Position numbers and translations under genes: made by a program. Under the pieces are notes generated by a model. It was not told where the DNA came from. It made no database searches and saw only the letters and a program-made list of their open reading frames with translations. Shown here in pieces: positions 1-32,210 of a DNA stretch of 32,210 nucleotides. The stretch's first letter is position 1, and every line of letters begins with the position of its first letter. Origin of the DNA: a virus; the IMG/VR virus record IMGVR_UViG_3300010885_045821, positions 1 through 32,210 of that record; one strand, 5' to 3'.

Positions 1-1
1 G

Positions 2-1189
2 ACTTTGTGCTTGTCATCGTTCCGGTCTAGTGTTGATATGGCTAAAAAGACAGGTGCATTCCCTGTTTGGGATTGGAACAAAGAAAAGGATTCTGAATTT
101 CTTTTGATGTTGAAAGATCTTGATGCAACTCTTTACGAAAACATGCAAAAGCATGGCAGAAGGAATATTGCTAATCTAACAATTGCTCCAACAGGATCTG
201 TGTCTATCATGACACAGACAACATCTGGTGTTGAACCTTTGTTCATGCTTTTCCCATATACCAGACGAAAAAAGATCAATCCAAACGATAAGAATGCAAG
301 AACAGATTTTGTTGATCCAAATGGGGATCACTGGCAAGAATTTGAAGTGTATCATCCTAAAGTCAAAATGTGGATGGATATTACAGGGGAAACGGATCTT
401 AAGAAGTCTCCTTGGTTTGGTTGCTGTGCGGAAGATATTGATTGGGTTGCGGCTGTAGAATTACAAGCTGAAGCACAAAAGTATGTAGATCATGCAATTT
501 CTAAGACTGTTAATCTGCCAGAAGAAGTTACAGAAGAACAAGTTGCTAAGATTTATGAGGCTGCATGGAAGTATAAGTGCAAGGGTATGACCGTTTATCG
601 CAAGAATTGCCGAACAGGAGTTTTGGTTGAAAAACCTGCTAAGAAAGAAGAAGTAGAAGAAAAGATCATAAAGAACGATGCTCCAAAACGTCCTGCTGAT
701 ATTGAAGCAGAATTGTATCTTCCAATGGTTAAAGGTGAACCTTATTATGTTGTTGTAGGTCTTTTTAACGGTGAGCCATACGAAGTATTTGCTGGCTTAA
801 ACACCGAAGACGGCAAACTATTGATTAAGTGTAAGGAAACCAAGGGATTGCTTAAGAAGCTCAATAGAGGCAAGTATGTGTTCCAAGCTGGCAACGAATC
901 ATTTAATTTGATTAATATTAGCAATCATGAGAATGGAGATGCATTGTGCCGCATGGTTAGCACATCACTTCGTCACGGTGCTGATATTAGCTTCGTCGTT
1001 CATCAGCTTGAAAAGACTAAGGGAGATCTTGTCAGCCTTAGTAAGGTGCTTGCAAGAACTCTTAAGAAGTACATCAAGGATGGCACTAAGGTTCATGGTG
1101 AAGAATGCCCATCATGCGCAAGCAGTCAAATTGAAAGAAATGATGGTTGCGTTATTTGCAAATCATGCGGATGGTCTAAGTGTGGTTAA
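2..1189 (+). CDS. nrdJ: Adenosylcobalamin-dependent (class II) ribonucleotide reductase, C-terminal part
   Basis: This is the 3' part of a gene that enters from the left edge; the frame is already open at base 2, so the true start is outside. The product reduces ribonucleotides to deoxyribonucleotides for phage DNA synthesis. The first 215 or so residues carry class II catalytic-barrel motifs: the APTGS loop, TSGVEPLF, the KTVNLP segment and the GMTVYR/CRTGVL end. Residues about 230-360 match the TSCPD-type domain of NrdJ proteins (RPADIEAELY start, VGLFNGEPYEVF, SLRHGAD). The last 30 residues form a four-Cys zinc ribbon (CPSC, then CKSC), usual in B12-dependent enzymes and probably involved in re-reduction of the active site. 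The catalytic-loop cysteine region lies upstream, out of view. A class II enzyme works with or without oxygen. A strong hairpin follows, so it is the last gene of its unit. Confidence 0.93.
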   Translation, partial: TLCLSSFRSSVDMAKKTGAFPVWDWNKEKDSEFLLMLKDLDATLYENMQKHGRRNIANLTIAPTGSVSIMTQTTSGVEPLFMLFPYTRRKKINPNDKNARTDFVDPNGDHWQEFEVYHPKVKMWMDITGETDLKKSPWFGCCAEDIDWVAAVELQAEAQKYVDHAISKTVNLPEEVTEEQVAKIYEAAWKYKCKGMTVYRKNCRTGVLVEKPAKKEEVEEKIIKNDAPKRPADIEAELYLPMVKGEPYYVVVGLFNGEPYEVFAGLNTEDGKLLIKCKETKGLLKKLNRGKYVFQAGNESFNLINISNHENGDALCRMVSTSLRHGADISFVVHQLEKTKGDLVSLSKVLARTLKKYIKDGTKVHGEECPSCASSQIERNDGCVICKSCGWSKCG

Positions 1190-1215
1190 GAATTGTATTT
1201 AACAATTCTACAAAG

Positions 1216-1262
1216 CAACTCCATGTTTTTAACTCTATTATTGAGTTGGAAACATGGAGTTG
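1216..1262 (+). terminator. Long hairpin after nrdJ
   Basis: Bases 1216-1235 pair with 1243-1262 to give a near-perfect 20-bp stem (two central G-U wobbles) closed by the 7-base loop TATTATT. It starts 26 bases after the nrdJ stop and ends 27 bases before the next start. There is no U-tract, so it may be a factor-assisted terminator or an mRNA 3'-end protector rather than a classic intrinsic terminator. Confidence 0.65.
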
Positions 1263-1289
1263 TTAATTACATCGTAATACATAGATGAT

Positions 1290-2150
1290 ATGCAAGAAGA
1301 AATAGTATTTTATTATGCAGTTTACACCAATAGCAATTCAATTGGTTTTCATAAGTTCTGGGGTTGTTTTTTAGTCTCAGTTTTAACATTGAGACATTAT
1401 TACCCCAATAATAAAATCGTTGTAATAACTTACGAAAACGACAAACCTCCAGATCTTATTTTAGAAGCATCAAAAAAGATAAAATTTGATTTGGTTGAAC
1501 AAGAACCAGTTTACGCAAAATGCAATCAACCTAATATGAATTGGAAAATGTTTTCAAGACATATCAATTGCTATAATCATGCCAAACTTGAAAAATCTAA
1601 AGCAATTTATATTGACGTAGATGTTTTTTTACTTAATCAATTTTCTAATTTTCATTGGGATAAAGTTGGTATTTTGAATGCTGATAATTTGGCTGTTAAT
1701 GGTGGTATAATTTATTTCGATTCCACAAAAGATTCGATTAAAAAATATGCAGAATTTATCGATCAAGAATACAATGATATCATGAATGGCAAACACAATA
1801 AAATCAATTATATCAAAAATGTTTATCCGCATTGTAATGAAAAATGTAGCATTCAAGAAGAAACAATGTTAAGAAATCTGAGAAGAAGAGATAAAGATAA
1901 ATTTATGGAAATGTTTTATAATATTACAATTCGCAACAATGGTACTGGTGGTTTATCGTTTCTCGGACAGGATAATTTATCAGCAAGATTTAACAATTTA
2001 CATTTAATGACTGCGCCCCCACAAGCTATACCAGAAAATGTTTATCATTCAAAACACTTTAATCATATCTTGTTAAACAATTACTTCATGAGCAAAATAA
2101 TACCGGGTGTGAAGCATTGTGATGTAAATTTACCAATAAAAATGATGTGA
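1290..2150 (+). CDS. Glycosyltransferase (GT-A fold, GT8-like)
   Basis: A 286-residue putative sugar transferase. It shows the GT-A plan of nucleotide-sugar transferases: an N-terminal strand (IVFYYAVYT), a Rossmann-like region with KIVVITYEND, a DxD metal/nucleotide-sugar site at residues 109-111 (AIYIDVDVF), and the acceptor-side NGGIIYFD strand near residues 137-144 that is characteristic of GT8-like enzymes. Acceptor and sugar are unknown. In a phage this usually means modification of virion proteins, DNA bases or host surface glycans. It is first after the hairpin and has no visible Shine-Dalgarno; a GTAATACAT element lies about 8 bases ahead of the ATG, so it could be leaderless. The family assignment is motif-based; the GT-A call is firmer than the GT8 call. 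Confidence 0.75.
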   Translation: MQEEIVFYYAVYTNSNSIGFHKFWGCFLVSVLTLRHYYPNNKIVVITYENDKPPDLILEASKKIKFDLVEQEPVYAKCNQPNMNWKMFSRHINCYNHAKLEKSKAIYIDVDVFLLNQFSNFHWDKVGILNADNLAVNGGIIYFDSTKDSIKKYAEFIDQEYNDIMNGKHNKINYIKNVYPHCNEKCSIQEETMLRNLRRRDKDKFMEMFYNITIRNNGTGGLSFLGQDNLSARFNNLHLMTAPPQAIPENVYHSKHFNHILLNNYFMSKIIPGVKHCDVNLPIKMM

Positions 2151-2187
2151 TAAAAAAACATTTGATACTTTATTAATAAATAGAAAT

Positions 2188-2670
2188 ATGACAAATTTTA
2201 ATTTTAGAACATATGTTTTGAACGAAAACAAAGTTTATTTAGCTAAAGAAATTGGCGATGTTCTCAATTCTTCTCAAGAACTAGCAGACGAAGTCAATAA
2301 AATAGGTACAAGAAATTTAGTTCGCTACAGTCAAATAATTGTTAATAAATGCAGAGGCATTTTGCAAGGTCACTGGGGAAATGAAAATCGTAAATTTCTT
2401 AAGTCTTTACAAAAATGTGCTATCGCTTTGGCAAAGTCTATAGATGAGAACGATAACATAGAAAATGTTCTTAAAAGCACAATTGCTGCATTGCAACAAG
2501 TGGTTAATAAGATGGGCGTTCCTGTTAATGCCTTTCAAATCACCAAAAAGCCCGCTGAAATGGAAAAACCCAAGGATGTGGCAACGCAGGACATTGCACC
2601 TGAAATGCCTCCTGCAAGCGGTTTTGACATGTCTCAAGCAGCACCTACTAGTCAAATGCCGCAAAAATGA
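2188..2670 (+). CDS. Helical protein of unknown function, possible head-internal protein
   Basis: A 160-residue protein I do not recognise. Residues 20-115 look mostly alpha-helical with regular hydrophobic spacing and a central HWGNENRKFLKSLQKC stretch. The last 40 residues are a Pro/Met/Gln/Ala-rich tail, probably disordered. The N-terminus (MTNFNFRTYVLNEN) has aromatic spacing and an L-N-E site resembling T4 capsid-targeting sequences, shared loosely with several other proteins in this window. The start has no Shine-Dalgarno; AATAAATA sits five bases before the ATG, close to the T4 late box TATAAATA. Its stop overlaps the next start by four bases (ATGA), so the two are probably translated together. 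Confidence 0.7.
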   Translation: MTNFNFRTYVLNENKVYLAKEIGDVLNSSQELADEVNKIGTRNLVRYSQIIVNKCRGILQGHWGNENRKFLKSLQKCAIALAKSIDENDNIENVLKSTIAALQQVVNKMGVPVNAFQITKKPAEMEKPKDVATQDIAPEMPPASGFDMSQAAPTSQMPQK

Positions 2671-3296
2671 TAAAAGGTAATGAAAAATTAATAATTATTT
2701 GCGGTATGGCTCATTCTGGGACCACAATTGTAGCCCATGTAATACGCCAACATCCTGATTTTGTTTTATTCAATAACGGATCAATGGCATTCATTTTAGA
2801 AAATGATTTTTTATTAAACGCAAATGCTCAAAAAATAGAATCTTTAACTCAAAAAGAAAATAGAGTTATCCTAAAAAGACCTTGGATCGAGAACAATCAT
2901 ACAGATTGGCTGATTGAAAATATGCCAAATTCTTATTATCTTTATTGCCTGAAAGACAAAAACAGCATTATAAAAAGTTGGTCAGCACACAATTCATATG
3001 TAAATCCTAAATTTAGAAAATCATCGCATGATGAAAAATCAAATTCATACGATACATGCTATTCCAACGCCATGAAGCTTAAAGATAAAGTTAAAAATTT
3101 CATGACTATTGAAAATGAAAAACTAATAGCCAATCCAATAGAAATGTTCAACAAGATCAATATATTTCTTAATGCAAAACAATTTAACTACAATTTATCG
3201 GATGTTTCGTCTACCAAATCAATTAAAACTAAATTGATTGAAGAAAGAAAAAAACCAAACATCAAAACTCAAAACAATCGTTATAAAATGTTATAA
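2667..3296 (+). CDS. Sulfotransferase-like P-loop protein
   Basis: A 209-residue protein with the N-terminal signature of sulfotransferases: strand IIIC followed by GMAHSGTT (residues 13-20), the loop that binds the 5'-phosphosulfate of PAPS, and then a helix with VIRQHP as in the sulfotransferase fold. Further on, ILKRPW followed by YYLYCLKD recalls the strand and 3'-phosphate-binding region of the family. The usual catalytic histidine cannot be assigned by eye and the protein is shorter than typical sulfotransferases (250-300 residues), so activity is unproven. It lies between a helical unknown (four-base overlap) and the amidotransferase 14 bases downstream, in a cluster of group-transfer enzymes, which suggests a modification role. 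A generic P-loop kinase is the alternative. Confidence 0.65.
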   Translation: MIKGNEKLIIICGMAHSGTTIVAHVIRQHPDFVLFNNGSMAFILENDFLLNANAQKIESLTQKENRVILKRPWIENNHTDWLIENMPNSYYLYCLKDKNSIIKSWSAHNSYVNPKFRKSSHDEKSNSYDTCYSNAMKLKDKVKNFMTIENEKLIANPIEMFNKINIFLNAKQFNYNLSDVSSTKSIKTKLIEERKKPNIKTQNNRYKML

Positions 3297-3310
3297 AGGT
3301 AAGGTGTATT

Positions 3311-4102
3311 ATTTGCGGCATAGCTGGCTTTATAGGAATTTCCAACAGTCCAAAGTTTACTTATAATTTTTCAAAAAGAATATTTAAGCTTTTAGAATAT
3401 CGTGGAATTCATGCATCCGGTTTTTATGCTGTTGATGTAGAAAATAATTGTTATTTTAAAAAAGAACCTATTCCTTCTTCCGAGTTTGTAAAAACAGTTT
3501 TTTTTAAAAATCTTAAATATACTAACATGAAGTTATGTTTGATGCATACCAGACATGCTACAGCAAATTGTGGAGAACCAGAAAACAATATAAACAATCA
3601 TCCTTTCGTTAGTAAAGATAATAAAAAAATCCTTATACATAATGGCATTGTTGAAAGAACAGAATACGATTCGTTAAAAGAACATTTTCAAACAGAATCA
3701 ACTTGCGATTCAGAAGTTTTACTCAGATTCTTTGAAAATGATACAAGTCCTACCAATAAAGCTTTTTCTAAATTGACAGGTTTGATACCTAAAAGTCAAT
3801 TTGCAATATCTTTATGCGAACACAAAGAAAATAAAATAAAATTATATCTTTACAGAAATCATGCAAGACCGCTTTATTTCTTCGATATGACTCACATAAC
3901 AGGACAAATTTTCTTCTGTTCTACAGTTGAAATATTTCTACATGCCTTGTCTTACTACAATAAAGCAGAAAATATAATGAAAGAATGTAATTTCTATAAA
4001 GTTAGTCCTTATAAACTATGTGAATTCACTTATGATGATGTTTCTATAACCAGAAAATTTTACTCAATTAAATTACATAAAGAGGTGCTGCTTGAGTACT
4101 AA
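3311..4102 (+). CDS. Class II glutamine amidotransferase, apparent ATT start
   Basis: A stand-alone N-terminal-nucleophile glutaminase domain of 263 residues. Every catalytic element of the GlmS/PurF glutaminase family is present if translation starts at ATT 3311: Cys2 directly after the initiator (M-CGIAGFIG), TRHAT with Arg81, NNHPF near 95-99, HNGI with Asn111-Gly112, and TCDSE with Asp133. The frame upstream holds no ATG, GTG or TTG before a TAA at 3284-3286. An AGGTAAGGTG element at 3298-3307 serves as ribosome binding site. Starting at the first ATG (3527) would delete the nucleophile. There is no fused sugar-isomerase or synthetase domain, so ammonia must go to a partner such as the amidoligase at 31227-32105. 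The function is clear as a domain; the substrate is unknown. Confidence 0.8.
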   Translation: MCGIAGFIGISNSPKFTYNFSKRIFKLLEYRGIHASGFYAVDVENNCYFKKEPIPSSEFVKTVFFKNLKYTNMKLCLMHTRHATANCGEPENNINNHPFVSKDNKKILIHNGIVERTEYDSLKEHFQTESTCDSEVLLRFFENDTSPTNKAFSKLTGLIPKSQFAISLCEHKENKIKLYLYRNHARPLYFFDMTHITGQIFFCSTVEIFLHALSYYNKAENIMKECNFYKVSPYKLCEFTYDDVSITRKFYSIKLHKEVLLEY

Positions 4103-4628
4103 TGATTTTTCTGGTCTTGATATAGACGAAATACTTCCAAAAAAACCTAAAAAGGTAAACGGCAAGAAAAAGGGAAATCGTACAGAACTAGAATTAACTA
4201 AGATTTTATCTAATAGATTCAATATGCCCTTCACACGTTCTGTCGGGAGCGGCAATCGATGGGCTCAAGTCGATAAAATGACAGAAGAAGCCACACAAGT
4301 GTTTAGCGGTGATCTTGTCGTACCCAAAGGCTTTAAGTTTGTCATTGAAAGCAAGGGCGGCTATGACAGCATTGACATGAGTTCCATCTTTATCAAAGGT
4401 AATAGCGAATTAGACAGCTTTATGGAACAAGTAACCGATGACAGCAAACGATGTGGCAGAAGCCCTATGGTTTGCTGGAAGAAGACACGCAAACCTTGGC
4501 TCGTTTTTGTGCTTACAAGAGATCTTGTTGGTCACGAGTTCGAATATACAATGAAGTACAAAGAATGGACAGGAGTGGCTTTAGATCACATCCTAAAGCT
4601 AAACGATGAGTTCTTCTACCAATCTTAG
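4092..4628 (+). CDS. PD-(D/E)xK nuclease, Holliday-junction-resolvase-like
   Basis: A 178-residue protein with the restriction-endonuclease-like core: Glu32 in GNRTELELTKIL, Asp74 in FSGDLVVP and Glu86-Ser-Lys88 in FVIESKGG, the spacing seen in archaeal-type resolvases and related phage nucleases. It probably cuts branched or structured DNA during replication, recombination or packaging; VRR-NUC-type nucleases are an alternative. It starts at TTG 4092, overlapping the amidotransferase gene by 11 bases, with AGAGGTG (4081-4087) five bases upstream; no in-frame ATG fits. The basic N-terminal stretch (KKPKKVNGKKKGNR) may bind DNA. It is the last gene of this plus-strand unit, ending eight bases before the converging VWA gene. 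Confidence 0.7.
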   Translation: MSTNDFSGLDIDEILPKKPKKVNGKKKGNRTELELTKILSNRFNMPFTRSVGSGNRWAQVDKMTEEATQVFSGDLVVPKGFKFVIESKGGYDSIDMSSIFIKGNSELDSFMEQVTDDSKRCGRSPMVCWKKTRKPWLVFVLTRDLVGHEFEYTMKYKEWTGVALDHILKLNDEFFYQS

Positions 4629-4636
4629 ACTGCTAA

Positions 4637-5890
4637 TCACTCAAAATCTGATAAATCATAAACAAAAGATTGTTTAGGAATATATCTTTTGTTATCTTCA
4701 GATAAAAACCAATGCCATCTACTAGGGAATTCAGGTGTAACATTATTTCCAGCACCATCAGTAATGATAAAAACTGCGGCTGGATATTTTTTATTTTCTT
4801 TCTTTTCTTGCTGGATTCTTTCTTCGATAATATCAAAGTAAGTCCCACCACCGCCATATACTTTACCAGATTTCAAATCTGTTTCTTCTACTCTTGTGTC
4901 AAAACAAAACAATCTTATATTAAATTTTTCCTTTGGTAAGCTATTGGCAGCAAGAAAAAATCTTTTTGCTAGATTTATACAGCTTCCAGATGTATCTAAA
5001 AAGAAATAAACATTTACTTTATTCTTCGTCATATGGAAATGTTCAATTTCAGCATTAGAAGGCAATATCAAACCATTATGAAAAGAATTCATTCTTCTTG
5101 ATTTTCTAATCCATTGTTCCTTTTCAGCTTCTTCTAGTTTTAAAGATTTTATTTGCCATTTTTTGATAATTGTTTCCCATTTACGTTTTTTTACTTCTTG
5201 GATTTTTCCAATACTCATCCAGTCACCAGCTTGATTGCCAGCTTTTTTAATGTTGTTTAAAGCATCGTTTAATTGGCTCTTTTCTTTTTCATCTAAAGTA
5301 TCAACTGATTTCTTAATAATTTCTTCCAATTCTTCACTCGACATACCACTATGATCATCTACAAGGTTACCACCACCGTTTAAGCTCATCTGCCAATCAC
5401 CATCGGATTTTTCTTCCATGGTTTTTTCAATTTCGTTGTAGTAAAATTCTGTTGATTCATCGTCAGGATAAGGAAATCCTAAGTATTTTTTGTCTTTAAA
5501 AACAGTGTCAACCCAACAATAATCTGAATTTGGATCAAGTTCTGACCTAATAAAACCGAAATCTCTAACAAGAGCATGATTGACAACTATATCCATAGCA
5601 ATGTTTGCTATTTGATTCTTAAAACTTTCTAAGAATCTTGTTCCATGTTGTAAAACTATATGTAAAGATTCATGACAAATTACAAACATTTTCTTGTAAT
5701 CGTCGCACTCTTGCCAAAACTTTTCATTAAAAAGAAAACTAATGAATTTTCCTTCTTTGTCAAACTGAACCGCTGCTGTAGGAATCCTATCAGTGAAAAA
5801 GGGTTTACCCATTTCGACAATCTTGTAGAAAAGACTATGATGGCAAGCAAGCTTGTTTTTAAGTCTTTCCCAATCTGAATTAATATCCAT
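4637..5890 (-). CDS. DUF2201-type metallopeptidase-like / VWA protein
   Basis: A 417-residue protein with two recognisable parts. The N-terminal half has HESLH at residues 73-77 (an HExxH zinc-peptidase motif) with a further His at 82. The C-terminal part is a VWA-like domain with a MIDAS loop DTSGS (299-303), GGGGT (346-350) and ITDGAG (376-381). This is the architecture of DUF2201 'putative metallopeptidase/VWA-like' proteins, which occur beside MoxR-type AAA ATPases. Here the AAA gene lies immediately upstream with an 11-base overlap, so the two should be made in step and act as a complex, perhaps remodelling or maturing phage or host proteins. The middle section (residues 180-270) is charged and helical. 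Proteolytic activity is inferred from the motif only. Confidence 0.8.
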   Translation of the reverse strand: MDINSDWERLKNKLACHHSLFYKIVEMGKPFFTDRIPTAAVQFDKEGKFISFLFNEKFWQECDDYKKMFVICHESLHIVLQHGTRFLESFKNQIANIAMDIVVNHALVRDFGFIRSELDPNSDYCWVDTVFKDKKYLGFPYPDDESTEFYYNEIEKTMEEKSDGDWQMSLNGGGNLVDDHSGMSSEELEEIIKKSVDTLDEKEKSQLNDALNNIKKAGNQAGDWMSIGKIQEVKKRKWETIIKKWQIKSLKLEEAEKEQWIRKSRRMNSFHNGLILPSNAEIEHFHMTKNKVNVYFFLDTSGSCINLAKRFFLAANSLPKEKFNIRLFCFDTRVEETDLKSGKVYGGGGTYFDIIEERIQQEKKENKKYPAAVFIITDGAGNNVTPEFPSRWHWFLSEDNKRYIPKQSFVYDLSDFE

Positions 5891-7280
5891 TTTGAATTCC
5901 TTTCATCATGTTAATAATTCCTAAATTTTCGCATTTCTTCTTAAAATTTAGGGTTTGACTAATTTTAACAGCAAACATTTTGTCTACTTTTACATAAGAT
6001 CTATTCCATATATCTACCAACAGATCTAAATCATATTGTTTTATAGTTGTCTCCCATTTCTCAGCCACAAAATCTACAATAAATATCATTGTTTTTTCGC
6101 AAACATCAACATTTGGATCATCTGGAAAATTTTGCATAACAATTTTAATTTTATCTTTCTTGCTACATTTGTCAAATTGATCTATGTAATCATTATTTGA
6201 CAACGATTCGACAACGCCATTATTTATATCTTTGGTTTTACTTGATTCTTCTATGCCATTAGAAGCATAATAGGATCTTATTTTCATCAATGCTTTTGGA
6301 TTTGTACTAGCAGTCAATATGTCTTCTACTGCTGATTTGAATTCAGGATGTTTGTTCTTGTTTGCTAAGATATAATCTGAAATAGACATCTTTTCATCAG
6401 CAATCAATAAACATAATTTTTCTTTCTTCAACAAAGGAACGAAAAACTCTTTATAGCCTTCGTTGATGTTGATTATCTTTATGGCAGATACATAGTTGTT
6501 TTCTACATTTAAAAATAATTTTGCTTCTTTTACATTTTTTGCTTCATACAATTTGGACAGTTTCTTATCAATGGGACCATTACTAAGATCTTGTCTTAAT
6601 TTAGACGGATTGCTATCTTTTGGTAGAATGTCTTCTAAAGGTATACCTTTAGCCATATATTCGAGGGCATAATCAAGTCTTCTAGGTGAAACTTGTTTTT
6701 TGATGTTTTCGGGTAAATCGTTCCACCAATTAATACTAGTTATTGCTATGTCGTTACCGTATTTTTTGATAAAATAATCTGCATCACAAGCGTATGGAAC
6801 AAATATTTGATTACCGGGAAATCGATCTTTTTGAGCAGGATCGAGCCTTTCTACATCATAAGTATTTTCTTCATCTTCTGGATTGATCGCAGCCCAAACA
6901 ACTTTCAAGTTAGGAAATTTTCGACCATTGATGGATTTGAATTGGCAAAGTTCTAAAAGAGCATTCCTGATCTTGCTAGGCGAACGATTGAACTCATCGA
7001 TGAAAATAGCTTGAATCTTACCTTCATCTATAAATGCTTTTGGTGGTATTATTTCAATGCATTTCTTGCCGTTGTATTCTATTTCTTTTGGAATACCGAT
7101 AAAGTCAACCCAAGGATCAAGAGTAGATCCTGAGAAATAAAGCCATGATTCATTAAGAACCAAGCCATTGTCTTCAAATACCTGTTTGATAATAGATGTT
7201 TTACCAACGCCATGTGCGCCAGTTATCAAGACATTACTTTCGACATCGAAATGTTTTTTGAGTCTTTCTACAAGATTCAT
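5880..7280 (-). CDS. MoxR-type AAA+ ATPase
   Basis: A 466-residue AAA+ protein. Walker A is GAHGVGKT (residues 21-28), Walker B is AIFIDEFNR (about 90-98), a sensor-like WAAINPEDE follows, and LDPAQKDRF fits the arginine-finger region of MoxR/dynein-related ATPases. The C-terminal 250 residues are variable and helical. MoxR ATPases act as chaperones with VWA proteins, matching the overlapping downstream gene. The start is fixed by a perfect AAGGAGG (7286-7292, minus strand) six bases before the ATG. That Shine-Dalgarno can be fully paired into a leader hairpin whose other arm covers the stop codon of the preceding gene, suggesting translational control or coupling. Confidence 0.85.
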   Translation of the reverse strand: MNLVERLKKHFDVESNVLITGAHGVGKTSIIKQVFEDNGLVLNESWLYFSGSTLDPWVDFIGIPKEIEYNGKKCIEIIPPKAFIDEGKIQAIFIDEFNRSPSKIRNALLELCQFKSINGRKFPNLKVVWAAINPEDEENTYDVERLDPAQKDRFPGNQIFVPYACDADYFIKKYGNDIAITSINWWNDLPENIKKQVSPRRLDYALEYMAKGIPLEDILPKDSNPSKLRQDLSNGPIDKKLSKLYEAKNVKEAKLFLNVENNYVSAIKIININEGYKEFFVPLLKKEKLCLLIADEKMSISDYILANKNKHPEFKSAVEDILTASTNPKALMKIRSYYASNGIEESSKTKDINNGVVESLSNNDYIDQFDKCSKKDKIKIVMQNFPDDPNVDVCEKTMIFIVDFVAEKWETTIKQYDLDLLVDIWNRSYVKVDKMFAVKISQTLNFKKKCENLGIINMMKGIQNGY

Positions 7281-7333
7281 GACAACCTCCTTGATTGGAT
7301 GTCATCATCATAAGGATGTTGAAAAAGGTTGTC
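7281..7333 (-). promoter_or_regulatory. Leader hairpin sequestering the ribosome binding site of the AAA gene
   Basis: On the minus-strand mRNA, GACAACCT (7333-7326) pairs with AGGTTGTC (7288-7281), and CCTT (7315-7312) pairs with AAGG (7292-7289). Together these cover the whole AAGGAGG and the spacer up to the ATG. The 5' arm overlaps the TGA of the upstream gene, so ribosomes finishing that gene could open the hairpin. This is inferred from pairing by eye. Confidence 0.5.
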
Positions 7334-8069
7334 AATTAAAGATTTGTAGATTCATTCGATCAGAAATGAATGTGTTTTCACCCATCTCCATGGTGAACCA
7401 AACATTGTAAATACCAACTTCCAATTCAGTCGTATCAAGCAAATAATATGCGTAGTTCTTTTCTCTGTAGTCAGTTGGAGCTTGGTCTAAAACAAGCCTA
7501 AGATCTTGTTCTGCTGGCACACAATCACCACAAGTCAATTCCATGCTTATCATGACATTCGAATTGATAATTAGGTTTTCATAATATCGACCAAGATCTG
7601 TTCCCCTTGGAACATTAGGCGTTATCTGGCAAATAATATATTGCTTTGATCCTTTTCTGAATCTATTGGGACGAAACACGAAACTAAAATCATAAACAAC
7701 TGGTATTGGCGTTGTATACCAAAGATCTGCATAAAGATTAAAAGTATTGATGATTTGGTTTGTGCCTTCTTCTGAAGCAAACACAACATGCCAAATATCT
7801 ACATACTTGCCAACAGTGAATAAAGGATAGTCTGCAACTAAATCAACATAATACTTTCCAGTATCATCTTGCTTAATATCAGGAGGACTTATTGTTCGAA
7901 AAAGCGTTCCTTTAGATACATCGTTAATTGATGCATCATCAGGCATTTTATAAATTTCTACTTTTTCTATTGATTGCACATTAGAAAAAGAGTTTTGGTT
8001 GTAAACAAACAATCGCAACACAACTGTGTCGTTTGGAACTGGATTCTGATATCTTTCTTTTGTTGCCAT
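7332..8069 (-). CDS. Beta-rich protein of unknown function, probable virion component
   Basis: A 245-residue protein I cannot place in a family. It is rich in alternating hydrophobic/polar strands with few helices and reads like two or more immunoglobulin-like beta-sandwich modules (for example KYYVDLVADY...YVDIWHVVF and VGIYNVWFTMEM). The segment SMELTCGDCVP contains a CGDC pair. It lies directly downstream of the gp26-like/frameshift pair with only two bases between that stop and its ATG, and has TAGGAAA as ribosome binding site, so it is probably part of the same late structural operon. A baseplate or tail-surface role is plausible from position; nothing in the sequence proves it. Confidence 0.65.
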   Translation of the reverse strand: MATKERYQNPVPNDTVVLRLFVYNQNSFSNVQSIEKVEIYKMPDDASINDVSKGTLFRTISPPDIKQDDTGKYYVDLVADYPLFTVGKYVDIWHVVFASEEGTNQIINTFNLYADLWYTTPIPVVYDFSFVFRPNRFRKGSKQYIICQITPNVPRGTDLGRYYENLIINSNVMISMELTCGDCVPAEQDLRLVLDQAPTDYREKNYAYYLLDTTELEVGIYNVWFTMEMGENTFISDRMNLQIFN

Positions 8070-8071
8070 TT

Positions 8072-8290
8072 TTATTTCCTACCACCTTTGAAAGCTTTAT
8101 CGTATTCCTCTTTTTCTTTTGTCTTCTGCTCCACAAACTTATCAATCAAATATTTTCTTTCAGCAATTGTAAATTGCATAAAGTCTTGTTTTTGAACACG
8201 CAGATGATAGAGAAAGAAAAACATTTCATCCATCAACGCTTGCCATAACTTCAGGCTCGGACTTAATTCGCCTTCTTGCTCTTTGGGAAG
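8072..8290 (-). CDS. Small baseplate/tail-assembly-type protein, probable -1 frameshift product of the gp26-like gene
   Basis: This reading frame overlaps the end of the gp26-like gene and is open from just after a TGA at 8303-8305 to the TAA at 8072-8074. From the slip site it encodes 72 residues, including LWQALMDEMFFFLYHL, TIAERKYLIDKF and a Lys/Glu-rich tail. The pattern of a Tyr-His helix followed by an ERxxLIDxF helix resembles small proteins next to baseplate gp26 in T4-like phages (gp51 region) and small chaperone-like proteins of other contractile systems. There is no convincing ribosome binding site; the first in-frame ATG is at 8233, 19 codons in. The alternative is independent initiation at TTG 8236 or ATG 8233. 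Expression as a gp26-like fusion through the T TTT TTC heptamer is my preferred reading. Confidence 0.6.
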   Translation of the reverse strand, partial: LPKEQEGELSPSLKLWQALMDEMFFFLYHLRVQKQDFMQFTIAERKYLIDKFVEQKTKEKEEYDKAFKGGRK

Positions 8291-9363
8291 AAAAAACCTG
8301 AATCAAGTGGCAATTCTATTTCAAAGTCCTCGTTTGAATAAGGAGATAGCACCGTAATATTTGTTTCCATTCCAAATGGAGGATCATTGATAACATTTCT
8401 CATGTAATTTACATCTTGAATAGACAAATTTCTGATTAATACTTTCAATTCTTCTTTATCTGTGATTGTTTCAACACTATTTAGCAAAAGCGCAAGTCTA
8501 AATGTCATTGTGTCATCTAGCGCCGTTTCACTAAATGCTTTTATTTTTGATTCTCTGTATTGTTGCAAATCAGTTTCATCTTTGCCTTTTCCAAACCTAT
8601 AACTAAATTTATATTTACTTTTTGGCAAAACACCATTCAAATTGTTTGGTCCAAAATTATCAGGACATCTAATGATTTCCAAAGTGTCTAAATCAACAGT
8701 TGTTGCAAATTGCCTTTCTGTTTCTGGACATTTAATTTGAATGTCATAATCAGTTCCATAACTAATACCACGAAGATAAATCAAAAGAAATGTTCTATCC
8801 TGTGAAAGAAGATTTTCTGGTTTAATATCTTCTCTGATACACTTGCTAAAAATCATATTAATAGCAGTGTTCTTTTTCACAAATCTAGGTGTCGCAAGAA
8901 TTTGCTCTTCTTCACCAGTCATCGGTCTAATGTGAATTATTCCATTCGTTGGTCCATCTGTCCCATCATAAAACTTTCCCCTACTAGGAAGCATTACTTC
9001 TTCGTAGTTAATGCTATTTTGCTTTAACGCATTCAAGATAGCATTAAGCTCAGGGTTTGCATTCATCATCACCATTGCAGTCGAAACGTCCATTTGCGAC
9101 TTAGGCATTGGCGCAAAACCAGAAGTATCACCACCAAGTTGAGATCTGAATTGAGGAGGAATATTACCTGTGACTGCTCCAGCGGGAAAATTATTAAACT
9201 CTGGTGGTAGTCCTTGAGGTTGCCCTTGTGGCGGCATTTGCTGTCTTAAAGGATGATTTTCCGGTAAATCCATCTGTTGTTCTTTTGGCAAATTAACAGG
9301 ATTGTTGCCGCCAAATCCGTTAGGTGTGTTTGGTCTTTGTGGTCTATAAATTTCATCAGCCAT
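8263..9363 (-). CDS. gp26-like baseplate protein (T4_baseplate family)
   Basis: A 366-residue protein. The first 120 residues are low-complexity (Pro/Gln/Asn/Gly-rich, with NHPLRQQMPPQGQPQG). The remainder matches the T4-type baseplate family: the MLPSRGKFYDG motif, GIIHIRPMTGEEEQILATP, a helical core (INMIFSKCIREDI) and a strand-rich section with YDIQIKCPETERQF. T4 gp26 itself is near 208 residues, so this is the family core plus a long disordered extension. I place the start at ATG 9363, behind AAGGGG, rather than six codons upstream where no binding site exists. A -1 slippery site near the 3' end probably yields a longer fusion with the next small frame. A late-type TAATAAATA lies upstream. 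Confidence 0.7.
   Translation of the reverse strand: MADEIYRPQRPNTPNGFGGNNPVNLPKEQQMDLPENHPLRQQMPPQGQPQGLPPEFNNFPAGAVTGNIPPQFRSQLGGDTSGFAPMPKSQMDVSTAMVMMNANPELNAILNALKQNSINYEEVMLPSRGKFYDGTDGPTNGIIHIRPMTGEEEQILATPRFVKKNTAINMIFSKCIREDIKPENLLSQDRTFLLIYLRGISYGTDYDIQIKCPETERQFATTVDLDTLEIIRCPDNFGPNNLNGVLPKSKYKFSYRFGKGKDETDLQQYRESKIKAFSETALDDTMTFRLALLLNSVETITDKEELKVLIRNLSIQDVNYMRNVINDPPFGMETNITVLSPYSNEDFEIELPLDSGFFFPKSKKAN
8290..8296 (-). promoter_or_regulatory. Candidate -1 frameshift slippery heptamer T TTT TTC
   Basis: In the frame of the gp26-like gene the codons read GGT TTT TTC TTC, so the heptamer T TTT TTC is in the exact X XXY YYZ register. It lies eight codons before the zero-frame stop (8263-8265) and two codons after the last stop in the -1 frame. 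Phage P2 tail gene E uses a similar run of Ts. No strong downstream pseudoknot was seen by eye. Confidence 0.55.
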
Positions 9364-9441
9364 TATTTTCCCCTTATTCATTAATCTTATTTTTAATTTA
9401 GTGATATTTATTAAAAACTATATTGTAATAGGAGATTTTTT
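9364..9441. promoter_or_regulatory. Divergent promoter region
   Basis: This 78-base AT-rich gap separates two outward-facing units. On the plus strand, AACTATATTGTAAT (9416-9429) is followed at once by AGGAG and ATG 9442; the same core (ACTATATTG) recurs at 11489-11497. On the minus strand, TAATAAATA resembles the T4 late box TATAAATA. Promoter function is inferred. Confidence 0.45.
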
Positions 9442-9810
9442 ATGATACAAATTGGATTTCACAATGCAGCAGAACTGTTATTTCAGAATCAACTGATTAG
9501 AGAGTCTTTACCAAGACATAAACATCTTTTTGATTCTTGGGCATTATCACAAAAAATACCTCAAATGAGAAGCTTGGGAATACGATCAGTTGTAGATTTT
9601 CTTAACAACATAACAGACAAAGAAGTTGAAAAAATATCGGAAATATTTAAGTCTCCAATTGACATGATGAAAATAGAATTGAATTCTTTTAAAAATATTG
9701 TTGGGACAATTGATGATTTTGAATTACAATTACCTCTTAATACTAATGTGGCTGATTTGTGCGTTTACAGAAAAGGCAACAAAGTTTCTGTATTACTTTC
9801 AACGAGGTGA
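9442..9810 (+). CDS. Small protein of unknown function
   Basis: A 122-residue protein that I do not recognise. The N-terminal 65 residues look helical (AAELLFQNQLIRES, RSVVDFLNNI), followed by a short strand-rich end (FELQLPLNTNVADLCVYR, then VSVLLSTR). There is no signal peptide, membrane segment or metal motif. The start is secure: AGGAGA lies eight bases before the ATG. It leads a four-gene plus-strand operon, and its stop overlaps the binding site (GAGGTG) of the membrane-protein gene two bases downstream. Confidence 0.65.
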   Translation: MIQIGFHNAAELLFQNQLIRESLPRHKHLFDSWALSQKIPQMRSLGIRSVVDFLNNITDKEVEKISEIFKSPIDMMKIELNSFKNIVGTIDDFELQLPLNTNVADLCVYRKGNKVSVLLSTR

Positions 9811-9812
9811 TT

Positions 9813-10127
9813 ATGTTTGAGATCATTGTTTGGACACTTGGATCTATCGGTATGACAAACATTATTGTCGAATCCGATATCGCTAAAGTCGTAAAAGATA
9901 AAATAAAACCATACTTGCCTGAGTTCATCATGAAAGGACTCAATTGCTACCAATGCACAGGTTTTTGGGCTGGAGCATTCACAACAACACTTTTGTTAAT
10001 TTTTAATGAATGGGGATTTAACAAACTGCATTACATATTTTTAGGCGGATGCGCAACTAGCTTTTTAGCAACATTCTTTGCGTTCTTTCAAACCTACTTG
10101 GAAGCTAACAGTGTCATATCAGACTGA
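9813..10127 (+). CDS. DUF1360-like small membrane protein
   Basis: A 104-residue protein with the hallmark of DUF1360: a first hydrophobic helix (FEIIVWTLGSIGMTNIIV), a CYQCTGFWAGAF motif at about residues 45-56 (the family's CxxCxGFW), then two further hydrophobic segments (TTTLLLIFNE and FLGGCATSFLATFFAFF). It should sit in the host inner membrane; the family's function is unknown, though phages often carry it. ATG 9813 is preferred because GAGGTG is placed four bases before it; the longer frame upstream overlaps the previous gene. It overlaps the zinc-ribbon gene by 17 bases. Confidence 0.7.
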   Translation: MFEIIVWTLGSIGMTNIIVESDIAKVVKDKIKPYLPEFIMKGLNCYQCTGFWAGAFTTTLLLIFNEWGFNKLHYIFLGGCATSFLATFFAFFQTYLEANSVISD

Positions 10128-10341
10128 AACACAAATAATTTGTGATAATTGTGGCAAGAAATATCTTGAAAAAGATTTAGAGAATTTATTTCAGATAAAA
10201 AGGTCTGACATCCAGAATGCTATCAAAAAAGATGACGAAAAAGAAAAAATTAAAAAGCAGTTGACTCTTTATAGATGTAGATCTTGTGGGCATGCTTTGA
10301 GGGTAAGGAAATATGAGCGACCAGAACAAACAAAAAATTAA
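10111..10341 (+). CDS. Small zinc-ribbon protein
   Basis: A 76-residue protein with two CxxC knuckles about 40 residues apart, CDNC near residue 11 and CRSC near residue 55, separated by a charged helical segment (DDEKEKIKKQ). This is a plausible four-Cys zinc ribbon, possibly binding nucleic acid or RNA polymerase; the function is not known. I take GTG 10111 as the start, behind GGAAG; an alternative in-frame start at 10078 would lie deeper inside the membrane-protein gene. It overlaps its neighbours by 17 and 29 bases, typical of a tightly coupled phage operon. Confidence 0.65.
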   Translation: MSYQTETQIICDNCGKKYLEKDLENLFQIKRSDIQNAIKKDDEKEKIKKQLTLYRCRSCGHALRVRKYERPEQTKN

Positions 10342-10717
10342 GAATTATGTTTCTTTGATGGATATCAAAACAGCAATGAAGGACGAAAAATTTCGTTCTA
10401 CTTTGCCAGAATCACTCACGCCTGATGTTCAAAAATTCATCAATAATCCAAGCTGTTCTTGCAATGTTCCTCTGTACAAAAAAATCATGAAAGAAGCTAA
10501 AGAGCAAGTACTTACTTATTTTCCAAATAAAGAAGTCATGTCTCAAGAAGAAGAAATTGAAAGATTAGCTAAAAATAATTGGTATGTCATTAACTGTTCA
10601 ATTGGCGATCTTGAAAAAGAAATGAAAAAATTACCAGCAGGAAGAAAGCAAGTTACAATGTCAAGGTACGAAGACCAAGTTACTGTAATCGTAAATGAAC
10701 TTGACAATTTGTTTTAA
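10313..10717 (+). CDS. Small protein of unknown function
   Basis: A 134-residue protein, last gene of the 9442-10717 operon. It is mainly helical, with a Cys pair (NNPSCSCNVPLY) around residues 46-54 and a strand-rich C-terminus (NWYVINCSIGDLEKE, then QVTVIVNELDNLF). It has AAGGA five bases before its ATG. I see no family signature. Its TAA shares the palindromic TTAA with the stop of the converging gene, and the likely terminator hairpin lies just beyond, inside that gene. Confidence 0.65.
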   Translation: MSDQNKQKIKNYVSLMDIKTAMKDEKFRSTLPESLTPDVQKFINNPSCSCNVPLYKKIMKEAKEQVLTYFPNKEVMSQEEEIERLAKNNWYVINCSIGDLEKEMKKLPAGRKQVTMSRYEDQVTVIVNELDNLF

Positions 10718-11487
10718 TTAACATCATATTTAGCCAATATATTGTTTATATTGGCTAACATTTTTTCAGGATGATTTTTATGCATACTAGGAATCATCGG
10801 TAGAAAATCGTATATTTTTCTACTCTCAGCCATTTTTATTGCATTTTCATAACAGTTTTTAGCACTTGAAAACAAATTCAATTCATACAAATAATCACCC
10901 CACAGATTTGTCAGTTCAACAAATGTTGGATACTTCTTTACCATCGACTGAATAAATTCATTTAAATCTGATGTGTGATTATTATTTTTTAATTTTTCAT
11001 ACACATACTGATATACTAAAAACAATTCATTCGGAGCTGGATCATTAACAAAAATGTATTCCTCCAATTTCGGTAAAAACAAACCTTTATCAGAATACAC
11101 ATGACACCAATCATCATTAAATTTTTTTATATTTTTAAATGAACTTTTAACAAATATCTTGGATATTTCATTTGACTTAGAATTACTTCTTTTTGATTTG
11201 ATGATCCATTTATCTACAATTAAATTGTAATGAGATTTAAACGATTCTTCCTCATCCCACAACGCAATTTCTTCATCTGGATGAAGAACAAAAAAATAAC
11301 TTTTATTGTAAAACAATTCTAATTCTGCAAAAAAATTCTTTTTGCTTTTTAACAAATTTAAATTTTTAATGTTTTTATCAAATGTAAAAAAATTTTTATT
11401 TTCAATATCATTGAATTTAACTAAACATTGTTCTTGTTCTTTCAAAGAATCAACAATTATTGCGCAATTTATTTTGATAACACTCAT
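10714..11487 (-). CDS. TPR-containing protein, possibly a degenerate glycosyltransferase
   Basis: A 257-residue protein. The C-terminal third contains a tetratricopeptide-like pair of helices (NLWGDYLYELNLFSSAKNCY...AIKMAE) and an earlier helical unit. The N-terminal part, with YFFVLHPDEEI and HVYSDKGLF, vaguely recalls GT2-plus-TPR proteins in which a DxDE-like loop binds the sugar nucleotide, but a convincing catalytic set is missing. It is very Asn/Lys/Phe-rich. It starts 14 bases from the divergent sigma-factor gene and has no Shine-Dalgarno, only CAATATAGT before the ATG. Its job is unknown; the TPR part suggests protein binding. Confidence 0.6.
   Translation of the reverse strand: MSVIKINCAIIVDSLKEQEQCLVKFNDIENKNFFTFDKNIKNLNLLKSKKNFFAELELFYNKSYFFVLHPDEEIALWDEEESFKSHYNLIVDKWIIKSKRSNSKSNEISKIFVKSSFKNIKKFNDDWCHVYSDKGLFLPKLEEYIFVNDPAPNELFLVYQYVYEKLKNNNHTSDLNEFIQSMVKKYPTFVELTNLWGDYLYELNLFSSAKNCYENAIKMAESRKIYDFLPMIPSMHKNHPEKMLANINNILAKYDVN
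10730..10766 (+). terminator. Intrinsic terminator inside the converging gene
   Basis: TTAGCCAATAT (10730-10740) pairs perfectly with 10748-10758, loop ATTGTTT, followed by CATTTTTT. This is a classic intrinsic terminator for the 9442-10717 operon, placed within the last codons of the minus-strand gene 10714-11487. Confidence 0.75.
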
Positions 11488-11501
11488 ACTATATTGATAA
11501 T
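11488..11501. promoter_or_regulatory. 14-base divergent promoter between two start codons
   Basis: Only ACTATATTGATAAT separates the ATG of the minus gene from the ATG of the sigma gene. Both genes begin ATGAGT, making the flanks a perfect inverted repeat (ACTCAT...ATGAGT). With no room for a leader or Shine-Dalgarno, transcripts in both directions would be leaderless or the promoters would lie inside the opposite gene. Confidence 0.5.
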
Positions 11502-11990
11502 ATGAGTAATCATTATCTTGATAATAAATATTTGGAAAAAAATATTATCGACTTTCAGCAAGCTAAAAAGTTTAAAAAAAAATATGAACTGCTTAAGCAA
11601 GATTACGAAGCTCATAAGCAAAATGTGGAAACCCCTACGCTAAAAATCAGTGAAGAAAAAAATATTGAAAACGAAAAGATCTTAAAACAAAGTCAAGACA
11701 ATCTAGCAAAAGAATTTTTCACATTGGCTGAGAATATTGTAAGATTTAGAAATTTCCAAAAAATAGATTATGATGATGCCGTCCAAGAAGGTGTGTTTAT
11801 TTGTTTTGCGAAGATAGAGCGTTTTGATCCAAGTAGAGGCAGCAAAGCATTTAATTTTCTAACCACTTGCCTCATTCATCATTTAAGACAAATATACAGA
11901 ACAAACAAAAACTTCGAAGAATTGAAGAAGAGATATCAAGATTTTTGTTACACGAAGATAAGCAAAGAAATGCCTATAAAAAGAATTTGA
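11502..11990 (+). CDS. gp55-like late RNA polymerase sigma factor
   Basis: A 162-residue sigma-like protein. Residues 88-133 match sigma-70 region 2: DYDDAVQEGVFICFAKI, FDPSRGSKAFNFL and a following helix ending HHLRQIYR, the core-binding and -10-recognition part. Regions 3 and 4 are absent, as in T4 gp55, which is similar in length (185 residues) and directs late transcription from TATAAATA boxes without a -35 element. The first 85 residues are charged and helical. It therefore probably reprograms host RNA polymerase for late genes, many of which here have TATA-like boxes immediately upstream. The start has no Shine-Dalgarno and sits in a 14-base divergent gap, consistent with leaderless or autoregulated expression. 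An ECF-like remnant is less likely. Confidence 0.8.
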   Translation: MSNHYLDNKYLEKNIIDFQQAKKFKKKYELLKQDYEAHKQNVETPTLKISEEKNIENEKILKQSQDNLAKEFFTLAENIVRFRNFQKIDYDDAVQEGVFICFAKIERFDPSRGSKAFNFLTTCLIHHLRQIYRTNKNFEELKKRYQDFCYTKISKEMPIKRI

Positions 11991-12044
11991 TTTAAATTTT
12001 CATTTACGTTATCATTACAGTGAAGTTATAATAATATTTTTTAA

Positions 12045-12071
12045 GCATTCACGCTATGTTAGTGTGAATGC
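12045..12071 (+). terminator. Hairpin after the sigma gene
   Basis: GCATTCAC (12045-12052) pairs with GTGAATGC (12064-12071), 54 bases past the sigma stop. No U-tract follows. The surrounding 153-base gap (11991-12143) has no gene; it also holds a weaker CCAAT/ATTGG inverted repeat and a direct repeat of CAATTTTAT, and ends with CGAGGAG before the next ATG. Confidence 0.5.
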
Positions 12072-12143
12072 CCAATAGTCAATTTTATCGATTGGCTAAT
12101 GGCAATTTTATTGTTTTGATGTTTTTGTTCCGAGGAGCTTAGT

Positions 12144-12413
12144 ATGAAGAATAGATTTCTCGAAGGCATTGAAAGTAATGAACTTTTAAATATTCTCGAA
12201 AACAGTTACCTCAAAGAAAAAATCAATCTCTTACTTTCAAACGAAAACCTTGTTTATACAAAAAAAGGCAGATTGAATAAGTCTGGTGCTTGTCGCATTC
12301 TAGATATGAAAAACAAAGAACTAGAAACATTCCTTGAAGAATGCAGAAAAGTTCTTGAAGTTGATCAATTTTTAGACAAAGATGAATATCAGGCTTTAAA
12401 GGAAAGTGATTAA
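12144..12413 (+). CDS. Small helical protein next to the sigma factor
   Basis: An 89-residue, almost entirely helical protein with a possible helix-turn-helix-like middle (KKGRLNKSGACRILDM, then KELETFLEECRKVL) and an acidic C-terminal end (EVDQFLDKDEYQALKESD). GAGGAG lies eight bases before the ATG. Position behind a gp55-like gene invites comparison with the T4 late co-activator gp33, but I see no sequence match and do not assign it. It converges on the second tail-tube gene with a four-base stop overlap (TTAA). Confidence 0.6.
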   Translation: MKNRFLEGIESNELLNILENSYLKEKINLLLSNENLVYTKKGRLNKSGACRILDMKNKELETFLEECRKVLEVDQFLDKDEYQALKESD

Positions 12414-12991
12414 GGAATCATATATTGGGATGCAATAGAAATTATATTTCTGCTACATGCTTCCCAATAAGCTCTATCATATCTTAAAGTCATGTTAATC
12501 CTCATAGCATCGCTTGAGCCCATGCTAACTTCACCCCAGTCAACAGCAACAGGATAAGCATTAACGTAATTCCAAGCTTCTATTGCATATCCACAACCAT
12601 CTAGCATAAATATTTGAACATTTCTTTTGAAATTACCGCTAGCACCACCCAAATAACCAATACCAACCTGATTACTATTTCCCATTTTTCTTAAATAATA
12701 ATTAGATGTAATCCATCCCCAAGCAGGATTTGATTGCGCAACATCATATAAGCTAACTTGTAAATTGTCCCACTCAGGTCTACCAGCAAATCTTATAGTC
12801 TCTATAACATGGTTTACTTCAATTTCTTTATAAGAAAGCTTTGGTCTAGCAGATTTTTCTTCTAGTAATACTTTGTTATAAATTCTAACAGAACTATTAC
12901 CAACATGCGTAACGTCTGGTATGTGCATGATAAACCGGTTTTGCCTCTTGAATACTACAGAAGAGGCAAAACCAATACCCATATTAGGCAT
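12410..12991 (-). CDS. Second tail-tube (gp19-like) paralogue
   Basis: A 193-residue protein paralogous to the tube protein encoded immediately upstream. Both have NMGIG near the N-terminus followed by a basic VFKRxxR segment, and share a C-terminal block: LDGCGY, an aromatic-rich WxYVN/WTLVN, a WG/FG turn, and TLRY near the end. gp19 proteins form the inner tube of contractile tails. The start is ATG 12991, behind TAAGGA; a longer frame to 13072 runs into the upstream gene and has no binding site. It may build a specialised ring, such as a tube initiator or terminus like T4 gp54/gp48, or be a second tube subunit. A 12-bp perfect hairpin lies in its first 20 codons. Confidence 0.7.
   Translation of the reverse strand: MPNMGIGFASSVVFKRQNRFIMHIPDVTHVGNSSVRIYNKVLLEEKSARPKLSYKEIEVNHVIETIRFAGRPEWDNLQVSLYDVAQSNPAWGWITSNYYLRKMGNSNQVGIGYLGGASGNFKRNVQIFMLDGCGYAIEAWNYVNAYPVAVDWGEVSMGSSDAMRINMTLRYDRAYWEACSRNIISIASQYMIP
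12938..12972 (-). repeat. Perfect 12-bp inverted repeat inside the tube paralogue
   Basis: GTTTTGCCTCTT (12938-12949) is the exact reverse complement of 12961-12972, with an 11-base loop. It lies seven codons after the start of the tube paralogue, so on the mRNA it forms a stable hairpin just inside the gene. It could lower expression of the second tube relative to the first or mark an RNA processing site. Confidence 0.6.
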
Positions 12992-13002
12992 AATTATTAT
13001 CC

Positions 13003-13662
13003 TTAGAAGTTTGCTCCTACAGCAGAGCCGCAAACAGGTATGCTGCAAATTTCTCCAGCAAGTGGTGCGCAATTGCTTTCGTATTTAGCATAAGAATATC
13101 TAAGAGTTACTGCAATATCACATTCGCCAGACTCAGAGTAGCTCAAGTCCCCGAAGTTTATACTTTGGGGCCAGCAGTTAACTAAAGTCCACGTTTCAAG
13201 AACATAACCGCAACCGTCGAGAAGAAGTAGTTTTCCAGTTCCTGCGTAGCCATTACCAGCACCAGTTGGATCTACTGCGTAACTTCTTTGAGTTGCTGCA
13301 ATTTCAGTTGAATTAGCTACACCGCTAGCTGGTGAAGCGAAGTTATAAACTCTGTTAACCCATCTTAGAAGATTAGTGACAGTTAAATCTCCGGGAACTG
13401 CCACATCGTAATATGTAAATTCTATGCTTTGGAAAGTGGCTTTACCGGGCAACCAAGTCTTTCCATTCAAGAAATTGATTTCTGTGCCATCATCAATTTC
13501 AAGATTTGGTCTGTTACCTGCTTTTACATACTTACCAGAAACACCAAAGCTGTTTGAACCACCGCCGCCTACGTTTTCTACAGAAAACAACCAGCGATAT
13601 TTACGCTTAAAGGCTACATTGCCCAGTGGTCCAATCCCCATATTATTAACTGTACTAGCCAT
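13003..13662 (-). CDS. Tail tube protein (gp19-like)
   Basis: A 219-residue protein with the features of T4-type tail tubes: an N-terminal GPLGNVAFKRKYRWLFSV segment, a beta-rich body containing FQSIEFTYYDVA, and a conserved end (LLLDGCGYVLETW...WPQSINFGDLSYSES...TLRY). It polymerises as hexamer rings inside the sheath to form the DNA channel. ATG 13662 is chosen over the TTG one codon earlier because GGGAGG sits five bases upstream. It lies 30 bases downstream of the sheath gene, the T4 order 18-19, and 11 bases upstream of its paralogue. It should be made in very large amounts, and the fairly rich codon use agrees. Confidence 0.82.
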   Translation of the reverse strand: MASTVNNMGIGPLGNVAFKRKYRWLFSVENVGGGGSNSFGVSGKYVKAGNRPNLEIDDGTEINFLNGKTWLPGKATFQSIEFTYYDVAVPGDLTVTNLLRWVNRVYNFASPASGVANSTEIAATQRSYAVDPTGAGNGYAGTGKLLLLDGCGYVLETWTLVNCWPQSINFGDLSYSESGECDIAVTLRYSYAKYESNCAPLAGEICSIPVCGSAVGANF

Positions 13663-13692
13663 CAATCCTCCCTTGTATTAATATTTTTATTA

Positions 13693-16026
13693 TTATGCTA
13701 AGGTTCTCACCAAGTTGAATTCAATAAATATAAATTCGATGGCGTAAACAGGCACAATGCCAATTCTTGCTCTTAGTTCATTTCTTGATATTACGTCTGA
13801 TGTATTTAATTCTTCGTCGCACTTGATAACGAAATCCTGTGCGCCGTTGTTAGCAACAAGTCTTGTGAGAACCTGAGAGCAAGCTGTAACAAAAGAAGAT
13901 CTTGTTGCAGCGTTGTTAGGTTCAAACAAATATTGTTTTGCAATGCTCTTGATTGACTTCTCGACATAGAACAACATTCTACGAACATTGACTCTATCAA
14001 GTGCAGTTGGAGTTCTTTGAAGAGTTTTCTGACCCCAAATTACGAATCCAGAAATATCTGGATAAGTGATAATTGGATTGATAGCATTGTTATTACCATA
14101 CATTAAATCACGTTCAACCAAAGTTGGTCTGCTGAACACATTGTTAACATTTGGAACAAGACCTCTGGTTAAACCAGCTGGAGCGTACCAAGGACCAGAC
14201 ACTGCATCACTTTGGCAAATAGCACCAAGAACTGAACCAGAAGGAGGAACCCAAACTGCTATGTTATTGAACACATCAGTCATTTCAACCCAAGGGTAAT
14301 ACAGAGCAGCAAAGTCTGTATCAAGTCTAGTGTTGTTGAGAGGATGAACACCATTCTGCCAATCAATGATTTCATTGACAGTCAAACCGAATGGAGGATC
14401 AATAATTGCCAATGCGTCTTGACGATAAGTTTCACAAACGTCAATCAAAGCTCTTACAACAGCTGTTGAGCTTCTGCCGGGTGTTGCCACTAAATCAACA
14501 TCAACCTGTTCTGGTTCTGAGAAGGTATAAAGACCTGTACCAGCAGTTGGATTTCCAATAATCAAGTCATCTTGAGCATCAGGATCAACAGGAATGCCGT
14601 CAGTTCCGCCTGTCAATAACAATCCAGTTGTTGCAGTGTTGGCAGGAGGAGCGGGAATTGCTGTATTGTCAGTAACCTTGATGTAATTGCTGACAGTGTT
14701 GATGTAAGACTCAACATAGAAAGAGGAAAATTGATTCTTGGTAAGATTACCCCAAGCTTCAACTTGCTGCCCATTGTTGTAAACTTGAATCTGGAAAGTT
14801 CCGTCATAAGGGCTTGTTGCAATTACAACTCTTGTTGCATTGCCTTCAATGCCGGGGCTATCTGCAAATATAGTAAAGCTAATATTGCTAGCACCATTAG
14901 AACTACCAGTTACTTTACCACCTTCTTCAGTTAGACCACCACCTGAAATTCTGATAGGTGACAAGCCTGATGCGGTTACATTGCTTAAACCGAAAACAAC
15001 ATCCATTGTACTTTCTGACTTCACAAGCAATTTGCTTCCTACACCATAAGTTAAGGTGTTGAAAACTAAATGATCTGCGCCATCATCATCAACATAAAAG
15101 CCACCCGGAAGAGAAGCTAGTTGAGTTTGAATTTCGGTTACAACTTGAGCAGTCGTCCAAGATGCACCAGCAAGTGCGGACAAGTCGATTACTTGGACTA
15201 CGTCATCGATATTTACGTTTCCTGTGCCGCTAACAACTACCTGAATAGCAGTGGCAAGAACGTCTGAACCGATTCCTGCAAAGTTCCAAGTACCAGCTGA
15301 AGTATAAGCATCGAGAGGATAATGATCTTCAGTACCAGTCAAGATTGCTTGGGTCATAGAAGTACCCAAACCTACGATGCTGCTTACTCCACCGTAAATT
15401 GAGTCTTGGTGTGATACCAATTCAATTGAAGCGGCAGTACCATAAGCCCAAACAGAACGAAGCCCTAAAGTGCTGCTTCCTGTTTCGTAGAATTCAATAC
15501 CATCAATTGAAGGATTCAACTGAAGATTCAAAAGATCGACGAGTTCAGTTAATGTGTAGCTATCAGCAGGAACTGTAAGAATTTTGCTGGCAAGAATGCC
15601 GTTAAGTTTCCAACTGAAGTAATAGTCATCTGCGAAAGTATAAGGACCAACAATGCTTCCGATGATGTCAACAATGCCGCCAGCAGATGGAACATCCACT
15701 GATGCAGAAGTAGCACTTGTGTTACTAGTTGGATCAACATCTGCTACTCTTGTAATTATTATTTCGCTTGAAACCCTGAGAACTTGTTGTGCCGCATAGA
15801 TCAAATAAGGATCACTTGTATCAGGGTGTGGATTACCAAATTTTGTAACAAGATCAGTCAAAGTTGTAACACTAGTTGGTGTGTTGATTGGTCCTTTGCT
15901 AGCAAAACCAACCAAAGCAACCTTATGGAAGCTTGTAGTTGGACTAATAAAAGTCAAATCATTTTCTGTGATTCTCACAGAAGGGCTGATTGTGTTGCTT
16001 GCAGGAAAGCCTCGTAAAGTTGCCAT
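13693..16026 (-). CDS. Contractile tail sheath protein (gp18-like)
   Basis: A 777-residue protein. The N-terminus (SPSVRITENDLTF, then VALVGFASKGPINTPTSV) and C-terminus (GFVIWGQKTLQ, LDRVNVRRMLFYVEKSIKSI, YLFEPNN, GIVPVYAIEFIFIEFNLV) match the conserved core of phage sheath proteins. A long Ser/Thr/Gly-rich insertion (about residues 110-480) makes it larger than T4 gp18 (659 residues) and probably forms surface-exposed domains. The sheath contracts to drive the tube through the envelope. GGGAG lies about seven bases before the ATG. It follows a small gene by one base and is followed by the two tube genes. Codon and base composition is richer than in the enzyme genes. Confidence 0.92.
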   Translation of the reverse strand: MATLRGFPASNTISPSVRITENDLTFISPTTSFHKVALVGFASKGPINTPTSVTTLTDLVTKFGNPHPDTSDPYLIYAAQQVLRVSSEIIITRVADVDPTSNTSATSASVDVPSAGGIVDIIGSIVGPYTFADDYYFSWKLNGILASKILTVPADSYTLTELVDLLNLQLNPSIDGIEFYETGSSTLGLRSVWAYGTAASIELVSHQDSIYGGVSSIVGLGTSMTQAILTGTEDHYPLDAYTSAGTWNFAGIGSDVLATAIQVVVSGTGNVNIDDVVQVIDLSALAGASWTTAQVVTEIQTQLASLPGGFYVDDDGADHLVFNTLTYGVGSKLLVKSESTMDVVFGLSNVTASGLSPIRISGGGLTEEGGKVTGSSNGASNISFTIFADSPGIEGNATRVVIATSPYDGTFQIQVYNNGQQVEAWGNLTKNQFSSFYVESYINTVSNYIKVTDNTAIPAPPANTATTGLLLTGGTDGIPVDPDAQDDLIIGNPTAGTGLYTFSEPEQVDVDLVATPGRSSTAVVRALIDVCETYRQDALAIIDPPFGLTVNEIIDWQNGVHPLNNTRLDTDFAALYYPWVEMTDVFNNIAVWVPPSGSVLGAICQSDAVSGPWYAPAGLTRGLVPNVNNVFSRPTLVERDLMYGNNNAINPIITYPDISGFVIWGQKTLQRTPTALDRVNVRRMLFYVEKSIKSIAKQYLFEPNNAATRSSFVTACSQVLTRLVANNGAQDFVIKCDEELNTSDVISRNELRARIGIVPVYAIEFIFIEFNLVRTLA

Positions 16027-16027
16027 T

Positions 16028-16255
16028 TTACTTTTCTCCCTCAGTCAAAATATTATTTGGTACATATCTAGTTTTGATAAGACCCATTTTTTCTACTCTT
16101 TCTATATATGCAGTAGACCTTTCATCTTCTAAATTATAAATATTTTTTTTAGAACCTAAGCCGGGTATATTTAAAGTTGTAAAAGAATTTACCTTTTTTT
16201 TACTCTTTATTACTAGTTGAACAGGATGCTTGCAAACATTTGTTATTTCTATCAT
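16028..16255 (-). CDS. Small protein between tail terminator and sheath genes
   Basis: A 75-residue protein I do not recognise. It looks like a short beta-rich module (EITNVCKHPVQLVIKSKKK...TTLNIPGLGSKKN) followed by a helix (DERSTAYIERVEKMG). Its ATG overlaps the stop of the gp15-like gene (ATGA), and its own stop is one base before the sheath start region, so it is translationally coupled and belongs to the tail operon. A tail-completion or sheath-associated role is inferred from position alone. Confidence 0.7.
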   Translation of the reverse strand: MIEITNVCKHPVQLVIKSKKKVNSFTTLNIPGLGSKKNIYNLEDERSTAYIERVEKMGLIKTRYVPNNILTEGEK

Positions 16256-17250
16256 GGTTGTGGTGCTATCTCCTCAATTTTGGCTAACACTTCGGTAATT
16301 TTCGATTCATCTACGGAATTTACAAGATCTGCTTTTACTACTTTGATCAAAGAATCGTAAAGTTTTGCAGGCATCGGCACAAAAGTTTCCGCTGTTAAAT
16401 TAAATTGAAATTTAACAATTCTAAGTTTGGCATCTCCCGGCTCTGTTTCAAGATTACTAGCAATTGAATCAAGCCTTACAATCACTTCTTGTAAAATTCC
16501 CCTTACTTTTAGGTATGCAACCAAACTGAATTTTGTAACTATTTGCTCGAATATTTGGTTCATATCTTCTAATTGCATCGTCCATGCGTAAAGAGTATAA
16601 GCAATATTTATTGGTATACCTCTAGCAACCCCAAACAATGTCTCTCTATTACCATATTTCGGAACTTTTTGTGGAGAATTTCCCGTATACGCTTCAACAT
16701 AGTTTAATGCTTGATGATAAGTATATCTTTTCACATCAAATTCATATCCTGTAGCACTTACTGCGAGCATTGGTAGTCTTATTCTATCAACAACTAATGT
16801 TTCATCTTTGCGAACATTTTGTTGTAAAATTGCTGCTACTGCTCTTTCTTGAGTTGCCCATATGATTGGAACTGGATGTGCCTTACCGTCTTCATCAATA
16901 ACAACTATGTTTCTGAAAAGATCCATTATGCCTTCATCAGTTCCTCTGAGGGCTTTTGAATATCTATAGATTGTATTTTGATTGGTATCGCTTGTTATAT
17001 CATTGATAATTTTGCCAGCTTGCATTGGATCGCAATTATTAGCTGCGCCATTTCCTAAGTTATTGACAAAATTATCTCTAAGCCAATCAGCAGCACCGTT
17101 GTCTCCAACATTGTTTTGATTATCTGGTTGAATATGACAATCCATGCCGGGAGGTGGATCTTGATTATTAGATCTTCCTAGTAAACTTGCATCTGGGCAA
17201 GGATTTATTTGTTTTTCATATTGGTTTGGATTCGGACCTATAGGTAGCAT
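16252..17250 (-). CDS. Tail terminator / sheath stabiliser (gp15-like)
   Basis: A 332-residue protein. After a Pro/Asn-rich, probably disordered N-terminal 90 residues, it follows T4 gp15: a strand with VPIIWATQERAVAAI (T4: VPITYASKEH), RIRLPMLAVSATGYEFD, then INIAYTLYAWTMQLEDMNQI leading into FEQIV, and RIVKFQFNLTAETFVPMP near the end (T4: RRIEWSLTFEVNGW). gp15 caps the finished tail and joins it to the neck. It is first in the minus-strand tail operon, ahead of the 75-residue protein, sheath and tubes. No Shine-Dalgarno is visible; CTAAATAAT precedes the ATG by about five bases. Confidence 0.72.
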   Translation of the reverse strand: MLPIGPNPNQYEKQINPCPDASLLGRSNNQDPPPGMDCHIQPDNQNNVGDNGAADWLRDNFVNNLGNGAANNCDPMQAGKIINDITSDTNQNTIYRYSKALRGTDEGIMDLFRNIVVIDEDGKAHPVPIIWATQERAVAAILQQNVRKDETLVVDRIRLPMLAVSATGYEFDVKRYTYHQALNYVEAYTGNSPQKVPKYGNRETLFGVARGIPINIAYTLYAWTMQLEDMNQIFEQIVTKFSLVAYLKVRGILQEVIVRLDSIASNLETEPGDAKLRIVKFQFNLTAETFVPMPAKLYDSLIKVVKADLVNSVDESKITEVLAKIEEIAPQP

Positions 17251-17295
17251 AAAATTATTTAGTCTTGTTTGATTGTATTTTTACTCAATTAGCAT
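17251..17295. promoter_or_regulatory. Divergent promoter region, tail operon / DUF6065 operon
   Basis: A 45-base AT-rich gap between two ATGs facing away from each other, with no good Shine-Dalgarno on either side. The minus strand has CTAAATAAT close to the start; the plus strand has a T-rich stretch and ACTCAATTA. Likely late promoters, inferred from layout. Confidence 0.35.
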
Positions 17296-18141
17296 ATGGA
17301 AAATAAAACTAAAGTTTTGTATAGAACTTACGGTGGCAGCATTGGTCCCCGTAAAATCAAGATTGAAATTCCCGGTTTTGCGGGAGAGTCAAATGATCAT
17401 GGAAACGGAAGTAAGGCGCAGCCTTTTCATTGCTTGCCATTTGTTGATGGAAGCACATATGGCTTAGAATTGATATATCATTTTGAAACAACCACTATCG
17501 TCAAAAACATTAAAGGAAAAATTGTTTTTGAAGGTGATTGGTCTAAAGAAAAGTTAACAGCTAAATATTCTAATATTCCACCGTTTGGATTATTTGCAGA
17601 TGGTCACTATGGATTCACGTCAAGTTTAGACATCCAGCCTCCACCAGATCATATCATTCGTGTAGAACCACATCCAAGCTTCTATACAGACACAACTTGG
17701 AGTACACCTTGTGCAGTTCCCGGTCACATTCAAGGAGAATTCTGGAGCAGTATTTTCTTCGTTGTTTTTAAATCTCCATTAGAAGGACAGCAGCAAATAT
17801 TCCAAAAAGGAAGACCTTATGCACAAATTTTCATTCTACCGAAAAAAGTTGCATATGACATTGAAGAAATGCCAGCTGCTATAAAAAGCAAAAGAGAAAA
17901 AAGAAACGATATCGTTTTTAACAATAGAAGAAAAATTGCTAAAAATGTTTGGAAAGATAATCTGAATCAAGAGTTCGATGATAAATACAAGCAACTTAAA
18001 ATGATATTTGAAAAGAAAGGCATTGAAGGCGTTGATGAGTTTTTGGATAAAATTGTAGCTTGCCCTGTTGTAAAAGGTAAACTACGCTACAAATTAGTAA
18101 ATTATAAAAAACTTAATAAAACAAAAAAAGGCGTAAAATGA
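17296..18141 (+). CDS. DUF6065-like protein
   Basis: A 281-residue protein. Its first 190 residues resemble the DUF6065 family: an N-terminal AQPFHCLPFVDGSTYGLELIYHF block, a PPPDHIIRVEPHPSF segment, PGHIQGEFWSSIFFVVFKSP and a KGRPYAQIFILP end. The family is found in phages and bacteria and lacks a known biochemical role. The last 80 residues are Lys-rich and helical (KSKREKRNDIVFNNRRK), perhaps nucleic-acid-contacting or structural. It leads a three-gene operon with two glycosyltransferase-like genes (four-base overlap with the first), which links it to sugar modification of the virion or host surface. The family call is moderate. Confidence 0.6.
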   Translation: MENKTKVLYRTYGGSIGPRKIKIEIPGFAGESNDHGNGSKAQPFHCLPFVDGSTYGLELIYHFETTTIVKNIKGKIVFEGDWSKEKLTAKYSNIPPFGLFADGHYGFTSSLDIQPPPDHIIRVEPHPSFYTDTTWSTPCAVPGHIQGEFWSSIFFVVFKSPLEGQQQIFQKGRPYAQIFILPKKVAYDIEEMPAAIKSKREKRNDIVFNNRRKIAKNVWKDNLNQEFDDKYKQLKMIFEKKGIEGVDEFLDKIVACPVVKGKLRYKLVNYKKLNKTKKGVK

Positions 18142-18806
18142 GCAGTTGCACAATTATTATTCCCACTTTGCAACTTGCTGAAGCTGCAATCAATTTTATG
18201 ATCCCTCGATATGAAAAATCAAAAAGCATAGAAAAAGTAATCATAATAAACAATGCGCTAGAAGATAAGTTTTCCCCTAAATACAAAAATTTTAAAAAAA
18301 TTCATATTATTCATGACCAACCAAATTTGTTTGTAAATCCTGCTTGGAATTATGGCATGAAATTAGTAAAATCTAAATATTACGCTTTGATAAACGATGA
18401 TATATTTTTCCACACAGATCTTATTGGAAGTATAATAAACTTGCTAGAAAAAAATGAAAATATTAATTTATCAACAGTGAAAACAAAGATTTCGTATAAT
18501 CATAATGAAATAATAAAAGAAATGCAAAACAACAAATTTAAAGCCAACATTTCTTATGAAATTAAAAAATATCCTGAAGAAATAAAACAAGGTTGGTTTA
18601 TGTTAGGAAGAACAAAAGATTGGAAAGAAATTCCAGAATTACATGACAATATCATGTGTGGTGATGATTTTATTTACATAGAAAATCAAAAGAAATATGA
18701 AGGAGCTTGCATAATAACAAATAACATTGTATATCATATGGAAAGTACTTCTGTTCACAAAAGCAGAGAAATAGAATTAATGAAAAAAATCAGCAAACCT
18801 TGGTGA
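18138..18806 (+). CDS. Glycosyltransferase family 2-like protein
   Basis: A 222-residue protein with a short GT2 core: SSCTIIIPTLQL at the N-terminus, VIIINNA, NPAWNYGMKLVKSKYYALI, and NDD (residues 86-88) at the place of the DxD motif. It probably uses a nucleotide sugar. It lacks the longer C-terminal acceptor domain of many GT2 enzymes. Its ATG overlaps the DUF6065-like stop by four bases, and the next GT-like gene begins four bases after its stop, so the three should be produced together. Base composition is strongly AT, as in the other decoration genes here. Confidence 0.7.
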   Translation: MSSCTIIIPTLQLAEAAINFMIPRYEKSKSIEKVIIINNALEDKFSPKYKNFKKIHIIHDQPNLFVNPAWNYGMKLVKSKYYALINDDIFFHTDLIGSIINLLEKNENINLSTVKTKISYNHNEIIKEMQNNKFKANISYEIKKYPEEIKQGWFMLGRTKDWKEIPELHDNIMCGDDFIYIENQKKYEGACIITNNIVYHMESTSVHKSREIELMKKISKPW

Positions 18807-18810
18807 ATTT

Positions 18811-19476
18811 ATGAAAATTAAAATTGCTATTGCCACAAATATTAACTTTTGCAACAAAACTATACCTGTTATTGTTGAAACTTTATTAGCGTCTGGAATT
18901 GATCAGAACGACATATTAGTGTTTAATGGTGGATTTAATCAGAGAGAGAAAAAGTCAGAAAATGGAATTGAAACTATTCTACTTGATCACAATTCTTTTG
19001 AATACACACCTTTAATTGATATTGCTGAAAATGAATTGCAATCAGATTATTGGTTTCTTATTCATGATACCTGCAAAGTTGGCGAAAATTTTAAAAATCT
19101 TTTATATGCCGTTTTACCAAAAAATCCTGTAAAAGCTGCTTTAAAAACATCTCCAGCAATGTCTATTGGATTGTATAAGTATGAATACATATTAAAATAT
19201 AAAGCAAAGCTTATTGAAATAAAAAATAAAGATTATACTTTAGAAGGATTGCAAAGATGGAAGCAATGGGGCATTGGAGCAGAAGATTACTTGTTATGGA
19301 AGCATGAGCCAGAAAATACTATTTTATTTCATCCAGACAATTCATTTAGAAAAATAACTGAACAAAATTGGTATCAAGAACCTACAAAAAGAGTTGTTGA
19401 GTATTATCACCAGTTGGATTTATACAAAAATAAATCCAACTGGCATCCTAAAAACTGGATGGAATTAAACCTTTAA
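18811..19476 (+). CDS. Putative glycosyltransferase
   Basis: A 221-residue protein reading like a divergent GT-A enzyme: KIKIAIATNI start, DILVFNGGFNQ, a YWFLIHDTCKVG strand where an HDT triplet takes the place of DxD, SIGLYKYEYI, and a later WGIGAEDYLLW with a GxxED-like pair typical of the acceptor/base region of GT2 enzymes. The atypical HDT leaves activity uncertain. It is last in the DUF6065-like operon, and its last codons contain a perfect 13-bp hairpin. Its stop shares TTAA with the converging Gly-rich gene. Confidence 0.6.
   Translation: MKIKIAIATNINFCNKTIPVIVETLLASGIDQNDILVFNGGFNQREKKSENGIETILLDHNSFEYTPLIDIAENELQSDYWFLIHDTCKVGENFKNLLYAVLPKNPVKAALKTSPAMSIGLYKYEYILKYKAKLIEIKNKDYTLEGLQRWKQWGIGAEDYLLWKHEPENTILFHPDNSFRKITEQNWYQEPTKRVVEYYHQLDLYKNKSNWHPKNWMELNL
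19410..19443. terminator. Hairpin in the 3' end of the GT gene
   Basis: CCAGTTGGATTTA (19410-19422) pairs perfectly with 19431-19443 over an 8-base loop, ending 30 bases before the convergent stop overlap. No U-tract is present on either strand. It is placed where transcripts from both converging operons would need to end, so a bidirectional terminator or 3'-end stabiliser is likely. Confidence 0.5.
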
Positions 19477-20177
19477 ACGCCGCCGTAGCCGCCGCCCATA
19501 CCAGTGCCGCCACCGCCACCCATTCCGCCGCCTCCCATGCCGCCGCCCATTCCGCCACCACCCATACCGCCGCCAAAGCCTCCACCCATGTCTCCACCGC
19601 TTTGACCGCCACCGCCGCCTTGATCACCACCCATGTTTTCCATGCCGCCCATAGGTGGACCACCCATTTCGCCTACATTTGATGACTTTTCTTTGCCTTT
19701 ATTTCCTTCTTCGTCTCCTTCTTCATCTTCTCCTTCTTCCCCTTCTTCTTCGTCTTCGTCATCACCATTAATACTGCTAACTAGATCTTCAATTTGCTTG
19801 ATAAGATCTTCATATTGTTGACCTTTATCTTCATCCTTTGATTTCATATTTTTAACTTGATCTTTTAGTTTTTCGATAGAAGATTCTATTGTTTCTTCAT
19901 CTTCTCCACCTTCGCTTGGAGCTACATTTGAATCATCATCTTCATCTTCAGGAGATTGTTTACCATTTTGGTTTTTGTTTTGTTGAGGTTGTCCGCCACC
20001 GGGTCCACCCATGCCGCCACCGGGTCCACCCATGCCACCACCGGGTCCACCCATGGGAGGAGGACCACCCATGCCACCCATAGGACCACCCATAGGTGGA
20101 AGACCACCCATGCTTGCGTCTTGCTCTCTCAGCTTCTTGTTTTGAATCAAGCTATACATTTCGAAAAAAGTCTTCAT
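19473..20177 (-). CDS. Gly/Met-rich and acidic low-complexity protein with capsid-targeting-like N-terminus
   Basis: A 234-residue protein in four parts: an N-terminal helix MKTFFEMYSLIQNKKLRE (residues 1-18), a GGPMGG/GGPGGGM-rich region to about residue 62, an acidic coiled-coil-like middle (ESSIEKLKDQVKNMKSKDED, then long Glu/Asp runs) and a second Gly/Met-rich tail (repeats of GGGM and GGGG). ATG 20177 is the better start: AGGAG lies five bases before it, while the GTG two codons earlier would overlap that site. The N-terminus resembles the capsid-targeting sequence of T4 internal proteins (MKTYQEF), with LRE in place of the protease site. A prohead-core, internal or structural role is inferred. 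Tandem 21-base repeats encode part of the Gly region. Confidence 0.65.
   Translation of the reverse strand: MKTFFEMYSLIQNKKLREQDASMGGLPPMGGPMGGMGGPPPMGGPGGGMGGPGGGMGGPGGGQPQQNKNQNGKQSPEDEDDDSNVAPSEGGEDEETIESSIEKLKDQVKNMKSKDEDKGQQYEDLIKQIEDLVSSINGDDEDEEEGEEGEDEEGDEEGNKGKEKSSNVGEMGGPPMGGMENMGGDQGGGGGQSGGDMGGGFGGGMGGGGMGGGMGGGGMGGGGGTGMGGGYGGV
19993..20055 (-). repeat. Three tandem 21-base repeats
   Basis: Three adjacent copies (19993-20013, 20014-20034, 20035-20055) of a unit reading CCGCCACCGGGTCCACCCAT plus G on the plus strand, the last with one mismatch. Each encodes seven residues of the GGPGGGM type. This is in-frame, expansion-prone coding DNA. Confidence 0.75.
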
Positions 20178-20185
20178 TTTCACTC

Positions 20186-20722
20186 CTAAACGATTTTGTA
20201 ATCAGCATCTTCAGTTTTGCCAACAGAGGTTCCACTAACCGTATCTTCTTGGAATCTCTGGCAGATAAGTTGCAATCTCAATGCATTATATAGTTTAAAT
20301 TCTCCCAATTTTCTTTCTATAATTACCCAGTCTTCATTAAGAAAAGGAGTTTTTATTCTACTTCCTATTTTGGGAGGATGACCGACAGCTTTTAATACTG
20401 CCCGATAATTTAATTCAAATGTCATTTCATCAGGGGAATCTATGCCAAATGCTGTTTGCATGTTCTGTGAAGGAACAGGTTCGTATACACACCACAATTG
20501 AATTGGATTTTGACTGAATATTTTTGCTCTTGACTCAACATAAAGAGGATCAACATTATTTATGTCAATAAAAAGTTCATAATAAAATAAAGGAGATCCG
20601 CCTAAACGAATAGTTTCTTCATCATAAATGTTAAATAAATCTCTTGCTGGATTTTGATCATCAAATTGTTGCAAACTGCCTGTTGGGCAATATGGCTTTC
20701 CATCTGGTCTGTATACTGTCAT
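20186..20722 (-). CDS. Neck protein (gp14-like)
   Basis: A 178-residue protein. After an N-terminal MTVYRPDGKPY motif it follows the layout of T4/cyanophage gp14: LFNIYDEETIRLGGSPLFYY, DPLYVESRAKIF, a strand-turn block (IQLWCVYEPVP), FGIDSPDEMTFELNYRAVL, then PPKIGSRIKTPFLNEDWVII and a final KLYNALRLQLICQRFQ, corresponding to the family's 'RPxxGDLIY' and 'LKCExF' parts. gp14 forms the neck with gp13, where the tail docks to the head. AAAGGA precedes the ATG by six bases. It lies between a beta-sandwich protein (nine-base gap) and the Gly-rich protein. The match is by eye and moderate. Confidence 0.6.
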   Translation of the reverse strand: MTVYRPDGKPYCPTGSLQQFDDQNPARDLFNIYDEETIRLGGSPLFYYELFIDINNVDPLYVESRAKIFSQNPIQLWCVYEPVPSQNMQTAFGIDSPDEMTFELNYRAVLKAVGHPPKIGSRIKTPFLNEDWVIIERKLGEFKLYNALRLQLICQRFQEDTVSGTSVGKTEDADYKIV

Positions 20723-20731
20723 AATAATCCT

Positions 20732-21139
20732 TTATGCGCAACTGTTAAGAGACAATTGGCTTGTAATAAGAACTTGACCACCACTTCCCGGTAATTGGAA
20801 AGGAGCAGCAGTAAATCGTTCCAACCACAGTAAATCACCAGCCAAATTAGTGATATAATAGCCGTAAATTGTTGCACTTGTAGTGATATTGAATGTTTGT
20901 TCCGCATAACTTGCAGTTGTTATTCCTCCACCAGAAGTTGCTACTGTCCAACTAGAGGAAGTCAAAGTAATTGCTGCATAACCGCCAGAGGCAGTTTCAG
21001 TTACATCTCCAATGACCGTTGTTGAGCTTGGAGTTAAATTGTTTGAATAAAGATGCAAAATTGTGTTTGTAGGAGCCGAAATGTTAAGCAAATTATTCAA
21101 CAATTTTACTTCGCTAGCGTTAGGAATTACGAGAGCCAT
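20732..21139 (-). CDS. Small beta-sandwich protein, probable virion component
   Basis: A 135-residue, Ser/Thr/Gly-rich protein predicted to be nearly all beta: LHLYSNN, GGYAAITLTSSSWTV, ASYAEQTFNITTSATIYGYY and LLWLERFTAAPFQL. This sequence style is common in phage structural proteins of decoration or fibre-domain type, but I cannot name a family. AAGGAG lies about seven bases before the ATG. It leads the minus-strand unit containing the gp14-like gene, which supports a structural role. Confidence 0.65.
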   Translation of the reverse strand: MALVIPNASEVKLLNNLLNISAPTNTILHLYSNNLTPSSTTVIGDVTETASGGYAAITLTSSSWTVATSGGGITTASYAEQTFNITTSATIYGYYITNLAGDLLWLERFTAAPFQLPGSGGQVLITSQLSLNSCA

Positions 21140-21174
21140 AAATTCTCCTTCTTTTCTCTAATAGATATATAGTC
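21140..21174. promoter_or_regulatory. Divergent promoter region
   Basis: A 35-base gap between opposed starts. On the plus strand, AATAGATATATAGTC runs directly into ATG 21175, leaving no Shine-Dalgarno, so the plus transcript is probably leaderless. On the minus strand, AAGGAG serves the beta-sandwich gene. Confidence 0.45.
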
Positions 21175-21774
21175 ATGGCACTTTACAAAAAAGATGGAAG
21201 CGTCTATAAATTAAATGGACCTAATCGTTTAATGATCTCACAAGAAAAATGGGATACATTTGCTACCCATAATTTAAAAAATTTAGCAAATTTTAAAATG
21301 GAATCAAATATTCCTCATGTGGTTATTGGTTTGAAAAAAGAACCAGAACCTAAAAAGGAAGAAATAATAATTCATAAAAAGGAAATTATAGAAGAAATTA
21401 ATCCTATTGTTGAAGAAACGCCTGTAATTAAAGAGATTCCAAAGCCGCAGCCGCAAATAAAAAATGAATTTGAAGAATTTGATAAAACAATCATATATTG
21501 CGCTTTGGCGAAGAAAGAAGAAAAGAAAGACAATTTGTACGATGAAGTTACCGTAAGAATTAGATATGTGGAAACATTTACATTCGAATCTATAGTTTTA
21601 TCAGCTAATGATTTTACATTAATATTTTGGACAAAATTAGAAAAATTAACTGTAGGATCTGTTTTATATCCACAAAATAATTCAAAACGCTGGTGGGAAA
21701 TAATAGAAATAGAGAATGTTCCCGGTGGTTACAAAGTTGTTTGTGTAACCACCAAGACCACTCCTGCTTTTTAG
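21175..21774 (+). CDS. Unknown protein with gp14-like N-terminal motif, possible structural protein
   Basis: A 199-residue protein. The first 16 residues (MALYKKDGSVYKLNGP) share the YxxDGxxY motif with the gp14-like protein encoded in the next minus-strand unit. A Lys/Glu/Pro-rich linker (residues 57-100) leads to a compact beta-rich C-terminal domain (VTVRIRYVETFTFESIVL, FTLIFWTKLEKLTVGSVLY, WWEIIEIENV). It is a single-gene unit with no Shine-Dalgarno, immediately behind a TATATAG box. A hairpin occupies its last codons and its stop overlaps the converging gene by four bases. Function unknown; a virion linker or adaptor is one guess. Confidence 0.65.
   Translation: MALYKKDGSVYKLNGPNRLMISQEKWDTFATHNLKNLANFKMESNIPHVVIGLKKEPEPKKEEIIIHKKEIIEEINPIVEETPVIKEIPKPQPQIKNEFEEFDKTIIYCALAKKEEKKDNLYDEVTVRIRYVETFTFESIVLSANDFTLIFWTKLEKLTVGSVLYPQNNSKRWWEIIEIENVPGGYKVVCVTTKTTPAF
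21724..21753. terminator. Hairpin in the 3' end of the gene
   Basis: GGTGGTTAC (21724-21732) pairs perfectly with GTAACCACC (21745-21753), loop 12 bases, 18 bases before the TTAG shared by the two converging stops. A short T run (CTTTTTAG) follows further on. Likely terminator for one or both converging transcripts. Confidence 0.5.
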
Positions 21775-23909
21775 TGATGTTCAGTTTTTCTAAACATATC
21801 TGTTATTCTTCTTCTAACTTCACCAGCATTCGCATCTTCGCCTTCCCTTTGTCTAATAGTCCCAGCATCGCCTAAGTCTTTTTCTACCAGACGATTGCAA
21901 GTGTGCAAAATAACCTTTTTTATCAATCTTCGCATGACTATATCGCTTGGACTCTCAATGTCAAAAATTCCAATATTTCTTAAACATTGATCTCTAATAA
22001 GATTGACAAATGATGTGTAAGTACGGTTATCTGTTGGATTGCCTTGGTTGTTTGCAAAAACTTTAAACAGAATGTTAAGATCTGCATCATAATTTTTATT
22101 AATAAAATCTGCTATAATAGGAATTAAATTGTTGTCATCATTGATATAATGATTTAAATTAGTCGCAGCGTTTACAACATTGCTTGATGCTGGTCCTCTT
22201 GCGTGAGGTGTATTTTTTTGTGGATATATACCTCCACCCAGTACTCTGTCCCTTTTGTCCAATATGCTTGGAATTTGCGCTTCATTATCAAACTGCAAAA
22301 ATATTTTTTGCCTTGATCTTCCTGCTGGAGAAATATTTGGATTTTCTAGCACATCGCCCATGTTGTAATGATAACCAACACCACGAAGATTAAATATGTT
22401 GTTAGGACTGTCAGCAGCAATTAAATCATCGATTTGGTCGATTTCACCCTGAACTCTTTCCATCGCAATTTCATTTCTGGCTAAATTTCTTTCTGAAGTC
22501 ATTCTTTGTCTATTTGTTCGCAACTGTTCTAGTCTTGTTTGAGCATCAGCCAGTTTTGCTTGTAATTTTCTTCTTACTGTTTCAACGTGAAATAAAATTT
22601 TACCCGGTTTTAATTCAGGCACATTTCCAGCTCTACCCAATCCAATTTCTTCTGGCGTTCTTGGTCTTGTAGACACTCTGTATTGTGAACTTGTTTCAGG
22701 ATCAACATAAAATTTCCTTGGTTTTTTGTCCGTGTCAAGTTCTGTTTCATCAGAATAATGCGGTGTTTTATGTGTCATCAAATCGATATCTGCTAAAGCA
22801 TTAACTAGGTTTCTTTCAAAAGGCATGTTCACCCCAACACACGCTTGAATCATTTCAATAATTTGATCGTGATCCAATTCATGTGCTTCAGCAGTGCCTA
22901 CGATTTCTTCCAATCGCTCTGGAAAGTATCCACTACAAGCTCTTCTGTAAGCATGTCTGCTTTCGTCGTCTGGGTTCATTCTGGAAAATCTATTATAAAA
23001 AATTTCCAATTCATTATCCTCAATGTCTCCGTTTGCTCTAAGAATTTTTTTAAGCCTGTTGATGTAATTTGAATAATAATTTTTTAATGGATTTTTATAA
23101 ATTGTATTGTCAAGGGTTTGATCTCTAGCTTGTTTGTTTGCCACATATTCTTCTCTAGACCTACGTCTGTGAGTTTCTTGATCTTCAATGCTTCCGGGCA
23201 TATCAAGCAATCCTTGAAAACCATATCCAAGCCATGCTTGCAAGTTATCAACTATTACATCATTTTGAGGTGAATAAAATCCTAAAGTTCTCCATCCTCC
23301 ATTTTGATTTTCTTCTGGAATAGAACTATCAAAATTTTGTATTTTGCTTAGATCGTAACCCTTTGTGCTTGATCCTTTTGGTCCTTCAATTCTCTTGATA
23401 AGTTCTGGAATATAACATTTTACTTTCTTGATAGTTGTTTCTTTTGCTCCGTGTCTACCTTTTTTTATAACGAAAACGTAATTTCTTGTTACTGGTCTTA
23501 TCCTCATCCATACCCCACCTCTATCTTGTCTTTCATCAAGCATGGAATCTATTTGATTTTTGGCACTGTTATAAGCCATTTGGCTTATTCTGTGACGAGA
23601 TCTTGCATTTGTTGCGGTGTAAATTCGTCTTAAATTTTGTTCTATTCTTTGCGCTTCAATGTTTATTAATTCGTAATACTTGGCAGTAGTAGATTCACCT
23701 TGCAAATCTGTCAAATTTGATAATGTTTTATTTTCTCTAGCTTCTTCTCTTTTCAAAAGTGCGTTAGGCAAATCGTAAAAATAACGTCTTTTAATAGCTC
23801 TGTTCCACAAGTCAGTTGGGAATTGTTCAAGAAATTTTATATCATCATCACCAAATAGAAAAAAACTATGATTAATGTGACCAGCGTAATATTCACTAAA
23901 AAGTTTCAT
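21771..23909 (-). CDS. Large protein of unknown function (712 residues)
   Basis: I do not recognise this 712-residue protein. It is highly charged and mostly helical, with many Arg pairs. A strong coiled coil spans about residues 455-510 (RRKLQAKLADAQTRLEQLR, then MERVQGEIDQID), and an earlier helical stretch lies at 80-140. Segments such as GGVWMRIRPVTRNYVFVIKK look beta. There are no catalytic motifs or membrane segments. The N-terminus MKLFSEYYAGHI resembles the MKTF-type starts of other proteins here, so it may enter the head or be a neck/head-associated protein. ATG 23909 is chosen, with GAGGA six bases before it; a TTG four codons earlier lies within that region. It is a single-gene unit, divergent from the gp13-like gene. 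Confidence 0.65.
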   Translation of the reverse strand: MKLFSEYYAGHINHSFFLFGDDDIKFLEQFPTDLWNRAIKRRYFYDLPNALLKREEARENKTLSNLTDLQGESTTAKYYELINIEAQRIEQNLRRIYTATNARSRHRISQMAYNSAKNQIDSMLDERQDRGGVWMRIRPVTRNYVFVIKKGRHGAKETTIKKVKCYIPELIKRIEGPKGSSTKGYDLSKIQNFDSSIPEENQNGGWRTLGFYSPQNDVIVDNLQAWLGYGFQGLLDMPGSIEDQETHRRRSREEYVANKQARDQTLDNTIYKNPLKNYYSNYINRLKKILRANGDIEDNELEIFYNRFSRMNPDDESRHAYRRACSGYFPERLEEIVGTAEAHELDHDQIIEMIQACVGVNMPFERNLVNALADIDLMTHKTPHYSDETELDTDKKPRKFYVDPETSSQYRVSTRPRTPEEIGLGRAGNVPELKPGKILFHVETVRRKLQAKLADAQTRLEQLRTNRQRMTSERNLARNEIAMERVQGEIDQIDDLIAADSPNNIFNLRGVGYHYNMGDVLENPNISPAGRSRQKIFLQFDNEAQIPSILDKRDRVLGGGIYPQKNTPHARGPASSNVVNAATNLNHYINDDNNLIPIIADFINKNYDADLNILFKVFANNQGNPTDNRTYTSFVNLIRDQCLRNIGIFDIESPSDIVMRRLIKKVILHTCNRLVEKDLGDAGTIRQREGEDANAGEVRRRITDMFRKTEHH

Positions 23910-23929
23910 GTTATTCCTCAATTTGACAT

Positions 23930-23948
23930 CATGATTATATATACTATT
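23930..23948 (+). promoter_or_regulatory. TATA-like box directly before the gp13-like start
   Basis: ATGATTATATATACTATT ends at the base before ATG 23949. There is no Shine-Dalgarno, so a late promoter giving a leaderless or very short-leader transcript is inferred. The 39-base gap 23910-23948 also holds the GAGGA site of the divergent 712-residue gene. Confidence 0.45.
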
Positions 23949-24836
23949 ATGGCATATTCTTGTTCAAACAATACGATGTATTTCAAACGCCCAACAGCAG
24001 AGGCGATGAATTGTAGTAGCAACGACTATAATCTTGGTGTTTCTGATCCTTTAGACATAGGACAGCTATCACCAAGACCCAACAGAACAAAAGTCAAATC
24101 GCAAATAAGAGATTATATTCTCTTGATGCTTGGCGCACCAGTAGTTACGATTGAATTAGACGATCAACAACTAGATGCTGCCGTAGATTTAGCACTTCAA
24201 ATTTATGAAGATTATGCTCCAAGAGAGTTCTTTCAGTATCATGTTTTCAATACAATTCCCGGTAAAAGCATTTACACAATGCCTCCTGATGTTGGATTTG
24301 TAAGAAATGTTTTCTACAAACAAATGGCAACATTTAGTTTTTCTTCATCTGATTTAGGTGGAGCAATTCCTATTGAATACTTTTATCCCGGTGGTGCATA
24401 CGCATCGATCACAGGCGGTATGATTGACTCCGTAACTCCTATCTGGGGTCGTGTAGGTGAATGGAGTTTGTACAAAGAATACGAAAGAACTTATGCTCGT
24501 AGTGCTAGTAATCTAGGTGGTTGGGAATGGCTTGGGGATTATCAAAACATTAAGCTTTATCCAATTCCAAGAAGCTCAAATGCAGTTATAGTTCATTATT
24601 TACAAAAGAATAAAGATTGGCAAAGAGTCAATCAAGCGATGCAAGAAGGTGCTCTTTCACATGCAAAGATTATGCTTGGTCGCATTAGAGGCAAATATAC
24701 TAACTTGCCGGGAGCGCAGGGCGGTGTTCAGTTGGATGGTAAAGATTTGATTACAGAAGGGTTACAGGAAAAGAAAGATTGGGAAGAAAGATTGATTACC
24801 AGATATGGTGATATTCCTTATATTTCTATGGGATAA
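23949..24836 (+). CDS. Neck protein (gp13-like)
   Basis: A 295-residue protein. Its core matches T4/cyanophage gp13: IRDYILLMLGAPVVTIELDD followed by QQLDAAVDLALQIYEDY (family pattern: helix ending LGAP, then a DDxQ helix), a YTMPPDVGFVRNVF strand pair, a central aromatic region, and NIKLYPIP with VIVHYLQK near the end. gp13 forms the head-tail joining ring with gp14. I place the start at ATG 23949; an in-frame ATG at 23868 would give an unlikely 27-residue hydrophobic extension overlapping the divergent gene. It is followed by a small gene three bases downstream. The gp13 and gp14 genes here are 3 kb apart on opposite strands, unlike in T4. Confidence 0.7.
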   Translation: MAYSCSNNTMYFKRPTAEAMNCSSNDYNLGVSDPLDIGQLSPRPNRTKVKSQIRDYILLMLGAPVVTIELDDQQLDAAVDLALQIYEDYAPREFFQYHVFNTIPGKSIYTMPPDVGFVRNVFYKQMATFSFSSSDLGGAIPIEYFYPGGAYASITGGMIDSVTPIWGRVGEWSLYKEYERTYARSASNLGGWEWLGDYQNIKLYPIPRSSNAVIVHYLQKNKDWQRVNQAMQEGALSHAKIMLGRIRGKYTNLPGAQGGVQLDGKDLITEGLQEKKDWEERLITRYGDIPYISMG

Positions 24837-24839
24837 AAA

Positions 24840-25289
24840 ATGGATAATAAAAATCAAAAATTTAATGAAGGATCGCAGAATACAAGATATTCTGTTGAGG
24901 TAAATTTTGATACTACAAAAGATGATTGCCTTTTATCTTATGCAAAAATAATGCTTGGCTACATAAGCGCAGCAATGAAAAAAATGAATTATCATGTAAA
25001 GCTTGTGTTTTCTGAAAAACCTTTAAGACTAATTGTTGCTTCCAGAAATTGGGATGATGGTGAATGGGTAGGAATGATTGCTTACAATCATGAAAAAGAT
25101 CATTTTACAATGTCAAAGGGATTTTACAATAGATTGCACAAAACTGTTTCTGTAGAAAATACCGAATGTCTTGAAAATCCAATAAATGCAAAAATTTTGT
25201 CCCTCAAATTGAGGGACATGATGAAAAGCTTAGAAGGAAAAAAAGATCGTTTTGTACTTAATTTTAGAAAACTTAAGTTCAATCAGTAA
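24840..25289 (+). CDS. Small protein of unknown function
   Basis: A 149-residue protein without recognisable family. It seems to be a mixed alpha/beta fold: RYSVEVNFDTTKDD, helix LLSYAKIMLGYISAAMKKM, strands VKLVFSEKPLRLIVAS and WVGMIAYNHEKDHFT, then helices to a basic C-terminus. It starts three bases after the gp13-like stop, without a clear Shine-Dalgarno, so it is probably coupled. Its last codons contain a hairpin, and it overlaps the converging gene by 11 bases. Confidence 0.6.
   Translation: MDNKNQKFNEGSQNTRYSVEVNFDTTKDDCLLSYAKIMLGYISAAMKKMNYHVKLVFSEKPLRLIVASRNWDDGEWVGMIAYNHEKDHFTMSKGFYNRLHKTVSVENTECLENPINAKILSLKLRDMMKSLEGKKDRFVLNFRKLKFNQ
25198..25218. terminator. Hairpin in the 3' end of the gene
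   Basis: TGTCCCTC (25198-25205) pairs perfectly with GAGGGACA (25211-25218), loop AAATT. For minus-strand transcripts of 25279-25635 it is followed by AAAATTTTTG, giving a weak U-tract; for plus transcripts it lies about 70 bases before the stop. Confidence 0.45.
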
Positions 25290-25635
25290 TAATTTTAATT
25301 CCGGCAGAAGGACTTTCGACAAGAAGGACTTCGTCAAGCTTTTCGCCTTCGCCTTCCTTCAAAATCTTCTTCTTACCTGCTGAAACATGTTCAACCTTAC
25401 CTTCGTTGGTAACAATAGGCGGTTGGTCAAGAATGAGCTTGTGTTCCACGATTACCTCCGGTTTGTGTGGTCCGATATATCGAATCATTCCAACTTTTAC
25501 ATATTCTTGAAAACTCTTATCAGCAAAAAATTTACTTTTTGGCTTAATGATTGTAAGATTTTTGTATGCCGGTTTAGGCAACATTAAATCATAGGTGTGA
25601 TGATTTTCGTACATATGCAGTTCTGTATTATTCAT
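25279..25635 (-). CDS. Small protein of unknown function
   Basis: A 118-residue protein starting MNNTELHMYENHHTYDLM. It has short strands (YKNLTIIKPKSKFF, VGMIRYIGPHKPEVIVEHKLIL) and a Lys/Glu-rich C-terminus. No family is apparent. ATG 25635 is chosen: upstream codons to 25698 lie in the divergent gene. There is no Shine-Dalgarno and only 15 bases separate it from the divergent ATG, with TATTATATAGTT just before its own start. The 3' end overlaps the neighbouring plus-strand gene by 11 bases. Confidence 0.6.
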   Translation of the reverse strand: MNNTELHMYENHHTYDLMLPKPAYKNLTIIKPKSKFFADKSFQEYVKVGMIRYIGPHKPEVIVEHKLILDQPPIVTNEGKVEHVSAGKKKILKEGEGEKLDEVLLVESPSAGIKIITD

Positions 25636-25650
25636 AACTATATAATAGTC
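25636..25650. promoter_or_regulatory. 15-base divergent promoter between two start codons
   Basis: AACTATATAATAGTC separates two ATGs, both beginning ATGAATAAT on one side or ATGAATAATA on the other, so the flanks are an inverted repeat (ATTATTCAT...ATGAATAAT). It repeats the arrangement at 11488-11501 and contains the same ACTATAT core. Both transcripts would be leaderless. Confidence 0.5.
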
Positions 25651-25995
25651 ATGAATAATAAAAATAAAATTCCAGAATGGTACGAAATTTATTCCCAAGG
25701 TACTCCAGAAGGCGAAGAAGAGAAGAAATTTTTCATTAGTTTAGCAAGAAATAAAAAATATAAGAATTGGCGTAGCGTTTCGGCAATATCAAAAGAAACA
25801 AATATTTCTCAAGAAAGAGTAGAAGAAATTATTTTCAAATATACTAAAATTGGATTGATCATCCAAAATATATCAAATACTGAATTTTGGGGTTATTATC
25901 ACAACAATCTTGATTCAATACCAGCAGAAAAAGATTCAGTTATTATCGAGGAAAGAAAGAAACTTTTAAATAAAAAAACAAATCCTTCACCTTAA
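25651..25995 (+). CDS. Small winged-helix-like protein
   Basis: A 114-residue protein. Residues 25-85 have a winged-helix pattern: NWRSVSAISKETNISQERV (helix-turn-helix) followed by EEIIFKYTKIGLIIQNI (recognition helix and wing strand). It could bind DNA or regulate transcription, but such small folds also occur in structural roles. The N-terminus (IPEWYEIYSQGTPEGEEEKK) is acidic. ATG 25651 lies 15 bases from the divergent gene's ATG with no Shine-Dalgarno. It ends in a four-base TTAA overlap with the converging YPDAY paralogue. Confidence 0.6.
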   Translation: MNNKNKIPEWYEIYSQGTPEGEEEKKFFISLARNKKYKNWRSVSAISKETNISQERVEEIIFKYTKIGLIIQNISNTEFWGYYHNNLDSIPAEKDSVIIEERKKLLNKKTNPSP

Positions 25996-26222
25996 CTTAT
26001 GCGATCATGATGTGTGTAGCGGAATTGTCCATGATCTACTTTTTTCTCATCTACTTTCGGACCCATCTTAAACAAGGCATCAGCGGCTGTTGGCATGAAA
26101 TATCCAGCTGTGTAATGAGAACGAATATAGGCATCGGGATAAGCCCAATGCGCTATACCAGCTCTTCTAATTGATTCTAAAATATTTGGATTTCTTTTTT
26201 CCAAATATTCAACAAAATTCAT
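25992..26222 (-). CDS. Small YPDAY-family protein, copy B
   Basis: A 76-residue protein paralogous to the one encoded just upstream (26222-26440). The shared central block reads GIAHWAYPDAYIRSHYTAGY here, then FMPTAADALFKM; the other copy has GIAPYAYPDAYARGQYPSNY and FTPIAADAPFKL. The N-terminus MNFVEYLEKRNPNILES is an amphipathic helix with an I-L-E-S site, similar to T4 capsid-targeting sequences and their protease site. The start and the upstream stop overlap by one base (TAATG), so translation is coupled. Function is unknown; head-packaged or scaffold-associated protein is my inference. Confidence 0.65.
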   Translation of the reverse strand: MNFVEYLEKRNPNILESIRRAGIAHWAYPDAYIRSHYTAGYFMPTAADALFKMGPKVDEKKVDHGQFRYTHHDRIS

Positions 26223-26440
26223 TAAGCGTTCAATTCTCTAGGACCACCCCTTGCAATTTTGCTAGCTTGGAGCTTAAATGGAGCATCAGCGGCAATTGGA
26301 GTAAAATAGTTAGAAGGATACTGTCCTCTTGCATAAGCATCTGGATAAGCGTATGGAGCGATACCACCACGTTTGGCATTTTCGTTAACAGTCGGAATCC
26401 TTAATTTGTTATCAGATGCCCAATCGGTAAATGTTTTCAT
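26222..26440 (-). CDS. Small YPDAY-family protein, copy A
   Basis: A 72-residue protein with the same AYPDAY...Y-x-P-x-AADA-x-FK block as its neighbour, and an N-terminus MKTFTDWASDNKLRI followed by TVNEN, again resembling a T4-type capsid-targeting sequence (MKTYQEF) with a V-N-E site. The tail is basic (SKIARGGPRELNA). AGAGGT lies about seven bases before the ATG. The tandem pair probably arose by duplication. I know of no named family with this motif. Confidence 0.65.
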   Translation of the reverse strand: MKTFTDWASDNKLRIPTVNENAKRGGIAPYAYPDAYARGQYPSNYFTPIAADAPFKLQASKIARGGPRELNA

Positions 26441-26506
26441 GTATTACCTCTTAAAAAAATTTTCCTTATTCTTATTTAGATAGATCGTTTCATTTTTATG
26501 TAAATT

Positions 26507-27067
26507 ATGTCTAAAAAATCATTGCAATTTACTGCTACATCTTTTGAAGAAATTGCTGAAAATGCAGGAGCAGAAAATATTCGTCTGTGTACAATTTGCA
26601 AAACATACTGCTATGCAAACGAATTTAAAGACAACGAAGATGCTTGTGTTTTCTGTTCAAAGAAAATAAAACAATTCAAACAAATAAAAATTTTTACATT
26701 TAAACCTTGTTTATACTTGTTTCATAAGTTAGGAATTTCTAAAAACGATCTCGAACAAATTGAATACCAACAAATGATTTGCGGAATAAAATCAAATTTT
26801 CTTGAATACAATTTTAACAATATGATTTGGTATATTCATGAAGAAGAAAATCCAACAAACATATATAAAAAATTTGTTGAAATATTTGATTATTATAAAA
26901 GTTTTAATATTTTATCAAAAAATCATTTCAAGAACACAGCTGATAAATTTAAATATATGTTTTTAAACAAATACCCTTATGTTGCTATCAACTTTGTCGC
27001 CAGTGATTTTCATGTTGATCAATTAAATTTTTCGAGTTTTTTGCAAAGAGAACGTCTTTTTATTTGA
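26507..27067 (+). CDS. Protein with an N-terminal zinc-finger-like motif, unknown function
   Basis: A 186-residue protein. Near the N-terminus, CTIC (residues 28-31) and CVFC (47-50) form two CxxC knuckles spaced for a zinc ribbon, after the amphipathic FTATSFEEIAENAG. The rest is aromatic- and Asn/Lys-rich and mainly helical (FVEIFDYYKSFNIL). A DNA- or RNA-contacting role is possible from the zinc motif only. The start has no Shine-Dalgarno; TTATGTAAATT lies directly before ATG. The preceding 66-base gap (26441-26506) is AT-rich with no other feature. Confidence 0.6.
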   Translation: MSKKSLQFTATSFEEIAENAGAENIRLCTICKTYCYANEFKDNEDACVFCSKKIKQFKQIKIFTFKPCLYLFHKLGISKNDLEQIEYQQMICGIKSNFLEYNFNNMIWYIHEEENPTNIYKKFVEIFDYYKSFNILSKNHFKNTADKFKYMFLNKYPYVAINFVASDFHVDQLNFSSFLQRERLFI

Positions 27068-27092
27068 CTTGCTCGTTAAATCTTACTATTTT
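27064..27092 (+). promoter_or_regulatory. Possible sigma-70-type promoter before the basic protein gene
   Basis: TTGACT (27064-27069), a 17-base gap, then TATTTT (27087-27092). It overlaps the previous stop codon and heads a leader of about 75 bases containing a small TGCGC/GCGCA hairpin (27132-27151). Unlike most unit starts here, this gene therefore may use the host housekeeping sigma. Confidence 0.4.
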
Positions 27093-27169
27093 AAATTGGG
27101 TTTTTAAGTGTCTAAAAGGCACACAACAGAATGCGCTTTGAATTTGGCGCAACACAAAGGGAGAGTGTG

Positions 27170-27565
27170 ATGAATACTAGTACTACCAAGACTGTTAAAA
27201 CTGTTAAGAAGGTTAAGCCAATTGCTAAGGCAACTGCCACTAAGGGCAAGACTGCACCTTCTGCTAACAGCATCCGTTATCGCATTATGACAAGGTTGGA
27301 AGGTTCAAACGAAGTATATGAAGCTACTGCCGAAATCCCCGGATTTAAGGCAACAAAGGTATTGCGTAACGATGGCAGTACTATTTTCACCACTAGGTCT
27401 GCTCTCACAAAGGCATGTCGTGATCGTGCCAACGCTCTCAAGCGTCTTCCTGTTTTTGATCTTGGCACCCCAGCTACCAAGAGTTCCCCAAGAGCCAAGA
27501 AGGTTGCCACCTTCACTCCAGTTAGCGGTGCTTGCCCAGTAACTGGCGCTTGTGCTTCATCCTGA
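27170..27565 (+). CDS. Small basic Lys/Thr/Ala-rich protein
   Basis: A 131-residue basic protein. The N-terminal 45 residues are histone-tail-like (KTVKTVKKVKPIAKATATKG), followed by a compact region (YRIMTRLEGSNEVYEATAEI, then TTRSALTKACRDRANAL) and a Cys-containing end (SGACPVTGACASS). Nucleic-acid binding or DNA condensation is a guess. ATG 27170 follows GGGAGAG at a good distance; an upstream ATG at 27131 has none. Codon use stands out: AAG, GCC, CGT and CTC are frequent, against AAA and AGA in its neighbours, as expected for a very highly expressed or recently acquired gene. A separate leader and a strong terminator make it an independent unit. Confidence 0.65.
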   Translation: MNTSTTKTVKTVKKVKPIAKATATKGKTAPSANSIRYRIMTRLEGSNEVYEATAEIPGFKATKVLRNDGSTIFTTRSALTKACRDRANALKRLPVFDLGTPATKSSPRAKKVATFTPVSGACPVTGACASS

Positions 27566-28993
27566 TATATCTTCTAAATCAACTAGGCAAGACCCAATCA
27601 CGCTTTTTAGTGATTGGGTTTTGTCTTTTCTGTATATCCTAATATTCGGATACCATTCAGAATAATCCCCTGTTTTACCCCAACGCCAATCAGGCTTATC
27701 ACTTACAATTACCGCACTAGGAATACCAACTGCTCCAGCAATATGTATAGGCAAACTATCAACACTAATAAAATAATCCATTTGTTCTAAGCATTTGACA
27801 GTATCGTTTATAGAATTTAATCTGTTCGACAAATCAATCACTTTATATTTTTCTAAATTTTTAGAAAAATCAATAATTTCATCAGAATGAACATATTTTC
27901 TTGGTCTATTGTCTTTTTGAAAAGAATAAATTTTATATTTGTTGAAATCTATCTGACTTAGAAAATCTTCTGCATAACAACTTCGCTGATAGTCCATCGG
28001 ATGCGCTGGATTACCTGCCCAAACAATTCCAACTTTTTTGATGTTTCCTGTGTAAGCATAATTTCCAAGCCTATAAGGCTCAGGTATTTCTGTTGATCCA
28101 AGATAATACGGTAAACTTAGTATTGATATTCCGTATTTCGTTGTAGTTTTTATCTCTAGTTCAACTCTTAGTCCATTGCAAATTTCTTTGAAATTTTCAC
28201 TAGTTGCAAAATAAGAGTTTTTGTATTTATCTTGGAATTCTTTCAAAAACCTCAAAAACATTAAATTGTCACCAGATCCTTGTTCCATGAACACACACAA
28301 TTCCATATCTTCTTTTAATTCTTTTGGTCTTTCCAAATTGCGTTTTTTCATGTAATCCATAAGACTTTGATAACATTTATATCTTGATTCATATCTTTTC
28401 CATGCTTCTTTGTAATTTTTTTGAAAAGCTAATGCATGGAAATAATCTACTTCAACTTCTTTATTGCACTGTTCGTTTGCTAGTGCTTTTTCAAAGCAAG
28501 GAAAAGATTCTTCATATTTTCCAATATCAGCTAAACAGCAAGCTTTATTAGCATTCAAAAACCATTCATTAGGCGATATTAATAATGCTTGATCAATTTT
28601 TTTTACAGCAATTTGATGTCTATCCAATTGTGTCAAAGATAATGCTTGATTGCAGTAGTAAGCTGCTTTATTTGGATTTAATTTTATTGCTTTCTGAGAA
28701 GCAATAACAGATTCAACAAATTTTTTTCTATCTTTGAGATGAATCGCATAATTGTTCCAGTCATCTGGATTGTTATACTTCTGACATAATTGCGGCAGAA
28801 GTAAATCATTTTCATCCATTTTTTTCATTTTTTGTTTTATAATTGTAAGATATTGATAGTATTTGTGATCATCAAAAACTTTTATTGCTTGTTCTAAAAC
28901 TTGTTCAGCCATTTGAATATTTTTTGACTTAAAATATTCATTAAGAGTTTTGTCAAGTTTTTGCTTCAAATCTTCTAAATTAATTTCTTCCAT
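27557..28993 (-). CDS. TPR-glycosyltransferase fusion (GT9/GT41-like)
   Basis: A 478-residue protein. Residues 1-215 are tetratricopeptide repeats, clear in NPNKAAYYCNQALSLTQLDR and SPNEWFLNANKACCLADIG. The C-terminal half is GT-B-like: VGIVWAGNPAHPMD (acceptor/phosphate loop), then FISVDSLPIHIAGAVGIPSA with the conserved SxDS-x-x-x-HxAGA pattern of heptosyltransferase-related and OGT-like TPR enzymes. This combination glycosylates proteins in bacteria. ATG 28993 is used rather than an upstream start at 29173, which would overlap the divergent gene. TTTATATATT directly precedes the ATG with no Shine-Dalgarno. Its 3' end overlaps the basic protein gene by nine bases and contains that gene's terminator. 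Confidence 0.78.
   Translation of the reverse strand: MEEINLEDLKQKLDKTLNEYFKSKNIQMAEQVLEQAIKVFDDHKYYQYLTIIKQKMKKMDENDLLLPQLCQKYNNPDDWNNYAIHLKDRKKFVESVIASQKAIKLNPNKAAYYCNQALSLTQLDRHQIAVKKIDQALLISPNEWFLNANKACCLADIGKYEESFPCFEKALANEQCNKEVEVDYFHALAFQKNYKEAWKRYESRYKCYQSLMDYMKKRNLERPKELKEDMELCVFMEQGSGDNLMFLRFLKEFQDKYKNSYFATSENFKEICNGLRVELEIKTTTKYGISILSLPYYLGSTEIPEPYRLGNYAYTGNIKKVGIVWAGNPAHPMDYQRSCYAEDFLSQIDFNKYKIYSFQKDNRPRKYVHSDEIIDFSKNLEKYKVIDLSNRLNSINDTVKCLEQMDYFISVDSLPIHIAGAVGIPSAVIVSDKPDWRWGKTGDYSEWYPNIRIYRKDKTQSLKSVIGSCLVDLEDISG
27592..27629 (+). terminator. Intrinsic terminator inside the converging gene
   Basis: ACCCAATCAC (27592-27601) pairs perfectly with GTGATTGGGT (27610-27619), loop GCTTTTTA, followed by TTTGTCTTTT. 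It lies 27 bases past the stop of the basic protein gene and within the last codons of the minus-strand TPR/GT gene. Confidence 0.8.
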
Positions 28994-29024
28994 AATATAT
29001 AAATTAGTATGAATAGGAGGCTTC
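28994..29024. promoter_or_regulatory. Divergent promoter region
   Basis: A 31-base gap. On the plus strand TATATAAATTAGTATG, close to the T4 late box, is followed by AGGAGG for ATG 29025. On the minus strand the same AT-rich box abuts ATG 28993 without a Shine-Dalgarno. One sequence seems to serve both directions. Confidence 0.45.
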
Positions 29025-29240
29025 ATGGCTTGCGGATGTGGGAAAAAAGGTAATTTACCAAAAAGAGTTGCTAACGCAATCAAACCTACTGTGCAACAAA
29101 ATATTGTTCGTTCAATTGGATCTAATAACACCGAACCACAGATTGAACAAACAGCACCTGTCGGAATGGACAAAAATCGTTTAGAAATAGAAAGAAAAAG
29201 AAGAGAATCTATAAGAAAATCTTTAGGAAAAATGATTTAG
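29025..29240 (+). CDS. Small Cys-motif protein
   Basis: A 71-residue protein with an N-terminal ACGCGKKGN motif (two cysteines), a short central helix and a strongly basic C-terminal helix (DKNRLEIERKRRESIRKSLG). AGGAGG lies six bases before the ATG, the best ribosome binding site in this region, so it is certainly expressed. The motif may bind metal, perhaps in a dimer, and the C-terminus may bind nucleic acid; the function is unknown. It overlaps no other plus-strand gene and is followed by the polyampholyte gene 41 bases on. Confidence 0.65.
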   Translation: MACGCGKKGNLPKRVANAIKPTVQQNIVRSIGSNNTEPQIEQTAPVGMDKNRLEIERKRRESIRKSLGKMI

Positions 29241-29245
29241 ACAAG

Positions 29246-29258
29246 TATATATATAAAA
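29246..29258 (+). promoter_or_regulatory. Late-type TATA box
   Basis: TATATATATAAAA lies 24 bases before ATG 29282, leaving room for a short leader with the Shine-Dalgarno GGAG. It is the most T4-late-like arrangement with a normal leader in the window. Confidence 0.4.
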
Positions 29259-29281
29259 TCAAGTTTTTGGAGACAAAACAC

Positions 29282-30289
29282 ATGTTGAATTATGATAAAT
29301 GGAAAAAGCTAAACGAAAGCTTTATGTCTTTGAGTCCCATGAGTTTAAAATCTCCCAAGGGATTTTTAGCTTACAGTCCTCTTAATGAAAAAATTGATGA
29401 AGAAGATATGGAAGAAGAAGATGAAGAAGACATGGAAGACGATGAAGATATGGAAGACGATGAAGATTTAGACGATGACATGGAAGACGATGAAGACATG
29501 GAAGACGATGAAGACATGGAAGACGATGAAGACATGGAAGATGATGAAGACATGGAAGACGATGAAGACATGGAAGATGATGAAGACATGGAAGATGATG
29601 AAGACATGGAAGATGATGAAGATATGGAAGACGATGAAGACATGGAAGATGATGAAGATGTAGAAGACATGCAAGATGAAACTGGCGAAGTAGAAATTGT
29701 TGAAGATGACATGGATGATGATCATCACGGTCATGATCACGATCACGGCAAAATGGTAGTTGCTAAGAAGTGTGGATATTGTGGTTCGTACATGAAAGCA
29801 GAAAACAACACTCCAGAGTTCAATGGTTGGTTGGAAAGCGTCAGATCAATAATCAATCCTCATGTAAATGAAAAGTTGAATGGCAACATTCTTAATGAAG
29901 GTGTTATTCCTCCACAGCTTAGAAAATATGTTTTGGGCAAGAAAAAAGGCAAAAAGAAGAAGAGCAAAGGTGGCTGTGGCTGCTGCGATAAATGCAAATG
30001 CGGCGAAATGAAAATGAAAGTAATGCCAAAGAAGTCAAAAAAGAAAAGCTATAAGATGTCTGCGAAAAAGATGACTTCTATGCCACAGAATATGCCTCAA
30101 ATGCCACAGAAGATGTCCAAGAAAAAAATGTCTGCTGCACATCAAATGCCACAGAAAATGTCCAAGAAGAAAATGTGTGCTTCATCTAAAATGCCACAGA
30201 AGATGTCCAAGAAGAAAATGTCTGCTGCACCTCAAATGCTTCAGAAAATGCCACAGAAAATGTCTTGGAAAAAATCATCTAAGAAGTGA
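29282..30289 (+). CDS. Polyampholyte protein: MEDDED repeats, His and Cys clusters, basic MPQKMSKKKM repeats
   Basis: A 335-residue protein of unusual composition. Residues 1-36 (start MLNYDKWKKLNESF) include L-N-E-S and a second L-N-E site, recalling T4 capsid-targeting sequences and prohead protease sites. A long acidic block follows, built of about a dozen MEDDED hexapeptides, then a His-rich cluster (HHGHDHDHG), CGYC, a short folded region (NGWLESVRSIINPHVNEKL, then ILNEG), and a Cys cluster (GCGCCDKCKCG) in a Lys-rich stretch. The last 80 residues are 15-residue repeats of MPQKMSKKKM type. Opposite charges at the two ends suggest a prohead-core or DNA-compaction role; His and Cys clusters suggest metal binding. 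ATG 29282 follows GGAG; a TTG at 29267 lies before that site. Confidence 0.7.
   Translation: MLNYDKWKKLNESFMSLSPMSLKSPKGFLAYSPLNEKIDEEDMEEEDEEDMEDDEDMEDDEDLDDDMEDDEDMEDDEDMEDDEDMEDDEDMEDDEDMEDDEDMEDDEDMEDDEDMEDDEDMEDDEDVEDMQDETGEVEIVEDDMDDDHHGHDHDHGKMVVAKKCGYCGSYMKAENNTPEFNGWLESVRSIINPHVNEKLNGNILNEGVIPPQLRKYVLGKKKGKKKKSKGGCGCCDKCKCGEMKMKVMPKKSKKKSYKMSAKKMTSMPQNMPQMPQKMSKKKMSAAHQMPQKMSKKKMCASSKMPQKMSKKKMSAAPQMLQKMPQKMSWKKSSKK
29480..29659 (+). repeat. Ten uninterrupted 18-base tandem repeats (MEDDED)
   Basis: Ten exact-length copies of ATGGAAGA(C/T)GATGAAGA(C/T), with two more copies at 29432-29467. Variation is almost only at third codon positions, so protein-level selection keeps MEDDED while DNA drifts. 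Slippage is likely to change copy number between isolates. Confidence 0.9.
30101..30235 (+). repeat. Three 45-base tandem repeats (MPQKMSKKKM)
   Basis: Three 45-base units start at 30101, 30146 and 30191, each encoding MPQKMSKKKM plus five variable residues. A decayed fourth copy (MLQKMPQKMSWKK) ends the gene. Confidence 0.85.
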
Positions 30290-30306
30290 ATGAAGTAAAT
30301 AACTAG

Positions 30307-30346
30307 TTAAGCCTCTGGTGTAGTTGTGCCAGAGGCTTAATTTTTT
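30307..30346. terminator. Strong intrinsic terminator, likely bidirectional
   Basis: TTAAGCCTCTGG (30307-30318) pairs perfectly with CCAGAGGCTTAA (30329-30340), loop 10 bases, followed by TTTTTT (30341-30346). It ends the polyampholyte gene; its right arm overlaps the stop codon (30337-30339) of the converging GT2 gene. Confidence 0.88.
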
Positions 30347-31230
30347 AATAAATCTTTTAATTTATTGTTCTTTATCCATTTTGTAAAAAAAACATTTTTA
30401 TTTCTTTGCATAAAAGGATGATTTAAAGATTTTGAATGATGCTTTTTATGATAGATTAAAGATGCTGGTTCGAATATAACTTTATAGCCTCGTTCTTTCA
30501 AAGTCATACACATATCTGCGTCTTCACAATATCCTACTAAATATTGTTCATCATACATTCCTATTTCAAAAAATAAATTTTTTCTAATAGCAACACAACA
30601 TCCTGTAACCATTTGTCTTTCACTTGTTGTCAACATCCCTGATGGAGCGTTATGAATATAAAAAGGATTGTTTAATATTTTGCCTTTGTAAATCCTGCCT
30701 CCAATGTGCAAAAATGATTTATGTGAGTTACTCCATTCTGATCCAGCACTATCAACAGCACCATCGAATTTGCCACCCCAACGTAATTGAAGATTTCCAA
30801 CTATCCCAACTTTTTCGTCTTGAAGGTGTTGAATTAAGGGCTCTATCCAATTATTCGTGACCTTGGTGTCTGCATTCAGAAAAATTAAATAATCGCCTGT
30901 AGCGTGTTTAGCGCCCCAATTACAATTGCCTCCATAACCACGATTTGTTTCACTTTCAATAATCTTGATGCTGTATTTTGCTGTTAATTCTTTTTCATAC
31001 TTCATGCAAATTTCAAATATTTTATTTTTTGTTTTATTAGGACATGCATCATCGGCAAATACAATTTCTATTTCAATTGTATTTGCAGCATTAACAAAAG
31101 ATTCAACTAACGATTCAATTACATCTTGGCTTTTGTAAACAGGAACTATTACAGACACTTGTTTTGTTTTTTGATTGTAAAATTGATTCGGCAAGTTCGT
31201 AAAATGCGAACTTGCTTTTAGTTTCATCAT
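30337..31230 (-). CDS. Glycosyltransferase family 2
   Basis: A 297-residue enzyme with a complete GT2 core: VSVIVPVYKSQDVIESLVES (residues 25-44), VFADDACP (58-64), NRGYGGNCNWGAKHATGDYL, NAD at 119-121 as the DxD metal motif, a TGCCVAIRK acceptor loop, and GYCEDADMCMTLKERGYKV with the ED pair of the base region, then PASLIYHKKHHS. It transfers sugar from a nucleotide donor; the HxxGG-type loop suggests rhamnosyl- or similar transferases, but the donor is unknown. It overlaps the upstream amidoligase gene by four bases (ATGA) and has no own Shine-Dalgarno, so the two are coupled. Together they look like a peptide/glycan modification unit. Confidence 0.88.
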   Translation of the reverse strand: MMKLKASSHFTNLPNQFYNQKTKQVSVIVPVYKSQDVIESLVESFVNAANTIEIEIVFADDACPNKTKNKIFEICMKYEKELTAKYSIKIIESETNRGYGGNCNWGAKHATGDYLIFLNADTKVTNNWIEPLIQHLQDEKVGIVGNLQLRWGGKFDGAVDSAGSEWSNSHKSFLHIGGRIYKGKILNNPFYIHNAPSGMLTTSERQMVTGCCVAIRKNLFFEIGMYDEQYLVGYCEDADMCMTLKERGYKVIFEPASLIYHKKHHSKSLNHPFMQRNKNVFFTKWIKNNKLKDLLKN

Positions 31231-32105
31231 AGCTTTTTTATTTGATTTATTTGTTCTATTAATTCATTTGGCATGAAATTACTAATAAAATTTAACAATT
31301 TTTCTGCGTTATTTTTATCGCAATTATTTATTGTGTTTTTTACAATGTCTACATCGTAGCCAAAGCAATTATACGAAATTTGATCTTCATATTGGTTGAT
31401 AGACCAAAATTTTTCCCATATCTTGTCTTGCATGCTATAATAAACAAAATTAACAATATTGTATATCAAAGCAATATATTCAGGCTTAGTCACCCACCAA
31501 GAACTTAAAACTCTATATTCAATTCCATAACTTTTCGATCTGTAAGCACCTGCTTTTCCAAAAGCTTGCCTTCTATTGATTTGTGTGATATCTTTGTCTA
31601 ATATGATACTTGGAATTCCTAAAAACAAATCAAGCATATAAACAAACAAAGGTTTGATAATAGGGTCTAACAAATCTTCTTCTTCATTATCACATCCTAT
31701 ATGGATGTGACCACCACTTGTTCTAAATCTACTTGTTTTTATAAAGTTTTCTATGTCTTTGTTGAAAGATAAGCTGTAAGCATTTGTTTCATCATTACAT
31801 CCATTTTCTAAAGCATTTTTATCCCGAACAATTGATTCATCGATTATTGCAGCAGCAGTAAAATCTAATTTGCAAGGATTAGCTAACTTTTCTAAAAGAT
31901 AAAGTCCATTGGTCATGCTAACTATAAAATCTTTGCCATTGTCACATGGGGGAATATTAAATTCTGCCAAAACATTGTCATAATAAATTCTTATTCTTTT
32001 CTTTTTATAAGGTGCTTGCTTAGTATAATCGATGTGCGAGGCAGCATTGACAATTTGATCAGAAGTGTTCCGCAAAAAGCATTCAACATCTGATCCAATT
32101 TTCAT
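31227..32105 (-). CDS. COOH-NH2 amidoligase (phiEco32-type)
   Basis: A 292-residue enzyme of the glutamine-synthetase-like amidoligase superfamily described in phages such as phiEco32. Motifs: GSDVECF (residues 4-10), AEFNIPP (47-53), TSGGHIHIG (129-137), RRQAFGKAGAYR (178-189) and GIEYRVLSSWW (194-204), which together make the ATP/metal site. These enzymes join a carboxylate and an amine, and are proposed to modify peptides or cell-wall compounds. Family members are known to be associated with class II glutaminases; here a stand-alone one lies at 3311-4102. AAGGAG sits eight bases before ATG 32105. The coupled downstream gene is a GT2 enzyme. The acceptor is unknown. Confidence 0.85.
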   Translation of the reverse strand: MKIGSDVECFLRNTSDQIVNAASHIDYTKQAPYKKKRIRIYYDNVLAEFNIPPCDNGKDFIVSMTNGLYLLEKLANPCKLDFTAAAIIDESIVRDKNALENGCNDETNAYSLSFNKDIENFIKTSRFRTSGGHIHIGCDNEEEDLLDPIIKPLFVYMLDLFLGIPSIILDKDITQINRRQAFGKAGAYRSKSYGIEYRVLSSWWVTKPEYIALIYNIVNFVYYSMQDKIWEKFWSINQYEDQISYNCFGYDVDIVKNTINNCDKNNAEKLLNFISNFMPNELIEQINQIKKL

Positions 32106-32210
32106 TTTAAGCTCCTTAAGGTATCAACAGGTGATACGCCATTGGTAACAAATTAAATTAGAATTGCTAAACAAATTATTCAAGTTACAAGCGCAAATAA
32201 CTATATATTA
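32106..32210. promoter_or_regulatory. Leader of the amidoligase unit and a divergent TATA-like box at the window edge
   Basis: On the minus-strand mRNA GTATCA (32137-32132) and TGATAC (32126-32121) form a 6-bp hairpin just upstream of the amidoligase AAGGAG; it could be an operator or leader structure. At the right edge AACTATATATTA (32199-32210) repeats the ACTATAT core seen before other plus-strand starts, suggesting a plus-strand gene begins just outside the window. No gene is visible in this stretch. Confidence 0.35.

Follow-up and report, generated by a model that had tools for sequence, protein, structure and literature searches.

The window analyzed here is a 32,210-nt stretch of DNA from an uncultivated virus (IMG/VR record IMGVR_UViG_3300010885_045821, positions 1 to 32,210). 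Near the end of a minus-strand gene resembling T4 gp26, a small open reading frame overlaps the gene in the -1 frame, which raises the question of whether the two are translated as one protein. The first-pass annotation had proposed a programmed -1 frameshift at this point. Our comparison of the locus with its relatives indicates that a single message of this tail-building gene very probably yields two proteins by -1 slippage.

The gp26-like gene ends in the zero-frame codons GAT TCA GGT TTT TTC TTC CCA AAG AGC AAG AAG GCG AAT TAA, in which T TTT TTC (8296-8290) sits in the X XXY YYZ register. Read in the -1 frame, the same stretch gives TGA (8305-8303) TTC AGG TTT TTT and then CTT CCC AAA, remains open for 72 codons (8290-8075), and closes with TAA at 8074-8072, ~190 nt beyond the gp26 stop. 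The annotated heptamer and its register are thus confirmed in the sequence, as is a -1 frame shut by TGA two codons 5' of the site, whose subsequent 72 open codons carry it beyond the gp26-like stop. The junction written earlier as SGFF-LPK agrees with the predicted fusion, LDSGFF-LPKEQ. The zero-frame product is 372 aa long from the ATG at 9381 or 366 aa from the ATG at 9363, the latter being the better-placed start, preceded by AAGGGGA (Table 1).

Table 1. Features at the end of the gp26-like gene, in window coordinates
Feature	Position	Strand	Basis
gp26-like gene, zero-frame product, TAC-N-like	8263..9381	minus	PF12322, phrog_150, AlphaFold, solved-fold comparison
Candidate slippery heptamer T TTT TTC in register (GGT TTT TTC)	8290..8296	minus	sequence and conservation
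TGA closing the -1 frame, two codons 5' of the slip site	8303..8305	minus	sequence
TAA, zero-frame gp26-like stop, ~25 nt 3' of the heptamer	8263..8265	minus	sequence
-1 extension, 72 aa plus TAA, putative TAC-NC / gp51-type C-terminal domain	8072..8290	minus	conservation, prediction, profile match

Taken alone, the heptamer is not an unusual sequence for this AT-rich contig: T TTT TTY occurs in register eight times in the 9,991 codons of the window's open reading frames of at least 120 aa. A second run, T TTT TTT near the end of a glycosyltransferase reading frame (30337-31230), was rejected as a candidate, as its -1 frame is closed between the run and the stop and leaves no extension. The 72-codon open stretch has a probability of ~0.0016 in mononucleotide shuffles. 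Chance statistics from a single contig cannot settle the matter, and conservation was therefore taken as the test.

A gp26 protein search of viral contigs identified 79 loci. Those with a readable end share the pattern NNT TTT TTC TTC CCN, apart from one pair with NNC TTT TTC, and their -1 frame is open well beyond the stop. Loci collected with the motif TTTTTCTT[CT]CC were dereplicated at <85% identity to a set of 46. A motif-free look at the gp26 loci found none with a correctly read end that is without the site; L024 is truncated, and L001 and L002 do carry the site. T TTT TTC is kept in 45 of the 46 dereplicated relatives, with TTT in 46/46, TTC in 46/46, the following TTC in 45/46, and a T at the preceding wobble position in 45/46. 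Phe codons in the gp26-like genes are TTT in 62% of cases overall, and the other conserved Phe columns are variable. On the gp26 tree, the four site codons have undergone 1, 0, 0, and 1 third-base changes; for other conserved degenerate codons, the median is 17 and the lowest count 7. The wobble bases of the first two site codons are not read by the -1 frame entered at the slip, so dual coding cannot explain why they are frozen, while slippage does.

An independent search with the extension profile alone recovered 80 loci, which reduce to 53 distinct ones. In every one of these, the extension is at -1 relative to an upstream reading frame of gp26 length, with T TTT TTC in register in 51 and C TTT TTC in 2, and the small frame is detached from the gp26-like frame in none. 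Across the relatives, the conservation of the heptamer and the offset is far beyond chance. The proposed -1 junction between the gp26-like and small frames is strongly supported by this comparison, with heptamer, offset, and open frame kept in nearly every relative; within the window clade, we found neither a separate small gene with its own ribosome binding site nor an unconserved heptamer. Four loci (L022, L023, L290, and L303) read GCC TTT TTC and retain the -1 extension; this C TTT TTC variant breaks P-site re-pairing.

The -1 extension is itself conserved in 46/46 relatives, with the consensus LPxxQExxExPSLxLWxxLMEEIFFFxYH...ERKYxIxRFIEQKxKE. After the zero-frame stop, substitutions in the -1 frame stand at 0.37, 0.28, and 0.60 for codon positions 1, 2, and 3, a pattern indicating that the extension evolves as a protein. 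Such a protein could also come from a separate gene with its own initiation, at an internal start or by termination-reinitiation, the heptamer then being incidental. Cyanophage-type relatives lend this reading some weight, having an ATG right behind the gp26 stop and a separate "gp51 / baseplate hub assembly catalyst" gene annotated in databases, as do the Ackermannviridae phage LIMEstone1 and Vibrio phage K393, in which an overlapping -1 frame is present without the heptamer. The window clade speaks against it: none of the 46 relatives has an ATG, GTG, or TTG in the interval from the heptamer to the point where the extension becomes conserved, and among all possible starts in these 46 loci, only one weak case of a Shine-Dalgarno-like stretch was found. 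The first -1-frame starts in the window itself, TTG/ATG located 29-32 nt after the gp26 stop, are not preceded by a Shine-Dalgarno sequence and fall inside the first conserved helix. In the AlphaFold model, a helical hairpin with a pLDDT of 87, this helix begins at residue 11 and the first possible start is at residues 19-20. The earlier remark that the small frame has no convincing ribosome binding site thus holds in the window, and in 46/46 relatives the conserved domain has no start ahead of it. Separate initiation also leaves the frozen wobble bases of GGT/AAT TTT TTC unexplained, and we consider it very unlikely.

Slippage by RNA polymerase on the T run, with a mixed mRNA pool encoding both forms, would yield the same fusion, and the run of six T's is indeed conserved. 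The run nevertheless stays at six T's followed by C, which is short, as productive transcriptional slippage usually needs runs of 8-9 or more, and what is conserved is the codon-register X XXY YYZ heptamer rather than run length. We give this explanation slightly less credence still. A homopolymer error in the T run, or decay of one gene split by an indel, could mimic a -1 offset in a single contig, but it is refuted to the point of near impossibility by the identical offset and site in dozens of independent contigs from different metagenomes and by the protein-level constraint on both frames.

We thus hold with high confidence, on the strength of comparative sequence data, that the locus is a tail assembly chaperone (TAC) locus of a T4-superfamily contractile-tailed virus, in which a -1 ribosomal slip at T TTT TTC would give TAC-N and TAC-NC. 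Most ribosomes would translate the gp26-like TAC-N and terminate at 8265-8263, while a minority, with Phe tRNAs on TTT TTC, would slip back one base onto TTT TTT and go on with CTT CCC, producing a TAC-NC with a 72-residue helical C-terminal domain. We found no conserved RNA structure 3' of the slip site (mean z of -0.34 over 46 sites) and, by eye, no apparent Shine-Dalgarno-like stimulator upstream of the heptamer, indicating that slippage may be inefficient or may be driven by nothing more than the heptamer. If the pair behaves like lambda gpG/gpGT, TAC-N would form a coat on the tape measure or hub, and the scarcer, extended TAC-NC would link the TAC-N complex to tail-tube or hub subunits.

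The gp26-like gene belongs to PF12322 (57.5 bits against a cut-off of 24.5; E = 2.1e-15) and phrog_150 (E = 2.7e-18). A sequence search for gp26 relatives among solved structures found none, and a Foldseek search of the AlphaFold model of its product (pLDDT of 90) against the PDB returned nothing significant. When PDB chains were re-aligned to the model with VIA, only YqbN (Z = 6.2), Rbstp2171 (Z = 5.4), and HK97 gp13 (Z = 5.3) reached a Z of at least 5, the next chain scoring 3.0. All three are named phage tail assembly chaperones (PMC9603447). The model is thus consistent with a tail assembly chaperone fold, although Z scores of 5-6 are middling and supportive rather than conclusive.

Gene order was also considered. 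A TAC pair usually lies just upstream of the tape measure gene, a position that is not strictly defining. No tape measure gene was recognized adjoining the gp26-like gene in the window, where the next genes encode an unknown 245-aa protein, an AAA ATPase, and a VWA/metallopeptidase-like protein. The gp26 relatives of SP-15, LIS04, immuto, and HTVC008M are located shortly before the tape measure gene. The ATPase (phrog_1297) and the DUF2201/VWA-like metallopeptidase-type protein downstream of the locus (4637-7280, minus strand) overlap by 11 nt, placing a MoxR/VWA-like pair near the tail chaperone gene.

The first-pass annotation had called the product a gp26-51-like fusion, and we searched for similarity between the extension and the gp51-type "baseplate hub assembly catalyst" domain. 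The window extension alone has no direct hmmscan match to phrog_634, the catalyst family, and nothing convincing among PHROGs and Pfam; a match to Tma16 (E = 0.008) is below the Tma16 cut-off and was judged to be chance. Its best viral fold matches are annotated tail assembly chaperones, at nonsignificant E values, and VIA-align of the model against the PDB was uninformative. A narrow profile of window-type extensions does not match the cyanophage domain significantly. A 51-sequence profile pooling window-type extensions with the homologous +1-frame extensions described below, however, aligns collinearly with the catalyst-type domain (E = 7e-6; probability of 84%). A linking group connects the extension and catalyst-type profiles with E values of 2e-8 and 6e-6, the first being that of the hhalign match between the window-type and +1-group extension profiles. 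These profile alignments suggest that the extension is probably homologous to the gp51-type hub assembly catalyst. T4 gp51 aligns with the gp26 family from end to end and, at its C terminus, also with the catalyst family; together with the pooled-profile match, this layout implies that the frameshift product would have the architecture of T4 gp51, a gp26-like body with a C-terminal domain. The gp26-51-like character of the fusion is therefore supported indirectly, whereas its presumed novelty for T4-type genes is not, as outlined next.

The slip site of P2 is likewise a T-run heptamer. Frameshifted tail assembly chaperones are well described as lambda G/GT and P2 E/E' (Levin 1993; Christie 2002; Xu 2004; reviewed in PMC5009743). 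As in lambda G/GT, the second frame in the window overlaps the first, outruns its stop, is conserved, and has no start of its own, and by this analogy the window pair would correspond to TAC-N and TAC-NC with a chaperone role. The first gene of the window, however, falls in the T4 gp26 family (PF12322, phrog_150) and in no recognized sequence family of lambda G or P2 E. A 2016 review described the G-T frameshift as conserved in long-tailed phages with the exception of T4 (PMC5009743). T4 gp26 is of the same family as the window gene but has no T-run site, and gene 25 comes next after it; the T4 long form is encoded by a separate, divergently placed gene rather than by an extension of the same message.

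The first-pass annotation had not seen a frameshift fusion described for T4-type baseplate genes. As cited in a 2025 paper (PMC12846349), Vladimirov et al. 2022 (Virology 566:9-15; Vladimirov, Gautam, and Davidson) are credited with poly-T slippery sites in T4-like TAC-N genes, and PRFect cites the same study for T4-like phages with one short and one long gene. The credit for poly-T sites runs counter to that suggestion of novelty, as does the slip site visible in many annotated T4-superfamily phages. The 2025 paper also predicts a -1 frameshift with a conserved poly-T at the TAC-N end in Pseudomonas phage Adele, the Vandenendeviridae, and the Andersonviridae (PMC12846349). The Adele TAC locus resembles that of the window in its continuous -1 frame, which precedes the tape measure gene in Adele, but it belongs to another phage lineage and has a GTTTTT motif in place of T TTT TTC.

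We surveyed gp26 relatives for their modes of recoding. T TTT TTC, T TTT TTT, or T TTT TTG with a -1 extension is present in the cyanophages Sf-FS3, P-HM1, and S-SKS1; in HTVC008M, Cr30, Moby, PX29, Vibrio D483, PA5oct, and 121Q; and in RL2RES, Atu_ph07, Vibrio 2.275, RAS14, and XacN1. Cyanophage- and 121Q-type queries recovered 21 viral contigs after dereplication, 20 of which agree with the heptamer and -1 extension. In several of the phages with the heptamer, an ATG overlaps the gp26 stop or directly follows it, so a separate small protein may also be made there. The cyanophage-type loci L091, L094, and L189-L268 likewise combine the heptamer with an ATG soon after the stop, and such relatives may produce the extension in two forms, one fused and the other a free "gp51" protein.

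A large sister group represented by Microcystis phage Mel-JY01, the Flavobacterium phage immuto, and Rhodothermus phage RM378 has a gp26-type first gene and an extension homologous to that of the window, but in the +1 frame instead of -1. All 57 dereplicated loci of this group (gp26-like gene ends L109-L188, L087, L102, and L105 among the loci compared) have an open frame across (C/T)TT T(GG/AC), which reads TTT TTT TGG CCT in 50, and no start codon occurs among the extension's first eight codons. The CTT TGG of immuto can be accounted for by a +1 slip (CTT to TTT) but not by a -2 slip. The alignments suggest that this gene pair is recoded here by a +1 instead of a -1 slip, and of our results this switch of direction has the best chance of being new. 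In SP-15, GXN1, and LIS04 (L082, L083, and L084), the extension is also at +1, with a shared NCC CGA TTY after the Phe codons and an ambiguous slip site. In T4, gp26 and gp51 are separate genes. We lean toward the view that one gp26/gp51-type family has kept a two-form output but has switched repeatedly between means of producing it. The proposed modes would comprise a -1 slip at T TTT TTY (the window clade, cyanophages, several jumbo phages, and PX29), a +1 slip (the Mel-JY01, Flavobacterium, and Rhodothermus groups), a possible +1 type (SP-15-like), an overlapping separate gene (Ackermannviridae), and gene duplication (T4).

By this distribution, the frameshift is widespread among members of the gp26 family, to which T4 also belongs, that lie beyond the T4 group. 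Long-tailed phages conserve a tail-chaperone frameshift to which T4 has long served as the textbook exception, and the sequence comparisons suggest that the two genes gp26 and gp51 of T4 stand in for that frameshift. What is annotated as a stand-alone "baseplate hub assembly catalyst" gene may often be the end of a frameshift product. If the proposed changes of mode are true, the direction of recoding is evolutionarily replaceable around a fixed protein output. The sister group with the +1 extension is a natural case for testing how that direction can switch.

Other features of the window were also noted. Two tandem tail-tube paralogues (phrog_4542; 12410-13665, minus strand) adjoin a 777-aa sheath, and the downstream paralogue probably starts at an ATG just behind the stop of the first gene rather than at the listed TTG. 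A late sigma factor-like protein (11502-11990, plus strand; phrog_234, E = 4e-7) is consistent with T4-type late transcription. Several relatives are located on very large phage contigs (L032, L081, and L078, of 533 kb, 595 kb, and 254 kb, respectively), suggesting that the window may represent part of a jumbo phage genome.
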